NCBI RefSeq assembly: GCF_023074835.1 | Contig: NZ_JALLGW010000001.1 | Span: 2,790,001-2,854,000, forward strand | Reading direction: 5' to 3' | DNA from: Halomarina salina | Lineage (GTDB): Archaea > Halobacteriota > Halobacteria > Halobacteriales > Haloarculaceae | DNA length: 64,000 nucleotides | The notes under the pieces: generated by a model | Database searches by the model: none | The model's input: the letters and a program-made list of their open reading frames with translations, nothing else | Told to the model about the DNA's origin: nothing | Made by a program: the position numbers and the translations under genes | Shown here: positions 1 through 64,000 of the stretch, piece after piece | How positions within the stretch are numbered: position 1 is the stretch's first letter | How the letters are laid out: the number at the start of each line of letters is the position of its first letter

Positions 1-1236
1 ATCGATACAGTCAATGTAGGCATTATCGGCCTCGGAAACCGAGGCTTCTCGATGACCCAACTCATCGATGCGATGGCACCCGACAAAGGAGTAATCAAGG
101 CCATCTGTGATATCCGGGAAAAACCAGTCGAGGAGATGTCCGACTGGATTAAAGAAGAAGGAAAGAACGACCCACCAGCGACATACTCGGGGTCGAAAAA
201 CAGCTGGCGAAAGCTGGTCCAGCGAGATGACCTCGACCTCGTCTTCGTCTTTACTCCTCACCAGGCACACACACCGATGGCGGAGTATGCGATGAAGAAA
301 GGGAAGCACGTCGCTGTCGAAGTACCAGCGGCTACGACGATCCAGGAATGCTGGACACTGGTCGACACTGCTGAAAAGACCCAGAAGCAGTGCGTGATGC
401 TTGAGAACGTCTGCTACTTCGATATAGAGATGTGGGTCCTCAACATGGTCCGCCAAGGGGTGTTCGGTGACAAACTCACCTATGCCTCTGGAGGGTACAT
501 CCATAATCTTGTCGCAGAGTACTTCTTCGAAGCGTACTGGAAGGATTGGCGGTCGAAGAACCACCGTAAATACAAGGGTGATCTCTATCCGACTCACGGA
601 CTGGGGCCGATTGCCTTCTACATGGGTATCAATCGCGGTGACCGGTTAGAGTACATCGCGAGCCAGGAGAGCCCAGAGACTCAGCTGACTGAACGGGCTA
701 AGGAGTTGCCCGAAGACCATTGGGCCCATGGCGCTGACGACTGGGCGAACGGTGACACGACGCGTTCGGAGATTCTAACGGAACAGGACCGCCAAATCCA
801 CCTGCAATTCGACGTAAAGACGAACAGAGGGTATAGTAGAAAGAACGAACTCGCGGGAGTCGATGCGTACCACGAAGGATTCCCAAGCCAACTCGCTGTC
901 GACAGCGAGGGCCATGGGTTCGTCGACGATGCAACCTACGACCAGTACTATGAGGAGTATCGACACCCGCTCTGGGTCCAGATGGAAGAAATTGCCGAAG
1001 AGTACGGTGGCCATGGTGGTGGAGATTTCCTCGAGATCTACCGGCTCTTCGATGCGTTCAACGATGGCCGGCCACCCGACATGGACGTCTATGATGCAGC
1101 GGCCTGGAGTGCAGTGAGGCCGCTTTCGGCAACGTCCATCGAATATGGTGGCATCCCGGTCAAGTTCCCAGACTTCACTCGTGGTGACTGGCAGAACAAA
1201 CGCAAGCTACAGGTGATGGACTTCGACACCATCTGA
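1..1236 (+). CDS. Gfo/Idh/MocA-family oxidoreductase, 5' end outside window
   Basis: The frame is open from the first base, and the dinucleotide-binding loop GIIGLGNRG is read at residues 7-15, so only a few N-terminal residues are missing; the first in-window ATG (base 52) would cut this loop. A Rossmann domain is followed by EVPAATT, the place where this family usually has an EKP motif, and by a long substrate domain with HGLGP. Family members oxidise or epimerise sugars with NAD(P). Its position directly before a GH20 hexosaminidase and a sugar ABC importer suggests a sugar-derivative substrate; the substrate itself cannot be told. The Lys-to-Val change in EKP is a point to note. Confidence 0.88.
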   Translation: MDTVNVGIIGLGNRGFSMTQLIDAMAPDKGVIKAICDIREKPVEEMSDWIKEEGKNDPPATYSGSKNSWRKLVQRDDLDLVFVFTPHQAHTPMAEYAMKKGKHVAVEVPAATTIQECWTLVDTAEKTQKQCVMLENVCYFDIEMWVLNMVRQGVFGDKLTYASGGYIHNLVAEYFFEAYWKDWRSKNHRKYKGDLYPTHGLGPIAFYMGINRGDRLEYIASQESPETQLTERAKELPEDHWAHGADDWANGDTTRSEILTEQDRQIHLQFDVKTNRGYSRKNELAGVDAYHEGFPSQLAVDSEGHGFVDDATYDQYYEEYRHPLWVQMEEIAEEYGGHGGGDFLEIYRLFDAFNDGRPPDMDVYDAAAWSAVRPLSATSIEYGGIPVKFPDFTRGDWQNKRKLQVMDFDTI

Positions 1237-1349
1237 ATCGAGTTCACACTGACAACACGGCCATCGAGGAGATGGCCTTCGGTTAGCTTCCGCAACGCAC
1301 CGATTTATTCAGCGACCTTGTATTATCCAATTGCAAGTTAATCTAGAAT

Positions 1350-1365
1350 AACTATTTATATATTG
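1350..1365 (+). promoter_or_regulatory. TATA-like promoter box before the GH20 gene
   Basis: The run TTTATATATT lies about 25 bases before the ATG at 1385, the normal archaeal TATA distance for a leaderless transcript. No Shine-Dalgarno sequence is seen between it and the start. Confidence 0.55.
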
Positions 1366-1384
1366 CATTTAACTCCAGACATGC

Positions 1385-2983
1385 ATGCCAGACGATAGCA
1401 ACTTCCGAAGACGTAGCGTGCTGCGAGCCATTGGCGGTGTCAGTGCGGTGTCTCTGGGGGTCGGCACCGCGAGCGCACGGTGCAAAGAATCAACAGATGC
1501 AGCAAGATTGGAGACGCTCGTACCGGTCCCGGTCGACGTAACATCGACCGGTAGAGGCTACACAATCACTGACGCGACGACGATTACGGTCGAAGATGCC
1601 ACAGCAGAAGGTGTGGCCGAGTACCTCGCAGAGTTCCTCAGAGCGCCGACTGGGTACGATCTGCCAATCAAGACGCATCAGGGAAGGGGCGGGAGAGACA
1701 CTATCTCCCTGCAACTCAGCGAGCCAAGCTCTGGAGACCATGAGCAGGGCTATCGACTCCGAAGTAATCCAAGTGGGCTTACAATCCGCGCGAACGAACC
1801 TGCAGGATTGTTCGCGGGTGTTCAAACACTTCGGCAACTACTCCCACCGGCCATCGAGCATGATACCGAACAATCGACAGAGTGGACCGTCCCGGGAGGA
1901 CACATCCGTGATTACCCGCGATTCGACTACCGGGGAGCTCATCTCGACGTCGCTCGACATTTCTTCGACGTAGAGACAGTCAAGCAGTTCATCGATTACC
2001 TAGCCCAGTACAAGGTCAACCACCTCCACCTGCACCTTACTGACGACCAGGGCTGGCGCATCGAAATCGATAGTTGGCCCAACCTCACGGACGAAGGAGC
2101 AGACTCAGAAGTCGGCGGTGGGCCAAGTGGGTACTATACGAAAGAGGAGTATGCAGAACTCATCGAGTACGCTCAACGCCGATACGTCACCATCATCCCG
2201 GAGATCGACTTGCCGGGACACACGGGTGCGGCCCTCGAGTCTTATGCCGAACTCAACTGTGACGGGACGAAACGCGAGGAGGATACAGGAACGAATGTTG
2301 GTGACACGACGCTATGCATCGACAAGGATGTGACCTACGAGTTCGTTGATGACGTCATCCGCGAAGTGGCAGAGATGACGCCTGGGCCCTACATCCACAT
2401 TGGTGGTGATGAGGCTCACGTTGTCAGCGACTCGGAGTATAACACCTTCATGGACCGGGTAGTCCCGATCGTCCAGAAATACGGAAAGCGTCCAATCGGG
2501 TGGCACCAGATTCTTGATGCAGAGCCCCCGTCTGAGACGATTGCTCAGTACTGGTATACGGGTCATGATGCTCCCGACGTGGCTGAAGCCGCACAGAACG
2601 GACACGATCTTATCGCCTCACCGGCGAGCCACGCGTATATGGATATGAAGTACAACGAGGATACCGAGTTGGGTCTCGACTGGGCGGGTCTTACATCCGT
2701 CAAAGACGCCTACGATTGGGATCCGGGTAGCTTCCTCAACGGGGTCGATGAGTCGGCCATCATGGGTCCTGAAACGGCACTCTGGTCGGAGACCCTGGAG
2801 ACGCTCGAAGACATCGAATTCATGTTCTTCCCTCACTTTCCCCCTGTCGCGGAGTTAGGTTGGTCACCTGCTGCCAAGACGGATGAATGGGACGAATTTG
2901 AACATCGCCTCGCCGCACAGGCTTCACGCTGGGAGATCCAAGGTGTCAATTATTATCAAACGCCACAAGTTCCCTGGCCGTGA
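1385..2983 (+). CDS. Exported beta-N-acetylhexosaminidase (GH20)
   Basis: A 532-residue protein with a twin-arginine signal (RRRSVLRAIGG near residues 9-19, then a hydrophobic stretch ending at an Ala-rich cleavage region), so it should be exported folded. An N-terminal GH20b-like domain precedes the catalytic TIM barrel. The barrel carries LHLTDDQGWRIEI near residue 216 and the family signature HIGGDEAH with the catalytic Asp342-Glu343 pair, which uses the substrate acetamido group. The enzyme should release terminal N-acetylhexosamine from chito-oligosaccharides or glycans outside the cell. The downstream ABC importer fits uptake of the product. A TATA-like box lies about 25 bases upstream. 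Confidence 0.93.
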   Translation: MPDDSNFRRRSVLRAIGGVSAVSLGVGTASARCKESTDAARLETLVPVPVDVTSTGRGYTITDATTITVEDATAEGVAEYLAEFLRAPTGYDLPIKTHQGRGGRDTISLQLSEPSSGDHEQGYRLRSNPSGLTIRANEPAGLFAGVQTLRQLLPPAIEHDTEQSTEWTVPGGHIRDYPRFDYRGAHLDVARHFFDVETVKQFIDYLAQYKVNHLHLHLTDDQGWRIEIDSWPNLTDEGADSEVGGGPSGYYTKEEYAELIEYAQRRYVTIIPEIDLPGHTGAALESYAELNCDGTKREEDTGTNVGDTTLCIDKDVTYEFVDDVIREVAEMTPGPYIHIGGDEAHVVSDSEYNTFMDRVVPIVQKYGKRPIGWHQILDAEPPSETIAQYWYTGHDAPDVAEAAQNGHDLIASPASHAYMDMKYNEDTELGLDWAGLTSVKDAYDWDPGSFLNGVDESAIMGPETALWSETLETLEDIEFMFFPHFPPVAELGWSPAAKTDEWDEFEHRLAAQASRWEIQGVNYYQTPQVPWP

Positions 2984-3119
2984 GGGAGCCGTAATCCGCC
3001 ACCTTCCGGAGGTAACCATTGAGAGAGATTGAGATAGGAGACCATCTCTTTGATATCGCTGCTGATGATTCACGCCGATACCTTTTTTGTTCCCAGCGAC
3101 ACAGAAGTTGCGTAATAGT

Positions 3120-4223
3120 ATGAGTAGGGTCCGATTGTCGAACGTGTCAAAGGTATATGGTGACGACGTTCTCGCCGTCAAGGAGGTCGATCTCACTGTC
3201 CGTGATGGTGAATTCCTCGTGTTGGTCGGGCCCTCCGGCTGTGGAAAGTCAACGACCCTTCGTATGATCGCAGGGCTTGAGACGATCACACAGGGAGAAA
3301 TCGAGATTGGCGAGACGGTCGTCAACGATGTGCGGCCCCAGGACCGGAACATCGCGATGGTGTTCCAGAATTATGCGCTGTACCCGCATATGACTGTCCG
3401 AGAGAACATGTCGTTCGGGTTGCGCCTCTCAAAGCAGTTCGGTGATGACGAGATTTCAGGGCGAGTCGAGGATGCCGCGAATCTGCTCGAGATACCTGAG
3501 CTTCTCGATCAGTATCCCAAGCAGCTTTCGGGAGGGCAACAGCAACGGGTGGCACTGGGCCGATCGATCGTCCGCGACCCAGACGTGTTCCTGATGGACG
3601 AACCACTGTCAAACCTTGACGCGAAATTGCGGACCCAGATGCGGACGGAACTCCAGCGCATCCAAGACGACCTGGGTGTAACGACAATCTACGTTACGCA
3701 CGATCAGACCGAAGCGATGACGATGGGCGATCGCATCGCCATCCTCAACGACGGTGAACTCCAGCAGGTCGCTGAGCCAGAGGTGTGTTACGACCAGCCG
3801 AACAACAAATTTGTCGCTGGCTTCATCGGCTCGCCCAGCATGAACTTCTTCGACGTCGAAGTCACGCCAGCTGGCGATAGCGTGCAGGTCGCCGGTGACG
3901 GCATCGAGACGACGATTCCAGCGACGATGGAGGCTGGTGACTACACACTCGGTATCCGCCCGGAAGATCTCTCTATCGCCTCCGACGAGGAGCGATTCCA
4001 AGCCATAGTCGATGTCGTTGAACCGATGGGCTCGGACAACTTCCTATATCTCCATCCACCAGACGGCGATCAGGAGATCATCGCTCGCGTCGGGAGTGAT
4101 TATCACCCAGAGTCAGGGGAGAAAATCGCGCTCGACTTCGCAGCGAACGACGTCCACTTCTTCGACGAGACGGGCGAGCGCATCATGCTCAGTGACGAAT
4201 CCGACCCGATGAAGGCACCTTAA
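3120..4223 (+). CDS. Carbohydrate ABC transporter ATP-binding protein (MalK/UgpC type)
   Basis: A 367-residue ATPase. The ATG at 3120 is preferred over the in-frame ATG at 3087 because MSRVRLSNVSKVYG is the normal family N-terminus. Walker A GPSGCGKST is at residues 37-45, followed by the Q-loop, signature LSGGQQQR, Walker B FLMDEP and the switch His (TIYVTHDQTEA). A C-terminal OB-fold (TOBE-like) regulatory region with GIRPEDL is typical of importers for maltose, glycerol-3-phosphate or oligosaccharides. It should power the two permeases at 6513-8284; the creatininase gene and the binding-protein gene lie between them. Confidence 0.95.
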   Translation: MSRVRLSNVSKVYGDDVLAVKEVDLTVRDGEFLVLVGPSGCGKSTTLRMIAGLETITQGEIEIGETVVNDVRPQDRNIAMVFQNYALYPHMTVRENMSFGLRLSKQFGDDEISGRVEDAANLLEIPELLDQYPKQLSGGQQQRVALGRSIVRDPDVFLMDEPLSNLDAKLRTQMRTELQRIQDDLGVTTIYVTHDQTEAMTMGDRIAILNDGELQQVAEPEVCYDQPNNKFVAGFIGSPSMNFFDVEVTPAGDSVQVAGDGIETTIPATMEAGDYTLGIRPEDLSIASDEERFQAIVDVVEPMGSDNFLYLHPPDGDQEIIARVGSDYHPESGEKIALDFAANDVHFFDETGERIMLSDESDPMKAP

Positions 4224-4232
4224 CAGCAGCTC

Positions 4233-5036
4233 ATGATTTACGAATCTATCGGCGCAACTGACAGTGAATGGGCCAGTAAATCCTACCCGGAGATTCAAGA
4301 GACTGCGAACGCCGATGGGTCGGTCCTTGTCGTTCCAGTCGGGAGTATCGAGCAACATGGTCATCACCTCCCAGTAGCGACTGATACTATCCTCGTTGAC
4401 GCAGTCGTCTCCGGTGCCTCCGAAAAACTCGACGATGAGATACCCCACCTCGTGACGCCACCTGTCTGGAGTGGGTTTTCGCCTCATCACCTCCCATTTG
4501 GAGGAACGCTTTCCCTTGACTTCAACCACCTTCAGACGGTCCTCGAAGATGTTGCACAAACGGGACTCGAAAACGGGTTCGATGCAGTCTGTTTCGTGAA
4601 CGGTCATGGTGGGAATGCATCGCTCATTGATGCCGTTGTCAGTACGGTAGGAACGTCGACAGACGCCGAAGTACTCGGAACGACGTACTTCACGCTCGCA
4701 TCCGACGAAATTCACAACCTTCGGGATAGTGACATTGGAGGGATGGCACACGGTGGTGAGTACGAGACATCACTCATGCTCCACCTCCGGCCGGAGTTGG
4801 TCGCCGACACAGACCAGCGTGAGGCGACAGCGTGGGATGAGCACTACGAGTGGGGTGGCAGCGACTTATTGGACAGCGGACCGCTTGCCGTCTATCGGTC
4901 GTTCGATGAGTACTCAGCCTCAGGGGCAATCGGCGCACCGGAGTTAGCGAGCGCCGAGAAAGGCGCCCGTATCTACGATATCGTCACAAGCGAACTCGCG
5001 GCAGTGTTCGTCGCAATTCACGAACATAATCGGTAG
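4233..5036 (+). CDS. Creatininase-family amidohydrolase
   Basis: A 267-residue protein starting 9 bases after the ATPase stop, so probably co-transcribed. It has the family metal-site motifs VGSIEQHGHHLPVATDT near the N-terminus and FVNGHGGN in the middle. Members are metal-dependent hydrolases of cyclic or linear amides, for example creatininase and the FAPy deformylase ArfB. Being embedded in a sugar-uptake operon suggests it acts on an amide in an amino-sugar derivative, but this is inference only; family membership is clear. Confidence 0.88.
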   Translation: MIYESIGATDSEWASKSYPEIQETANADGSVLVVPVGSIEQHGHHLPVATDTILVDAVVSGASEKLDDEIPHLVTPPVWSGFSPHHLPFGGTLSLDFNHLQTVLEDVAQTGLENGFDAVCFVNGHGGNASLIDAVVSTVGTSTDAEVLGTTYFTLASDEIHNLRDSDIGGMAHGGEYETSLMLHLRPELVADTDQREATAWDEHYEWGGSDLLDSGPLAVYRSFDEYSASGAIGAPELASAEKGARIYDIVTSELAAVFVAIHEHNR

Positions 5037-5132
5037 CGTTCTGTTTGCGCTGAAAAAGTCTCATCGAACGCTGTTATCAGGAGGTACAGTACGTCAATAG
5101 GGAGATACAGTCCGAGTACAATGGTCAGGAAG

Positions 5133-5140
5133 TTTTAATA
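5133..5140 (+). promoter_or_regulatory. TATA-like box before the solute-binding-protein gene
   Basis: TTTTAATA lies 25-32 bases upstream of the ATG at 5165. It suggests a separate leaderless promoter for the binding protein, which usually needs more copies than the rest of the importer. Confidence 0.5.
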
Positions 5141-5164
5141 TGAGTCACTGTGTTATGCCCACAG

Positions 5165-6502
5165 ATGCCTAACGAGAAGACTGACTCACCTGGGGAAGGG
5201 AGCTTGGATCGGCGGAGGATGCTCGAAGCCATCGGTTCGGGCGGTATTATCGCCCTCGCTGGTTGTCTTGGTGGTGGGGGCGGTGGAAACGGATCGGGTG
5301 GTAATGGGAGCGGTGACGGTGGGAAGCAGACCATCCAATTCCTTACGATGGGTGTTGGTGACAACATCAGGCAGTTCTTCGAGGAGAACAATGCCACGTT
5401 CGAAGAGGAACACAACGTGAACATCGAGTTCACGAGCGTGACATGGGACAACGCCCAGCAGACAGTCAACAACCGAGTTGACGGGAATAAAGCGCCTGAC
5501 GTCGCTCGCTGGCCAGCTCGCTGGATTCCACAACTCGCGGATAAAGATGCTCTGACGCCAATCTCCGACATGATGGAAAGCGATTGGGGGAATCGCTTTT
5601 ATGAAGGGATGGCTGAGGGCTGTAAGTACAACGGCGAGTATTACGGTGCCCCCTGGGCAGCATCGAACAAGTGTCTATACTACAATAAGAGCGTCTTCAA
5701 GCAAGCGGGGCTCGACCCGGAGAACCCCAAACTGGACACGTGGGACGATATGCTGGCTGCCGCGAAAAAGATCAAGGCAAACACGGATACCCCTGCACTC
5801 GGCCTCGCGGGTGCCGATGCCATTGAAACGGGGTCACAGTACTACCACTACCACTGGTCGTACGGAGCGGACCTCGTCGACGACAGCGGTGCCCCAGTCG
5901 TCAACTCCAAGGAGGCAGCTCAAGCACTAGGCTTTTACTCGGATCTTCACCTAAAGCACAAGGTCACCCAGTCATCGCCGCTCTCCTCGACTCGACAAGA
6001 CATCCGGCAGCTGTTCGAGACCGGTTCCCTTGGAATGGTCATTGCCCACGTCTACACGGGTCTCAACATCAAGAAAGCAAAAGAGAACGGTGAGGTTGAT
6101 TTCGACTTCGGCATCGTTCAGGTACCTAAGGGACCTGGTGGCCGATTCAGTCTGAACACGATCGACTCTGTCGCAATCTTCGCCCAGAGCGAGGCCACTG
6201 AGATGGCGAAAAACCTGCTGAAGTTCTACTTCAAAGAGGATCGCCACTTCGAGTACGCGACCAACAAAGGATTCATGCCTACGATGAAGGCCGTTGGTGA
6301 TCGAGACCACTTCCAGAACTCGAAAATTTGGAAGCCCTATATCGAGGCAGGAGAGTACGCCCGAGCGCGACCGAAGCTCTCGAACTTCAACCAGTTCAAC
6401 ACCCGAATGGTCCAGGCGATCCAGGAAGCCCTGGCCGACCAGAAGTCGCCTCAGAAAGCGCTGGACGATGCCCAGGCAGACCTCAAAGAGGCGATGAAGT
6501 GA
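5165..6502 (+). CDS. Sugar ABC transporter substrate-binding lipoprotein
   Basis: A 445-residue protein with a Tat motif (DRRRMLEAIGSGG) and a lipobox ALAGC whose Cys is about residue 34. A Gly/Ser-rich tether follows, the usual haloarchaeal way of anchoring binding proteins to the outer face of the membrane. The mature part has the family-1 extracellular-binding-protein layout. The start at 5165 is preferred to 5150 because of the TATA spacing. Permease genes follow 10 bases later. The ligand cannot be read from sequence; the GH20 neighbour suggests N-acetylhexosamine or a short oligosaccharide. Confidence 0.94.
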   Translation: MPNEKTDSPGEGSLDRRRMLEAIGSGGIIALAGCLGGGGGGNGSGGNGSGDGGKQTIQFLTMGVGDNIRQFFEENNATFEEEHNVNIEFTSVTWDNAQQTVNNRVDGNKAPDVARWPARWIPQLADKDALTPISDMMESDWGNRFYEGMAEGCKYNGEYYGAPWAASNKCLYYNKSVFKQAGLDPENPKLDTWDDMLAAAKKIKANTDTPALGLAGADAIETGSQYYHYHWSYGADLVDDSGAPVVNSKEAAQALGFYSDLHLKHKVTQSSPLSSTRQDIRQLFETGSLGMVIAHVYTGLNIKKAKENGEVDFDFGIVQVPKGPGGRFSLNTIDSVAIFAQSEATEMAKNLLKFYFKEDRHFEYATNKGFMPTMKAVGDRDHFQNSKIWKPYIEAGEYARARPKLSNFNQFNTRMVQAIQEALADQKSPQKALDDAQADLKEAMK

Positions 6503-6512
6503 CCATCAACAG

Positions 6513-7442
6513 ATGAGTATTGCCGAAGAGTATACGCAGTCGACAGCAGATTCCCGCCTTGAGCGGACCCGACAGTATCTCTGGAAAAACCGGTACGCAT
6601 ACCTGCTGATACTGCCGACGATCGTGTTTCTCGTGGCCGTCGTCGGCTACCCGATCTTTGAGACATTTCGTCTCTCACTATACCAGTCATCGGCTGGCTC
6701 GACGTTCGTAGGCCTCCAGCACTACCGCGAAATCATCGACAGCAGCATCTTCCCACTGTTGCTTCGCCAGACAGCACGGTGGGTCGTTCTCGGCGTCGTT
6801 GGAAAGACACTGCTGGGCCTGTTGATCGCTCTCCACCTCAACCACGATATTCGGGGACGGAAGTTCTTCCGCACAGCGTTCCTTATCCCATGGGGGATTC
6901 CCTACGCGATCTCGGCCGTCGTGTTCCGCTGGATCGAACACCCCCAGTATGGCTACCTCAACGCGATCTTGCTGAAGCTGGGACTCATCGATCAAGGAAT
7001 CGGTATCCTCGGCAATCCAGACACTGCTTGGATTGGCGTTGTGGTTGCCGACGTCTGGATCGGGACGCCGTTCATGGCAATAATCTTCCTCGCCGGGCTC
7101 CAGTCCATCCCGGAGGAGTTGTATGAAGCCGCCGCTATCGATGGCGCAGAGAAGTGGCAACAGTTCCGCTACGTCACGCTCCCTCAGCTCAAGTCCGTCG
7201 TTATGATCGCGACGCTGCTCTCGACGATTTGGACCTTCGTCAGCTTCGACGTCATCTGGACGATGACGCGAGGCGGCCCGATCAACACGACGTCGACGCT
7301 CATCATCTGGATCTACCAGGTCGGCATCGAAAACGGGAACATCGGGAAGGGGGCAGCGTTCAGCGTCATCAGCTTCCTAATCCTGATGGTGTTCGCCGTT
7401 ATCTACCTGCGAATCTACACCAGCGGAGATGATGAGCTATGA
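6513..7442 (+). CDS. Sugar ABC transporter permease 1 (MalF-like)
   Basis: A 309-residue protein with about six hydrophobic segments. The ATPase-contact EAA loop is visible as EELYEAAAIDGAEKWQQFRYVTLPQL near residue 200. The N-terminus is hydrophilic before the first helix (AYLLILPTIVFLVAVVGYPI), typical of the larger of the two sugar-importer permeases. Its stop overlaps the start of the second permease by four bases, so the pair is translationally coupled. Confidence 0.94.
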   Translation: MSIAEEYTQSTADSRLERTRQYLWKNRYAYLLILPTIVFLVAVVGYPIFETFRLSLYQSSAGSTFVGLQHYREIIDSSIFPLLLRQTARWVVLGVVGKTLLGLLIALHLNHDIRGRKFFRTAFLIPWGIPYAISAVVFRWIEHPQYGYLNAILLKLGLIDQGIGILGNPDTAWIGVVVADVWIGTPFMAIIFLAGLQSIPEELYEAAAIDGAEKWQQFRYVTLPQLKSVVMIATLLSTIWTFVSFDVIWTMTRGGPINTTSTLIIWIYQVGIENGNIGKGAAFSVISFLILMVFAVIYLRIYTSGDDEL

Positions 7443-8284
7443 CTGTCGCGGGTCAGCGCCGAAGCAGCCTGCGCAAAGTCCGTATCTACGGCATGTTACT
7501 CGCCTTACTCGGGGTCATGATGTTCCCGTTTTACGCGATGTTCTCCACAACGATCAAGTCCGAATCGGCAATATTCGCCAGCCCAGCAGATCTGGTTCCG
7601 GCTCAGCCGTCGTTCGACGCCTACATTGAGGTGTGGGGCCAGACTGATGTCCTGCTGTGGGTTGGCAATAGCTTCCTGATCTCACTGGGGACAGTCTTAG
7701 TCACGCTGCTGCTCGCGATTCCAGCTGCATACTCCTGTGCGAGGAACGACTTCATCGGGAAGCGAACATTCCTACTGGCCGTGCTGGTCGTACAAATGTT
7801 CGCTCCCGTCGTGTTAATTGTCGGTCTATTCGACGTAATCACCACGCTCGGGGTGTACAACAGCTACCTAGCCGTTATTATACCTGCGGCAGCGTTCACG
7901 CTACCGTTCAACATCTGGATGCTGTATGGGTATTTCAAGACGATTCCAGTTTCGTTAGAAGAATCCGCACGCATCGACGGTGCCTCGCAGTTGCAGGTAC
8001 TCACGAAAATCGTGTTGCCCCTCACGAAGCCCGCGCTAGTCGCGAGTGTCACCTACACGTTCCTCTATGCGTGGAACCGGCTGCTGTTCGTTCTCACCTT
8101 CCTTACGGACGCATCGAAGTACAACATACCACGTGGGGTGTTCTCCATGGTCGGGGCGCTGCAGACCGACTGGCGGATGATGTTGACCGTCTCGGTAATC
8201 GGGATTCTACCGCTGTTGATCCTGTTTGCCTTCCTCGAAGAGTACATCGTCAGTGGGATGACCGCTGGCGCTGTAAAGGAGTAA
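7439..8284 (+). CDS. Sugar ABC transporter permease 2 (MalG-like)
   Basis: A 281-residue, six-helix permease that overlaps the preceding gene by ATGA. The EAA loop reads LEESARIDGASQLQVLTKIVLPL near residue 165. The C-terminus ending in VSGMTAGAVKE matches the usual MalG-type end. Together with the first permease, the binding protein and the ATPase this completes a carbohydrate uptake type 1 importer. Confidence 0.95.
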   Translation: MTVAGQRRSSLRKVRIYGMLLALLGVMMFPFYAMFSTTIKSESAIFASPADLVPAQPSFDAYIEVWGQTDVLLWVGNSFLISLGTVLVTLLLAIPAAYSCARNDFIGKRTFLLAVLVVQMFAPVVLIVGLFDVITTLGVYNSYLAVIIPAAAFTLPFNIWMLYGYFKTIPVSLEESARIDGASQLQVLTKIVLPLTKPALVASVTYTFLYAWNRLLFVLTFLTDASKYNIPRGVFSMVGALQTDWRMMLTVSVIGILPLLILFAFLEEYIVSGMTAGAVKE

Positions 8285-8430
8285 CTCCTTCTCTACGTTT
8301 CTCTGCGCTCTGCTTCTGGCGCACCAGAGATGCAAATAATGGTGACTCGGCAAGGACTGCTGTCGTGACTGCAGATGTTAGCGTCCTGCACCACCCGGTG
8401 AATTAACCTCTCTCCGTTCATGCTCCGCTC

Positions 8431-9579
8431 ATGGAGTTCGCAATCTGGGGCTATCCGTGGGACATCCGTGATGAGGGGCCGGAAACCGTCGAACAGCGCC
8501 TCCGAGAAATCGGAATCGACGAACTCAACCTGGCGACAAACTACCATAGCGTGCAAGCGTTCGCTCCCCACAACCCGGAGCGCCGAACGCACTTCGCCCA
8601 CGCGAGTTCGTATTTCGTTCCCGACGAGCGCTATGGCGCACTCGAACCCGTCCCCTATGAAGGGATGGACGGCGACTGGGTGAAAGCGATTGCTGAACGC
8701 TGGTCTGACCTAACACTCAACTCATGGACGATCGGCTGTCACAATTCCCGTCTTGGAATGGCTACTCCAGAAGCCACGATAGAATCGCCACACGGTGATG
8801 ACCTCGTCTTCGGGCTCTGCCCATCGAACCCAGCCGTCCAAGAGTATCTCATCTCGCTCATCGGTGACATCTCAGACCGCGATACGTTCGACCGCATCGA
8901 ATTGGAGACGTTCGATTACTTCTACGGGACCGGCTTTGGGTGGCACCACCAGAAGATCCATGCTCGACTCGGGGCGCTCGGTGAGTTCCTATTCGGCCTC
9001 TGCTTCTGTGATCACTGCCGGGCGACTGCAGCTGACGCTGGTATCGATGTCGACGCCGTTCGCACCACAGCTACCGAGACTCTTGATGCTATCATCGACG
9101 GTCGTGTTCCGTACGATCTCAGACCAGAGCAGTGGCTCCACTCACATCCTGCTGTCGCTGATTACGTCGACAGACGTGAGGACACCCTTACTGACCTGTA
9201 TGCCGATCTCGCTACTGTGAGTGGTGAGACGCCGCTCGGTTACTACGTCGGAATGCCCGAAGCTGGCCGAGAATGGATGGCAGGCGTCGACCTTGAACGA
9301 CTGGCAAATCATGTCGACTACTACTGCCTGCCCGCCTACAAATCGTCATGCGAGGCTGTCCTCGAAGCATACCAGACTGTTCAGACGCTCAGCCCCGACA
9401 TCCCATTACACGTCGGTATACTTCCCGGACATCCAGCCATTCACGACGAAGCTACTGTCGTCGACATCGTAGATGGACTCCATACCGAAGGCGTCCCGCG
9501 TGTGTCGTTTTACAATTACGGCCTTCTCCCAGAGCAGTCATTGGAGTGGATTGAGACTGCGATTACCAACCTTCACTGA
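8431..9579 (+). CDS. Conserved protein of unknown function, possible TIM-barrel glycosidase-like enzyme
   Basis: A 382-residue soluble protein that I do not place in a named family. It has the feel of a glycosidase-like barrel: an early strand (MEFAIWGYPWDI), DRIELETFDYFYG near residue 155, and a CFCDHC pair near residue 190 that could hold a metal or be structural. No signal peptide is seen, so it should act in the cytoplasm on the imported compound. An AATTAACC box about 27 bases upstream suggests its own leaderless promoter. It lies between the importer and an enolase-superfamily gene, so a role in the same pathway is likely. Confidence 0.75.
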   Translation: MEFAIWGYPWDIRDEGPETVEQRLREIGIDELNLATNYHSVQAFAPHNPERRTHFAHASSYFVPDERYGALEPVPYEGMDGDWVKAIAERWSDLTLNSWTIGCHNSRLGMATPEATIESPHGDDLVFGLCPSNPAVQEYLISLIGDISDRDTFDRIELETFDYFYGTGFGWHHQKIHARLGALGEFLFGLCFCDHCRATAADAGIDVDAVRTTATETLDAIIDGRVPYDLRPEQWLHSHPAVADYVDRREDTLTDLYADLATVSGETPLGYYVGMPEAGREWMAGVDLERLANHVDYYCLPAYKSSCEAVLEAYQTVQTLSPDIPLHVGILPGHPAIHDEATVVDIVDGLHTEGVPRVSFYNYGLLPEQSLEWIETAITNLH

Positions 9580-9687
9580 CGAACAGTGGTCTGGATGACA
9601 CCTCTCAGGCGGTGAATCTGATGGGTTTCGGTATCCGCGCAAAAGATCCGCCTCGTATTTTATGTGACCACCCTACCAGGACCGTGT

Positions 9688-10854
9688 ATGGAGATTACAG
9701 ATGTGACCGCAGTCACCGTCGATATGCCGTTAGCTGGGCTTGACCAACCCCTCGGCATCGGCCCATATGTCACAAATCACGGCCAGGTTGACTCTATGGA
9801 GCGCGTCCTCGTTCGCGTTGAGACGAACGAAGGAATCGCTGGCTGGGGCGAGATGCGGACCTTCCTAACCCCGACTGCCACAGAATCCGTCCTCGAAGAT
9901 GGCATCGGGCCACTCGTTGAAGGCCAGTCGCCGTTCGAAATCGAACGGCTCCGACGACAGGTGTTCATCGAATACACGAACATCGAACTCTTCTTTGCCG
10001 CTGTTGAGACCGCGTGCTGGGATATCGTGGGCAAGGCGCTGGAGAAACCCGTCTTCGAACTCCTCGGAGGGGCGACTGCACCCCAGCAGACCGCAGCGAT
10101 GAATGCTGATGCGGCGGATGACGAGACATCTATCAGTCGTGATGTTGAGTTTGCGTTCTGTCTGGGCATTCTTCCACCAGACGAATCTCGCCCAAAAGCC
10201 CGTGAAGCACTCGATGCTGGCTTCTCTGTCCTAAAGACGAAAGCTGGGCGCAATTGGCAACAAGACGTTGAGCGAATAAAGGCCATGCACGAAGAGGTGG
10301 ATGGACAACTCGAGTTCCGGCTTGACCCGAATCAAGGCTGGTCACTTGACCAGGCCGTTCGTGTGGGAGCCGCCCTCGAAGATGCGGGGATTTACCTTCA
10401 GTACATGGAACAGCCAATTCGTGTCAACGCACACTCCTCGCTCGCTCGACTTCGGCAGCGACTTCGACAGCCGATCGCGCCGAATGAGGATACGTACATT
10501 CCCCACAACCTCCGATCGCTCATCCAAGAGGGAGCAATGGATGTCGCTGTCCTCGACCTGACCCCAGCAGGAGGGATTGCCGGGCTCCGGCAGCAAGCAG
10601 CAATCGTAGAAGACGCTGGGATTCCCTACACACATCATTGTGCATTCGATCTCGGCATTCGGACGGCTGCAATTCTCCACGCAGTCCATGGACTGCCCGG
10701 ATTCTCGCTCCCGCCAGACACTACCTACTACGCTTGGGAAAACGACGTACTCACAGAACCATTCGAGGTCACAGACGGCAGTATGACAGTTCCCGAAGAG
10801 CCCGGCCTCGGGATTGACGTTGATCTGGACGTCATCGAGGACTATCGCGTCTAA
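9688..10854 (+). CDS. Enolase-superfamily enzyme (mandelate racemase/muconate lactonizing type)
   Basis: A 388-residue protein; ATG 9688 is chosen over GTG 9664 because TATTTTATG lies about 25-30 bases before it. The N-terminal capping domain and barrel are recognisable. Visible catalytic-type positions are the KTK on strand 2 (VLKTKAGRN), the metal ligands in RLDPNQGW and QYMEQPI, and NEDTYIPHN. Family members abstract a proton next to a carboxylate, and sugar-acid dehydratases are the usual members in catabolic islands, so dehydration of an aldonic or uronic acid is likely. The exact substrate is not determined. Confidence 0.88.
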   Translation: MEITDVTAVTVDMPLAGLDQPLGIGPYVTNHGQVDSMERVLVRVETNEGIAGWGEMRTFLTPTATESVLEDGIGPLVEGQSPFEIERLRRQVFIEYTNIELFFAAVETACWDIVGKALEKPVFELLGGATAPQQTAAMNADAADDETSISRDVEFAFCLGILPPDESRPKAREALDAGFSVLKTKAGRNWQQDVERIKAMHEEVDGQLEFRLDPNQGWSLDQAVRVGAALEDAGIYLQYMEQPIRVNAHSSLARLRQRLRQPIAPNEDTYIPHNLRSLIQEGAMDVAVLDLTPAGGIAGLRQQAAIVEDAGIPYTHHCAFDLGIRTAAILHAVHGLPGFSLPPDTTYYAWENDVLTEPFEVTDGSMTVPEEPGLGIDVDLDVIEDYRV

Positions 10855-10972
10855 GGAGAGCGGAGCCAGATTGGTACTTCCGCAATCATGAGCGCGGGCG
10901 GTCACTTCACACTGCTCACACCGTAACATGAGGGTAAGATTCTTTGTTTCTACGCGAGAGTCTTAGTTCGGT

Positions 10973-11833
10973 ATGATTGAGTTGTCTTTAGCTGACCGAC
11001 CGGCGATTGTGACCGGTGCATCAAGAGGGATTGGCCGTCGAATCGCGACAAAGTTCGCAGCAGCAGGCGGTGATGTCGCCATCTGCTCTCGGTCATACGA
11101 TGATGTCAAACCGGTCGCTGAAGAGCTGACAGCTGAGTACGATGGTCGTGTCGTCCCAGTAGAGTGTGATATCACGGACAGTGCAGAGATTGCCGACCTC
11201 GTCGACACTACACTCGAAGAGTTCGGAGATCTCCGAGTCTTGGTGAACAACGCTGGGGGCGCCGCTGAATCAGCTGATCTCTTACACCGCTGTGATGAGG
11301 AGACCTATGAATGGATGCTCGACCTGAACTTAAAGGGGCCATTCCTCATGGCCAAGGAGGTACTCCCAGCGATGGTTGCGGCTGGCGGGGGATCGATGGT
11401 TCATGTCGGGTCAGTCAACGGATTGTTCGGTATTGGTCTGGCTGGCTACTCGGAGGCAAAGAGCGGCCTCCTCGCGCTTTCGCGCAACATCGCGACACAC
11501 TACGGACAGTATGGTATCCGGTCGAACGTCCTCTCTGCAGGGACGATTGAAACAGAGAATCGCAAAGCAGAGATGGAAAATACCGAACAACGCTCGGAGG
11601 GAACGAGTGCGCGCGATCGATGGCTTGATCAGTACCCGCTCGGACGCTTCGGACGGCCTGACGAAGTCGCTGACACCACACTCTTCCTCGCAACAGAACG
11701 GGCTGGCTTCATCACCGGTGAGAACATCGTCGTTGACGGTGGCCTCACTGTTGGACTCTCGACACCGTTCGAGAACGAGATTTACCAAGCTGATGAGCAA
11801 CCATCTGACGAATCCATCACTCAAAGAGAGTGA
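10973..11833 (+). CDS. SDR-family NAD(P)-dependent oxidoreductase
   Basis: A 286-residue classical short-chain dehydrogenase. The cofactor motif TGASRGIG is at residues 14-21, NNAGG follows the fourth strand, and the catalytic YSEAK is near residue 158 with a Ser upstream (VGSVNG). The C-terminal ENIVVDGGLTVGL is the normal family ending, with about 20 extra acidic residues. It probably oxidises a sugar or sugar acid in the same pathway as the flanking enolase-family and RidA proteins. Confidence 0.93.
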   Translation: MIELSLADRPAIVTGASRGIGRRIATKFAAAGGDVAICSRSYDDVKPVAEELTAEYDGRVVPVECDITDSAEIADLVDTTLEEFGDLRVLVNNAGGAAESADLLHRCDEETYEWMLDLNLKGPFLMAKEVLPAMVAAGGGSMVHVGSVNGLFGIGLAGYSEAKSGLLALSRNIATHYGQYGIRSNVLSAGTIETENRKAEMENTEQRSEGTSARDRWLDQYPLGRFGRPDEVADTTLFLATERAGFITGENIVVDGGLTVGLSTPFENEIYQADEQPSDESITQRE

Positions 11834-11910
11834 CCGTCATCGAGTCACCCCTTGAGTATTCGACCCACTCTGCCAGTAGATTCAATGGCAGGTCGTGTAT
11901 GTAGGTAGAT

Positions 11911-12288
11911 ATGGAGGAAGTAAGTACAGACCAGGCACCGAGTGCGATTGGACCCTACTCACAAGCGATTAAAGAAGATGGCCGAGTCTACGTATCAGGC
12001 CAAGGACCCGTCGACCCAGAAACGGATAAAATCGCCTCGGACAATATCGGTGAGCAAACCGCCCAGACGCTCGAGAATATCGCGGCGATACTCGATGCAG
12101 CAGGGACGTCACTCGATGACGTAGTGAAGTCAAAAGTGTTTGTCACAGACATGGACGATTACGAGGCGGTTAATGAAGTCTATGCAGAGTACATGAGCGA
12201 GCCCTACCCTGCACGGGCAGCTGTCGAAGTATCTCGACTCCCTATCGAAATCGGTGTTGAGATCGAGGTTATCGCGAGTCTCAAATGA
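11911..12288 (+). CDS. RidA family (YjgF/YER057c/UK114) protein
   Basis: A 125-residue protein with the full RidA fold: AIGPYSQAIKEDGRVYVSGQGPVDP at the N-terminus, QTAQTLENIAAILDAAGTSLDDVVKSKVFVTDM in the middle, and YPARAAVEVSRLP with the conserved Arg that binds the carboxylate. RidA proteins hydrolyse reactive enamine/imine intermediates. Their presence fits a pathway in which an amino-sugar acid is dehydrated or deaminated. It ends the catabolic island; a gene-poor gap follows. Confidence 0.94.
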   Translation: MEEVSTDQAPSAIGPYSQAIKEDGRVYVSGQGPVDPETDKIASDNIGEQTAQTLENIAAILDAAGTSLDDVVKSKVFVTDMDDYEAVNEVYAEYMSEPYPARAAVEVSRLPIEIGVEIEVIASLK

Positions 12289-13231
12289 GATTGAGGTAGT
12301 TCTCTATCGAAATAGCTAATCAATCGTTTGACTGGAGAATGTTGAAGTGCGAGCGCTGATAAGCTGGTAAGACTCACACATCACGTCGATCAACAATCTG
12401 TTAGATGAAGTTCACAGAAGCCAAAGAGCGGAATAACAGCTGTTGAGCCCTCAGGGTACCTCGTCGCCGTGTGACCGTCCACAGAAGTAGTCACAACGCC
12501 TGAATCAACCAAGGGGTTGTTGTCTCTGTACTCGTTCATCTAGGTAGGGCTGCACAGCATCCCTGCATCGGTATCCATCCGGTGGATCTGTTAGTGTACG
12601 GCCAACGAGCATACAAGTCAGCCCATGTGATGTGAATGTTCTTGGCAACATGGCAACTCTTCTACTTCGTTGAGAGGCGTTGGTCGACGAGTGTCCGTAC
12701 CTGTGGGAGGACCGTCGTGCACGGTGGTCTACGAGACGTGACGTGGCCTTGGGGAGTCCGTTATACCTCATATTCTCAGACCATGAACAGAGCAATGGAA
12801 ATACCATTAAGTCTGGGCTCTTCGAAATTAATTGCTCATTCTCTATAGGAACACCAAGATGTACTTATTACCAACATGCAGGCATCGTTTATTGCTAATT
12901 GTCGGTTAGTATTGGGAAGATTGTCTGACTCTACCACGCCTTTCGCAACGAGTTTTGAATATTGGATGCGTCTATTGGTGGGGCTACCCGATTACCAGTG
13001 ACTTCCCCGTCCTTCGACGCTCTGAAAGCCGGTTCATCTGGAGCTCAGGTAGTCAGGAATGATTTTCTCCCTCCCGAATTCACAAGCAATAGTGAGCAAA
13101 TATATCTGTACACCTATCGCAAATACTTCACACTGAAGAGGATTCGAGGCGTCCCGGTAATCTCGTGACAGACACGTTGAGTTTCGACCGCACCAACTCG
13201 GGTCGGGAGTACAGCGACACATCTGGAACGT
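12289..13231. other. Gene-poor gap between catabolic island and accessory region
   Basis: About 940 bases without a convincing gene. Short open frames on both strands have no recognisable motifs or haloarchaeal codon signature. The base composition shifts to more AT than in the catabolic island. This is probably old insertion debris at the island border. Confidence 0.5.
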
Positions 13232-13708
13232 TCACTCAGGAGCCACGGTCAATGACGGGAAGTAGGTCTCGTAGAAGCCACTATCGAAGCTGACCAGCGC
13301 ATCTGCGTCAGCGGTTGCGTGCCCGCCGATGACGAAGTCCGCAGCGATATGCTGACGCGGTGCAAGATCTTCACGACACGCTTCACACCGGACACGTTGT
13401 TTCTCCCCGCAAGACGGACATTGCAGTCCATCTGGTCGCCGATTCGTATACTGTTGGAATTGTTCACCGGCTCGGAACAATGCCTCTCGTGACGGCTCAA
13501 CGAGTTGAATGCTGAGGTCTTCGAAAAACTGGTCGAGTTCCGGCATGGTCGCAAAGTGCCCATCGGCTGCCAGTTCAGCGTATACAATCGGCGTGATAAC
13601 GACACGGCCTTCCCGATAGACGCGCCGAAGTTCTCGTTCACTATTGTCAGTGTGTTCGTCGTCGTACAACAACGCGAGAAGTGCGCTCGTATCGACTGCT
13701 GTGATCAC
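13232..13708 (-). CDS. PIN-domain toxin (VapC-like) with an inserted zinc-ribbon-like segment
   Basis: A 158-residue protein starting ITAVDTSALLALLYDDE, with the first PIN Asp at residue 5, then AELAADG and a late acidic cluster (AADFVIGGHATADADALVSFDSGFY). Between them, around residues 98-113, lies CPSCGEKQRVRCEACRE, two CxxC pairs that look like a zinc ribbon, which is not part of a minimal VapC. PIN toxins are metal-dependent ribonucleases. The gene overlaps the AbrB-type antitoxin by four bases, the standard module arrangement. Confidence 0.88.
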   Translation of the reverse strand: MITAVDTSALLALLYDDEHTDNSERELRRVYREGRVVITPIVYAELAADGHFATMPELDQFFEDLSIQLVEPSREALFRAGEQFQQYTNRRPDGLQCPSCGEKQRVRCEACREDLAPRQHIAADFVIGGHATADADALVSFDSGFYETYFPSLTVAPE

Positions 13709-13992
13709 GTGTCTGCCTCGGACGTCTCCTCGTCCTCGTCATCGACATCCCGGGGATACTCACTACGAAGCCGTCGCATTCGGTCGGGCATCGTCTCATC
13801 GCTTTCAGCGCTACCACGATACTTCTCAAACGGATCGTCGCCCTCTGCCGTGGTCGGTTGTTTCTTTTGGATCGTATAGCCAGACTCACCCTCCTTAAAC
13901 GCGATTTCGTCACCGGGTTCGATTCCGAGTGCGTCCCGAATGTGCTTCGGGATTGTGACTTGGCCTTTGGTAGTAACGCGCGGCATGTCCAT
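13705..13992 (-). CDS. AbrB/SpoVT-type antitoxin (VapB-like)
   Basis: A 95-residue protein with the swapped-hairpin DNA-binding motif near the N-terminus: RVTTKGQVTIPKHIRDALGIEPGD. The C-terminal half is strongly acidic (DDEDEETSEADT) and probably wraps the toxin. A second Met two codons later (base 13986) is an alternative start. It is expected to neutralise the PIN toxin encoded immediately downstream and to repress the pair. Confidence 0.9.
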   Translation of the reverse strand: MDMPRVTTKGQVTIPKHIRDALGIEPGDEIAFKEGESGYTIQKKQPTTAEGDDPFEKYRGSAESDETMPDRMRRLRSEYPRDVDDEDEETSEADT

Positions 13993-14111
13993 ACAAAGTA
14001 GGTAATACTCATTAGGTATTACGGCAAGTCACAGATCGATTCTCGGAGCGAGCGTGATGTGCGCTCTCGCTCCCGCGAGCTATCACCCGTATTCAACAAC
14101 AGCCAGTAGTA

Positions 14112-14222
14112 CGATGGACGTCCGTTCGATGCCTGGCTTCGAGGCCACACCGACTACAGCGGAAATACACACTCCCGGTTGGAGTGCCTCGAGGCCCGTA
14201 TTCGGTGTGTGGGCCAGTGATG
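14112..14222 (-). pseudogene. Fragment of the SWIM zinc-finger gene 3' end (111-bp repeat copy)
   Basis: This stretch matches 15338-15448 base for base apart from roughly ten differences. It corresponds to the C-terminal coding part of the intact SWIM gene at 15319-15774, read on the same strand. The two copies are direct repeats that bracket the toxin-antitoxin pair at 14304-15268. Confidence 0.8.
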
Positions 14223-14303
14223 GTTGCCTCAGCCGTAGGTAGCTGACTTCGAGTGGATGGACAGACCCCAGCGAGAGGGCTGTAGCTGCTGAGGCGTCTT
14301 GTG

Positions 14304-14861
14304 CTAATCCGAAAGGTACCTCTTCCGGAGGTGGGTGACGTACTGTTTATCCCAGTGTTTGGTTTCGATGTAGTAGGTCAGGACAGCGCTGACGTACGCT
14401 GAAGAGAGGACATCGTGGCTGGCGAGTGAGCAGAGGATGTGCGGTGTCGTGAAAAGCGTGTTCCGGTCGTCGAGCGCGAGACTGACAAAGAGGTAGTTCG
14501 TGGTGTTGAACTCGTCGGTGATGAAGAGATCTGCGTCGAGATCATTCGCGAGCCAGATACCGTCCGACTCTCCACGGTCGAGCCCGTAGTCAAGCGGGTC
14601 ATCGAGTCGGTCGTCGACATCGTGTGTCGTCAACTGGTCTGACGCCCGAAGGGCGAGCGCTGCCGCAGCCGAGAGCAGGTCGTCACTCCCAGTCGCCTCA
14701 CTGAGTTCACCGAGTACGCTCGTGGGCGTATGAACATCGTATGAGACGAGGAGGGCCTTGAGTGGATCCGCCCCAGTGGGAGCCGTCGGTCGACTATCGA
14801 CAACGGGGGTGGCGAGATTCAATAGGACATTGGCGTCGACAACAGCGACGGTTTCGGCCAT
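14304..14861 (-). CDS. PIN-like toxin of a toxin-antitoxin pair
   Basis: A 185-residue protein. The start at 14861 (MAETVAVVDANVLLNLATP) puts the first PIN Asp (VVDANVLLNL) in its usual N-terminal place; the longer frame has an unlikely Arg-rich head. Other acidic positions are GELSEATG, the RGESDGIWLAND stretch and ADLFITDEFNT near residue 125. The C-terminus is longer than in typical VapC proteins and helical. The antitoxin-like gene ends 3 bases before this start, so the two are one unit. Confidence 0.8.
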   Translation of the reverse strand: MAETVAVVDANVLLNLATPVVDSRPTAPTGADPLKALLVSYDVHTPTSVLGELSEATGSDDLLSAAAALALRASDQLTTHDVDDRLDDPLDYGLDRGESDGIWLANDLDADLFITDEFNTTNYLFVSLALDDRNTLFTTPHILCSLASHDVLSSAYVSAVLTYYIETKHWDKQYVTHLRKRYLSD

Positions 14862-14863
14862 CG

Positions 14864-15268
14864 TCAGGGGCGCGAATCCTCGTCTGCTGACTCGGAGTCC
14901 TCGTCCGGCACCCACGCTGGAACGTCACCGTCGTAGAACTCCTCGTCACTGGGGAGGTCACCGGTGAGCTGGGGTTCTGGTGGTGTCCGGTCGATCGAAG
15001 CGCGGAGGAGCTTCATCCGCATCGCCTCTTCACGACCGAGGACGGTCTCGACTATCTGGTAGTCGATTCGGTCGTTGTAGTAGGCGTCGCTGAGGCGACG
15101 GCGGAACTCCTCGTCGTTCGCGAGTTCCTCGAGCTCGTCTTCGAGCGCATCGATGAGAAGGCGCGTCCGTGAGATATCGAGTATCTCGACGACACTGTCG
15201 GCGCGCTCGACGAGCGAGGCTGGTGCGTTGAAATCAACCCGTGTTTTGTCTTCCGCCATCTCACTCAT
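14864..15268 (-). CDS. Antitoxin-like partner of the PIN protein
   Basis: A 134-residue acidic protein. The N-terminal part (TRVDFNAPASLVERADSVVEILDISRTRLLIDALEDEL) has the strand-helix-helix pattern of a ribbon-helix-helix DNA-binding domain. The rest is charged and probably unstructured until bound. A second Met at residue 4 is possible. Position directly upstream of a PIN gene supports the antitoxin role; no named family is claimed. Confidence 0.75.
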   Translation of the reverse strand: MSEMAEDKTRVDFNAPASLVERADSVVEILDISRTRLLIDALEDELEELANDEEFRRRLSDAYYNDRIDYQIVETVLGREEAMRMKLLRASIDRTPPEPQLTGDLPSDEEFYDGDVPAWVPDEDSESADEDSRP

Positions 15269-15318
15269 GTGTAGAGTTTACACATGATTAAACCCATTGC
15301 TCGCCTTCCAAAGGCAGC

Positions 15319-15774
15319 TCACTGACAGTCAGTCGAGCGATGGACATCTGCTCGATGCCTGGCTTCGAGGCCACACTGACTACAGCGGAAATACACACTC
15401 CCCGTTGGAGTGCCTCGCGGTCCGTATTCGGTGTGCGGACCGGTGATGAGTGGCGTTTGCCGTTCTACGTCGTGTATCGATCCATCAGGTCGCTGTGGTA
15501 GCTCGCCAGTGGGACCAGCGATACAGCCCGCCTTGATTTCCAAATCGACACGGCGGAGGTGCTTGCATCCCCCATCCGGTTCGCGGTAGTACCAATCTGA
15601 ACAGGTACACGCTGGCAGGCGCATATCGACCGCATACACACGCCCGGAGGCAACGCGAACCTCGTAGCGACCACCTGTCCGGAGTAACGAGACAGCCATC
15701 GGTTCGGTTCGAGCACGGCGTGTTCGTGGCTGCTCGGCTGGCTCTCGCTCTACTGAAGGAGTGTCGTTCGACAT
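15319..15774 (-). CDS. SWIM zinc-finger protein
   Basis: A 151-residue protein starting MSNDTPSVEREPAEQPRT; the upstream in-frame extension is a conserved leader rather than protein. The SWIM motif CxCx(n)CxH is seen as CTCSDWYYREPDGGCKH near residue 65, and a second Cys pair (FRCSQCG) lies near the C-terminus. SWIM fingers bind DNA or protein partners. This is the only intact copy in the window. Truncated copies lie at 14112, 26105 and 31004. It follows a remnant of the VirB4 gene, as its 31-kb relative does, so it probably belongs to the plasmid transfer or maintenance set. Confidence 0.8.
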   Translation of the reverse strand: MSNDTPSVEREPAEQPRTRRARTEPMAVSLLRTGGRYEVRVASGRVYAVDMRLPACTCSDWYYREPDGGCKHLRRVDLEIKAGCIAGPTGELPQRPDGSIHDVERQTPLITGPHTEYGPRGTPTGSVYFRCSQCGLEARHRADVHRSTDCQ

Positions 15775-15787
15775 TGGAATACGAGTC

Positions 15788-15815
15788 TCCCCGCACCCGT
15801 CAGGGGGTGATAAAC
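15788..15815 (-). promoter_or_regulatory. Conserved leader element shared by three plasmid genes
   Basis: On the minus strand the block TTTATCACCCCCTGACGGGT lies just before the SWIM start. Close copies precede the ArdC-like gene (18033-18055) and the truncated SWIM copy (31100-31128). It combines a possible TATA box (TTTATC) with a C-run/G-run that could pair. Confidence 0.5.
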
Positions 15816-15952
15816 CGTCCAGCGAGCGTGTCCAGTCGCTCCTCGACGCTTGCGATGACCCACCAGAAGGTTGAGAGTTGTGATAAAATAACACAACTCT
15901 GGCCGGGTTATAGCGGTGTTAATAAAAGCAGAAATGCGTGTTTGTAGCACAA

Positions 15953-16095
15953 CTACACCGTCAGAGATGGAATACTACTTCCTGTGGCGTTGTTGTGTAG
16001 CTCACCCGAGCGAGGTTTTTGATCAGGAACCGCTGTCTCGGTTTCGATGATGTGTCGCTCTCGGTCAAGGGCTCGTACCTCGACACCTCGCCACA
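15953..16095 (-). pseudogene. VirB4 C-terminal remnant
   Basis: The frame encodes RGVEVRALDRERHIIETETAVPDQ and SGELH, nearly the same as the last 40 residues of the VirB4 ATPase at 31261-33348. No ATPase core remains. The DNA identity with the 31-kb locus stops near 16094/31390, at the start of the shared tail. Confidence 0.8.
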
Positions 16096-16204
16096 GGTGG
16101 GAGGTTCGCCCTCGAATCGGCCAGCGAGAGAGACAGCTGTCTCTGTAGATTGTACCACAGGCCACATCTCGTCAGCTGGCTGTAGGCAAATATTGAATGA
16201 ATTC

Positions 16205-16292
16205 CGCCATGTTTGAAACGGGCTTCAAATGGATTCTGAACCATTGAGAAACCATTTCCAGTAATAGGGCATAAGATTTCTGTCAGTAATAA
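16205..16292 (-). repeat. Copy of the conjugation-operon promoter and first codons
   Basis: This block is similar to 38606-38692, sharing TTCAAATGGATTCTGAA and the downstream CATAA.ATTTCTGTC stretch. In the 38-kb copy it is the promoter and leaderless start of the pilin-like gene. Here the equivalent ATG (16244) opens a frame that begins M-V-Q-N-P-F-E but no pilin follows. Confidence 0.7.
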
Positions 16293-16442
16293 TATCGCCT
16301 GAGTTCGGGGGGAACGGATGGAGCACTCTTTCGCGCGGACAGTTCTGGCTGAGTCAACGTTTCTAACTGACTCAGTGGTTCGACGATTCTATTAACTTGG
16401 TTGACCCGAACCGTAATGCAGTCGAGTCCGCTACCCTACAGT

Positions 16443-16919
16443 ATGAGCAATACGGCCCCGGAAGGGTTCGAGGATCCCTTCGCAGAGCAGCAGCGGATGC
16501 GTGAGCTGCTCTCTCAGGAGACGTGCCACCTCATCGTGCAGGTGATTCTCGGTCACCCAGCACACCTCGCGTCGTTGGCCGAACTTGACTACATGATTCC
16601 GAAGAACGAGGTGGCCATCCTCAACCAGCTCGAGACTCTCCAAGAGGCAGGGATTCTCGATGTATACGTGCACGAACCGAACGTGTCGACGCGAAACCTC
16701 CCGTCAAAGTTCTGGGGACCGACCGAGCGTGGGGTCGAAATCCTCTACCAGCATAATTTCTTGCGGGGCGTCCCGATTGCACGCGCGGTCTACGAGGAAA
16801 CAAATAAATCCGAGCGGGTGCAGCGCCACGAGGACGCACCGCGACCAACGCTTCCCAAAGCCGTGAGAGAGGCACTTGACTTCGATGAGCCGGATATGAA
16901 AGAGACTGAAACTTCATGA
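16443..16919 (+). CDS. Winged-helix DNA-binding protein
   Basis: A 158-residue protein. The central part (ETCHLIVQVILGHPAHLASLAELDYMIPKNEVAILNQLETLQEAGILDVY) reads as a helix-turn-helix with a following strand pair, the pattern of ArsR/MarR-type regulators common on haloarchaeal plasmids. The start at 16443 (MSNTAPEGF) is preferred to the upstream Met at 16401. It is divergent from the 16.2-kb promoter remnant, so it may once have controlled that promoter. The C-terminal tail is charged. Confidence 0.72.
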   Translation: MSNTAPEGFEDPFAEQQRMRELLSQETCHLIVQVILGHPAHLASLAELDYMIPKNEVAILNQLETLQEAGILDVYVHEPNVSTRNLPSKFWGPTERGVEILYQHNFLRGVPIARAVYEETNKSERVQRHEDAPRPTLPKAVREALDFDEPDMKETETS

Positions 16920-16957
16920 CATTCTCCTGCGGTAAACGCGGGGGAGGATGTCACCTC
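16918..16957. repeat. Solo IS200/IS605-type end hairpin
   Basis: GACATTCTCCTGCGG, a short loop and CGCGGGGGAGGATGTC can pair imperfectly and match the right-end hairpins of the two IS605-type elements in this window. No transposase gene is attached. It lies immediately after the winged-helix gene and may also act as its terminator. Confidence 0.5.
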
Positions 16958-17050
16958 TGGTCGTCTGGTCTCCCGTGAACCGTATGCTGATTGCGAGTGA
17001 GCGATCAGCAGAGAGGGTTAGGACTCTCCCATCAAGTCAGGAGACGTCGA

Positions 17051-18004
17051 TCACTGTGCCGTCGCTCCGTCAACCGCCTCCATCCGCTCTTCGATTGCTG
17101 CAATGAGTTGCGTCGCAGTCGCAGAGAGCCGGCACAATCGCTCGCTCAGGACATCCTCGTCGTCGTCCTGCCACCGGGCGATGTACAGCGCCGAGTTATC
17201 CACATCGAGGCCGAAGTGCCGACCGACGACGTACGCAACGCTCTCGGCTTCCACCTCGCGTTTCGCCCGTTCCTCCGGAGCGACTCGACCGTCCATGTGC
17301 AACAGCGCATGGGCGTACTCGTGGATGAGCGTGCTCGCCATCTCGGCGTATTCGCCAACCCGTTTCACCAGGACGAGCGGGGGTTTCTCACCCCGGTACT
17401 GACACAGGCCACGGGCAGTGCCCAGCGGCCACTCCTCCTCCTCGACCACTTCTACGGCCACATCGAGGGCACGCCCACACTCCAACAGGCGCGCCAACAG
17501 TGGTTTTCCCTCGCCGGTTGCCGCTGTGTCGAGTGTGGGAAGGGCCCTCCCCTCTGTCTGGGAGACGTCGAACACGGGCACGGGTTTGAAGCCGACCACC
17601 CCTCGCGACCACTCCTCGGTGGGCGTCGTGTCCGCACAGTCGCTTGCCTCGTGGTACTGGCGACTCTCATGGCAGGCTGGACACCGCTCGGTGATGATCG
17701 GTGCCCAGATCCAGATGGCCGATTCGCCACCCCGGACCTGCCGCTCGAACTCGGTCTGCCACGTCCGGTAACCGGCCACCTTTGTCGCCTCTGGTGCCTG
17801 CTGTTTGATCAGCAGCGTATTTCTGAACGAGTACTCGTGGAACCGGCTGTGAACCTCAAGCCACGACTGGAACTCCTCGCTTGCCCGCGCCTCGTCAGTC
17901 AAGTCGGAGAGGTCCGCTATCCACGACTCGATGGTGTCGTTCATCGCCGCTGGTCGGTTGCTCCGCTCGCTCTCGCTGAGTGCTGGGGTTGTCGTACTAG
18001 ACAT
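17051..18004 (-). CDS. ArdC-like antirestriction/zinc-metalloprotease protein
   Basis: A 317-residue protein with the two-part ArdC layout. The N-terminal ssDNA-binding-type domain is seen in FHEYSFRNTLLIKQQAPEATKVAGYRTWQ. A C-terminal peptidase-like domain has the zinc motif LIHEYAHALLH near residue 225 and a following EVEAESVAYVVGRHFG. Two Cys pairs (CPACHES and a second near DCADTT) are inserted. In bacteria ArdC proteins travel with conjugative plasmids and protect incoming single-stranded DNA. A leader element shared with the SWIM gene lies upstream. Confidence 0.82.
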   Translation of the reverse strand: MSSTTTPALSESERSNRPAAMNDTIESWIADLSDLTDEARASEEFQSWLEVHSRFHEYSFRNTLLIKQQAPEATKVAGYRTWQTEFERQVRGGESAIWIWAPIITERCPACHESRQYHEASDCADTTPTEEWSRGVVGFKPVPVFDVSQTEGRALPTLDTAATGEGKPLLARLLECGRALDVAVEVVEEEEWPLGTARGLCQYRGEKPPLVLVKRVGEYAEMASTLIHEYAHALLHMDGRVAPEERAKREVEAESVAYVVGRHFGLDVDNSALYIARWQDDDEDVLSERLCRLSATATQLIAAIEERMEAVDGATAQ

Positions 18005-18032
18005 GAGAACGCAGAACGCATTTCTGAGCGCC

Positions 18033-18055
18033 CCGCACCCGTCAGGGGGCGATAA
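18033..18055 (-). promoter_or_regulatory. Second copy of the shared leader element
   Basis: Minus-strand TTTATCGCCCCCTGACGGGT about 30 bases before the ArdC-like start is nearly identical to the element at 15788-15815. The shared block suggests joint control of these plasmid genes. Confidence 0.5.
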
Positions 18056-18228
18056 ATTGGGAGAGCGGTACCACCAGATTTCGAGCTGGAGATCGACTGT
18101 TGCCGACGGAGATGCCCTCGCTGCTGCTTGGACTCAGCGTCGGGTAGTTGACGTTCGAGCGACTCAAGCGTTCACCACCACATGAGGCAGCACATGAGAT
18201 TTATCCTTGTTGCCTCCGAAGGCCATCT

Positions 18229-18489
18229 ATGGCGACGAACGGGGAGCAGACAACGATTACTGATCACTACTCGGTAACAGTCCCGGCAGCGATTCGAGAT
18301 CGCCTCGATATCGAGCCCGGTGACAAAATCACGTGGAAGGTTACAGACGATGGAGAGCTCACGATAGAAGTCATCAAACAACGATACGGAGCATTCGACG
18401 ATTTTGATGCCGTTGATATGGGTGAGACCGACGTCACGAGAGAACATGATGTGACTGGCGCTGATCACGACTCGACTGAGGTCCAGTAG
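18229..18489 (+). CDS. AbrB-type antitoxin (VapB-like)
   Basis: An 86-residue protein with the motif DHYSVTVPAAIRDRLDIEPGDKITW. The start at 18229 is chosen because TTTATC lies about 28 bases upstream and the longer frame has no family similarity. The C-terminal half is acidic. It overlaps the GTG start of the PIN toxin by one base. Confidence 0.88.
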   Translation: MATNGEQTTITDHYSVTVPAAIRDRLDIEPGDKITWKVTDDGELTIEVIKQRYGAFDDFDAVDMGETDVTREHDVTGADHDSTEVQ

Positions 18490-18920
18490 TGGCAGTAGCA
18501 GCTATCGACACCAACGTGTTACTCGCACGAATGAGTCGGAAAGATGCCCACCATGACACCGCTCGCAGAATCGTCGAAGCCGCTGACCACGGTGACCTCC
18601 CGACGATGCGTGTCACGAACTACGTCGTAACTGAGACACTCAACTACCTCCACGAGCGCCAAGAGCACGACGTTGCCGTCGAACTCTACGACCGGTTAGT
18701 CCAGTCCGCAGGATTCGAGCCGGTTCATACGCCCAAGGCAGATTTCTCACAAGCAGTTGATCTCTTCAGAGAAAACTCGGGACTCGCCTTCGGGGACGCG
18801 GCGATTGTTGCGTGTATGCAGCGTGAGGATATCGAGTACGTATATAGCTTCGATGATGACTTCGACCCGGTAACTGGGGTTACCCGATTGAACACTGCCA
18901 CAAATCCGTTTTCACCATAG
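18489..18920 (+). CDS. PIN-domain toxin (VapC-like)
   Basis: A 143-residue PIN protein with GTG start. Acidic site residues are visible in AAIDTNVLLARM, NYVVTETLNYL, LAFGDAAIVACM and VYSFDDDFD, the four usual positions of this nuclease family. Length and layout are standard. It forms a translationally coupled module with the AbrB-type gene before it. Confidence 0.92.
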   Translation: MAVAAIDTNVLLARMSRKDAHHDTARRIVEAADHGDLPTMRVTNYVVTETLNYLHERQEHDVAVELYDRLVQSAGFEPVHTPKADFSQAVDLFRENSGLAFGDAAIVACMQREDIEYVYSFDDDFDPVTGVTRLNTATNPFSP

Positions 18921-18959
18921 GCTCGTCTCTGTCTGGAGGCACCCATCTTCCCAGAAAGA

Positions 18960-19263
18960 GGGAATACCGCCCAGTGACGACCTCTCTCATGACGGCTTCG
19001 CCCGCTTGAGCCCCACGTGCGTGGTCACCGTGTTGGTTCAATGCGTTGGGCGTACAGAGCATCGTCGAGGCCGAATAGAATGCCCGCCCGACAGGAGTCA
19101 GATTCTCTTCGATGCGGTCGTTGGCGAACGGCTCAACACTCATCCAGACGCCCTCATCGGCTAGTTTCTCTTTGACGTGGGCCGCGACCCCGACGGGATC
19201 TCCCATATCGTGAAGACAGTCGAACATCGTCACAAAGTCGAACTCGCCGTCATCGTAGGTCAA
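18960..19263 (-). pseudogene. Truncated SAM-dependent methyltransferase fragment
   Basis: The frame reads FDFVTMFDCLHDMGDPVGVAAH, then MSVEPFANDRIEENLTPVGRAFYSAS and GEAVMREVV. This looks like the middle and late part of a class I methyltransferase: motif II region, the acidic strand and the stretch before the last strands. The N-terminal SAM loop is absent and the end is replaced by unrelated residues after REVVTG. It is therefore a remnant, not a working gene. Confidence 0.68.
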
Positions 19264-19405
19264 CCACTGAGGTAGAGTGCAATTGCCAGTGGAGCATTAC
19301 GACCCCTCTTCTGGGGGAATGTCGATCAGGCACTCATCGCACGATGTACCCTATTTAATTCTGACCACCTCAAATTATTTCTACATTGGGAGTGTAGAGG
19401 GAGTC

Positions 19406-19924
19406 ATGAACGATGAACAGGCCCGAAGTTGGACTGACGGTCTGTCGGCGGCTGAGCGCGTCGAAGCGGTTGCACTCACTGTCAGTGAACCCCGAACAGC
19501 CAATTGGATCGCTGGTGAAGCCGAGGTCGCCCACGAGACAGCAACGAAGTACCTCAACCGTCTTGTAGACGATGGCAAACTGAGCGCGGATGCACGCGGC
19601 CAGCAGACGACATACGAGCCAGACCCGGTTGGTCAATACCTTATCGAGATGCGCGAGCTCTACGAAGAGCACTCTCCCGACGAACTCGCTGTGAGTCTCG
19701 AAGAGATGAACGAGCAGATTCGAACGTGGAAGACGGAATACGACGTCGAAACCCCCAACGAACTCCGTGCAAGCCTCGGGAGGACAGAAGACCTCACAGA
19801 CGAACGCCAACGTCGACAAGTGGCCGGCGAGTGGGACCACCTCAAAACGCGCCGTCGTCTCGTCGAAGATGCACTCCACCTCTACGACCGCTTCCCCGGT
19901 GAGCGACGCTCCGCCTCCGCATGA
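19406..19924 (+). CDS. Haloarchaeal winged-helix regulator (DUF7342-like), possible antitoxin
   Basis: A 172-residue protein with a clear helix-turn-helix near the N-terminus (TANWIAGEAEVAHETATKYLNRLVDDGKL) followed by a helical C-terminal half. The start at 19406 is chosen over 19277, whose extra residues have no coding character. The stop overlaps the next start as ATGA, so the two are a coupled pair. The layout of regulator followed by small acidic protein resembles the TumA/TumE arrangement. The DUF label is from memory of the family, not a search. Confidence 0.72.
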   Translation: MNDEQARSWTDGLSAAERVEAVALTVSEPRTANWIAGEAEVAHETATKYLNRLVDDGKLSADARGQQTTYEPDPVGQYLIEMRELYEEHSPDELAVSLEEMNEQIRTWKTEYDVETPNELRASLGRTEDLTDERQRRQVAGEWDHLKTRRRLVEDALHLYDRFPGERRSASA

Positions 19925-20361
19925 ATCCTGGAGCGGAAAATCCAGCCCTGTATCGAACACTCAAGGACGTATTGGAACGGCAAGCGGAGGTCATCTCTGT
20001 CTGGTTTAAACCAGACGCGATCCAGAAACGGTACCTCACCGCTGAAATCGACCCACAGCGGGTCGTTCCGCCGACCGGACCCGAGTCACCGCAGCTTGAA
20101 GTCCACTGGAAACTCACTGCGCCCCACGACGAATTCAGGATCGACTACGCCGATCCGAACCTGGAGTTCCACTGCGGCTGGCACCAAGATGATGATCACA
20201 CCGATCTCGGCGCAGCGCACTTCCAGTACCAGACGGCTTCGATGGAGACCCCACACTACGAAGGGACCGTGTTCGAAGCTGATTCTCCTCCGAAACTCCT
20301 CTGGGAGTGCTGTGGTGATCTCTTCGAGACCGTGATTCCCGAGAATACGGCAGAACACTAG
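19921..20361 (+). CDS. Small acidic partner protein, possibly TumE-like toxin
   Basis: A 146-residue soluble protein coupled to the preceding regulator. A sequence of strands with LEVHWKLTAPHDEFRIDYADPNLEFHCGWHQDDDHTDLGAAHFQYQ recalls TumE-type proteins, in which an RYD...HH stretch is conserved. The match is by pattern only and could be wrong. A different reading is simply a conserved haloarchaeal protein of unknown function in a two-gene unit with a regulator. Confidence 0.6.
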   Translation: MNPGAENPALYRTLKDVLERQAEVISVWFKPDAIQKRYLTAEIDPQRVVPPTGPESPQLEVHWKLTAPHDEFRIDYADPNLEFHCGWHQDDDHTDLGAAHFQYQTASMETPHYEGTVFEADSPPKLLWECCGDLFETVIPENTAEH

Positions 20362-20390
20362 CTCGTATCTCGGGATGAGAGGCCGCAGCT

Positions 20391-20570
20391 CTACGACCCC
20401 CTGAGAGGTTCATCCAACTTCAAGGCGGATTCACTGAGTTCGATCTCGGTGGTGTTTGTCTGCAGATACTCGAGGATATCTCCCTCGTCGACTGTCACAT
20501 CGCCACTTCCAAATTCCTTCAGGATGGCTCGAATCTCAGTATCGTAGTCAGTCAGGACACCAGTTTGGTC
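20391..20570 (-). pseudogene. C-terminal fragment of an unidentified acidic protein
   Basis: The minus-strand frame reads LTDYDTEIRAILKEFGSGDV, then VDEGDILEYLQTN and ELSESALKL, about 55 residues with haloarchaeal codon use. Upstream it runs into the RPA-tail repeat (20575-20765) with no proper start, so it appears to be cut by recombination at the repeat. Confidence 0.5.
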
Positions 20571-20574
20571 GTGG

Positions 20575-20765
20575 CTGTCGTGGCGTCGCCACGGGAGCGG
20601 TGGGTGGGGAGGAGGGGTCGTGGGCACTGGGAGTCACGAACAAAAAACAAACCGCGCAGCGAGTGTCTCTCGCGTTCTGAGACGATTGGCGGAACACTAC
20701 TGCTGGTCAGCCTGATTCGGCTGCCGAGACACGCTAACTGTAGTAGTTTCACGGGACGTTCGGGG
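20575..20765 (-). repeat. Degenerate copy of the RPA-like gene tail and trailing sequence
   Basis: It shares the block from the small palindrome GTGGCGTCGCCAC through the AACAAAAAACAAACCGCGCA stretch with 23184-23290 and 63328-63440. Beyond that, decayed codons resemble the end of the RPA-like protein. Three copies in 43 kb make it a likely site for recombination. Confidence 0.75.
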
Positions 20766-20809
20766 ACCAGGGCTTGTCGCCTCCAATGGGTCCGATGGTG
20801 TTCTTCGCG

Positions 20810-20938
20810 CTACTCGTGTTCAAGTGCATCGTACACCTCACGGTGAGCATCACGATCGCTCTTTGCGACCCGCAACACGAGTTCTCGGCGGATGTCTTTC
20901 ATCACCGCGTCGAGTGGTGAGTCATCCCCCTCAGTCAT
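20810..20938 (-). CDS. 42-residue protein, third gene of the RelE/ParE-type operon
   Basis: A short open frame (MTEGDDSPLDAVMKDIRREL through the C-terminal EVYDALEHE) overlaps the toxin stop by 8 bases. It is acidic at the start and then helical and charged. Overlap, codon use and a clean TAG stop favour a real gene. I do not recognise a family; it could be an extra antitoxin-type regulator. Confidence 0.55.
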   Translation of the reverse strand: MTEGDDSPLDAVMKDIRRELVLRVAKSDRDAHREVYDALEHE

Positions 20939-21215
20939 CATCGGCAGTGTAGGCTCCACCACGCCGCTTGATTCGGGCGATCACCATCCGATTGCCATCA
21001 TGACGAAAGGTCACTGCCAATCGAAATTCGCCGACACGCACCTTCTTGTGCGGACTGTTCTGCAGTGGCTCCCCGTAGTCGGGCGGGTCACGCCATGGTG
21101 AGTCAACGATCTCATCAAGCTTGTCCAAAATCCGGTCTTGGTCGTGCGAATCGAGGCGAGCAAGGTCCTCTTTCGCCTTTGATGCGAGTTCCCACGTCCA
21201 CTCCCCCTTACTCAT
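20931..21215 (-). CDS. RelE/ParE-family toxin
   Basis: A 94-residue protein (start at 21215; three more codons possible at 21224). It has the compact RelE/ParE pattern: TWELASKAKEDLARLDSHDQDRILDKLDEI helices, then a strand region with KVRVGEFRLAVTFRHDGNRMVIARIKRRGGAY. The conserved basic RVGEFR and the late Arg cluster fit the mRNA-interferase/gyrase-poison fold. It overlaps the upstream ribbon-helix-helix antitoxin. Confidence 0.9.
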   Translation of the reverse strand: MSKGEWTWELASKAKEDLARLDSHDQDRILDKLDEIVDSPWRDPPDYGEPLQNSPHKKVRVGEFRLAVTFRHDGNRMVIARIKRRGGAYTADDD

Positions 21216-21492
21216 TTGTGTCACTACCGAACTGCTCGCGGGCCTCCGCAGCGCTCATGGTTCGCTCCTCGCGAACGTCCTCTTCTGCTTGGAGAAGCGC
21301 GATGAGCTCATCACGGTCGAACGTCGGAAACTCAGTCGCATCCCGCAAGGTGTATCGGATGAACTCACTTCGGCTGTTGAATCCTCGGCCCTGCCATGTA
21401 CTGTCGATATCGTCGAGGAACGCCTGGGTGACTTTGAAGTTCACAGTCACGATTTCGTCGTCGCCGTCGTTCTCCGTGGTCGCTCCAGACAT
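21208..21492 (-). CDS. Ribbon-helix-helix antitoxin (CopG/ParD-like)
   Basis: A 94-residue protein. EIVTVNFKVTQAFLDDIDSTWQGRGFNSRSEFIRYTLRDA gives the strand-helix-helix of a CopG-type domain; the acidic C-terminus (REERTMSAAEAREQFG) likely wraps the toxin. It is the first gene of a three-gene unit with the RelE/ParE toxin and the 42-residue protein. Confidence 0.9.
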   Translation of the reverse strand: MSGATTENDGDDEIVTVNFKVTQAFLDDIDSTWQGRGFNSRSEFIRYTLRDATEFPTFDRDELIALLQAEEDVREERTMSAAEAREQFGSDTNE

Positions 21493-21549
21493 ACGGGCGT
21501 ATTACGGCTGTCTTACCAAAACCGTTTCGGCACCCCACCTGAAAGAGAA

Positions 21550-23103
21550 CGCGAGCGCATACCCGCGTCTTCAGGCGCGGGTCGAGCGGCCACGACCGAC
21601 ACAGTCACTAGTCGATTGCTAACTGACTTCCGACCATATCGTCACGCTTAGGTGGGTGAAATCGCTATACATGGGCATGTCGGGCGACGAACCGAGTAGC
21701 GACGAGGACGACCAGTACACCGTCCTCGAAGCCAAACTCGTCGACCCGACCACGAACAAACGCGAGAAACTCATCGAGACCGTCAGCGAGTACCGCGAGG
21801 CACTCCACGATGCGTTCACACAGGGCTGCACCACGCGGTCAGAGACGAACGACGTAGTCACGGCGTACGACCTGAGCGGGTATGCGAAAAACGCCCTCAA
21901 GAAGTACGTTCCACAGCTCACGGGCGACTCCTACGACGCGAACACACTCGCGGAGGACCATCCTGTACGCTTCACGAACGAAGGACCACGCTTCGATCAC
22001 CGCCCGGACAACCACCACGAGTGGTGCATGAAACTTCCGCACCACGAGGACTACCACCTCTGGTGCCCGCTCGCCATCAATCCTGAGCACGAACAATGGT
22101 ATCACGCGCTCGTGGACGAGGGGAGGAGCGTACGTCTCGGTGAGACACGGCTGTTCGAGCGTGGCGGAGAGTGGTACGTGCACGTGACCATCGAACGCGA
22201 AACAGCCATCGCTCCCCGCTGCGGAAGCCGCGACAGTTGTCGGCGTGGACGTTGGTGAGGCGAGTCTGCTCACGGTGTGTCACCGTGACGAGCACGGCTC
22301 GCCGACCGACCCGACGCTGTTCACCGACGAAAGCACGCTCGTCCGCCGACTGAGAAAAACGTACTTCAGCGTGTCCAAACGTCTGAACGAGCGCGGCAGT
22401 ACAGCCACGCTCGACGCGTACGCTGAGACGACGTGGAATCGTATCAATGACATCCTGCACACGGTGACGCGGCAGGCGATCGACGAGATACGCGAACTGG
22501 AGAGGCCAGTCCTCGTGCTCGAAGACCTGACGTACATCCGTGAAGAGTTGGACTACGGCGCGTTCATGAACCGGCGGCTCCACGGCTGGGCGTTCGCGAA
22601 ACTCCACGCGTTCCTCTCGTACAAAGCCCGCGAAGCCGGGATCCCAGTGCGCTCGGTGGACCCGTGGGGCACCTCGAAAAAGTGCCATCACTGTGGCTCG
22701 ACGGGCTACCGGCCGCGACAGGCAACGTTCAACTGTACGAACGATGCGTGCTGGGTGTCCGAGTATCAGGCGGACGTGAACGCAGCGGTGAACATCGGCG
22801 ACAAGTATCGACATCAGATGTACCTCGCTAGAGAGACGCGACCGAGAAGACACGTGGTCGCGGATGACTCGGGCGAGGATGGGGCATTGTTGACCATGCC
22901 ACAAGACAACTCACTGAGCGAGGACCACCCGTCTGTGAAGCGGGCGTCCGATGACAACGTCCCGACCAGCCAGACTCGTGGTGAGTCGGCGGGGTCGGTT
23001 CGGGAGACCGGTGAGTCGCATGCGTCTTGAAACCTCGAACAGACGCTGAGTCTGGAAATTCTGTGTCAGGATTCCTCCGCGTTCACGCGGAGGAGGAGGT
23101 CAA
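21550..23103 (+). mobile_element. IS605-type element carrying only a frameshifted tnpB
   Basis: The left end has a hairpin (ACCCGCG, loop, CGCGGGT at 21561-21582) like that at 60551-60572. The right end has CTCCGCGTTCACGCGGAG around 23076-23093 followed by AGGAGGTCAA, matching the end near 62370. There is no tnpA, so movement would depend on a Y1 transposase in trans, such as the one at 60677. The exact ends and target tetranucleotide cannot be fixed by eye. Confidence 0.8.
21671..23030 (+). pseudogene. tnpB: tnpB (RuvC-like RNA-guided nuclease), frameshifted
   Basis: Two overlapping frames together give one TnpB. The first reads to ERETAIAP and the second resumes at GVDVGEASLLTVCHRDE. The break is at the C run 22214-22217: removing one C restores a continuous frame with AEAATVVGVDVGE. 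The RuvC-type residues are all present (Asp in GVDVGE, Glu in VLEDLTY, Asp in YQADVNAAVN), as is the zinc finger CHHCGSTGYRPRQATFNC. So the loss is recent, or is a sequence error. The C-terminal tail is longer than in the 61-kb copy. A guide RNA from the 3' end of the gene into the right end is expected from the family. Confidence 0.85.
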
Positions 23104-23269
23104 TTCGCTGTCGTCCATCGTACCTGATGGGTTGAGAACGCTCTAGGTCGTTGTACCGATGTTCGTTCTACGGTTGTGGCTGCCGTGGCTCCGCCACGGG
23201 AGCGGTGGGTGGGGAGGAGGGGTCGTGGGCACTGGGACTCACGAACAAAAAACAAACCGCGCAGCGAGC

Positions 23270-23672
23270 CTATCTCGGCTGTTGAGACGAACTGGGGAAC
23301 ACGACGTCCGACCAGCCCGTCAGGGCGACCGAGACGCGCTCACCGTAGTAGTTCCACGCGACGTTCCGCAATCTGACCACGTCGTCTTCTGCCAGCCAAG
23401 GTTGGTTGCTCTTCGCCCAACTGGTGAACTTGACCGTTCCCGTCTCGTCTTCGAGCAATCCGACTTGCGCGATCGAGGGGTGTGAGGGTGTCCACAATGT
23501 CTTCACCCGGCCCTCGATGTCGACCTCGCTCCGTCCCACCGATCCGATTTCATCGATAGGCACGATTGCTCCGGGTGTCGCTTTCACCTCTTCAAGAGTG
23601 TCGAGGACGGCCGTCTGCAGATCCGCCCCGGCGTTCATCCGCTCTGCAATCCGGACCTCGATACCCGACTAA
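23270..23672 (-). pseudogene. Truncated RPA-like single-stranded-DNA-binding (OB-fold) gene
   Basis: The frame encodes MNAGADLQTAVLDTLEEV, then GRVKTLWTPSHPSIAQVG, LLEDETGTVKFTSWAKS and a late VALTGW, almost identical to the gene at 63435-64000. The fold is that of an RPA/SOSS-B-type OB domain. Upstream of the shared TCGGGTATCGAGGTC an in-frame TAG replaces the CAG of the other copy, and similarity ends. The N-terminal part is therefore lost at about 23673, where the transfer-ATPase fragment begins on the other strand. Confidence 0.8.
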
Positions 23673-23675
23673 CCC

Positions 23676-25056
23676 TCAAGCCTACGCTGAGTTTCTGAAC
23701 AACATCTCAACGATTGTTAGCGGCCAGGTCGGTGTCGATTCGGACTTGGCAAAGCGATTCGCCACTGATGCCATGCCACCCGAGGCGGTCGCGAACCGCC
23801 TCAGAGCACTCAAACGCGGCGAGTGGCTCGTGCGGCTCCCCGCTCACTTTGGCGAGCCAGAACCCCGACCGTTCGTCGTCAACTCCCCACCGCTCCCGGC
23901 TGGTCACTCTGAAAGCGACAACCCGCTCGATGGGACGGCGGCCGTCAGCTTCGACGCACAGTTGACCCTCATGGCCGAGGATGCCCTCGATGACTACTGC
24001 CTGCCGATCGGTTCCCACAGTACAGCGACCCGAACGGACGCGCCAGATGAGACTGGTGCGGACAGCGACCACGACCAGACGACACAGCGCGTCAAGTCGC
24101 CACTCGCACTCACCAAGTGCCTCCCCCCAACGGTCCAGTACGTCCCCGACTGGGACGCGCTGCAATGTACTGCGTGCGACAACCGCTATGACCCCTGTAT
24201 CGATGGCATGCGCCGCGCCATCAGCTGCTGTAGCTCGCTGGCTGCTGTCGACCGCGACAAAATCCCGATCTGTGAGCTAAACCTCAAGTGCTCGCTCGAG
24301 GAACGCGCCGCAAGCGAGTGGAGCGACCAGCAGTTACTGTTCTTGCAGGCGGTCTACAACGCCCAGCAAGGACGCTATGACAAACTCGAGTACGACCTGC
24401 TCTCGGACTCGATGCTCCGACTCCAGGAGTACATCGGCCTCGACAGCGACGCCGTCCAGGCGTTACTCGACAGCGACGTGCTCAATCACGATGGCGACCA
24501 CCCACACCGCCTGTATTCGGTCACGCCCGAGGGACGCGACGCCATCGGTGAGAGCTACCGCCTGGGTGTCGACTACGGTCACGGCAAGGGTGACCTCGAG
24601 GAATCGAGTCAACACGTCCTGGGGATGGGGGTCGCGATGCGCTGGCTCGAACAGGAGTTCCGCGATAACCCCGACTCAGACGTCACCGTGGTGTTTCCCT
24701 ACTATGACCTCCCCGATTCCGACCACCGCCTCGACCTCGTCGGCCTCGACGACAACGGTGAAATCGTCGTCGCCGTCGAGGTCGAACGCATCAATCACGA
24801 CGTCCGCGAAGCTGCTGTCTCGGACTTCGATAAGATGGCTGCCTACGACCCTGATGAAGCCATCTGGCTCGTCATGACACAGGACGATGGCCACACCCTC
24901 CTCGACGCACTGCGCGATCCCCCCGATGGCACGCCACGAGTCGAGGCGTCGTATGCAGCCACCACGCCGCCACAGCAGTTCACCATCGACACACCCGGTC
25001 TGACGAAAATCTACCCCGTAACCTGGCTTCGTGACCAACTCGAGGAGTACCAATAA
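23676..25056 (+). pseudogene. C-terminal part of a plasmid transfer ATPase (VirD4/HerA-like) with a nuclease-like tail
   Basis: The frame is open from 23566, but the first 36 residues are antisense RPA sequence. Genuine protein starts near PTNPQAYAEFLNN and continues AMPPEAVANRLRALKRGEWLVRLP and EPEPRPFVV, which looks like the end of a TraG/VirD4-type coupling ATPase. The P-loop part is absent. The remaining ~420 residues hold Cys pairs (CTACDNRYDPC), a helical stretch, and VVFPYYDLPDSDHRLDLVGL followed by VVAVEVE, a D...ExE pattern like a PD-(D/E)XK nuclease fold. It is a truncation; whether a shorter product is made is unknown. Confidence 0.65.
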
Positions 25057-25071
25057 CTGCACATTGATTGA

Positions 25072-25106
25072 CATCCCCCCACCGTGAACGGCGAGGCTTG
25101 CGCCTT
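25072..25106. repeat. Decayed IS200/IS605-type end
   Basis: ACATCCCCCCACCGTGAACG and the following GGCGAGGC stretch resemble the right-end hairpins elsewhere in the window but pair poorly. No transposase is attached. Confidence 0.4.
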
Positions 25107-25211
25107 GTTATTTTTCCTCACCGGCCAGCCCATCCCGAGTTCATGAACGTGGTCATGCGTTCATCTTATATTCGATGAGCAGATAGGAGGAGATGGAAAC
25201 AGAGGGTTCGT

Positions 25212-25523
25212 ATGAGCAGCGACGATACCAAGCACGTCCAGACAGAGTTGAGCGAGGACGAATACGAACGATTTCGCGAGTTCGCAAGGGAACACGAGCT
25301 ATCGCTCAAAGAAGCTGGCCACGAGGCGCTTACCGAGTGGGTCGAGCGACAGGAGCGAGCGGATCCCAACGACCGTGCATTCACCGTTTTTGACGAGCTC
25401 GAAGCAGACTCCCTCCCAGCGTCCGCAGAGACGGACGCACGCGATGAAGACGATCTCGTTGACGAGTGGCACGGGAACGAAGAGTCCATGATGCTAGCTG
25501 ACGATCCGTCCACCCACTCGTAG
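25212..25523 (+). CDS. Ribbon-helix-helix-type antitoxin-like protein
   Basis: A 103-residue acidic protein. HVQTELSEDEYERFREFAREHELSLKEAGHEALTEWVERQ fits a ribbon-helix-helix DNA-binding domain; the acidic tail (DARDEDDLVDEWHGNEE) fits a toxin-wrapping arm. It ends 3 bases before the PIN gene, the typical module layout. Confidence 0.82.
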   Translation: MSSDDTKHVQTELSEDEYERFREFAREHELSLKEAGHEALTEWVERQERADPNDRAFTVFDELEADSLPASAETDARDEDDLVDEWHGNEESMMLADDPSTHS

Positions 25524-25526
25524 TCG

Positions 25527-26024
25527 ATGGCAGAGCCTGTTGAAACACCCATCGGGCGGGTCACGGCCGAGCATTTCCGGCCAGGCCACGTTCGACACCA
25601 AGTCGTCGTCGGCCCAAAGTTCCTGTACGCGTTGTTCAATCCTCGAGAGCAAATGCACGGTGTCACGCGGGCGTTCATGGCGTTCGTCCGCGACGGGGAC
25701 CTCCCCTATCGGCGACTCATCGTCAACGATCACATCGTCGATGAGGCGGCCACTCGGTTGAAAAAGCAGGCATCGATGCAGAACGCGGCGTCGTTCCTGA
25801 GGACGCTCGACGAAAGTAGACTCTATCAGTTCCAAACTGTCTCCGAGGCCGTATTCGATGAGGCCAAAGCAACGTTCGTCGAGTGGACCGATCTGGACGC
25901 TGCATTCACTGACTTTGTCGTCGCCGCCCATATGAACACCCTAGAGGTTGACCACATTCTCACCTTCGACCGGCACTACGATGCGTTCGATGTGACAACG
26001 CTCCCATATCACAGTCAGGACTGA
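25527..26024 (+). CDS. PIN-domain toxin-like protein lacking the first catalytic Asp
   Basis: A 165-residue PIN-fold protein. Later acidic positions are present: NDHIVDEAATRL, LDAAFTDFVVAAHM and LTFDRHYDAF. The first motif reads VVVGPKFLYALFNPRE, where the family has Asp-Thr (as in AAIDTNVLLA at 18489), so Gly-Pro replaces the first metal-binding Asp. The N-terminus is also longer than usual (about 25 extra residues). It may be an inactive or altered toxin. The antitoxin-like gene lies directly upstream. Confidence 0.78.
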   Translation: MAEPVETPIGRVTAEHFRPGHVRHQVVVGPKFLYALFNPREQMHGVTRAFMAFVRDGDLPYRRLIVNDHIVDEAATRLKKQASMQNAASFLRTLDESRLYQFQTVSEAVFDEAKATFVEWTDLDAAFTDFVVAAHMNTLEVDHILTFDRHYDAFDVTTLPYHSQD

Positions 26025-26104
26025 CAGAAAGTAGTGATCTACGCCACACTGGTTCGCTCGGTCGAGACCGACCTCGCAGGTTATCGTGGCAACTCGCCAT
26101 CTGG

Positions 26105-26345
26105 ACCAGTCAGACAGCCTGTCTTGAATGTCAAACCGACGCGGCAGAGGTACTTTCACCCACCGTCTGGTTCCCGGTACTGCCACTCCGGACAGGTGCA
26201 GGCTGGAATCCGTAGATCGATACCGTAGATACGCCCGGATGCACCACGGACCGCATACCGACTGCTCGTTCGGACCGTGAAAATGGAAGTAGATCTCCCA
26301 GCGACTGTGCCTCTGACACTCCGCATCGACATATTAATTGGCTGA
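26105..26345 (-). pseudogene. SWIM zinc-finger gene remnant
   Basis: The DNA from TCTTGAATGTCAAACCGACG to the promoter-side AAATGGAAGT parallels 15531-15720 of the intact SWIM gene at about three bases in four. It keeps the equivalents of the Cys codons and of the CKHLRRVD region, but no continuous frame survives. Confidence 0.65.
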
Positions 26346-26739
26346 TGTATAAATGCACGTCAGACGGAAGGTTCTACTGACACTATTTCGGTGTGGCTGT
26401 CGAGTAGCTCGTGTCCGGTCTGCCTCGGCGACCCCGCTATAGAGTCCACATTCTGACCCTATCGAACGAGTGCCCGGCGTCAAGAGGTGAGGGGAAAGGG
26501 ATAGCCGATTTCGGGCCACCCCTCATGTCCCACCCATTGGTTGTCAGAGGCTGTCCCCCCATCTGCGCTCATGTTCTCTGACCTACTGGTAATCCAGAAG
26601 CTACTGTGGCCACCGAATATGAGAGTAGTAATTGTGAGATTGAACGAGATTCATCTCCCGTCAACGCGGATGAATGCCACGGTACCGAACCACTGTGTTG
26701 GGATAGTAGGAGTTGTATTCCACTACACTCACTCCTCAG
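26346..26739. other. Intergenic stretch
   Basis: About 390 bases with no convincing gene or repeat; short frames on both strands lack motifs. Confidence 0.4.
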
Positions 26740-26970
26740 TCAGTTCCAGACGGTAGTGAATCCGCCATCGTCGATGGTGCCGTGAGTCGTGATGATCGCG
26801 TCCATTTCCTCAGCCCGGTGGCTGGCGTCGATGAGTCCATCGCGGTTGCTGAGCTCATCGACTAGTTGTGCATACTCGACGAGCGCATCATCGTCGATGG
26901 GAGCGACCGAGACTGGGCCGTAGAGGAGTGCCTGGCGTGCGTCCTCTGGGGAGCCGTTGAGCGTGCCACC
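26740..26970 (-). pseudogene. C-terminal fragment of a PIN-like protein
   Basis: The minus-strand frame reads ARQALLYGPVSVAPIDDDAL, then DELSNRDGLIDASHRAEEMD and AIITTHGTIDDGGFTTVWN before a TGA. The ending DDGGFxxVWN recurs at 29165-29230. The acidic spacing looks like the second half of a PIN domain. The N-terminal half is absent. Confidence 0.5.
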
Positions 26971-27567
26971 CGGATGTCTGTATCACGTGACACTAAGTAG
27001 AGGACTTCGACCCGACCCTGTATATCAAAACATCTTCATTTCTTTTTATTAGTGCGAATGATGGATGTCTTCTCCCCGTCAGGAGGTTAGCTGGTCCAGC
27101 GGTTCCGGCCGCGGCAAGTCCCTGATTCGAGCGTGCGGTCTAAGGAAGTTCTTCTCGAACGCGATAGCGATGGTCACCAGCGACGCCACCGCGGTTACCG
27201 GCCAAGCGGAGGCTGCACCACTCTGTCAAAACCACCGACCACTCGGTCCACCAGACCAGACCCGAGCCAACGGGTCAGGGCTCTGGGACGCCGAGAACGT
27301 TGTCCGGTGTTCGAACGATGCGGTCGGCCGCTATCGTATCGATGTGGATGTCGGTGAGCCCGTCGAAGAAGACCTGTGTGCCTGCCATCGGGACGTCCAT
27401 CACGGCGACCGGCTGACCGAACTGTGCTCATACGGAACTGCATCTGCTGACTGAAGCGGGACCCCGACGATCGTTGCCGATCCATGCGACGTCGAAGGAG
27501 GGTGGTAGTTGTACACCCCTGAAACGCTGTACAACGCACGTTCGGCGTCTATCATTGCCAGCAATCG
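26971..27567. other. Gap before orc1
   Basis: About 600 bases downstream of orc1 without a recognisable gene. A reverse-strand frame around 27285-27430 has coding-like composition but contains stops. It is probably a decayed gene. Confidence 0.4.
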
Positions 27568-28749
27568 TCAGTCGGACCGCATTGCGTCGAGGATGATGTC
27601 GGTGTCGCGCATTAATCGGTGTTCGAGGTAGCTCCCCTTGCTAGGCCCGCCGCCCGTATGCGTGGTGTCGGTGATACCCAGAAATGATTGCTCCTTGAGC
27701 AGGCGCGACACTCGGTCGTACGAGAGTGGGTCGGCTCCCTCAGACTCGGCGAAGTTGACGTACACGTCATAGATATCAGCTGTTCTGAACCGCGAGGCGT
27801 CACGTTGCTCGGTCAGGGCTGCGAGTGCTCGAAGGATGAGTTTCACATGAGGGGGTTGCCCGCTCACGAGTCGCTCAAACCGGTTGATCTCTGCCTGTCG
27901 AACGGCATCGTCGACGAAATTGACAGTCACGCGGTCGGCCCCGGCGCGCTCGGCTAGCTGCCCGGCCTCGTAAAACGTGTCCACGGCCTTGCGGGCATCC
28001 CCATGCTCGCGCGCTGCGAGCGCCGCTGTCTTGGTGACGACGGCGTCATCTAATACGCCCTGCTTGAAAGCGTCACGTCGGTTGTTGAGGATGTTGCTGA
28101 GTTGGTCAGCGTCATACGGGTCAAACACGAGTTCATTGTCCTGTAGACTCGAATCAACGCGTTCGTTGAGCCGCTCGCGGTATTCGATTTTGTTCGAGAT
28201 GCAGATGACGCCAACGAACGCATCGGCCTTGCCCGATTCTCGAGCCCGCGAAAGACTGCGCAAAAGTTCGTCATCGGCGAGCTTGTCGATTTCGTCGAGA
28301 ATCACGACGAACGCATCTACGTCATGAAGATCGAGAAGTTCCCACGTAATGTCGCGGTAGTCCGCTGCACCGATGCCGACTCGTGGGATGGTGCGGTCGG
28401 TGGTGAGTCGCTTGACTAGCTCACGTGCCATCTCGCGGCTAGCTTTTGCCTCGGTCTGGTAGTCCGAACAGTCGACGTACGCGTACTGGAGGGAGCGATC
28501 GTTCTCCGTCGCTCGTCGGTGGGCCTCCCGAGTGACACACCTCGCAACGAGTGACTTCCCGGTCCCTGTCTTCCCGTAGATGATGGTCGTCTCGGGTGGC
28601 CCGCCTTGTGTCGCCGGGCCCAACGCTCGCCCGACCTCGTTGATTTCATTGTCACGGCCGACGACGCGGTCAAGTTCCGGGACGTGGCCAACACGAACCA
28701 ACTCCCGATTGGCGAAGATATCACCCGTCGCAAAGATATCATCGGTCAT
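27568..28749 (-). CDS. orc1/cdc6: Orc1/Cdc6 replication initiator
   Basis: A 393-residue AAA+ ATPase. ATG 28749 (MTDDIFATGDIFANRELV) is chosen over 28842, whose added residues are hydrophobic and lie in the promoter. Walker A is YGKTGTGKS (about residues 59-66), Walker B VVILDEIDK near residue 145, sensor 1 in VGVICISNKIEYRE, and a winged-helix domain forms the C-terminal third (LRALAALTEQ onward). It should bind the repeats just upstream (28788-29139) and open the origin of this replicon. Confidence 0.94.
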   Translation of the reverse strand: MTDDIFATGDIFANRELVRVGHVPELDRVVGRDNEINEVGRALGPATQGGPPETTIIYGKTGTGKSLVARCVTREAHRRATENDRSLQYAYVDCSDYQTEAKASREMARELVKRLTTDRTIPRVGIGAADYRDITWELLDLHDVDAFVVILDEIDKLADDELLRSLSRARESGKADAFVGVICISNKIEYRERLNERVDSSLQDNELVFDPYDADQLSNILNNRRDAFKQGVLDDAVVTKTAALAAREHGDARKAVDTFYEAGQLAERAGADRVTVNFVDDAVRQAEINRFERLVSGQPPHVKLILRALAALTEQRDASRFRTADIYDVYVNFAESEGADPLSYDRVSRLLKEQSFLGITDTTHTGGGPSKGSYLEHRLMRDTDIILDAMRSD

Positions 28750-28787
28750 ATGCCCACAACCATACCCCAGTAGTATAAATTCCCCAT

Positions 28788-29139
28788 ACCCCACACCGAG
28801 TGAAATGCTCAAATCATTACTCTGTGTCACTATAGAGGCCACTGAGTGCGTTTTATATACTCAATTGGTGTGAGAGACACACCTCGTACCGAGTGAGGAG
28901 AGTCCAATATGGAATCTGGTGATAACTGAAGCAAGAGGGAGCGTTGGTGTCGAAAGGCACGGCGATTTCGAACAGCGGGACTCACTCGGTACGAGGGGTG
29001 TGGGAAGCAGCAGACACCACTTCGAAATCACCCGACGTGATGCGTGACCGCTCACTCGGTACGAGGGGTGTCAGCAACGAACCGCCACTTCTGGTTGCGG
29101 CCTCTCCCCCGGTTCACCCTCACTCGGTGTGAGGTGTCC
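28788..29139. other. Probable replication origin with ORB-like inverted repeats
   Basis: Five copies of a box close to CTCACTCGGTACGAGGGGTG lie upstream of orc1. Minus-facing copies are at about 28788-28805 and 28879-28897, and plus-facing copies at 28981-29001, 29051-29071 (identical over 21 bases) and 29119-29138. Inverted boxes with a G-rich end around a lower-GC centre and next to orc1 is the normal haloarchaeal origin design. The box nearest the gene overlaps its promoter region, so Orc1 may also regulate itself. Confidence 0.8.
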
Positions 29140-29600
29140 CTCTCGTGTTCGTAGTGATGCTTCCTCAGTTAGTTCCAGACGTTCGCGAATCCGCCATCGT
29201 CGATCATACCGTCGGTCGTAATTCTCGACTGTCTCTCAGCACTTACTCAGCCACAGTCTCTCGATTCGTTGCTCTATCGCTGTGAGGATGGTGGAGTATA
29301 CCTCGGGTGGATGGAGCGAAGGAAGGTTGAGGTCAGTGACTCCGGTGACAGAGGGTGGCTCATCGGACTAGTATCGGTACACCGTGGCACGGGAGCGGGC
29401 GAAACGTGAGCGCACGCCCGCATCTGTGTCGAGATGCTGGAGTTGGCTGCCGAGAAAGGAATCGACGTTGGCTACTCGACAGAGGATCTCGAGCGAGACC
29501 TCGATCGGAACTGATCCGTGGTCGTCGTCGATTCCTCGGTCCTCATACCGCTGTCGTGGGTACATCGGTTGGAACTCATCGTCTCATAACCACAGTTCGA
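29140..29600. other. Gap between origin and tnpB debris
   Basis: No complete gene seen. Positions 29165-29230 on the minus strand encode TDGMIDDGGFANVWN then a stop, a second short copy of the C-terminal end of the PIN-like fragment at 26740. The orc1/origin block is thus flanked by two related gene ends, as if inserted into or duplicated with a toxin gene. Confidence 0.45.
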
Positions 29601-29605
29601 CGCAA

Positions 29606-29708
29606 TACGAACGACAGAGTTCGTGGAGACAGAGGTTCTTATCGAGTATCGCAAGACACTCCACGACGAGTTCATAGAGGGCTGCACCACGCAGACATCG
29701 AGATTCGA
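29606..29708 (+). pseudogene. tnpB N-terminal remnant
   Basis: The frame gives TEFVETEVLIEYRKTLHDEF and IEGCTTQTS, similar to residues 35-60 of the tnpB at 21671 (TVSEYREALHDAFTQGCTTRSE). Nothing further of the transposon protein follows. Confidence 0.6.
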
Positions 29709-29762
29709 GCCACTCACGCTCCCACCGAAGGCGATGTCCCGCAGCCCAACCCCCAACTTGCA

Positions 29763-29819
29763 TTTAGCATAGCTAAATTCATGTATGGTCGCCATATATT
29801 GTCCATCCATGCATGGATG
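29763..29819 (+). promoter_or_regulatory. Fic promoter with two palindromes
   Basis: TTTAGCATAGCTAAA (29763-29777) is an inverted repeat. A CATATATT box lies at about 29793. CATCCATGCATGGATG (29804-29819) is a perfect 16-base palindrome that includes the Fic ATG at 29813. The layout suggests repression by a dimer sitting across the start codon. Confidence 0.55.
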
Positions 29820-30994
29820 AGCGCGAGATCGGAGCGTTGGCCCCAGGGAGGCTCATCCCATACGGGAGAGAGTCCTACTACAAACCAGAGCCGCTGCCGC
29901 CATCACGAGCACTCGATTTTGAGGCATCGTTCTATGAGACGCTCGCTGATGCGACATTTTGGCTCGGCCAGCTCAGTGGTGTGAGCCGGGAGCTTGAGTT
30001 CTCACCCGTCCTCTACACGTCGTTGCTCCGGAAGGAGGCGATAGAATCCGCCGAAATCGAAGGTGCAGATGTTGACTACAACGCACTCTACAGTCTCGAA
30101 ACACAGGCGTTCGACAGTATATCGAATGACCCATCAGACGGGACACTCGCTTCAGCGTCGAACACGAAAGACACCCGTGAAGTGCTCAATTACGAGCAGG
30201 CCATAGAAGACGGGATAGCAGCTCTCGACGACGGCGAGGAACTCACGGTTGACCTCATGCATGCGCTTCACGAGACGCTTCTTACAGGAGTGTCAGGCGA
30301 CCGTGTCGAGACCGACACAATTGGGGCATACAAGACGGTCCCAAATCATCTTGGGGGCTTTCTTCCACCGGTTCCAGACGCAGTTGACGGGCTAATGGAG
30401 GCGTTGATCACGTATTATAGAATCGGAGGGCGATATCACCCACTCATCGATATCGGGCTGTTTCACTACCAGTTCGAGACGATTCATCCATACGGTGATG
30501 GAAATGGTCGATTGGGGCGATTGCTCATAACGTTGCAGCTGTACGATACTGGCTACTTACAGCGGCCGAACCTCTACCTGAGTGAGTACTTCAATCGGAA
30601 CAAGCCCGAGTATATCGATCGAATGCGTGCAGTCAGGTACGATGGCACGTGGGAGGCGTGGCTCTCGTTTTTCGTTCGCGGAATCGCCCAACAGGCCGAG
30701 GAATCGGTCGAGCGAACACTCGCACTCGATCGGCTTCGACGACGGTATGAAAACGAGTATGGAGGCCACTCCTACACGAAGAACAAACTTGCCTGTACGC
30801 TCTTCGAACACCCCTATCTCACGACCAAGACCGTCCAAACGCTCTTCGACGTCGAACAATCGACGGCGTATCGAGCGATTAGCAGTCTCGAAGACGACGG
30901 ACTCCTCGAAGAAGTGACCGGGAAAGGACGAAACAAGGAGTATCGCGCCCGGGAAATATTCGATATTCTCGAACAGCCGCCCCAGACCTATTGA
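29813..30994 (+). CDS. Fic-domain AMP/nucleotidyl-transferase with winged-helix C-terminus
   Basis: A 393-residue protein. The Fic core motif is HPYGDGNGRLGR starting at His225. The N-terminal auto-inhibitory helix is visible as ESAEIEGAD near residue 80, the (S/T)xxxE(G/N) pattern of class II Fic proteins, which blocks ATP until displaced. The C-terminus has a helix-turn-helix (TTKTVQTLFDVEQSTAYRAISSLEDDGLLEEVTGKGRNKEY). Fic enzymes attach AMP or related groups to target proteins. The HTH and the palindrome at its own start suggest self-repression. It lies close to the origin, so a plasmid-stability role is possible. Confidence 0.92.
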   Translation: MDEREIGALAPGRLIPYGRESYYKPEPLPPSRALDFEASFYETLADATFWLGQLSGVSRELEFSPVLYTSLLRKEAIESAEIEGADVDYNALYSLETQAFDSISNDPSDGTLASASNTKDTREVLNYEQAIEDGIAALDDGEELTVDLMHALHETLLTGVSGDRVETDTIGAYKTVPNHLGGFLPPVPDAVDGLMEALITYYRIGGRYHPLIDIGLFHYQFETIHPYGDGNGRLGRLLITLQLYDTGYLQRPNLYLSEYFNRNKPEYIDRMRAVRYDGTWEAWLSFFVRGIAQQAEESVERTLALDRLRRRYENEYGGHSYTKNKLACTLFEHPYLTTKTVQTLFDVEQSTAYRAISSLEDDGLLEEVTGKGRNKEYRAREIFDILEQPPQTY

Positions 30995-31003
30995 ACGGGG
31001 TTG

Positions 31004-31088
31004 AGGCGTCCATCGGTTCGGTTCGAGCATGGCGTGTTCGTGGCTGCTCGGCTGGCTGTCGCTCTGCTGAAGGAGTGTCCTTCGACAT
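31004..31088 (-). pseudogene. Truncated SWIM gene copy (first 26 codons)
   Basis: MSKDTPSAERQPAEQPRTRH and the next ARTEPM copy the N-terminus of the SWIM protein at 15774. Similarity then stops at the 3' end of the Fic gene. It is the broken end of the SWIM gene that once followed VirB4. Confidence 0.78.
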
Positions 31089-31390
31089 TGGGATGGCAGT
31101 CTCCCTGCACCCGTCAGGGGGCGATAACTCTGTTAGCGAGCGAGTCTAGTCGCTCCTCGACGCTCGCGATGACGCCCCAGAGGGTTGGAGGTTGTGATAA
31201 AATGGCCCAATTCTGGCCCGGGTTCAGAGGCGTTAATAAAAGTAGAATTGCGCTTTTCGGTCATAACCGCCGTTTCGTGGTGGCGTCGCCGTGTAGCTCA
31301 CCCGAGTGAGTTTCCTGATCAGGAACCGCTGTCTCGCTTTCGATGATGTGTCGCTCTCGGTCAAGGGCTCGTACCTCGACACCTCGCCAC
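31010..31390 (-). repeat. Repeat shared with 15696-16094
   Basis: About 380 bases covering the SWIM start, its leader element, the intergenic stretch with GTTAATAAAAG.AGAA, and the VirB4 tail. It matches 15696-16094 at high identity with a few small gaps. Confidence 0.82.
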
Positions 31391-33348
31391 TCCCCGTCGA
31401 TACCGATCAAGGCTTGTGAATACCCCTTTGCATCACTCCCAGGCGTCGCGTTCTGGACGAATCGCATCTCAGCAGAGTTCAGGTTGAACTCCTTGGCCCA
31501 GTGGTCGTCCATCGCATCGAGTTTGTTGAACTGCTTGATCGAACACTGATCGAGGATCGCCTCGGCCTCCGGGCGCTGGAAGAACTCATCGACCGTCTGC
31601 GTGATGAGGCGAATCGAGAGGTCGTGATGGCGATGATGCCTGAAGATCGTCTCCAGATACTCGAGCGTCGACGTCTCACTCAGGCAGTAGCGTGCTTCGT
31701 CGATGACGAACACCACCTCTTTCTCGACCTGTTTGGCGTGTTCATACACGAGTGAGATGAGCAACTCCATCAGGAGACTCGTGTGACCGCCGAGCGAGCC
31801 ACCCTGTTGGACGAGATCGAGATAGACGACCGATTCATCGCGAATGTCGAATTCACTCGCTCGGCCGAGGTTTTCGAGTTGCCCACCGCCAGCAAATGGT
31901 CGAAGCTGGTTGAGCAACCAAAGTGCATCTGTCCTGATCTTCTCGGCTTCCCGCTCACTCCGGACGACCCAACCGGTTGCATCCTCGCTCATCTCCTCCA
32001 GGATATCGAGTGCATCGCGCACAGTGGGGCTCTCATTGTCGTGTGTCCGGACATCTGTGGTGATACCCTGTCGTGCATACGCTTCGTCGAACGCCCGTTC
32101 GAGGGTCGTCCGTCGATCGCCGAGAGTGACGCCTCGTAGGGCGAAGAAGTTCACGAAGAATCCGATCGCCTGATTGCGACGTTCGTTGAGCGGGCTGGCA
32201 TCATCCCCTCGTCTGTTGAGTACGTGTGGTGGGGTCGGCTTGATCTCAAGCGGATTGAGACCGCGTGTGCCGCCCACGGTGATTCGCGTTGCACCCAGCG
32301 CTTTGGCGACGCCACGCCAGTTGTTGAGCGGTTCGAGGATGACGCCGATGCGGTCAGGGTCCTGTTCGAGCGAGCGGATGAACTGCTGTTTCGCGCTGAA
32401 CGACTTGCCCGACCCGGGATCGCCGATGGTGAACATCGCATATCCATCCTCACGGGCGAACGGATCGACGACCAGTGGCGTCTGTGTCTTCGTGTGCGTC
32501 CCGACCTCGATGCCACCGGGTTCAAGGACGCTCGGATTGTGCGGTGAGGCGAGCAGTGCTCCGACTGCGCCACCGAGGGCGACGACGTCATGATGGAGCT
32601 GGTCGGTCCCGATGGGTGCGACCGAGCGAAGCCCACGGTCCTGTTCACAGACGGCGGTCTTCGGTGCGAGCCGGGCTGGCCGGTCACGGAGGATCGCCTG
32701 CACCTGGCGAACCGCATCCTCGAGTTCCTCACGACTCTCTGCCCGAACGGTCAGATACGTCGCAAGCGAGAACACGCGCTGGCCACTCTCGACGGCGGCG
32801 TAGGTCGACGCCGCTTCCTCAGCCCGCTCTCGCAGATAGCGGCCCCGAATCGTCCGCTCGATATCTGCATCCGCTCGGAGTCGTTCGGCGGTGTTGCGGA
32901 GTTCAGTCTCGGCCCGACGCTGTTGTTTCGGGACGAGATGGACCGAGCAGTCGAATTCGAGCGAACTCTCCTCGAAGAGCGAGCTCAGGAATCCATCACT
33001 CGGGTAGTCGGGGTAGCCAGCGATGTAGAGCGTCGTCGTCCACTGTTCGCCAACGCGCGCCGCTCGCGTCTCCCATTCGATTGCGGCCGGTGCAACTAGC
33101 GTCCGGTGTCGTTCGCCAAGTGACCCACTGCCATGTCCGTCTTCCTCGACCATTGCATCGAGTGCCTCACCGAGGTCGACAGTCGCTGGCGAGTCATCGC
33201 TTCGGCGACGAGCGAGGAGATTCGCAACGGTGATGAGCACGAGCACTGCTCCGATTCCGTACAGTGAGATGCCAGCCGGTGAACCGACTGGTGGAAGTGC
33301 CGACCAAATCCGTTCGAGAACCGCCCGCTGATAGACGAGTGCCGTCAT
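31261..33348 (-). CDS. VirB4-like conjugation/type IV secretion ATPase
   Basis: A 695-residue protein with an N-terminal membrane helix (AGISLYGIGAVLVLITVANLLARRR). Walker A is IGDPGSGKSFSAKQQF near residue 308 and Walker B EVVFVIDEARYCLSE near residue 545, with RLITQTVDEFFQR beyond, as in VirB4/TraE ATPases that drive pilus assembly and DNA transfer. The start overlaps the stop of the preceding gene by four bases. It is the last full gene of the transfer operon. Confidence 0.9.
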   Translation of the reverse strand: MTALVYQRAVLERIWSALPPVGSPAGISLYGIGAVLVLITVANLLARRRSDDSPATVDLGEALDAMVEEDGHGSGSLGERHRTLVAPAAIEWETRAARVGEQWTTTLYIAGYPDYPSDGFLSSLFEESSLEFDCSVHLVPKQQRRAETELRNTAERLRADADIERTIRGRYLRERAEEAASTYAAVESGQRVFSLATYLTVRAESREELEDAVRQVQAILRDRPARLAPKTAVCEQDRGLRSVAPIGTDQLHHDVVALGGAVGALLASPHNPSVLEPGGIEVGTHTKTQTPLVVDPFAREDGYAMFTIGDPGSGKSFSAKQQFIRSLEQDPDRIGVILEPLNNWRGVAKALGATRITVGGTRGLNPLEIKPTPPHVLNRRGDDASPLNERRNQAIGFFVNFFALRGVTLGDRRTTLERAFDEAYARQGITTDVRTHDNESPTVRDALDILEEMSEDATGWVVRSEREAEKIRTDALWLLNQLRPFAGGGQLENLGRASEFDIRDESVVYLDLVQQGGSLGGHTSLLMELLISLVYEHAKQVEKEVVFVIDEARYCLSETSTLEYLETIFRHHRHHDLSIRLITQTVDEFFQRPEAEAILDQCSIKQFNKLDAMDDHWAKEFNLNSAEMRFVQNATPGSDAKGYSQALIGIDGEWRGVEVRALDRERHIIESETAVPDQETHSGELHGDATTKRRL

Positions 33349-34430
33349 TCGGCATCACCTCGGCGCTCTGCGTCGACCGCGGATTCACGCCGATACTCGG
33401 TTTCCTCGACTGATGTCCCACTCCAGAACTGTGCCGCGAGGCCGATGATATCGAGTGTACTGCACCGAGATGTCGTCCAGCCAGGCACCTGATCGACGAA
33501 CTCGGTATCGATCGTCTGCAGGCGGCGATCCAGCAGGTCGACCATCCGGTCGTGGATCTCACTCTCTGTGTACGTCGTCCGCCGCGTGACGAATGGTGTG
33601 AACAGCACCCCGACGAGCGGGATAGCAGCGAGTTTCTCACCGGGGGTTCGTTCTCGTTCGTTGCGGGTGTACACCTCGAAGCGGTCGACCTCCGTTCCGA
33701 GATAGTAGTGGAGTTCCTGGGTCGCATCGAGTTCCGCGGGTCGCTGTTCACGGTACTCTTCGATGAGCCCCTGGAGCGTTGGCGTCGACTCGAGCGCTGG
33801 GTCCTCAAGCCGATCTTCCAGTCGGTCGACCAACATCTCCACTGGAAACGAACGGGTCGTGACGTAGAGTCTGAGTGGGAACTCGGCCTCTGTGTTGGCG
33901 AACGTCGCCGCCGTCTGCTGGAGTGCGGCCCAGTCCCCAGACATGGCAAAGTCCATCGTATCGGGATGGAGTTCGAGGTAGCCCTGTAGCGCGCCGTCGC
34001 TCCGTTCGACAGCGCCAACACCTGGCCAGGCTCGCTCGATGGCCGTCAGGTCCTGCGTCCGTTCATCGAGCGTGATTGGGAGGCGGTCGACGAGGCCACC
34101 CTGTGTCGATGCTCGCTCTGCGTCAGCTGGTGTCCCGAGCGTTACCCGAGGCCGAAGGAGGATGTATCGAGTAACGTTATGGAGCCACGTCCACGCGCTC
34201 AGGTGCCGTGGAGCCGCGTAGACGATCATCACACTGAGTGCGAGCCCTGCACAACTCAGTGGCAAGACGAGTCTATCCAGTCCGGTGAGACTCCCGATGA
34301 CCACCCCGAGCAGTGGCCCACCGAACAGCACGCCGACGTCGCCTTCCTCAATACCGAACAGCGGCAGTCTGCTGGTCTCTCCGAGACCGTCCATGATACG
34401 TCGCGTTGCGCGGTCAGATGTCGAATCCAT
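33345..34430 (-). CDS. Membrane protein of the transfer operon (PrgI/VirB3-position)
   Basis: A 361-residue protein. Two hydrophobic helices near residues 30-75 (VGVLFGGPLLGVVIGS and LVLPLSCAGLALSVMIVY) precede a long soluble part with a third hydrophobic patch (LAAIPLVGVLFTPFV near residue 275). Position directly before VirB4 matches that of VirB3/PrgI-type proteins. Length is far greater than VirB3 alone, so identity is by context. Confidence 0.7.
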   Translation of the reverse strand: MDSTSDRATRRIMDGLGETSRLPLFGIEEGDVGVLFGGPLLGVVIGSLTGLDRLVLPLSCAGLALSVMIVYAAPRHLSAWTWLHNVTRYILLRPRVTLGTPADAERASTQGGLVDRLPITLDERTQDLTAIERAWPGVGAVERSDGALQGYLELHPDTMDFAMSGDWAALQQTAATFANTEAEFPLRLYVTTRSFPVEMLVDRLEDRLEDPALESTPTLQGLIEEYREQRPAELDATQELHYYLGTEVDRFEVYTRNERERTPGEKLAAIPLVGVLFTPFVTRRTTYTESEIHDRMVDLLDRRLQTIDTEFVDQVPGWTTSRCSTLDIIGLAAQFWSGTSVEETEYRRESAVDAERRGDAE

Positions 34431-35554
34431 CAGTAGTAACTCGGGTCGTTTTCCGCACGCCGGTAGGCCGGAACGCCACCGTCAGCCGACCGCGGTGCGA
34501 TATTGTCGTTCGTCGATTGCTGTGCTGGTTGAGAGGGCTCGCTGCGGTCAGAGAACGCCCGCTGGGAGAGTACCTGGCCGGTTGCGGCTTTCGGGCCCCA
34601 CCGAGCGGCGGTGGTGGCTGCGTAGGGACCCGCTGCGTAGCCGGCTCCGACGACGCTTCCAACGGTTACGGCAGCGACTGAGGCGGTGCCGACGACGCGA
34701 GCCGTGAGCGGGCTCGCATACCTGAACGTCTTCCACGTGATGAACAGGGCGAGCATCGGCAACGAGATGACGACGAGATACTGCAAGAACGCACTCTCTG
34801 GGACCACCATGGCGTCTCCCACGAACAGTAGCTCATAGCCACGAAACAGAACCGCAGCCGGGAGGGGAAGTGCGGCTAGCGGTATCATCTGTTTGCAGAG
34901 TCGCGAGGCAATCTCAGAGAGGACTGGGACGTTTCCGAAGGCGATGGCGAGTCCGATCGGCATCCCGTAGAGGTAGATGTAGAGCAGAATCTCGCGCAGG
35001 AAGAAGACAGCCTCCAGCGCAACCATCGAGAGCCCACCGAGGACGGCCATTATGAGGGTGATTGCGGGGTTTCCTACGGCAGTTGGTAGGATACCGAGCA
35101 GAGCCCTTGTGATAGCATCTAAGTCAGGGAGGAGTGCTATAGTCATCCCATCAATCAGGTAAAGCCCAAGTACTGCAACCCAGTACCAAGCGACAATCAG
35201 GAACGCTCCTGTCCAAGCTGAATGACGCGTTTTGCGCCCGTTGTAGGTGCTTCCCATATTGAAAATACGAATCGCATGCCGCGTTTGGACAGACAGAACA
35301 AGGATGAGTAACGCGAGTAGCATCGTCTCACCTCCAACGATTGATTCATAGATTCCTTGCCAAGGTTGGTCAGATGAACTGGGCGAACCAAACACAACAT
35401 CCGATCCAGAACCCTCTGGAAGGGGAGTATCGAAGAAGTCTGGAGCGAGCTCATTTAGACCCTCTCCGATCTCAGTAGCGAACCAGCCGATGATTTGACC
35501 GATTATATCGGAGAACCACTTGACTCCAAAGTCAACGAGCGGAAGCGACTGCAC
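34430..35554 (-). CDS. Polytopic membrane protein, VirB6/TrbL-like
   Basis: A 374-residue protein with GTG start directly abutting the stop of the lipoprotein gene. Six or more hydrophobic helices lie between residues 70 and 300 (for example MLLALLILVLSVQTRHAI, AFLIVAWYWVAVLGLYLI, IVMAVLGGLSMVALEAVFF-like stretch), then a polar tail. Topology and place in the operon fit the VirB6/TrbL channel component; no family motif proves it. Confidence 0.7.
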   Translation of the reverse strand: MQSLPLVDFGVKWFSDIIGQIIGWFATEIGEGLNELAPDFFDTPLPEGSGSDVVFGSPSSSDQPWQGIYESIVGGETMLLALLILVLSVQTRHAIRIFNMGSTYNGRKTRHSAWTGAFLIVAWYWVAVLGLYLIDGMTIALLPDLDAITRALLGILPTAVGNPAITLIMAVLGGLSMVALEAVFFLREILLYIYLYGMPIGLAIAFGNVPVLSEIASRLCKQMIPLAALPLPAAVLFRGYELLFVGDAMVVPESAFLQYLVVISLPMLALFITWKTFRYASPLTARVVGTASVAAVTVGSVVGAGYAAGPYAATTAARWGPKAATGQVLSQRAFSDRSEPSQPAQQSTNDNIAPRSADGGVPAYRRAENDPSYY

Positions 35555-36388
35555 TCAATCAGCCTCCGTAAGAGTAGTTTTACACTCGTACCGATCTGCG
35601 CCTTCAGAATAACTAACATTCCCCACCCACCGCGCTTCTCGCTGGCCGTGACTGTACAGAACGGACACAGTGATTGACCCATCACCGGGGCGGCATCCTC
35701 CTGATGTCTGCGCCCATGAAAAGGGTAGTGTCGTACTGTAGAGGGTCTCCTTCTTACCACTAAGGAGGACCAGTTCTTCAACGTCACCGCCAGCTTCCAA
35801 ATTATAGATGCCACTTCGTCGTGCTTCCGATTGGATTTTACCCCTTTCCGATGGATTTGGAACTCCTCCTCCGAATAATAGACCAGCAATTGCAGCGGGA
35901 CCTGTCCCGCTATTCAGAACTGTCGCAATTGCCTCGACTTTGCGAGAGTTTCCAAGCGAATCTGGCATCTCGTCCATGTGATTCGCACCAACACGAACGT
36001 CGAGAATCTCTATCTCCGGCGCAATCTCCAATGCAGTCGTCGCGATCTGCTCGTCATCACGAACGGCGTGAATGCGATACTCACCCGGGGTGTAGCGGGT
36101 TCCGATCTCCACGCTGACCCGCGTTGCCCCTGTCGTCACAGTGCGATCAGCGAAGGCTGCACCCGAGGGGTCGATGACTGTGAGCCGGTCGACGGTCGTC
36201 TCCGGTCGTAGTTCGATGACGAGGGTCGTTCCCTCGATGCGGGCAGCCTGAATCGCCCCGCTCCCGTTCGTTCCATTACTCGTCGATGCCGAACCGTTTG
36301 TCTCACTTCCGAGGCTGAGACAGCCAGCCAGTCCTGCCGTGAGACTACCGGCCGCGGCGAGAAGCGTTCGTCGTGTGTAGTGTGTCAT
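35555..36388 (-). CDS. Tat-exported lipoprotein of the transfer operon
   Basis: A 277-residue protein starting MTHYTRRTLLAAAGSLTAGLAGC, with twin Arg and a lipobox Cys at residue 23. A Ser/Asn/Gly tether and a beta-rich domain follow (TVDRLTVIDPSGAAFADRTV). The longer frame upstream is the antisense-free overlap with the next gene and is not used. Its ATG overlaps the previous stop by four bases. It probably sits on the outer face of the membrane as part of the transfer apparatus. Confidence 0.8.
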   Translation of the reverse strand: MTHYTRRTLLAAAGSLTAGLAGCLSLGSETNGSASTSNGTNGSGAIQAARIEGTTLVIELRPETTVDRLTVIDPSGAAFADRTVTTGATRVSVEIGTRYTPGEYRIHAVRDDEQIATTALEIAPEIEILDVRVGANHMDEMPDSLGNSRKVEAIATVLNSGTGPAAIAGLLFGGGVPNPSERGKIQSEARRSGIYNLEAGGDVEELVLLSGKKETLYSTTLPFSWAQTSGGCRPGDGSITVSVLYSHGQREARWVGNVSYSEGADRYECKTTLTEAD

Positions 36389-38124
36389 GAGTATCGTGAC
36401 CCGGTGAAGAGTCGGCTGAGCGTTCGCCCAGCGAATACTGCGAGCAACAGCGGTGCGAGCCAGACCAGCGCGTCGACGGCGAGCCACAACCACTCCAGTG
36501 GGTTCATCAGTGGATGCCACCGCGTCGACGCGGTCGCTGGTGTGTAGGCGACGTCCTGTGTCAACCAGGACTCTGGGTGATATCGGGCCGAGTACGCTCC
36601 AGAGTCGGCGACGGTGACAACGGCCATCCCCGATTCGTTCGTCTCGACAGTCTGGCCAGCGATCGTGAGCGACCCCTCGCGGTCCGGAATCGTAATCGGC
36701 CCAGTTGGGGGTCGGTCGTACTCCCCGAGGAAGATGGGGTCGCCACTCGCCGCTTCGCGAAGCGTCGCCAGCAGCCTCACGCCATCGTCAGTGTGGTCGA
36801 GGACGCGAAGTGAGAGCTCGCTCTGGCGAATCGTCTGCTCGGCGTCGGTCACCGAGAGCGTCGTGTTCACGCCGCGGACGACCCCGCTGACCGTGACCTG
36901 CTCGCCAATCGTCTCGTGGCGGGTCTCGATTCCCCACGTCGTGTTGTAGGGCTGCTCGACGACGTCCACGAGGATATGAGTCCCAAGGACGGGGGGAGCA
37001 CTCCTCGTCCCCCACGTCCGGACCATGTCGATACTCCCACCAGTCGGTCTGGCCTGCGGCCCTATCTCCGAGGGATAGGCGTGGACAGCGACTGGTCTCG
37101 ACGGTGCGTCGATCGTCGTCGTTCCCGTCGAATTCCGCGCAATGAGTTGGTCCCAGTCCCCATCACTGGCCGTGTAGTATCGCCAGACACTCCGGACGTG
37201 TTCGCGCTCTCCAAACGAATACCCCTGCCAGGGTTCGATCTGGGCGACAGCAACCCCGATATCTCCGTCTGGATAGCGAACCGTCCGCAGTAGGGGATCG
37301 AGTCGATAGACACGGACTGAGCGAGTCGCGCGAACAGTGATGGTCTCCTCGGAGATGCCTGTCGAGGGAGCCGAACTGGTCGTCGAATTGCCTACCGACG
37401 CGTTCGTCCCCGACGTGTTGTTCGAGCGCGGGAGCGGGCCCTCGACCTGAGCAGTGATGTTCGCCTCGAGTGTCAGCATCGCTGACCGGCCAGTGAGATT
37501 GTATTCGAGGATGGGTCGATGTGACCCATTGGTGCGAGCGATAACCGTCTCGTTGACCAGTAGTCGAACCTCATCGATACGGTGACCGACGCTCTGATTG
37601 GCGAGCGTCGTGTTACCGAGTGCGAGCCGGTAGTCGATGATACCGCGGACAGTGCCGTTCGGCGGGACAGCGAGCGTCGTCTCGTTCGGTGCGTCGTGGA
37701 GGTACGTCCCAGGCGTGACAGCGAAGACAGCGACGTAGGCATCCCTGATGACCTGCCCATCAACGCGATCCGTCCCCTGGGGAGCGACTGACGTGGTTGC
37801 GTTCCCTGGCTCGAATGCGAGATGAGCGTGGCGTGACCACGTGCTGGCCGTTGCTGGCGGCCGTGAGAACGTGATGTCCGTCGCGTTCGCCAGCTCGGCC
37901 ATCGCCGACCGCGATTCTCCATAGGCCTCCAGATAGGCCGCGTTCGTGATGTAGCCACTGTCGTTATCACGAGACCACAGCGTGGCTGACTCGTTCGCAG
38001 AAAGGCCAGTATCGGCCCCCGGACTCGGGTCAGACTGCATCGCAGTCCCGGTCGCGAGTCCGGCGAGTGGCAGTGCTACGATGAGGAGGATGGCAAGCAG
38101 GCGACTGTCGTGACGGCCACCCAT
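36385..38124 (-). CDS. Large exported membrane-anchored protein of the transfer operon
   Basis: A 579-residue protein. The start at 38124 (MGGRHDSRLLAILLIVALPLAGLATG) gives a Sec-type signal peptide. A long extracellular beta-rich region rich in Thr, Asn and Asp follows, with many N-glycosylation-type sites (NET, NTS, NGS), and a C-terminal helix pair (EWLWLAVDALVWLAPLLLAVFAGRTL) ends in a basic tail. The layout is of a surface protein anchored at the C-terminus, perhaps for contact with a mate. No family recognised. Confidence 0.75.
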   Translation of the reverse strand: MGGRHDSRLLAILLIVALPLAGLATGTAMQSDPSPGADTGLSANESATLWSRDNDSGYITNAAYLEAYGESRSAMAELANATDITFSRPPATASTWSRHAHLAFEPGNATTSVAPQGTDRVDGQVIRDAYVAVFAVTPGTYLHDAPNETTLAVPPNGTVRGIIDYRLALGNTTLANQSVGHRIDEVRLLVNETVIARTNGSHRPILEYNLTGRSAMLTLEANITAQVEGPLPRSNNTSGTNASVGNSTTSSAPSTGISEETITVRATRSVRVYRLDPLLRTVRYPDGDIGVAVAQIEPWQGYSFGEREHVRSVWRYYTASDGDWDQLIARNSTGTTTIDAPSRPVAVHAYPSEIGPQARPTGGSIDMVRTWGTRSAPPVLGTHILVDVVEQPYNTTWGIETRHETIGEQVTVSGVVRGVNTTLSVTDAEQTIRQSELSLRVLDHTDDGVRLLATLREAASGDPIFLGEYDRPPTGPITIPDREGSLTIAGQTVETNESGMAVVTVADSGAYSARYHPESWLTQDVAYTPATASTRWHPLMNPLEWLWLAVDALVWLAPLLLAVFAGRTLSRLFTGSRYS

Positions 38125-38126
38125 CC

Positions 38127-38648
38127 TCAGAATGGGATGAGGTCGACACAGTTCGCGATGGGGAGGTTCATCGTCGTCCCCGCGACGGTGAACAGCGGCC
38201 CGAGACAAACCAGGACCCCTGCGGATTTGAGTGCCGTTCGTTTGTGATTCCGAATCGAAGCCTTCTGCTCGCGGCCAATCATGACCATCTCCATCAAGGA
38301 ATCAGCCTGCCAGACGATCAGCAGGCCCATCACACCGAGAGCAGTCGTGATCTGGATGAACCCTTCGATCATCCCGGCAAGCGTGTTTGAATCGTCCGTA
38401 CAGATTGGGTTCTCCTCCTGTGCACTGACCGGGGCAGTCCCTGCTGTGAGCATGACCAAGAGGATGAAAACCACCAGACTGAGGCGGCGGATACTCACCA
38501 TCGGGAGGTCTGGCCCCGATTCGGCGGCCGAGAGGGACCGATCTCTGCTGAGGAGGTGCCCCACGCTCCACCTGGCTGCTCGGCGAAGTGTGCATGCCAT
38601 AGCATTTCCGTCATATCCGAAACCGAATTCAAATGGATTCTGAAGCAT
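38127..38648 (-). CDS. Small membrane protein, VirB2/TrbC pilin-like, first gene of the transfer operon
   Basis: A 173-residue protein with start at 38648 (MLQNPFEFG). The TATA-like CATAAAATTT box is about 27 bases upstream, and the first codons (M-x-Q-N-P-F-E) are kept in the 16-kb copy, both of which support this start over 38600 or 38501. A hydrophobic signal-like segment (LSLVVFILLVMLTAGTAPVSAQ) is followed by two helices (GFIQITTALGVMGLLIVW and LKSAGVLVCLGPLFTVAG), the VirB2 pattern. The N-terminal 50 residues before the signal are unusual. Function is by topology and context. Confidence 0.7.
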   Translation of the reverse strand: MLQNPFEFGFGYDGNAMACTLRRAARWSVGHLLSRDRSLSAAESGPDLPMVSIRRLSLVVFILLVMLTAGTAPVSAQEENPICTDDSNTLAGMIEGFIQITTALGVMGLLIVWQADSLMEMVMIGREQKASIRNHKRTALKSAGVLVCLGPLFTVAGTTMNLPIANCVDLIPF

Positions 38649-38671
38649 CGAGCATCCAATTCAGGTAGTAC

Positions 38672-38692
38672 AGCATAAAATTTCTGTCTAGT
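38672..38692 (-). promoter_or_regulatory. Promoter of the transfer operon
   Basis: CATAAAATTT at 38673-38682 reads as a TATA-like AAATTTTATG on the minus strand, 25-34 bases before the ATG at 38648. A related copy survives at 16271-16290. Confidence 0.6.
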
Positions 38693-38845
38693 AATTAAAA
38701 ATGAAAACGAGGTGTGCTAATGCACGGAGATGTTCAGCTTGATGTCGTGAGAGATGGCGAGTTGGGCCCAGGGTTCCTAGTCGTGAGAATCCTGATCTCG
38801 CACAGCCGGGGGTGTACTCAATGGACTGCTTGACGTTGAGACAGC

Positions 38846-40003
38846 TCAGCGAAACAGCCGGGTCCAAATCGACTCCGAACCGTCTGCAGACTCAGGTTCC
38901 TCAGGAGTGGCTGCTCGTGCGGTTTCGAGTTCGTCTCGCAACTCGGCGTTCGTCTCCTCAAGCGATTGGACTTCCGCCACGAGAGATTCGATCGTCTCGC
39001 GTCTGTCTGTGAGGGTCTGAGAGAGCTGGTTCAGTTCCTGTTGGAGCCCCTTAATCAACTCAGCCTGGGAATTCTCTCCGGCACTGCCTTCTGGCTCGGC
39101 CGACGCTGAACGGGATGGAGTATAGAAATCGCTGGTCCCTGCAATCGCCCGTTCGAGTGTCTTCTCCCCGTAGGTACTCCCATCGGCGAAATGCACCTCG
39201 TCCCACTTGCTACGATACAAGCCTGAGTCCCGAAACAACCGATCCATCTGGGTGGCATCGCCTCCACTCCAGAACGCGAGCATCGAATTGAGTGCCATAT
39301 CCGCCTCTGAGTGGCTGTCGTAGCCTGCTGTCGACCCACTCCAGAGGCCAGTAAACTTCTGGCCGTTGGCTGCCTGTTGAGCACGCTCGATGAGGTCCTC
39401 ATCAGCGAGTTCCGAGGGTCCAGACGGCTGCTGTGGTGTGGGCGTGGCCTCTTCTTCAGCAGGCCCACCGATGTGTTCACGGTGAACTGCTCTTAGCTCG
39501 TCTGTCCGCTCGTTGATTGTGTCTGGTGTGCCCTGAACATGTGCTCCAGTCACGGTGAAAAATCGAGCAGCCTCATACAGTTCGACGTCCCCACTGCGAT
39601 TGCCGCCCTCTGGGAGCGACCCGTGAACGAGGACGTGCACGCCAGTACCTGACGGACTCACCTCCGTGTAAGATGCCAGGGCGTCGATAATCGCTTGTGC
39701 CCACACGTGGATGGTCTCGGTTTCGGCGACACGGCAATGGTCGAGGTCGACGCCAACGAATGGATCCTCTTCGGTGAACACGAAACCGATACCGTCTGCT
39801 TCATCGGTTCTCGCGAATTGGTGAGCGATGTCGAAGGCTGTCCACGTTGCTGGGTCAGTTGTCGATGCGAAGTGGCCTGTCGACGGGTTAATCGGGACTT
39901 TCGTTTGCGCGTCACCACGGGTTTCGCTTCGCCAGCAGATCCACTGGTCGTACTCACGAAGCGATTCGGGAAGCGTATCTGCGGTCGGGAGTGGTGTGGT
40001 CAT
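38846..40003 (-). CDS. NrS-1-type primase/polymerase-like protein
   Basis: A 385-residue protein. ATG 40003 gives MTTPLPTADTLPESLREYDQWICWR, the usual start; the 80-residue extension is not coding-like. The motifs KVPINPSTG, DGIGFVFTEEDPFVGVDLDHC (with the Asp pair) and SGTGVHVLVHG are those of the archaeo-eukaryotic primase-like domain of NrS-1-type polymerases. A helical domain (ADMALNSMLAFWSGGD...MDRLFRDSGLYRSKW) follows, then a coiled coil (residues about 320-365). It likely primes plasmid replication; no helicase domain is attached. Confidence 0.82.
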   Translation of the reverse strand: MTTPLPTADTLPESLREYDQWICWRSETRGDAQTKVPINPSTGHFASTTDPATWTAFDIAHQFARTDEADGIGFVFTEEDPFVGVDLDHCRVAETETIHVWAQAIIDALASYTEVSPSGTGVHVLVHGSLPEGGNRSGDVELYEAARFFTVTGAHVQGTPDTINERTDELRAVHREHIGGPAEEEATPTPQQPSGPSELADEDLIERAQQAANGQKFTGLWSGSTAGYDSHSEADMALNSMLAFWSGGDATQMDRLFRDSGLYRSKWDEVHFADGSTYGEKTLERAIAGTSDFYTPSRSASAEPEGSAGENSQAELIKGLQQELNQLSQTLTDRRETIESLVAEVQSLEETNAELRDELETARAATPEEPESADGSESIWTRLFR

Positions 40004-40223
40004 CTCTCGCCAAGCACCATACTCATCCAGTGGGTGGCGACCACCCTCGAAGAGTACGTCATCAGTCTGGCCTCTTGAGCGGAGCATGAAGACCGTTGTG
40101 GCACTCTCAACAGCTCTGACCAGTCTAAGCGACAATTCGAACGGTGACCCCCCATGTCTGTGGGAGTTTCCCCACAATCGGAATGGATGGTATCTCAACC
40201 CCAGAAGGTGTGCAACTGATTTA

Positions 40224-40361
40224 TCACCCGAAACCATCCACAATCAGATCGAGATCGGGGCACTGTCGCCTAGTCAGGATGTCGAGCACCTCGATTGCTG
40301 TATACTCTTTCCCGCGTTCTGTGCCGGTCACTTCCTCGATGAGACCAGCCGATTCGAGGTC
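40224..40361 (-). pseudogene. Fic-type winged-helix C-terminal remnant
   Basis: DLESAGLIEEVTGTERGKEY and TAIEVLDIL copy the end of the Fic protein at 29813 (SLEDDGLLEEVTGKGRNKEY, REIFDIL). Nothing of the catalytic core remains nearby. Confidence 0.65.
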
Positions 40362-40453
40362 GACACACTTCACGAGAAATTTTCGCGCCACGACCAGACA
40401 CGTATCAATGTGCAATTATCATAATACTTAACTATAGTACGGTCGTGAGAAAT

Positions 40454-41833
40454 ATGATGGCAAACCACACACGGCGGACGTTTCTGACTGTCAGCGGGGC
40501 CACCATCGGTGGAATCTTCGCAGCGAGCTCAACCGTCGCTGCACAGGAGAGCACAGAGCGATTCATCGTGAAACTGCAGGGAGGCAGGGTACCGAACGCG
40601 GAGGTGCTGTATGACCTCTCGGAGATTGGCTACGCCGTCGTGAAGGGGAGCGAGTCGGCGCTGAAAGAAGACGGTGCAGTCGAGGGGCTCGCACCGGACA
40701 TCTCATACGACGCGAGCGACCCGGCGGCTGAGTCGGTGACTCCCGATTCGGGGGCCGAAACGGTCGACGATACGTACTACCCCTACCAGTGGGACAAGCA
40801 GGCTCTCAACGCGCCGATGGCCCACGAGACGACGACGGGTGATGGATCGCGAATCGCCATCATCGACTCGGGGATCGACGCTTCGCACCCAGATCTCGAG
40901 GAGAATGTCAATCTCGAGCTCTCGAAGAACTTCACCAACGATGACCTTGGCGCGGGCGTCCCTGGAGGCGGAGATCATGGCACCCACGTCGCCGGTATCG
41001 CGGCTGCGTCAAACGACGGGTCAACCGGCGTCGTCGGTACCGCACCCGATGCCGAACTGGTGGACTTCCGGGTATTCTCGACGGCCGACGAGGACAGCGG
41101 GTCGTTCTCCTACGTCGTCGCGGCGATGCTCGAAGCAGCCCGGACGAACTGCGATGTCGCCAACCTCTCGTTGGGAGCATATCCCGTCTCACGGAAGGAA
41201 CTCGGCAGTTTCTATGGCTCATTCCTCAACCAGGCGATGACCTACGTCAACAAGGAGGGAACGCTGCTGGTCATCTCCGCGGGCAATGACGGAGTGAACC
41301 TCCAGAACGACAACGGCCAGCAGGTCGACATCGATGGCGACGGCGAACTTGAGACGCTCGAAGGCGGCCACTGGATCAGTCTCCCCAATGAGGGCGCGCA
41401 GGCGCTGTCCGTGTCTGCAACTGGCCCGATTGGATTCGGTAGCGCGCTCGTTGGTGATGAATCACTGGAGGAACCACCAGAGACCCCGGCGTTCTACACG
41501 AACTACGGGACCAGCGCCGTCACACTCGGCGCTCCAGGTGGCAACGCCGACCTCTCCATGACTGACCCGATTAATGGTATCCCGGCGTACGCGTACGACC
41601 TCGTCTTCTCAACGCTCCCGGTCGTAGACGGTGAACCACAGTACGGCTGGAAGGCCGGCACGTCGATGGCCGCACCGAACGTCGCTGGTGCTGCTGCGCT
41701 CGTGAAAGCCACCAACCCCGACTACGACGCCAATAGGGTCGAAAGCGCGCTCAAACGAGCCGCCGATGTCCCGGAGGAGTTCGACAAGGAGTACTATGGC
41801 AGCGGCTTCCTGAACATCGTCGACGCGCTGTGA
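40454..41833 (+). CDS. Tat-exported subtilisin-like serine protease (S8, halolysin-like)
   Basis: A 459-residue protease (GTG 40445 and ATG 40457 are alternative starts). The twin-Arg signal is RRTFLTVSGATIGG. An inhibitor-like propeptide (ERFIVKLQGG) precedes the catalytic domain with Asp138 (IAIIDSGID), His175 (DHGTHVAGI) and Ser404 (GTSMAAPNVAG). Compared with halolysins it lacks a long C-terminal extension. It is secreted just upstream of the cohesin/dockerin genes and could process surface proteins or feed peptides to the cell. Confidence 0.95.
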   Translation: MMANHTRRTFLTVSGATIGGIFAASSTVAAQESTERFIVKLQGGRVPNAEVLYDLSEIGYAVVKGSESALKEDGAVEGLAPDISYDASDPAAESVTPDSGAETVDDTYYPYQWDKQALNAPMAHETTTGDGSRIAIIDSGIDASHPDLEENVNLELSKNFTNDDLGAGVPGGGDHGTHVAGIAAASNDGSTGVVGTAPDAELVDFRVFSTADEDSGSFSYVVAAMLEAARTNCDVANLSLGAYPVSRKELGSFYGSFLNQAMTYVNKEGTLLVISAGNDGVNLQNDNGQQVDIDGDGELETLEGGHWISLPNEGAQALSVSATGPIGFGSALVGDESLEEPPETPAFYTNYGTSAVTLGAPGGNADLSMTDPINGIPAYAYDLVFSTLPVVDGEPQYGWKAGTSMAAPNVAGAAALVKATNPDYDANRVESALKRAADVPEEFDKEYYGSGFLNIVDAL

Positions 41834-42584
41834 ATCGCCTCGAGGGCAAGCCCGGGGGTATTCGACTCGACCACCTGTGAGGGGTGACCTACTGCTGCAC
41901 CACAGTCACGTCTGTTCGCGGACATACGTAACCACTAAGACCAGGATTCGAGAGATGTCTGGAAGAAGCAGTATGTCCTGTTCTCACACAGCTGCGCCAC
42001 TGGTGATATAGCAACGTCATAGCAGGGCGTATCGACCAGTAGCGCCCACGTCTGCTTGGTACTCCCCGACCTAGCAACCGTTTTTTGAAGACCGCTAGAC
42101 AGCAGTCGAGGTGCGACAAAAATAGCTTGTCTGACGCACTAGTTGCGCATATTAGCAAACGAGAGGCTAATTTTTCAGCCTATTTTTAACCAATGTCGGA
42201 TATTACCAGCGCGCGAAGAGAACAATCTTGTCTTATAGGGGTTTGCATAACTAGAATCATTCATGTTCTACTGAATGGATGTACAATTGTAATCATTCAT
42301 TCTCCGATATGTTACTGCAGAACTACTTGCTAGCAATATTATATCGGCAGAATGGTGAGAAAGACGGAAATTCAAACTCAATAACTAGAATAATGTTCTG
42401 AGTGTAACAAATCAGATTTAGAATCTTACTGGATAATAAGGATGAGGTAACACCACTGCAGTTGGCGTGTTTTCGTGCCAGCAGTGTTCACTCAGATAAC
42501 TGTCTGAAATCTATTACTAATCATACCCGGGTCTTCATGTCACCTATGGCTAACTAATGCTCCAAATTCAAAGCGCCCAGTCGC
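41834..42584. other. AT-rich intergenic region before the cohesin/dockerin genes
   Basis: About 750 bases, clearly richer in AT after 42160 than the flanking genes. No recognisable gene. It probably contains the promoter of the 42585 gene, but no box at the leaderless distance is convincing, so a transcribed leader is possible. Confidence 0.5.
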
Positions 42585-45500
42585 ATGCAACCACCAGACG
42601 ACTGGCAAAGACAGACAATAGCGATACTGTTGTCAACACTCATAGTCATCTCAACTGCAGCGACAGGAATCGCCCTGGCCGCCAGCGGTGTGGGAGCAGC
42701 GGTAGAGAGTGGGCAAACGCACGCAGACCCCACAACAACCGAGCAAGGAAACTATGTGGGGGTAGGATCCGGGACCTCCCAATCCACTGCGCCGATTAGT
42801 GGGAATGGAATAAACGATTTCTCACTTATCCAGCAAACGAGTGCTATCGGATTCGAGTCAACTACACTCGGTACGAATGTCAACAACCCGACTGACCTCC
42901 AGTTCGGTCCCGACGGACGCCTCTACGTCGCCCAGCAGAGGGGCGTGATCAAGGCGTTCGAAATCGAGCGACAGGGTCCAGAGGACTACGTCGTGACGAG
43001 TACGGAGACGATCACCGCGATCAACAACCTCCAGAACCACAACGACGACGGTTCCACCAACGGCGTCCCCGGTGACAGGCAGGTCACGGGAATGCTCGTC
43101 ACGGGCACAGCGGACGACGTGGTGCTCTACGTGACGTCGAGCGACCCCCGCAGTCGGTCGAGTCCCGTCTCGGACCGCTCTGACGCGCTGGACACCAACT
43201 CCGGGGTCCTGTCGAAGCTCACCCAGGACGGTAACTCGTGGAACCATATCGCACTCGTCCGCGGCCTGCCGCGGTCGACTGAGAAACACTCCACAAACGA
43301 CCTGATACTGGATGAGGAGACGGGCAACCTGTTGATCTCTCAGGGTGGCAACTCGGGATCCGGCGCCCCGAACGACGAGTTCACCTTCACCCCCGAGTAC
43401 GCCTACTCGGCGGCGATTCTCAGCGTCGACGTGGACGCGGTCGAGGGGATGTCTACCAAGACCGACACGGGGAACGTCCCCTACAAGCACGACCTCCCAA
43501 CGCTGAATCCGAGCGTTTCTCAGGCGCCCGACAGTACTCCGTTCGGTGGTATGGGTGGCCAGAACATGGCCGTCTGGGAGAGCAACAGCCCGGTTCAGGT
43601 GTACGCGACCGGCCTTCGCAACTCCTACGACATCACTCAAACCGAAGACGGCACTCTGTACGCGACCGATAACGGCGTCGGTGGCGGCTGGGGCGCGCCG
43701 CCGGTGAATGAGGGTACCAACAGCTGCCTGAACGAACCAGTCAGTGAGGGCAACCCAGAGGATGAGGATCAGATCCACCTGATCGAGGAGGATGGCTACT
43801 ACGGCCACCCGAACCCAACCCGCGGTAACCCCGACGGCGCCGGCCTCTACGAAGCCGAGTCTGACGGGGCGCAAATCGGATCGGACGATATTCTCTCCGG
43901 TGCGGTTCCCTCGGCGAACCCAATCGAGTGTGACTACCAGGAGCCTGGTTCGGAGGACGGCGCGGTCGAGACGTTCGGCATGTCCACGAACGGTATCCAC
44001 GAATACACCGCGTCGAACTTCGACGGCGCGATGCAGGGCGACCTGCTTGCGGCTGGACTGAGCGGACCGATATTCCGCGTCCAGTTGAACAGTGACGGCA
44101 CCTCGGCAACGGATACCAGCGAGATCTTCACGAACAATGCTGGTCCGCTGGACATCGAGGCACAGGGCGACGAGGATCAGTATCCCGGAACGGTATGGGT
44201 CGCTGATATCTACGGGAGCAGCATCAACATCTATGAACCAAACGATTACGACGGCAGCGGTGCGGTCTGTGACCCGAGCGACCCGAGCGGCGACGCCGAC
44301 GGGGACGGGTTCACGAACGGTGACGAACAGGCAGTCGGAACCGACCCATGTTCGTCGGCAAGCCAGCCTGGTGACTGGGACGAAGATGGGAACCCGAACG
44401 CGTTAGACGACGATGACGACAACGACGGTCAGCCCGATACGTCCGACCCGTTCGCGCTTGACCCGGATAACGGTGCCACGACGCAGGTTGTCACCGACTG
44501 TCCGGCTGACCCAGAGGACTCGGCCGAGACGTGCCTGACCTTCTCCGGCGAGAGCTTGGACAGGACCAGCCTGTTCGGACTCGGGTTCACGGGTCTAATG
44601 ACGAATGGACAGGACGACTACGCTGATCTGTACGATCGAAGTAAGATCCAAGCAGGCGGTGCAGCCGACATCTTCGGTATCGAAGAGGTCACCGGCGACG
44701 GCAGTGCCTTTGGCAGTGACGATGACCAGCGTCAGGGGTTCCAGTTCGGGATGGCACCTCCCGACGAGCCGTTCGTGGTCCATGGTGAAATCACGAACGG
44801 GTTCAACGGTGAGGTCCCGCCGGAATACTGGAACTACGGCATCTTCCTTGGCACCGGTACCCAGGCTGACTACACGAAGTTGGTCATCGGGTCGAACGGT
44901 GGGAACGGTGGCGAAATCGAGTACGCTGTCGAGGAAAGTAACTCGGCATCCAACACCCAGCTTCCGGAAGACGGTGTCATCGGCGGTACGGTCGACCTCT
45001 ACATCACCGTCGACCCGACCACCGATCCCGTCACGGTCACGTACGAGTACGCTATCGACGGCGGGGAACGAATCGAGGTGGGGACCGAAACGATTCCCTC
45101 CTCGTGGGTGAGCGGAGACTCGATGGCGGTTGGGGTCATCCCAACGGCCACGGGCGCTTCGGGCACCTACTCTGCGAACTACAACGAACTTGAGGTCGAA
45201 CTCGTCGCGGAGTCCAGCGCTAGCGACCCCGAGGCAAGCGTCGCCATCACCCCGAACAGTGGGGTCGACGCGAGCACGTTCAGTAACGACGGGTTCCAGA
45301 TCGAGAACACTGGCGACGTCGACATCACGTCCATCTCGATCGACACGGAGACGACGATTCTGCCGGATCTCGTCTACGACCCTGCGGGGACTGCCGGCGA
45401 CGGCGGTGACAAAAGCTTCGAGCTCGGCTCCGAATCGGACGACGTCGGTGTCGTCTCGACGGCCGACGCCGACCTGTTCGACGAGCCGAAGAACGGCCAG

Positions 45501-48500
45501 AACAGCGAGGACGGCTACCAGCGTCTGACCGTCGGGTTCACCGACTTCCAGCCCGGCGAGACGCTCCTGTTCGGCTCCGACGGGGACCCGACGTCCATCA
45601 AGGGAAGTGGCGATGCACAGCAGACCGAGGCCGGCCCAGTCTCCGGCGCGGAGCTGGCAGGCGCGACCATCACGGTTCAGTTCGCGGACGGTACGACCGA
45701 GACGATTCGGACGTTCGGCGATGGCAGTGCCGGCGGCTCGACGGTCGTCACCAGCGCCGACCAGTCGACCGCACCGACGCTCGACGTTCAGAACGTTCAG
45801 CTCGATTCGAACGCGCTCGACGCCCGCCACAGCGCAGCGACGGTCTCTGAGACGAGCCAGACGCTCACCCTCAGCGGACCCGCAGGCGCGACGGTTCAGG
45901 TCATGCAGGCGAACACCGAGCTGAATCTGGTGGACGTACCCGAGTACGACGGGACGCCCGGCTACAACGTCGAGCCCTACGAGGGCAACAACTTCGTTGA
46001 CGTCACCTACCACACGGTGACGCTCGGCTCGGACGGCATCGGGACGGTCGACGTGACGGTGCCCGACGCCGACGACCAGCAGGCCTACTTCATGGCCGCA
46101 ATCGAGAATGACGACGGCACGATGGGAGCTCCCTCGAACGTCGTCGTCCTCGAACAGGGCCAACCCGACGACGGAAGCGGCGACACGCCGACCGACGGCG
46201 AAGCCATCTACCGCGTCAACGTCGGTGGTTCGGAACTAGCGGCTATCGACAGTGGCGCTGCCTGGGAGTCGGACACGAACAACGACCCATCCCAGTACCG
46301 CACCAGCGCGGGATCGGACGAAAGCCAAGAGAGCGGTCCTGACGGCGACACGGTGACGCTGCAGAGCGTCGTCCCGGACAGCACGCCTCAGGACCTCTAT
46401 CAGTCGACCCGGTATGACCCGGCCGATGGTTCGGAGATGCAGTGGGCCTTCCCGGTCCAGTCCGGCGAGACCTACGAGATTCGCGTATACGTCGCAGAGA
46501 CGTACATCGATAGCACGTACACGGACGAACCGCGCGAATACGATGTCACCGTCGAGGGCCAGACGGTCCTTGACAACTACGACATGTATCAGGAACTCGG
46601 CCACGATGTCGGGTCGGTGAAGACCTTCGAGGTCACGCCAACTGACGGCACGCTGAACCTCGAGTTCCTCCACGAATCTGAGAACCCGATGATCGCGGGG
46701 CTCGAAGTCGTGCAACTGAGTGACGGCGGCGGTAACACGGCGCCAACGATCGATCCGATTAGCGACCAGACGGTCACCGAGGGTGACTCGACGACGGTTC
46801 CGGCCACTACGTCGGATGACGACGGCGACACGGTGTCGCTGTCGCTCGGTCAGTCGCCGGATTTCGTCAGCCTCTCGAACGGCGAACTGACGATCGCCCC
46901 GCAGTCGGGCGATGCCGCGAATTCGCCGTACACGGTCGAAGTCATCGCTGACGATGGCACCGACCAGACTACCGAAACGTTCCAGGTCACTGTGGAGTCC
47001 AGTGACGGTGGCACGGCCGATGGCGAGGTCGTCTACCGCGTCAACGTCGGTGGACCGGAGCTATCGGGGTCGCCAGTGTGGGCACAGGACGAGGACGGCT
47101 CCCCGAGCCAACACCTCGTGACGACCGATACGTCTTTCTCGGACTTCGGCGGTGCGGTCGACGAGAAAGCGTCCAACGTGCCTCAGGACGTCCCGCTCGA
47201 CGTCTACAACTCCGCGCGGTACATCAACACCGATAACCAGCAGACCTCACAGTCGATGGACTGGGAGTTCAACACCCAGCAGGGGGCGACCTACGAGGTC
47301 CGCCTCTACTTCGCCGAGCCCTACTTCGGCGGGTCCGGTCCAGCCCAAGAGGGCGCTCGGCAGTTCCACGTCGACATCGAGGGCGAGCGCAAACTCGAGA
47401 ACTACGACATCTACGCTGATGTCGGCTTCGGTACCGGCACGATGAAGACGTTCACCGTTACGTCCGACGGGACGCTCAACGTCAACCTCGTCGACGGAGC
47501 GGCGAACAACCCCATCGTGAGCGGCATTGAGGTTGTGCAGTTGGGTGATGGCGGCGGGAACACGGCGCCAGCGATCGACGCAATCAGCGACCAGACGGTC
47601 ACCGAGGGTGACTCGACGACAGTCTCGGTCACTACGTCGGACGATGACGGCGACGCGGTGTCGCTGTCGCTCGGTCAGTCGCCGGAGTTCGTCAGCCTCT
47701 CGAACGGCGAACTGACGATCGCCCCGCAGTCGGGCGATGCCGCGAATTCGCCGTACACGGTCGAAGTCATCGCCGATGATGGCACTGACCAGACCACCGA
47801 AACGTTCGAAGTCGCCGTTGAAGTACCGGCAGGTACTACGCCTGAGGCATCGGTTTCGATCACCCCGAACAGCGGGGTCGATGCAACCACCTGGGACAAC
47901 AACGCCTACCAAATCGAGAACACCGGTGACGTCGAGATTACGTCGATTTCGATCGACACGGACACGACGATCCTACCCGACCTCGTCTACGATCCGTACG
48001 GTACGGCTGGTGACGGTGGCGACAAGAGCTTCCAGGCCGGCTCCGGGTCGGACGACGTCGGTGTCGTATCGACGGCCGACGCCGACCTGTTCGACAAGCC
48101 GAAGAACGATGCCAACGGCGACGATGGCTTCCAGCGGCTCACCTTGGAGTTCACCGACTTCCAGTCCGGCGAGACGCTGACGTTCGGCTCGGACGGCGAC
48201 CCGACGTCCATCAAGGGCGCGGAGAACGACGTCCAGAGCACACTCGCCGGTCCCGTCTCGGGTGCTGAACTCGCGGGCGCGACCATCACGGTCGAGTTCG
48301 CGGACGGTACCACCCAGACCGTTCGGACGTTCGGCGATGGCAGTGCCGGCGGCTCGACGGTCGTCACCAGCGCCGACCAGTCGACCGCACCGACGCTCGA
48401 TGTCGAGGGCGTCTCGCTTGATTCGAGCGCACTCGACGCTCGCCACAGCGCCGCCACGGTCAGCGACACCGAACAGACGCTCACCGTCACTGGTCGCGAC

Positions 48501-49022
48501 AACACGGCAGTCCTGGTGATGCAGGCGAACACCGAACTGAACCTCGAAGGCGTACCCGAGTACGACGGGACGCCCGGCTACAACGTCGAGCCCTACGAGG
48601 GCAACAACTTCGTCGACGTCACGTACTACTCGGTGTCGCTCGGCTCGGACGGCATCGGGACGGTCGACGTGACGGTGCCCGACGCCGACGACCAGCAGGC
48701 CTACTTCATGGCCATTGAGAACGACGACGGGTCGACGAGTGCGCCTTCGAACGTCGTCGTCCTCGAACAGGGCCAACCCGACGACAGCGGCCCCGGTCCG
48801 ATTGGCGAGTTCGCAAACGCCCCGGCCGACCCCGACGGTGACGGCCTCTACGAGGACGTCAACGGCGACGGCTCGGTGGACGTTGGCGACGCACAGGCAC
48901 TATTCGCGAACAACGACGACCCGGTCGTCCAGAACAACGTCGACGCGTTCGACTTCAACGGTGACGGCTCGGTAGACGTTGGTGACGCGCAAGCGCTGTT
49001 CGCGAGCATTGGGGGGACCTGA
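42585..49022 (+). CDS. Giant secreted sugar-dehydrogenase/malectin/dockerin protein
   Basis: A 2145-residue protein with a signal peptide (TIAILLSTLIVISTAATGIALA). Domains in order: a PQQ-type sugar/sorbosone dehydrogenase-like propeller (about 82-549, e.g. NPTDLQFGPDGRLYVAQQRG); a Ca-binding Asp-rich stretch (DADGDGFTNGDE); a lectin/laminin-G-like domain (650-875); module A (884-1190, beginning EASVAITPNSGVD); malectin 1 (1205-1379, YRVNVGG); a cadherin-like domain (1385-1474); malectin 2 and cadherin-like 2 (1479-1749); a second module A (1750-2070); and a C-terminal dockerin (2081-2145) with two EF-hand-like DVNGDGSVDVGDAQALF repeats. Malectins bind carbohydrate, and the dockerin should dock onto a cohesin, both of which the next genes offer. 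Confidence 0.85.
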   Translation: MQPPDDWQRQTIAILLSTLIVISTAATGIALAASGVGAAVESGQTHADPTTTEQGNYVGVGSGTSQSTAPISGNGINDFSLIQQTSAIGFESTTLGTNVNNPTDLQFGPDGRLYVAQQRGVIKAFEIERQGPEDYVVTSTETITAINNLQNHNDDGSTNGVPGDRQVTGMLVTGTADDVVLYVTSSDPRSRSSPVSDRSDALDTNSGVLSKLTQDGNSWNHIALVRGLPRSTEKHSTNDLILDEETGNLLISQGGNSGSGAPNDEFTFTPEYAYSAAILSVDVDAVEGMSTKTDTGNVPYKHDLPTLNPSVSQAPDSTPFGGMGGQNMAVWESNSPVQVYATGLRNSYDITQTEDGTLYATDNGVGGGWGAPPVNEGTNSCLNEPVSEGNPEDEDQIHLIEEDGYYGHPNPTRGNPDGAGLYEAESDGAQIGSDDILSGAVPSANPIECDYQEPGSEDGAVETFGMSTNGIHEYTASNFDGAMQGDLLAAGLSGPIFRVQLNSDGTSATDTSEIFTNNAGPLDIEAQGDEDQYPGTVWVADIYGSSINIYEPNDYDGSGAVCDPSDPSGDADGDGFTNGDEQAVGTDPCSSASQPGDWDEDGNPNALDDDDDNDGQPDTSDPFALDPDNGATTQVVTDCPADPEDSAETCLTFSGESLDRTSLFGLGFTGLMTNGQDDYADLYDRSKIQAGGAADIFGIEEVTGDGSAFGSDDDQRQGFQFGMAPPDEPFVVHGEITNGFNGEVPPEYWNYGIFLGTGTQADYTKLVIGSNGGNGGEIEYAVEESNSASNTQLPEDGVIGGTVDLYITVDPTTDPVTVTYEYAIDGGERIEVGTETIPSSWVSGDSMAVGVIPTATGASGTYSANYNELEVELVAESSASDPEASVAITPNSGVDASTFSNDGFQIENTGDVDITSISIDTETTILPDLVYDPAGTAGDGGDKSFELGSESDDVGVVSTADADLFDEPKNGQNSEDGYQRLTVGFTDFQPGETLLFGSDGDPTSIKGSGDAQQTEAGPVSGAELAGATITVQFADGTTETIRTFGDGSAGGSTVVTSADQSTAPTLDVQNVQLDSNALDARHSAATVSETSQTLTLSGPAGATVQVMQANTELNLVDVPEYDGTPGYNVEPYEGNNFVDVTYHTVTLGSDGIGTVDVTVPDADDQQAYFMAAIENDDGTMGAPSNVVVLEQGQPDDGSGDTPTDGEAIYRVNVGGSELAAIDSGAAWESDTNNDPSQYRTSAGSDESQESGPDGDTVTLQSVVPDSTPQDLYQSTRYDPADGSEMQWAFPVQSGETYEIRVYVAETYIDSTYTDEPREYDVTVEGQTVLDNYDMYQELGHDVGSVKTFEVTPTDGTLNLEFLHESENPMIAGLEVVQLSDGGGNTAPTIDPISDQTVTEGDSTTVPATTSDDDGDTVSLSLGQSPDFVSLSNGELTIAPQSGDAANSPYTVEVIADDGTDQTTETFQVTVESSDGGTADGEVVYRVNVGGPELSGSPVWAQDEDGSPSQHLVTTDTSFSDFGGAVDEKASNVPQDVPLDVYNSARYINTDNQQTSQSMDWEFNTQQGATYEVRLYFAEPYFGGSGPAQEGARQFHVDIEGERKLENYDIYADVGFGTGTMKTFTVTSDGTLNVNLVDGAANNPIVSGIEVVQLGDGGGNTAPAIDAISDQTVTEGDSTTVSVTTSDDDGDAVSLSLGQSPEFVSLSNGELTIAPQSGDAANSPYTVEVIADDGTDQTTETFEVAVEVPAGTTPEASVSITPNSGVDATTWDNNAYQIENTGDVEITSISIDTDTTILPDLVYDPYGTAGDGGDKSFQAGSGSDDVGVVSTADADLFDKPKNDANGDDGFQRLTLEFTDFQSGETLTFGSDGDPTSIKGAENDVQSTLAGPVSGAELAGATITVEFADGTTQTVRTFGDGSAGGSTVVTSADQSTAPTLDVEGVSLDSSALDARHSAATVSDTEQTLTVTGRDNTAVLVMQANTELNLEGVPEYDGTPGYNVEPYEGNNFVDVTYYSVSLGSDGIGTVDVTVPDADDQQAYFMAIENDDGSTSAPSNVVVLEQGQPDDSGPGPIGEFANAPADPDGDGLYEDVNGDGSVDVGDAQALFANNDDPVVQNNVDAFDFNGDGSVDVGDAQALFASIGGT

Positions 49023-49155
49023 TCAGTCTCCACGTTATCCCGGATCGGGTGGGTGTCACTCCAGAGGACCACCCCGCCGTCCCGACCTGGGCGACCGCTG
49101 CACGTCACGCAGTGACTCTGACACAAACGAACAACACACAATCCAAACCACAGCA

Positions 49156-51264
49156 ATGACACAAACACATCGAAAAGCGCGTCAGGTACTAGCGCTGATG
49201 CTGGCGGTCACGGTTATCCTATCGACGACCACCGGGTTCGTCGCCGCCGCGACATCGACTGACCTGACGGCTACAATAGCTGGAGACAGCACCGTCGCTC
49301 CCGGTCAGACAGCGACAGTCGAGATCGCGGTCACAGACGTCGATGGCGGCGTCGGTGCTGCGGACTTCGGCGTTGAATTGAGCTCCCCTGGCGTCGCCAC
49401 AATCACGGACGTTTCAGTGGAGAATGCCGGAAGCTCGAACAATGAGGTTGCCAGTGACGGTCAGTCGGCCAATCTGCAGTATGCCTTCGCCGATACCACC
49501 GATACCGGTAGTATCGTTATCGCAGAGGTGACCGTGCAGGCTACTGCCGAGGGGACGACCGACATCGAAATCGGTTCGAGCAGCAACACCGGTAACCTCG
49601 TCGTCTACGACGAGAATGGGGCAGGCTACACAGTCGACTCCGTCGGAAGTGCGACATTGACGGTTGAAAATGTCAATCAGCCCCCCACCGCAGACGCGGG
49701 CGACGACCAGACTGTCGGCGCAGGCGATACCGTGAGCCTCGACGGCTCCGAATCGACGGATCCGAACCCGGAAGACACGCTCGACTACGAGTGGTCCCAG
49801 GTTGGCAATGGGCCGCAGGTGACACTGAGCGACAACATGGTCGACAATCCCACGTTCACCGCCCCAGACGTTACGTCTGCGACCACGCTGACGTTCGAGC
49901 TTCTCGTCACGGACGATGACGGGGACGCGTCGACCGACACGGTCGAAGTGACGGTCCAGCCGCCGGACGCAGCGTTCTACGAACTGTCGAACCTGCAGGC
50001 ACCCGGAAGTGCCACGCAGGGTGATAACATCGACATCTCTATCGATGTCGAGAACACTGGCGGTCAGACAGCCACGAAGAACGTCGAGTTCCGTGTCGAC
50101 ACGGACGATGACGGCTCGATTGCAGATGAGAGCGCGCTCACTTCCGAGAGCGTCCAGCTTGGGCCCGGTGCCTCGACTACTGTCAGCTTCGACGATGTCG
50201 ACACGAGCGGGCTTCCGACAGGCACGCTCACGCACGGTGTCGTGACGGCTGACGACAGCGCGGTTGCACAGATTACAATCGAAGAGCCACCAGAACAGCC
50301 GACCAAGGCAACGACGGTGAGCTTCCAGCCCACCGACGCGTCGACCGCAGTTGGCGTCTCCACCACGTACCAAGTCGTGGTTGACAGCGCCCAAGGTGGC
50401 GTCGGTGCTGGCGAGTTCCGTATTGCTGTCGATGACTCTGCAATCGCGCAGATCACCGATGTGAACGTCCTCGGAAGCGGGTCGACCAGCACAGAACTCG
50501 CGAGTGATGGGTCCTGGGTAGATGTCGACTACGCATTCCGGGACACCCCAGAGACGGGGAGCGTTGTATTTGCGGAGGTGACCGTTGAAGCTACCAGTGC
50601 CGGAACGACCAGTCTCGGCATTGAACCAGCCGCTGGAAACAGTGATGTGCTCCTGTTCGATGAGGAAGGGGCCGGATACACTGTGACCGGTACTAGCGGG
50701 TCGAACCTGGAGGTAGTGGCGGTGGAGTTCCTCGTCGACAACATTGATGCTCCCGAGAAAGCAGCTGTTGGGAGCACAATCAGTGTCAACGGTCAGGTGA
50801 CGAACGACGGAAGTGTCGAGAGTACCCAGCCTGTCGAACTGTACCTCGACACGAACGGAGACGAGATCCTCGAACTCGTCGAGACGAAGCAGGTGACCAT
50901 CGATGCTGGGGAGACAGTCACCGTTTCGTTCGACGTCGACGTGCCCGCTAATGCTCCGTTCGGCGACCACGAGTACGGCATCGTGACATCCGTCAACTCG
51001 GCGACCGGATCCATCGAGTTCACCCCCCCAGCCGTCAGCGAGAATCAGCCTCTACCCGGCGACCTCGACGGTGACGGTCTATTCGAGGACGTGAATGGTG
51101 ATGGTCAGGCAAACGTCGGTGACGCACAGTCGCTCTTCAGTAATCGCGACGATGCCGCCGTCCAGCAGTACGTAGCACAGTACGACTTCAACGACGACGG
51201 TGTCGTGAACGTCGGTGACGCACAGGCACTGTTCTCCCTCATCACAGGGAGCGATGACAGCTAA
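49156..51264 (+). CDS. Secreted scaffold-like protein with two cohesin-like domains and a dockerin
   Basis: A 702-residue protein; ATG 49156 opens a signal peptide (VLALMLAVTVILSTTTGFVAAA), while the longer frame from 48979 is non-coding. Order: cohesin-like 1 (residues about 30-170, VDGGVGAADFGVELSSPGVATITDV); a PKD-type domain (GDDQTVGAGDTVSLDGSEST); a CARDB-like domain; cohesin-like 2 (about 380-520, SAQGGVGAGEFRIAVDDSAIAQITDV); a second CARDB-like domain; and a C-terminal dockerin (DVNGDGQANVGDAQSLF, then DFNDDGVVNVGDAQALF). Having both cohesin and dockerin, it could bridge the giant protein and the stalked protein at 51286. Confidence 0.85.
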   Translation: MTQTHRKARQVLALMLAVTVILSTTTGFVAAATSTDLTATIAGDSTVAPGQTATVEIAVTDVDGGVGAADFGVELSSPGVATITDVSVENAGSSNNEVASDGQSANLQYAFADTTDTGSIVIAEVTVQATAEGTTDIEIGSSSNTGNLVVYDENGAGYTVDSVGSATLTVENVNQPPTADAGDDQTVGAGDTVSLDGSESTDPNPEDTLDYEWSQVGNGPQVTLSDNMVDNPTFTAPDVTSATTLTFELLVTDDDGDASTDTVEVTVQPPDAAFYELSNLQAPGSATQGDNIDISIDVENTGGQTATKNVEFRVDTDDDGSIADESALTSESVQLGPGASTTVSFDDVDTSGLPTGTLTHGVVTADDSAVAQITIEEPPEQPTKATTVSFQPTDASTAVGVSTTYQVVVDSAQGGVGAGEFRIAVDDSAIAQITDVNVLGSGSTSTELASDGSWVDVDYAFRDTPETGSVVFAEVTVEATSAGTTSLGIEPAAGNSDVLLFDEEGAGYTVTGTSGSNLEVVAVEFLVDNIDAPEKAAVGSTISVNGQVTNDGSVESTQPVELYLDTNGDEILELVETKQVTIDAGETVTVSFDVDVPANAPFGDHEYGIVTSVNSATGSIEFTPPAVSENQPLPGDLDGDGLFEDVNGDGQANVGDAQSLFSNRDDAAVQQYVAQYDFNDDGVVNVGDAQALFSLITGSDDS

Positions 51265-51285
51265 CGACAACATATTCGACAATCC

Positions 51286-52671
51286 ATGAAACCAAATCCA
51301 ATGAGGAAGTATCTGAAAGGGGGAAGCATCACGCTCATCGCGGCGATGCTCGTCCTCTCATCGATGATCGCTGGCGGCGTCCTCGCTGCCGGTGGAACAA
51401 CGGTTAGTATCACCCCTGCAACAGAATCGGTAGATGTGGGCGATTCGACGACGGTTCAAGTCGTTGTCGACAATGCGAATGGAGGCGTCGGCGCCGCCGA
51501 AGTCGGACTCGCAATTGGTGATTCGAGTGTGGCCACAATTACTGACGTGTCTGTCCTTGGATCGGGAAGCGAAGTCGTTGATATCGCAGCAGACGGGTCG
51601 TCTGCTGACGTTGAGTACGCCTTCCGGGACACTGCCGCCTCCGGTACGGTCCCAATAATCGAAGTCACCGTTACCGGCGAAGCGGACGGTGAGACGGAGC
51701 TCTCACTCGAAGCCGCTGCCGGAAACGATGGCGTCCTAGTGTTCGACGAGAATGGGATGGGCTACGATGTCACCAGTACGAGTGGCACCACCCTAACGGT
51801 CGGCGAAGGCCCATCTGACGAAACGCCAACCGAAGAGCCAACTGAGGAACCCACTGAAGAACCAACCGAGGAACCAACAACCGAGGAACCAACAACCGAG
51901 GAACCAACGACCGAAGAGCCAACTGAGGAACCCACTGAAGAGCCCACCGAAGAACCCACTGAAGAACCAACCGAGGAACCAACAACCGAGGAACCAACAA
52001 CCGAGGAACCAACGACCGAAGAGCCAACGACTGAGGAACCGACCGAAGAGCCAACGACTGAAGAGCCAACGACCGAGGAACCAACGACTGAGGAACCAAC
52101 GACTGAGGAACCGACCGAGGAACCAACGACTGAGGAACCGACCGAAGAGCCAACGACTGAAGAGCCAACGACCGAGGAACCAACGACCGAGGAACCAACG
52201 ACCGAGGAACCAACGACTGAGGAACCAACGACTGAGGAACCGACCGAGGAACCGGCTGAATACCCCGAGAGCGAGGACACCTACTACCAGGTCGACTTTG
52301 TTGTCGGCGAGCCCAAGAGTCAGGTCGGCCCTGACGCAGGGTTCTACAGCGACGACGAGCGACTCATCAGGTTCGCTCACGGCGTCAACGGTGAACAGAC
52401 CAGCAGTGGATCCGTTCCATCACTCGGAGCGGACGCAGCCGCGTGTCTTGACGCTGAGTACATCACGACCGACGGCGACACCGCTAGCGTCTCGTTCACC
52501 GTCGAAGAGGGCTGTGAACTCACGTTGAGTCTCGTGAGCTACGAGAAGCCTGGTGCAGGCTTCGACCGAAGTGTCACTCAGGAGATGGTCGATGCATCGA
52601 CCAGCACCTTCGGTCCAGGTGAGTACACGCTCACCGTTGACGTGCCGACATCGGACGACGATACGGCCTAG
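51286..52671 (+). CDS. Secreted single-cohesin protein on a Thr-Glu-Glu-Pro stalk
   Basis: A 461-residue protein with a signal peptide (ITLIAAMLVLSSMIAGGVLAA); Met at 51301 is an alternative start. Residues about 35-170 form a cohesin-like domain (VVVDNANGGVGAAEVGLAIGDSSVATITDVSVLGSG) close to those of the preceding gene. Residues about 180-324 are some thirty TEEP/TTEEP units, a rigid, acidic stalk that could span the S-layer. The last 135 residues (YQVDFVVGEPKSQVG to the C-terminal EYTLTVDVP) form a globular domain with two Cys. No sorting signal or C-terminal helix is seen, so cell attachment is uncertain. Confidence 0.85.
   Translation: MKPNPMRKYLKGGSITLIAAMLVLSSMIAGGVLAAGGTTVSITPATESVDVGDSTTVQVVVDNANGGVGAAEVGLAIGDSSVATITDVSVLGSGSEVVDIAADGSSADVEYAFRDTAASGTVPIIEVTVTGEADGETELSLEAAAGNDGVLVFDENGMGYDVTSTSGTTLTVGEGPSDETPTEEPTEEPTEEPTEEPTTEEPTTEEPTTEEPTEEPTEEPTEEPTEEPTEEPTTEEPTTEEPTTEEPTTEEPTEEPTTEEPTTEEPTTEEPTTEEPTEEPTTEEPTEEPTTEEPTTEEPTTEEPTTEEPTTEEPTTEEPTEEPAEYPESEDTYYQVDFVVGEPKSQVGPDAGFYSDDERLIRFAHGVNGEQTSSGSVPSLGADAAACLDAEYITTDGDTASVSFTVEEGCELTLSLVSYEKPGAGFDRSVTQEMVDASTSTFGPGEYTLTVDVPTSDDDTA
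51822..52257 (+). repeat. TEEP/TTEEP-coding tandem repeat
   Basis: Units of 12 and 15 bases coding T-E-E-P or T-T-E-E-P, about thirty in all, inside the stalked cohesin gene. The low-complexity DNA is likely to change length by slippage. Confidence 0.9.
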
Positions 52672-53337
52672 TCAGACGCATCCGAGACAGACGCAGTCGA
52701 GTCTGCGTCACGTCTCGCACCTTCCACCTCGCTAGATGGACCGTCACAAGCCGAAATGGCGGCTCCAACGAGCTTTTTTAATTGCACGTAGGCGCTTCGC
52801 CCCAGTCCAACGAGCGAGCGCAGCGAGGAGAGCGAGGACACAGCACCGTCCTCAATAATGTTCACCCACTGCTCGTATGCGGCCGTGGATATTGACAGCG
52901 GTTTCGGTACTGCTGGCGCTCCCCACGTCGTAGTTGCGTTAGAAATCTTTCACACGCCGGACGGTCCTCTTTCCCCATTTCCAGTTGACTTCAGTCGAAT
53001 AGAGATCGGCAATTACACGTCATACGGCGTTGTCATCCTCCCGCGCCCAAAGTCGCAAGTATTAGCCTAGCAATCGCTATAATTGCCATTATGGCCTGTT
53101 GATAGGAACTGCCACACTGCCGCCAGCCCATCTGTCTGTTTCTGAAGAACAAACTTTCATTATAGATTATATTATATTTAGATTAGTAATGCTATTCAGT
53201 AACTATCTGTCTGAACCTCCTATCGTTAGTATTACCAACCTTTTCTGTCTGGGTAGGTACTCGCCTGCAATACACTAACCGCCCCAATAATGTAGACCAA
53301 CCAGAATTTATACATTTCATGGCGTTGTTCGCGTGGC
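52672..53337. other. Intergenic region after the cohesin/dockerin cluster
   Basis: About 665 bases. A reverse-strand frame near 52890-53060 (DLYSTEVNWKWGKRTVRRVKDF) looks like decayed coding sequence with stops. AT-rich DNA follows to 53335. No gene is called. A T-run (GAGCTTTTTTA near 52770) could end the cohesin transcript. Confidence 0.45.
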
Positions 53338-53658
53338 ATGGGGGGATACGACCCGAATGAGCTGTCGAAAAGCGCTGCGTACACTATACTTGCCGATGAC
53401 CGTCGGCGAATTCTCGTCGGGATACTGCTGGAGGATCAGGGCGAATGGGAAGTAGCAGAACTGACGGCAGAATATGTCGCTCGTACGCGCGACACAGCAG
53501 TTGATCGCCTCACGGACGAGATGACACGAAGGGGAAGAATCGAACTCGAACACGTTCACCTTCCCCGGCTCAACGATCATGGCGTGATCTCATACTCCCA
53601 CCGGCAACCCCTCATCGTCACTGAGAACTCGATTGCAGATTTAGAGCCCTTAGTTTGA
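53338..53658 (+). CDS. Small haloarchaeal winged-helix protein (DUF7344-like)
   Basis: A 106-residue protein: LADDRRRILVGILLEDQGEWEVAELTAEYVARTRD, then RLTDEMTRRGRIELEHVHLPRLNDHGVISY. This helix-helix pattern ending in HLPRLxDxGxIxY is a winged-helix type very common in haloarchaea and is usually a regulator of unknown target. The family label is from memory. Starts 3 bases before a GGGGG run with a TATA-poor leader. Confidence 0.75.
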   Translation: MGGYDPNELSKSAAYTILADDRRRILVGILLEDQGEWEVAELTAEYVARTRDTAVDRLTDEMTRRGRIELEHVHLPRLNDHGVISYSHRQPLIVTENSIADLEPLV

Positions 53659-54060
53659 CGTCCTCCCCACGCTGAAGCGCGAGGATTTCCGACCGCACCG
53701 CAGTGTGGGAATATTAGGGTCTACGCCGCACGCACTTCTCGCGGGGCGAACGCCCCGCTCTCACGGTCGAAGTGGTACACCGAAGGCTGCGTCAACCAGC
53801 CGGTACTCCTATCCTCGCCACGAGGACTCGGAGGTACTTGCTCCAGTTCATGGCGGATATTCTCCGCCCGTCCACATCAGCGTTCGAGACGACACCACAC
53901 GCGTCACACACGCACAACCCACGCTCGACACCATTCGCCTTCCGCGCTCGGCCAGAACACGCTCATGACCTGGATATGCCGCGCTCAACGACCTTCGTGA
54001 CCGAGATGCCTGCCATCTCCGCTTTGTACGTGAGAAACCGCGTGACCCCGAGGTTGTGAA
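53657..54060 (-). pseudogene. IS1341-type tnpB C-terminal remnant with right end
   Basis: Minus-strand frames with stops read TRFLTYKAEMAGISVTKV, GVERGLCVCDACGVVSNADV and RLVDAAFGVPL, matching the zinc-finger and RuvC-III part of the tnpB at 59598. A CCTCCCCACGCTGAAGCGCG right-end-type block at 53660-53690 closes it. The rest of the element is gone. Confidence 0.75.
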
Positions 54061-54074
54061 CTCTTTAGGAGCAC

Positions 54075-54275
54075 CTACGGCGAGAGGGTAATCGTACGGT
54101 CCATCGAAATCGTGACATCGTAGCCGCAGTAGCGGAACGTCACACTCCCCTCTAGTAACGGAGCACCCCGAGGGCATCGAAAGAGGCGATTGAGAGCGTC
54201 TGGATTGAGAACGTCATACAGGAGTACTGGAAGTCGATGAGGTTCACAGCCTTCTGCGGTCGCTATCACGCGCAC
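54075..54275 (-). CDS. HalOD1-like small protein, possibly N-terminally incomplete
   Basis: A frame of 66 residues from a GTG: VIATAEGCEPHRLPVLLYDVLNPDALNRLFRC, then EGSVTFRYCGYDVTISMDRTITL. The LYDVxNPDALxxLF and FxYxGYxVTI patterns are those of the haloarchaeal HalOD1 output domain, also present in the gene at 55371. The frame stays open upstream (ALPRAEHEDEIRDGESAICAVV), so the true start may lie further out. It directly abuts tnpB debris. Confidence 0.6.
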   Translation of the reverse strand: MRVIATAEGCEPHRLPVLLYDVLNPDALNRLFRCPRGAPLLEGSVTFRYCGYDVTISMDRTITLSP

Positions 54276-54462
54276 GACAGCACAAATAGCTGACTCCCCG
54301 TCTCGAATTTCGTCTTCGTGTTCAGCACGCGGTAGCGCGAAGCCTCGGTCCTCAAGCGCGAGCGAAGCGAGCGGTAGGGCCGAGAGGAAGCGCGTTCGAC
54401 TAGCCTTAATACAGGCCCGTGACGTACCCTGTCGTACTGCCGTCCTCGCACACGCCGGGGTC

Positions 54463-54560
54463 GCGAGGAGCCACCAGTAGACTGGCTCCTGTGGTGCGAT
54501 TTCAACGCACCCTGCACTCGGGAACGACGACCGCGAGCGGGTTCGACTCCCGCCCCTCGC
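54463..54560 (+). other. tRNA-like folded segment
   Basis: GCGGG-TTCGACT-CCCGC at 54537-54553 has the exact form of a tRNA T-arm and is followed by CCCTCGC, which can pair with GCGAGGA at 54463. GTGCG-ATTTCAA-CGCAC (54494-54510) resembles an anticodon arm. Total length (98 bases) and D-region do not fit a normal tRNA, so this is not called a tRNA gene. It may be a transposon guide-RNA region or a tRNA remnant. Confidence 0.3.
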
Positions 54561-55083
54561 TTAAGGGCAGAGCGCGAGGACACCGAGAATTATATCGGCG
54601 GGACAATCCATGCGGACGTTCAAAGGCGGGCCTGAAATCCCCCGCCCGAAGCGTGGACGGTAAGAGGAAACCGGGCCGCGCCCACGCATGGGGTCGCGGG
54701 ACACACAATGTCGTTGCGGCAAAAGCCCCGTCCTCAAGGAGTGACTGACTGCCGCAAGGCGGGAGGGAGCGAGTAGGGCGGGGTAGTTTACGCGATACCT
54801 GGTGATTTATACATGAGCATATCCCATTTGAATGGCGAATGTAGTTCTTGTATGAGAGAATAAAAAGGAAAACCGTGCAATGTGAGCAACGACGGCGGTA
54901 TGCGCACAAGAGCGGTGAACTTCATCACAGTAGAGAGAACCAGAAGATTGCTGAGACTCGCAGAATCTGTTCCCTTACCTCACCGCTGAATCCTGAACTT
55001 CTTAGTTCAGTGATTAATTCCGTTTTCTTACTGTCTAATTAGATTAGAAAAATTCAATATCACTTCCGATAAGTATGATCTGT
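54561..55083. other. GC-rich then AT-rich non-coding region
   Basis: 54561-54790 is GC-rich and structured, ending in ACTGCCGCAAGGCGGGAGG, and resembles the 3' end of a decayed IS200/IS605-type element. 54790-55083 is AT-rich with no gene. Confidence 0.4.
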
Positions 55084-55215
55084 ATGTCCGACAACAAGGT
55101 TACAGCGTTCCTCGGCAAGAATCCCAAGATGACCGGCGTCCTGTTCACGATTCTCCTCATCCTCAGTACTGGTGAGGCTTCTGCAGCCTTTGGAAACACG
55201 ATTGCGGGCCCGTAA
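55084..55215 (+). CDS. 43-residue membrane peptide (DUF7503-like)
   Basis: MSDNKVTAFLGKNPKMTGVL is followed by the hydrophobic FTILLILSTGEASAAFG and a short end. N-terminal MSDN, FLxKNPxM and a single helix match a family of very short proteins common in haloarchaea and often found near HalOD1 genes, as here (55371). The family label is from memory. The gene has a clean ATG and TAA. Confidence 0.7.
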   Translation: MSDNKVTAFLGKNPKMTGVLFTILLILSTGEASAAFGNTIAGP

Positions 55216-55335
55216 CGCGTCACATTACCTGAACGAGGATGACGCGGAGACATGCGAGTCACCTCGACTTGGAGGCCAGCGAGACGTCAGCGGCCCCGTG
55301 TGTTCACTCGACGGAATAGCTGGCTACATCGCGCT

Positions 55336-55370
55336 CTGAGGATTCCTCGCGCGTCAGCGCGGGGAAGATG
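55336..55370. repeat. Solo IS200/IS605-type end hairpin
   Basis: GGATTCCTCGCGCGTCAGCG followed by CGGGGAAGATGTCAA repeats the right-end pattern of the IS elements here. It ends at the stop of the HalOD1 gene at 55371. Confidence 0.5.
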
Positions 55371-55661
55371 TCAATATTGGGGCGTCGTCGACTTCGTAGC
55401 GTGTTCCGCGTCCTCGACTGTCACTGACGCACACGAGCTGATGGTGAAGACGAGTCCGCGGAAGTTGAATGACACAGTACCATCGAGAGGAGTGTCGTCC
55501 GCGCGAGCCCCAAAGAGTGCGTCAAGCGCGTCTGGATCCACTACGTCGTACAACCGAGGACCATCGGCTCCGAATAGTCGACTCCACTCTTCCATCAATG
55601 CCTCACCCGGCGTTTCCTGCCTGCTGCGGTCCGTCACTTGGGTCTGCTGTTGTGCGCTCAT
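55371..55661 (-). CDS. HalOD1-domain protein
   Basis: A 96-residue protein: a polar N-terminus, WSRLFGADGPRLYDVVDPDALDALFGARADD, then GTVSFNFRGLVFTISSCASVTVEDAE. The LYDVVDPDALDALF and FxFRGxxFTI core defines the small HalOD1 output-type domain found in many haloarchaeal signalling loci. Partner and signal are unknown. It faces away from the DUF7503-like gene. Confidence 0.75.
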   Translation of the reverse strand: MSAQQQTQVTDRSRQETPGEALMEEWSRLFGADGPRLYDVVDPDALDALFGARADDTPLDGTVSFNFRGLVFTISSCASVTVEDAEHATKSTTPQY

Positions 55662-56053
55662 GGATGTTCTTCCTCCCTACGCGTGATTGAGGACCACTAT
55701 CACATATAGTTTTGTGTGACATTCTTTTGGAATTGATGTAAGCACGCAAGAAACGATACTTGAGTGACACGGCGGAACAGCGGCTTCCGACGACTAGAAT
55801 TGTGGGCACCCCTATCTCCGTTCCCCCGGGAGTAGGAACAACCGTTCTGGGACATTTATTCAGCTTTCCAAGTCTGTATCGACATCTGAACCTAGTGAAG
55901 CCACACGACTTCGCGGGTCGGGCTAGAGATTTTGCATGGGGACTCCCCGTTCGCCAGCATCATTCACACGATAAGAAATATACTCTACTCCATTATATAA
56001 AACGAGAAATTCTTGCAGTAATGATTATATTGATTGCTACAATAACCTCTGCC
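55662..56053. other. Intergenic stretch with run-through frame
   Basis: The frame of the next gene is open from 55760, but its first 98 residues have no protein character. The AT-rich part after 55980 is likely the promoter. Confidence 0.4.
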
Positions 56054-56308
56054 ATGCAAGTCAGTACTGAAACACTGCTTACAGATCTTAGCCGGCTCGA
56101 AGAGTCGCTCGGTCGAACCCCGACTGCGAACGATGTGATTCGAGACAGCGACCATTCGGTGAATACCTACTACAAACGATTCGGCCACCAGTGGAGTGCT
56201 GTCGTCCGTTCATACGAGGACTGGAAAGAGTCTGGTGAGCTTCCTCCGGAACCAGAGCCGTTCGACTGGCGCTCACTCCATGGGAATGAATCGACTCACA
56301 TCCGTTGA
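56054..56308 (+). CDS. Small protein with a homing-endonuclease-associated repeat-like domain
   Basis: An 84-residue protein from ATG 56054 (MQVSTETLLTDLSRLEESLG). LGRTPTANDVIRDSDHSVNTYYKRFGHQWSAVVRSYEDW is the helix-turn pattern (LGRxPT..DV...HS..TYYxRFG.W) of the repeat that haloarchaea use in small DNA-binding proteins. The start is chosen over 55760 because the extra residues are not coding-like. Confidence 0.7.
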   Translation: MQVSTETLLTDLSRLEESLGRTPTANDVIRDSDHSVNTYYKRFGHQWSAVVRSYEDWKESGELPPEPEPFDWRSLHGNESTHIR

Positions 56309-56659
56309 TGGCCCTATCAGATATGTCGACTGTTGGCCGACTCTACAGGCGGCCCAGGCCGAGTGCCTCGGGCCACACCATCATCCCAACTGGGATCGGG
56401 ATTTGTCCGCGTTTACGCGGGGAGGATATCAAGCGTCAAGTCGTTCAAAGTTCTCCCATGGGCGAAGAAGGATCCATGATGTCGCATTCGAGACGTTGAG
56501 TGCAGACCCACATCCTCTGGCGCGCGGGGGAGTCAACGCTCTGATGCACCTCCCTGTGGGGAACCCCCAAGTAGTGTCTCTGTGTTATAACCACTACGGA
56601 GAGTTATAATATCCGAAGAATTATCTATTTTCGCATATATGATTGCATGATCGACTACT
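56309..56659. other. Intergenic with a solo IS end
   Basis: Contains a right-end-type hairpin at 56402-56436 (TCCGCGTTTACGCGG then GGAGGATATCAA). An AT-rich stretch (GTTATAATAT near 56605, CATATATG near 56635) supplies the likely promoter of the next gene. Confidence 0.5.
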
Positions 56660-57352
56660 ATGGGGGAGAAAACGGGATGCAGCGAATGCGGGCAGTTGCG
56701 TGGCAGTAGCGATGTTGCGAGCGCGCTTCAGACGCTCAAACGAAACGGATCGACACTCCTGGTGACGGGTGCAGTCAGTGATACCGTTCGCGCAGCTGTG
56801 ACGCGCAATCTCATGGGCCATCCCGAAGAGAATCGCCGCCGCATTCTCGCATTGATCGATGCGGAGCGGAGCCAACCAGCCGATTATCTCCCAGCAGGCA
56901 TTGCGACTGAGGACGACGAAACCGAAGTCTTGGACTTTCGGTCGGATATTCGGGCTGCAACTCAGGTTCAGTCGGCGTCCTCTACGGCTCGTCCTCCGCG
57001 ACGATCGACGGAAGTGATTCGAGCGCATCTCCTAGACGCTATCACGCGAGCTCGGTATGAAGAATCATTAGCACCAGGGGAACTTCGCGTGGGAGTGGTC
57101 TCGCTCGGGCCTCTGCTCGATGAAGAATCACTCACAGATGTCCTGGACTTCGTGCGATTATTAGGAAACGAGATTCGCCGCCTGAACGGGATGGGTCACT
57201 TCCACCTTCCGAGCGAGGACAGTGAGCTCATTTCGACCCTCATGAGCAGTATCGATGCTCGCATCGAACTCTGCTCACCTGACCGTACCGCGCCGATACA
57301 CCGCTTTCACCTCTCGGTTATCGGTGAAACGACACCCTGGATGAGGCTCTGA
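56660..57352 (+). CDS. DUF7504-like protein coupled to a CHAT protease
   Basis: A 230-residue soluble protein. The N-terminus has a Cys pair (CSECGQ); the core is an alpha/beta fold with TLLVTGAVSDTVRAAVTRNLMG at a place where P-loop relatives bind nucleotide, but the loop lacks GKS. RVGVVSLGPLLDEESLTDVLDFVRLLG and a late strand HFHLPSED follow. This RecA-like but probably non-catalytic fold is common near haloarchaeal signalling genes. It ends 8 bases before the CHAT gene, so the two should be made together. The label is from memory of the family. Confidence 0.68.
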   Translation: MGEKTGCSECGQLRGSSDVASALQTLKRNGSTLLVTGAVSDTVRAAVTRNLMGHPEENRRRILALIDAERSQPADYLPAGIATEDDETEVLDFRSDIRAATQVQSASSTARPPRRSTEVIRAHLLDAITRARYEESLAPGELRVGVVSLGPLLDEESLTDVLDFVRLLGNEIRRLNGMGHFHLPSEDSELISTLMSSIDARIELCSPDRTAPIHRFHLSVIGETTPWMRL

Positions 57353-57360
57353 GGAAGACT

Positions 57361-59535
57361 ATGTCGAAAGGGCTCTCTCTCGTTCCGTTGTCCGACCCTG
57401 TCGGGGTCCGTATCCTCGATGATATCCAGGGCGTCACGACGGACCTTTGGACCAATACAGCAGTGTCCCTTTCACCCTGTTCTCCTGATGCGTTCTGCTT
57501 CCCCGTCGATAGTGCATATGATCTCAATGTTGAGGAGGTCCGTCTCCCGACCGAGGTCAACGTCATCATTCGCGCTCGAGACGCGACTGTTCTTGGAACA
57601 GCGATGAACAAAGAGGAGACGTTCATCGGATCGGATCAGCGTGGGCGACGTCCACTCACGGCTGAGGTCGCGTCTCAAAAAGTCAATCTGTACTTTAGCG
57701 CTCGCGGTGGGCTGCAAACCACGCTTCGGGATGGCGAGCGTCACATCAGCACCGAGAACGGAGAACCACTGCGTATCGGAATCCGATCGCGCCACGAGTA
57801 CCCTGAAGCAACGATTACAACCGATTCCTCACCGCGCAGTCTCATGCGAGCTGTCTCAGCATTCGGATCGGCGCTTAAAACAGACTCACCCGAGCGCTCC
57901 TGGCCAACGATGCGCGGGTTTCCCCCGCTGGTTGAGGTCCGTGATGGCGGCCAACAGTTCGACGACCCGGCCAATCTGGAGATTACAGCCGCTGAGAGTG
58001 ACGTTCGAATCGAGGTATTCCCAACGCATGAGGCTGTATTCCACGTCGCGTCGCTCGCGTACTATCTTGGCGTGCCAGTGGTTCCCCTCCCACAGTCCGC
58101 TCGGACGGACATCAGTTCACCCGGCCGATTAATCGTTGGGTCCTCAACCGTAGAACTCGGCACGGGCACCCACCCGCATGAGCGAGTCACTGAGGTGCTC
58201 CAGCAAGTGTTCACCTTGGACTGTGTCACGCGAACAGAGGGCCTGTACCCGATCGATCTCAATGTTCGAAATGCGCTTGAGGGTCGTGGGATCTGCTTTG
58301 ACTGGCATGCCCTCTATCACGACCCACTCTCCGAACGGCTCCAGACGTACCTTTCGGTGCCGTATTCACGTCTCGAAGATCTCGTCCCCCGATGGAAGCT
58401 CACCGCAGACATTGATTCAACCCCGGAACATGCAGAACAGCTTCCGTTTCTCGTGAGTGAGTTGGCGGAAGTGAGACGGGCAGGGAACGGTGCAGTCACA
58501 ACAGCTGCGAACACACTGGACGTAGTCGGAGAGTTCTACCGAGAACGGCGATTGGCCGCCCCGATAGACGGGGGACCGTTACGGGCACTGCCATCCCGCG
58601 ACGTCCGTAACGAAGCCAGCCTGAATGAACAGATCATCACGACAGCACCGACGGAATCGATACAGCATCTGTGGCTGAGTGATGGTGTGCCAGCAGGGGC
58701 AGCAAAGCCGACAATCGAGGCGTTCAAACGGCGTATCGATGAACAGCCGTCCGGGGATGTTCGCGTCGCAGTTGTGGTGAACGACGCGGAGATGCACGAT
58801 GAGTTATCAGTTCAAGATCTTTACGGCCTTCGTGACTTCATCTCGTTCGAGGTCGATATCCACGAGAATCTGACACAACGAGAGTTGGCGATACTGCTCG
58901 CCGAGGAACGCGACTTCGTGCATTACGTCGGGCACGTCGACGAGCGAGGCATCCAGTGTGCGGATGGGTGGCTGGACGCTCGGTCGCTCACCACGGTCAA
59001 TACACGTGCGTTCGTCCTCAACGCGTGTAAATCGTATGATCAGGGGGCTGCACTCATCGAAGCCGGTGCGATTGGTGGTGTCGTGACGCTCCGTCTCGTC
59101 CCAAACGAGCCTGCAACCCGCATCGGGCGGACGCTTGCACGACTCCTCAATGCTGGGTTTTCACTCGGGAGTGCACTCGATTTGCTGGTTGATGACACGA
59201 TCACTGCACAACAGTATACGGTCGTTGGCGATCCGATGGTGTCGGTCGCAGATGGCAAGAGCGGGACACCAATCAGTGGGTCTATTGAACGACGTGGAGA
59301 GGATCGATTCGCTCTCACTGTCTCTGCGTATCCTTCTGAGTGGGCGAACCTGGGGGCGACCTACCTGCCGAGTGTGAGTAAAGACGGGGTTCAGTATCTC
59401 AACTCAGGGGTCTTAGATACGTTTGAACTCACAGGTGACGAGCTACGTGAGGGATTCAGTCGAGAGCGCTTCCCAGTCATCGTGAATGGGAGAATTCACT
59501 GGAGTGACTGCCTCTCCCTTGATGAGATCTTCTGA
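57361..59535 (+). CDS. CHAT-domain (caspase-like) protease
   Basis: A 724-residue soluble protein. The C-terminal third is a CHAT/caspase-like domain: FVHYVGHVDERGIQCADGWLD with the likely catalytic His525, and AFVLNACKSYDQGAALIEAGAIGGV with Cys556, the His-Cys dyad of clan CD peptidases. GDPMVSV after it is the normal CHAT end. The N-terminal 450 residues are a large unrecognised region with beta-rich and helical parts that may sense the trigger. No signal peptide. CHAT proteases are used in bacterial immunity and cell-suicide systems; in this haloarchaeal context a role in stress or defence signalling is inference. Confidence 0.85.
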   Translation: MSKGLSLVPLSDPVGVRILDDIQGVTTDLWTNTAVSLSPCSPDAFCFPVDSAYDLNVEEVRLPTEVNVIIRARDATVLGTAMNKEETFIGSDQRGRRPLTAEVASQKVNLYFSARGGLQTTLRDGERHISTENGEPLRIGIRSRHEYPEATITTDSSPRSLMRAVSAFGSALKTDSPERSWPTMRGFPPLVEVRDGGQQFDDPANLEITAAESDVRIEVFPTHEAVFHVASLAYYLGVPVVPLPQSARTDISSPGRLIVGSSTVELGTGTHPHERVTEVLQQVFTLDCVTRTEGLYPIDLNVRNALEGRGICFDWHALYHDPLSERLQTYLSVPYSRLEDLVPRWKLTADIDSTPEHAEQLPFLVSELAEVRRAGNGAVTTAANTLDVVGEFYRERRLAAPIDGGPLRALPSRDVRNEASLNEQIITTAPTESIQHLWLSDGVPAGAAKPTIEAFKRRIDEQPSGDVRVAVVVNDAEMHDELSVQDLYGLRDFISFEVDIHENLTQRELAILLAEERDFVHYVGHVDERGIQCADGWLDARSLTTVNTRAFVLNACKSYDQGAALIEAGAIGGVVTLRLVPNEPATRIGRTLARLLNAGFSLGSALDLLVDDTITAQQYTVVGDPMVSVADGKSGTPISGSIERRGEDRFALTVSAYPSEWANLGATYLPSVSKDGVQYLNSGVLDTFELTGDELREGFSRERFPVIVNGRIHWSDCLSLDEIF

Positions 59536-59537
59536 GG

Positions 59538-60547
59538 ATTGGCATCCTTCCCACCCTGACGGGCGAGGATTCCCGACCGCAGGTAGGATACTATGGTTTA
59601 CGACGTGACCTGCTCTCGCGGTGCAAAGCAGCCGCTCTCTGAATCGAACAGGTACTTCGATGGCTGTGCCAACCAGCCGGTACTCCTATCCTCAGCAGGA
59701 CTCGGAGTTACTTTTCGTCGAATGTTCTCCGCACCACCCACATCCGCGTTCGCTACCACGCCGCATGAATCACAGACGTACAACCCGCGCTCCACGCGGC
59801 TCCCACCACGGTTCCGACCACACGCAGAACAGGACATCGACGTGGCTCGTTCGGAGACGAGGCTCACCTCGATGCTCTGCGCTTCGGCTTTGTAGTCGAG
59901 CATGTCGGTGACCCGGACAACACCCACGAGTGCAAATCGAGGTTGCCGTGAGATCCCCAGTTCTTCGCCAGCCCCGTCTCCTCGTCATCACGGATCCCAC
60001 CGAGGTCGCCCACGATGAGTTCACCCACGTTCTGCTCGACACATCGGTCGACGGTGTGTTTCGACAGCGCGTGAAAGTAGTGGGTTCGCCGCTCTGAGAG
60101 TATGGTGTTCAACCGCGTGGCCTGTTCTGACTCAGCGTCCTCACACCGAGCAATCTCCTTGCGGAAGTAGTAGTCGTCTTCCTTGAGGCAGTTCAACGGG
60201 TACAACTCCCCGTGGACGTCTTCATAGGCGAGCGCGGCGAACGTGCAGATGCCGAGGTCGATACCCACAGTGTTCTCGCCGGGGCCCTCCTCAGCGTCGA
60301 GGGAGACCTTGCAGACGAAGTGGAGCTCCCACTCATCGCCCGTCCAGACGGCGCGGACCTGCTGGACGCTCTCGACGGTCGAGAGATCGACGTCGGGGCG
60401 AGTCTGGTACTCACACCGCACGAAATCAGACCAGTAGTCTTTGGTGTTCTCACCTTTCGAGAGGCGAACGCGTTGATTTGTCGTGTCGAGTTTGAAGCCA
60501 GCGGCTTTGAACGTGACCGTTGAACGTGGGTGATAAAGATACGAGCG
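59538..60547 (-). pseudogene. IS1341-type tnpB, truncated and frameshifted
   Basis: One frame (from 60550) reads TVTFKAAGFKLDTTNQRVRL, VGIDLGICTFAALAYEDVHG and VGELIVGDLGGIRDDEE; a second (to 59598) continues VTDMLDYKAEAQSIEVSLVSE, CSACGRNRGGSRVERGLYVC and NADVGGAENIRRK. The switch near 59925 marks a frameshift. The N-terminal ~100 residues are missing: the first codons come from the left end of the adjoining IS605 element. A right-end-type hairpin sits at 59540-59572. Confidence 0.8.
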
Positions 60548-60676
60548 CATACCCCCGTCTTCAGGCGGGGGTCAAGCGGACCATAGCCTACACACCCACC
60601 GACGACGCCACGGCTGGATTTCCCACCGTTCTATCGGTAGTATTAACCCACCGGCGAACTATAGTGTGCAACACGG

Positions 60677-61066
60677 ATGAAGACCACACGGCACGCGACC
60701 TACAACCTCAACTACCACATAGTGTGGGTGCCGAAGTACCGCCAGTCGGCACTCGTCAACGAGGTCGCCAGTCGTGTCCGGTCTATCCTTCACGAAATAG
60801 CCGACGACAAAGGCGTCGAAATCCTCGACCTCACCGTACAGCCCGACCACGTTCACCTTTTTGTCAGTAGCCCGCCCAAGAACGAACCGGCGCTACTCGC
60901 CAACTGGTTCAAGGGTATCTCCTCGCGCAAGTACAACCACCGATACGCCGACCACGACGGCGAGAAAATCGGATGGGCGCGAGGATACTACGCAGGGACC
61001 GCCGGGCACGTTTCGAGTGAGACAGTCGAGAACTACATCCAGCAACACAAGGAGGGCGATTCGTGA
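60677..61066 (+). CDS. tnpA: IS200/IS605 transposase TnpA (Y1 HUH)
   Basis: A 129-residue protein of normal size. The HUH motif is His58-Val-His60 (PDHVHLF) and the catalytic Tyr is Y120 (VENYIQQHK). It cuts and rejoins the top strand at the hairpin ends as single-stranded DNA. Its stop overlaps the GTG start of tnpB by four bases. Confidence 0.96.
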   Translation: MKTTRHATYNLNYHIVWVPKYRQSALVNEVASRVRSILHEIADDKGVEILDLTVQPDHVHLFVSSPPKNEPALLANWFKGISSRKYNHRYADHDGEKIGWARGYYAGTAGHVSSETVENYIQQHKEGDS

Positions 61067-62298
61067 CCGAACTCACGAAGACGCTGGAACTCAAACTTGT
61101 GGACCCGAACGCACACAAGCGGAGGAAACTCCGTGAGACGCGAGAGGCATACCAGCAAGCCCTCCAAGACGCTTTCGACGCCCGATGTACCACGCAGACC
61201 GAAGCGAACGACGTGGTAGTCAACTACGACCTGAGTGGGTACGCGAAGAACGCGCTCAAGAAGTACGTCCCACAACTCACGACAACCTACAACGCGGGCG
61301 AACTTCATGACGACCACCCTGTCCACTTCACCAACGAAGGGCTACGGCTCGACCACAAGCCCGAGAACGCAATTGAGTGGTACGTCAAAATCCCGCACCA
61401 CGAGGACTACCACCTCTGGATGCCCGCACAACCGAATCCCGAACAGCGGGACTGGTTGGAAGCGTTGCACGCTGACGACGCGACGATGGGAGAGAGTCGG
61501 CTGTTCGAGCGGGACGGGACGTGGTATCTCCACGTCACCACCACCCGCGACGTAGAGGAACGCTCCGATGTGTCCGCCGAAGAACGGACGCCCCTTGGAG
61601 TGGACATCGGGGAAGCGTCACTCGTCACGGTGTGTCACCGCGACGGCCACGGTTCTCCTACCGCGCCCGAACTGTGGGCCGACGAAGGTAAGACTGTCCG
61701 TCGGCTCCGCAAGACCTACTTCACCGCTACGCGCCGACTCCAGACGCGCGGAAGCGAGCATATCGCAGAGTCCTTCGGGGACGATATATGGTGCCAGATA
61801 GACGACGTGTTCCACCGCGTCACCCGTGAGGTCGTGGAGTACGCAGAGTCCGTCGAGAACCCGGTTCTCGTTCTGGAAGACCTGACGTACATACGGGAGT
61901 CGATAGACTACGGCGACTTCATGAATCGGCGTCTCCACGGATGGGGATTCGCCAAACTCCACGCACAGATACGATACAAGACCATCGAGAAGGGTATCCC
62001 CGTCGAGACGGTGAACCCGCGTAACACGTCGAAGGAGTGCCACGCTTGCGGTGAAGTGGGGTATCGCCCGCGACAGGCGACGTTCAAGTGTACGAACGAC
62101 GCTTGCTGGATGGGTGAGTACCAAGCGGACGTGAACGGCGCGATAAACATCGCAGACCGCTACCTCAGCGGAGAGAGCCATTCAAGAGAACACACGGATG
62201 GCAATGACTCGGCTGAGGATGGGGGGCGTTTGACCGCCCCACAAGACACCCAAGCCGATGCTACCACGCAGGAGACGCTTGGGACGTATGCGTCTTGA
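61063..62298 (+). CDS. tnpB: TnpB RNA-guided nuclease (RuvC-like)
   Basis: A 411-residue protein with GTG start. RuvC residues are Asp181 (GVDIGEAS), Glu272 (VLEDLTY) and Asp356 (YQADVNGAIN); the zinc finger is CHACGEVGYRPRQATFKC with CTNDAC. From the family, TnpB uses a guide RNA made from the transposon right end to cut the empty donor site and so keep the element. All catalytic parts are present, so it should be active. It is the intact relative of the broken copy at 21671. Confidence 0.95.
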   Translation: MTELTKTLELKLVDPNAHKRRKLRETREAYQQALQDAFDARCTTQTEANDVVVNYDLSGYAKNALKKYVPQLTTTYNAGELHDDHPVHFTNEGLRLDHKPENAIEWYVKIPHHEDYHLWMPAQPNPEQRDWLEALHADDATMGESRLFERDGTWYLHVTTTRDVEERSDVSAEERTPLGVDIGEASLVTVCHRDGHGSPTAPELWADEGKTVRRLRKTYFTATRRLQTRGSEHIAESFGDDIWCQIDDVFHRVTREVVEYAESVENPVLVLEDLTYIRESIDYGDFMNRRLHGWGFAKLHAQIRYKTIEKGIPVETVNPRNTSKECHACGEVGYRPRQATFKCTNDACWMGEYQADVNGAINIADRYLSGESHSREHTDGNDSAEDGGRLTAPQDTQADATTQETLGTYAS

Positions 62299-62349
62299 AA
62301 CCATAGAGCCACACTCAGCCTGAAATCCCGTGGTGGGATTCCCGCGTCT

Positions 62350-62560
62350 TTAGGCGCGGGAGGAGGTCAACCTGAGGTACGCCCGTTCAACTCCCGATGG
62401 GAAGTATCCCATGTCGTAGTCTGCAACAACCGAGCTTGGGGCATACTCGGGTTGTGATCGCACCACAGAAAATCGAGCACTCCCCTCAAGCCGATGGGCA
62501 ATCTGGTCGAGTATATCGTAGTCGATTGCACCGCTTTCTGGAGGCTCCCCACTGTCCCTA
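62350..62560 (-). pseudogene. N-terminal fragment of a haloarchaeal protein cut by the IS605 right end
   Basis: The frame reads ESGAIDYDILDQIAHRLEGS, RFSVVRSQPEYAPSSVVADY and YFPSGVERAYLRL, then enters the IS end. This looks like the first half of a conserved haloarchaeal protein often paired with toxin genes. The remainder is not found on the far side of the element, so sequence was lost. No good start codon is visible; the frame reaches back into the next gene. Confidence 0.55.
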
Positions 62561-62575
62561 TCTTCCCGTAAGTAC

Positions 62576-62595
62576 TTAGGTACGTACGTACCTAA
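62576..62595. promoter_or_regulatory. Perfect 20-base palindrome before the antitoxin gene
   Basis: TTAGGTACGTACGTACCTAA reads the same on both strands and ends 11 bases before the ATG at 62607. It is a strong candidate for the operator bound by the antitoxin dimer, and also faces the cut gene on the minus strand. Confidence 0.7.
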
Positions 62596-62606
62596 CAAGA
62601 CTGCCG

Positions 62607-62897
62607 ATGGGGACAATCAAATTCGACGTTCCGGATGAGTTGGAAGATCGCTTCAGAGAGTGGGCGATGAAGCGATTTGGCCACAAACGAGGGTCGCTTG
62701 GAAAAGCAGGAGAGGAGGCCGTCTCAGTGTGGGTCGCTGAGCAGGACATCGACCTCGAGATTACACCTGCGCAGAACCCGATTCTGAGCAAACGTGGGGC
62801 CCTCAGTCAGGTCGAGGCGTCAAGTACCGACCTCAAACATTCTGTTGGAGAAATGTTGCTTGAGGAACACCGGGCCAAACGAGACACAGACGAATGA
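62607..62897 (+). CDS. Ribbon-helix-helix antitoxin-like protein
   Basis: A 96-residue protein. IKFDVPDELEDRFREWAMKRFGHKRGSLGKAGEEAVSVWV is a strand-helix-helix DNA-binding pattern; the acidic tail (VGEMLLEEHRAKRDTDE) would cover the toxin. It overlaps the PIN gene by ATGA and is preceded by a perfect palindrome. Confidence 0.85.
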   Translation: MGTIKFDVPDELEDRFREWAMKRFGHKRGSLGKAGEEAVSVWVAEQDIDLEITPAQNPILSKRGALSQVEASSTDLKHSVGEMLLEEHRAKRDTDE

Positions 62898-63310
62898 TTA
62901 TCGACCAAGGAATCTTTCTCGAGTACTACCTTGATGATACGTATGCGACGGAGTGCGAGACGATTATCGAGGATTTGACCACCGGCGACATTGAGGGATA
63001 TCTCACCGACTTTCATCTGCACGGCGTGTGTACGATTTTCAACACCTACTTCCAAGAGTCTGCACCAGACGAGATACAGGATTTCGTCTACTCGGTGGCT
63101 GCCGCTGAAGGGCTTGAGCTGTATCGGCTCTCGCTTGGTGATAAAATCAACATCTGTGAGTGGCAGCGAGACAGCGCGTTCGATTTCGACGATGCAACGC
63201 TCGTGTATGTCGCAGATATCCTCGAAGACGAAACTATCGTCTCGATAGATGAACACTTGGACCGAGACGGCGACATCAGCTTCGAACGGCTTCATCCACG
63301 GGACTACTAG
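62894..63310 (+). CDS. PIN-domain toxin (VapC-like)
   Basis: A 138-residue protein starting MIIDQGIFLEYYLDD, with the first Asp at residue 4. ECETIIEDL, FDFDDATLVYVA and VSIDEHLDRDGD supply the other acidic positions. Spacing is typical of VapC, though the middle (LHGVCTIFNTYFQESAPDEIQDFVYSV) diverges from the two PIN proteins near 13-19 kb. It is coupled to the ribbon-helix-helix protein upstream. Confidence 0.85.
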   Translation: MIIDQGIFLEYYLDDTYATECETIIEDLTTGDIEGYLTDFHLHGVCTIFNTYFQESAPDEIQDFVYSVAAAEGLELYRLSLGDKINICEWQRDSAFDFDDATLVYVADILEDETIVSIDEHLDRDGDISFERLHPRDY

Positions 63311-63314
63311 CTCC

Positions 63315-63434
63315 AGAGGGTGGGGCTGCCGTGGCGTCGCCACGGGAGCGGTGGGGGGAGGAGGGGTCGTGGGCACTGGGACTCACAAACAAAAAACAAA
63401 CCGCGCAGCGAGTGTCTCTCGCGTTCTGAGACGA
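63315..63434 (-). repeat. Trailing repeat of the RPA-like gene
   Basis: Contains the palindrome CCGTGGCGTCGCCACGG (63330-63346) and the AACAAAAAACAAACCGCGCA stretch. On the minus strand this is a T-rich run followed by a hairpin, right after the stop. The same block lies at 20575-20700 and 23184-23270. Confidence 0.75.
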
Positions 63435-64000
63435 TTAGGGGAACACCACTGCCGACCAGCCCGTCAACGCGACCGAGACGCGCTCACCATACCAGTTCCA
63501 CGCGACGTTCCGTAGTCTGACTATCTCGCCTTCTGCCAGCCAGGGCTGGTTGCTCTTCGCCCAACTGGTGAACTTGACCGTCCCTGTTTCATCCTCGATC
63601 AGGCCGACTTGCGCGATCGATGGGTGTGATGGTGTCCACAATGTCTTCACCCGGCCCTCGATATCGACCTCACTGCGTCCGACCGTTTCGATCTCGTCGA
63701 GAGGCACGATCGCTCCGGGAGTCGCGTTCACCTCTTCAAGAGTGTCGAGGACGGCCGTCTGCAGATCCGCTCCGGCGTTCATCCGCGATGCAATCCGGAC
63801 CTCGATACCCGACTGAGCCATCCCGCCACGCACCCGCTCGGCGATTCGCGCTGCCTGCGTCTCAACCGCTACTCGCGTCTCTTCATCCAGTGCAGCCATC
63901 TGGTCAGCCCGTTCAACATCGTCTCGACCACACTGTGTGACCGACATCCCACGACACACCGCCTCGCGCTTGGATGTCTGGGACCGGTCACTCCGTTCAC
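63435..64000 (-). CDS. RPA/SOSS-B-like single-stranded-DNA-binding protein, 5' end outside window
   Basis: The frame stays open to the window edge; Met codons at 63959 (GTG) and within (MSVTQ, MAALDEE) are possible starts. MAALDEETRVAVETQAARIAERV is a helix, then GIEVRIASRMNAGADLQTAV, and an OB-fold with DIEGRVKTLWTPSHPS, LIEDETGTVKFTSWAKS and GERVSVALTGW. Such proteins protect single-stranded DNA in replication, repair or transfer. A truncated twin lies at 23270. The head before MAALDEE (ERSDRSQTSKREAVCRG) may also be coding. Confidence 0.8.
   Translation of the reverse strand, partial: ERSDRSQTSKREAVCRGMSVTQCGRDDVERADQMAALDEETRVAVETQAARIAERVRGGMAQSGIEVRIASRMNAGADLQTAVLDTLEEVNATPGAIVPLDEIETVGRSEVDIEGRVKTLWTPSHPSIAQVGLIEDETGTVKFTSWAKSNQPWLAEGEIVRLRNVAWNWYGERVSVALTGWSAVVFP

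Follow-up and report, generated by a model that had tools for sequence, protein, structure and literature searches.

A dockerin-cohesin gene triad in the haloarchaeon Halomarina salina as a probable relay for displaying a giant propeller-malectin protein

The DNA analysed here, referred to as the window, is a stretch of 64,000 nucleotides of the Halomarina salina genome (contig NZ_JALLGW010000001.1, positions 2,790,001 to 2,854,000). Three co-directional genes lie close together in it, separated by intergenic gaps of 133 and 21 bases, and all three open reading frames announced in the original prediction are present. The encoded proteins, which we call P1, P2 and P3, each begin with a signal-peptide-like hydrophobic segment at the N-terminus, and their domain layout points to proteins built for end-to-end coupling on or near the cell surface. 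The features of the triad, in window coordinates, are the following.

42585..49022, + strand: P1, 2145 aa, secreted; in order, signal peptide, six-bladed sugar-dehydrogenase-type propeller, TSP3-like Ca region, uncharacterised residues 641-880, a 315-aa module (duplicated), two malectins with cadherin-like spacers, C-terminal dockerin
42705..44504, + strand: P1 propeller segment (residues 41-640), a PQQ-sugar-dehydrogenase superfamily propeller plus TSP3-like repeats
45225..46169, + strand: P1 repeated module, copy 1 (residues 881-1195)
46206..46721, + strand: malectin 1 of P1 (about residues 1208-1379; PF11721)
47022..47546, + strand: malectin 2 of P1 (about residues 1480-1654; second stretch of PF11721, or PF12819 at 1528-1651)
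47841-48782: P1 repeated module, copy 2 (residues 1753-2066)
48828..49001, + strand: P1 dockerin, two EF-hand repeats, GDAQ class
49156..51264, + strand: P2, 702 aa counted from the ATG, adaptor scaffold; in order, signal peptide, cohesin, PKD, CARDB, cohesin, CARDB-like, dockerin
49270..49665, + strand: P2 cohesin 1, N-terminal, GAA class (profile 121 bits), homologous to the modelled P3 cohesin
50317..50715, + strand: P2 cohesin 2, GAG motif (profile 135 bits)
51061..51234, + strand: P2 dockerin, GDAQ class
51286..52671, + strand: P3, 461 aa, terminal cohesin protein; in order, signal peptide, cohesin, TEEP/TTEEP stalk, C-terminal P3C domain
51403..51801, + strand: P3 cohesin, GAA class, modelled with AlphaFold
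51826..52253, + strand: TEEP/TTEEP tandem repeat of P3 (Tandem Repeats Finder), an acidic Pro-rich stalk
52270..52668, + strand: P3C domain, about 130 residues, unnamed

The flanks of the triad (window positions 31261-62298, triad excluded) are mobile-element surroundings, with a homing-endonuclease-type HNH repeat protein and IS605/TnpB-like genes downstream, and an S8 peptidase and, farther out, a TraG-like ATPase upstream. No conserved neighbours were found outside the triad, so that the genomic context gives no hint of function. Relatives in Haloarcula pellucida, Halobellus rarus and Haloarcula sp. JP-L23 put the window in the Halobacteria. In the public record of the last of these, the homologous cluster comprises four genes, each of them annotated as hypothetical.

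The sugar-dehydrogenase propeller proposed for P1 is confirmed. The GSDH family (PF07995) scores a weak 16.5 bits in a scan of full-length P1, but reaches 25.8 bits when the propeller segment is scanned by itself, and 16 of 18 homologues match it. A model of the segment, of modest confidence (pLDDT 67), matches PQQ sugar dehydrogenases (Foldseek 1c9u, E 1.3e-16; structural aligner VIA, Z 29.3 to 3a9g), and its Arg-Asn motif, aligned to 2ism, is invariant. By family match and fold, the propeller is a member of the PQQ sugar dehydrogenase (GSDH) superfamily and a putative enzyme; HHIP, which shares its fold and superfamily, is not known to be an enzyme. The two malectins are likewise found (PF11721, E 1.6e-34), and given the propeller and the malectins a carbohydrate-related role of P1 is likely, P1 probably being a sugar-binding or sugar-oxidising protein. 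The two copies of the 315-residue module are 82.5% identical to each other, which suggests a recent duplication or gene conversion.

Dockerins had been predicted in P1 and P2, and both are recovered by the Pfam dockerin model PF00404: in P1 at residues 2089-2138 with 27.1 bits (cut-off 22.9), and in P2 at residues 644-692 with 19.6 bits for the protein alone and 27.2 bits with its frame neighbours. Against a haloarchaeal dockerin profile they score 99.6 and 89.8 bits, respectively. In each, both Dx[N]xDGxxxxxD calcium loops are intact, and both proteins show the PF00404 match and the two calcium-binding EF-hand-like repeats of a type I dockerin.

The three predicted cohesin-like domains share 41-57% identity when compared with the first of the three. 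They are missed by the Pfam cohesin model PF00963, which the original prediction had named for checking them. This model matches none of the three and nothing elsewhere in the genome, and it detects 4 of 63 relatives (best E 1.5e-4), these being the 63 diverse members used for the alignment of the family. The defining feature of a cohesin is its fold, the Pfam model being a detection aid; since PF00963 is silent on the window proteins, membership rests on fold and profiles. The AlphaFold model of the P3 cohesin (pLDDT 97.4, pTM 0.90) has the nine-stranded jelly-roll fold of cohesins. The 50 Foldseek matches listed for it are cohesins alone, among them 6kgf_C (E 8.5e-8) and the archaeal 2xdh of Archaeoglobus fulgidus, and VIA aligns 122 residues to 6kge_A at 2.1 A (Z 14.7). 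Profile-profile comparison links the family, with a probability of 85% (E 6e-6), to haloarchaeal cohesins of the PF00963 type, and a PDB sequence search with the family profile gives weak matches, headed by two R. flavefaciens cohesins (E 0.17 and 0.25). Together, the modelled fold and the profiles support the assignment of the window domains as cohesins. A generic Ig-like fold, the outcome that would have spoken against the original prediction, was looked for and is absent, and generic Ig-like domains were rejected on the fold of the P3 model. P2, a secreted chain that is non-catalytic and combines two cohesins with a dockerin, has the make-up of a scaffoldin.

When 391 genomes of the class were searched with a cohesin profile built from the three window domains, relatives were found in 109 of them, so that the family is widespread in haloarchaea. 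Dockerins are present in 61 of the 64 genomes with strong cohesin matches (E up to 3e-12) versus 112 of the 327 others (p 2e-21, shared ancestry ignored).

Both domains were mapped in 60 relative loci. These loci were picked for holding cohesins, and the overall count of junctions is consequently partly ascertained: in about 50 related loci, 58 of 78 adjacent same-strand junctions bring together an upstream C-terminal dockerin and a downstream N-terminal cohesin, while 16 have neither domain, three a dockerin alone (two of them start-codon miscalls with overlapping frames) and one a cohesin alone (Fisher p 9e-13 over all 78, shared ancestry ignored). The junction between P1 and P2 is a less biased subset, as loci were not selected on it. 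Here 11 cases have both domains, 16 neither, and the single discordant case is a start-codon miscall (p 5.6e-7, shared ancestry ignored); a P1-type protein that lacks the dockerin is followed by a protein that lacks the N-terminal cohesin. On the P1 tree the dockerin and cohesin states change jointly five times at most, at least three of these changes falling on well-supported branches, and effects of shared ancestry partly remain in both the junction and the tree counts.

The best evidence that a dockerin-cohesin pair may rejoin the halves of a protein comes from three loci (L082, L095 and L096) in which a P1-type protein is split into two genes. L082 is a second cohesin/dockerin cluster of four genes (C2) in the same H. 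salina genome. Its front gene corresponds to residues 65-1464 of a homologue that is a single chain in locus L094, with 69% identity, and its back gene aligns to residues 1537-2030 of the same chain. At the break the front protein carries a dockerin (residues 1420-1477) and the back protein a cohesin (residues 41-171), both of which are absent from the one-chain protein, and the break in the P1-type gene of L095 and L096 is comparable. The C2 cluster is present twice in the genome, at C2:408.7-414.7 kb and 448.6-454.6 kb, the two copies being shifted by a constant 39,918 bases; either a large segment was duplicated recently or the repeat is an artefact of assembly.

A different view would treat the dockerins as domains that bind substrate or calcium, and the beta-sandwich domains as generic surface modules with no functional relation to them. 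This view agrees with published descriptions in which haloarchaeal dockerins take part in binding substrate (PMC10963439, PMC13260240), but is highly improbable in the face of the cohesin fold, the concordant junctions, the split genes and the co-occurrence across genomes.

The TEEP stalk foreseen for P3 is present. It is not C-terminal, and joins the cohesin to a further domain of about 130 residues, absent from the original prediction, that we call P3C. The last cohesin protein of the related loci ends in a C-terminal membrane helix in 29 cases (8 of these PGF), in P3C in 9, the window included, and otherwise in 15. P3, which has neither a C-terminal membrane helix nor a PGF-CTERM motif, thus differs from most terminal cohesin proteins, which end in a membrane helix. 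P3C occurs in 10 copies in its own genome and 29 in another (G121), on many otherwise unrelated haloarchaeal secreted proteins and mostly at or near the C-terminus; a search with the family returned nothing in Pfam or PDB. It is a candidate surface-retention or sorting domain, by which P3 may be attached to the surface.

Taken as a whole, the triad probably encodes a non-covalent relay, running from dockerin to cohesin, which would display P1 away from the cell. P3, with its cohesin, stalk and P3C domain, would form the base nearest the cell. The dockerin of P2 would dock into the P3 cohesin and that of P1 into the N-terminal cohesin of P2, in both cases presumably in a calcium-dependent manner, so that the giant propeller-malectin protein would be held at a distance from the cell. 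The original prediction was of one ordered chain of stalk, scaffold and enzyme. Its multi-protein chain is supported by fold, synteny, co-occurrence, joint gain and loss, and split genes, and its strict order appears likely, not unique, on the basis of gene order and homologues.

Sequence classes of the two domains, which were set after the data were seen, bear on this order. Where GDAQ follows the calcium loop of the dockerin, the cohesin it faces is GAA in 10 of 11 cases, and other dockerins mostly face GAY, GAL or GAI cohesins (covariation table 10/1/4/45, p 1.4e-7, shared ancestry ignored); a third class, an ADAQ dockerin with a GTT cohesin, is found in one genus. Three successive tiers are class-matched throughout in L085 and L086. 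In L090 the P1 dockerin agrees in class with the first of the two P2 cohesins, and the second belongs to the other class. In the window both dockerins are GDAQ and the cohesins GAA, GAG and GAA, nearly one class, so that the order is not forced by class. A distance-correlation test in the mirror-tree style (overall r 0.42; within-locus shuffles mean 0.32, with 67 of 2000 reaching the observed value) is marginal and confounded by orthology, and is consequently not relied on.

An alternative arrangement is that P2 chains with itself, its dockerin binding the cohesins of further P2 molecules so that a head-to-tail filament grows from P3; P1 would then be an optional addition, capping the filament or branching off its side. 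P2 combines cohesins with a dockerin, and in the window their classes are compatible. Furthermore, profile searches of three whole genomes (G289, G217 and G219) find one dockerin and two cohesins in each, so that the internal cohesin of P2 can there have only P2's own dockerin as its partner. Against this, the internal P2 cohesin in L090 and L091 is a different motif variant (GAYD/GAYS), unlike the first cohesin, and a cohesin beside a dockerin could serve as a structural X-module. We regard self-chaining as possible though rather unlikely, and retain the ordered relay from P3 through P2 to P1 as the preferred reading.

The triad had also been labelled cellulosome-like, which would imply a multi-enzyme complex for the degradation of polysaccharides. 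The module pair and the tiered layout are the same, dockerin-bearing haloarchaeal polysaccharide degraders have been reported (PMC10963439, PMC13260240), and a GH10 xylanase-type protein with a related, C-terminal haloarchaeal dockerin is encoded elsewhere in the genome (L083:3538-5727, + strand, contig C3). However, the triad contains no glycoside hydrolase and one putative enzyme, and the P2 scaffold holds two cohesins only. The dockerin proteins found in the genome are the two of the triad, three in the duplicated C2 cluster, one beta-propeller protein (BNR-type) and the one GH10 protein. A cellulosome-like complex is consequently improbable, and as a functional name "cellulosome" was rejected for want of an enzyme set. 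No cohesin gene lies beside the GH10 gene, whose product may have its docking partner among the cohesins of the genome.

Two further arrangements were observed. In a third system of the same genome (L084:3710-7122, contig C1 at 1.93 Mb), the gene for the BNR-type beta-propeller dockerin protein overlaps that of a cohesin-P3C protein by 4 bases. In another genome (G355, L122, C103:1-19500), seven dockerin proteins are clustered, six of which also carry cohesins, and three of them are alike, with 435-442 aa and a cohesin followed by a dockerin; this cluster is a possible adaptor array.

More broadly, the junctions between dockerin and cohesin may be a general haloarchaeal device by which giant surface proteins are cut into separately secreted pieces and rejoined non-covalently outside the cell. 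Tiers would be added by insertion or duplication of a junction made of dockerin, stop, signal peptide and cohesin, the classes would keep the order, and adaptors might chain into filaments. We hold this proposal tentatively, as somewhat short of an even chance. The relay would supply haloarchaeal dockerins with likely partners, which are silent in Pfam and "hypothetical" in the public record of a close relative, and would give archaea a tiered scaffold layout. It would also offer a set of natural orthogonal pairs, probably functional in molar salt, and natural cases of split proteins in which the evolution of cohesin-dockerin modularity is directly testable.

Archaeal cohesins and dockerins as such are already known, from A. 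fulgidus and from ANME archaea (PMC9012536). No published account of the present cohesin family or of a tiered relay was found in a search that mostly covered papers outside subscription. Some haloarchaeal genomes with PF00963-type cohesins (L112, L113 and L116) have a similar arrangement, a large cohesin and dockerin protein followed by a small cohesin protein; these cohesins are a separate sequence family, absent from the H. salina genome. The A. fulgidus cohesin (2xdh) is archaeal and non-cellulosomal and has the same fold as the P3 cohesin (Z 13.9), and the A. fulgidus pair has served as a working cohesin-dockerin couple (PMC6394049, PMC12484212). From A. fulgidus a few isolated modules are known, whereas in haloarchaea we find a lineage-wide family and ordered multi-gene chains.

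The ANME archaea have proteins resembling scaffoldins, in which a dockerin is joined by as many as five cohesins (PMC9012536). Their cohesins are found there by standard domain libraries, whereas the haloarchaeal family escapes Pfam; the accessible text of that paper describes no dockerin-cohesin relay over successive gene junctions, and cites Peer et al. 2009 for archaea without multi-cohesin scaffoldins.

With the bacterial cellulosomes (CipA/SdbA of C. thermocellum; ScaA-ScaB-ScaE of R. flavefaciens) the haloarchaeal set shares the cohesin fold, the duplicated EF-hand dockerin, and the succession of tiers from a dockerin protein through a scaffold with cohesins and a dockerin to a terminal cohesin protein. 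Unlike them, it has few cohesins per scaffold, no CBM3 and no battery of glycoside hydrolases, and its cohesins escape PF00963. Furthermore, its terminal proteins carry a C-terminal helix/PGF-CTERM or P3C, in contrast to the SLH domain or sortase signal of the bacterial cellulosomes.
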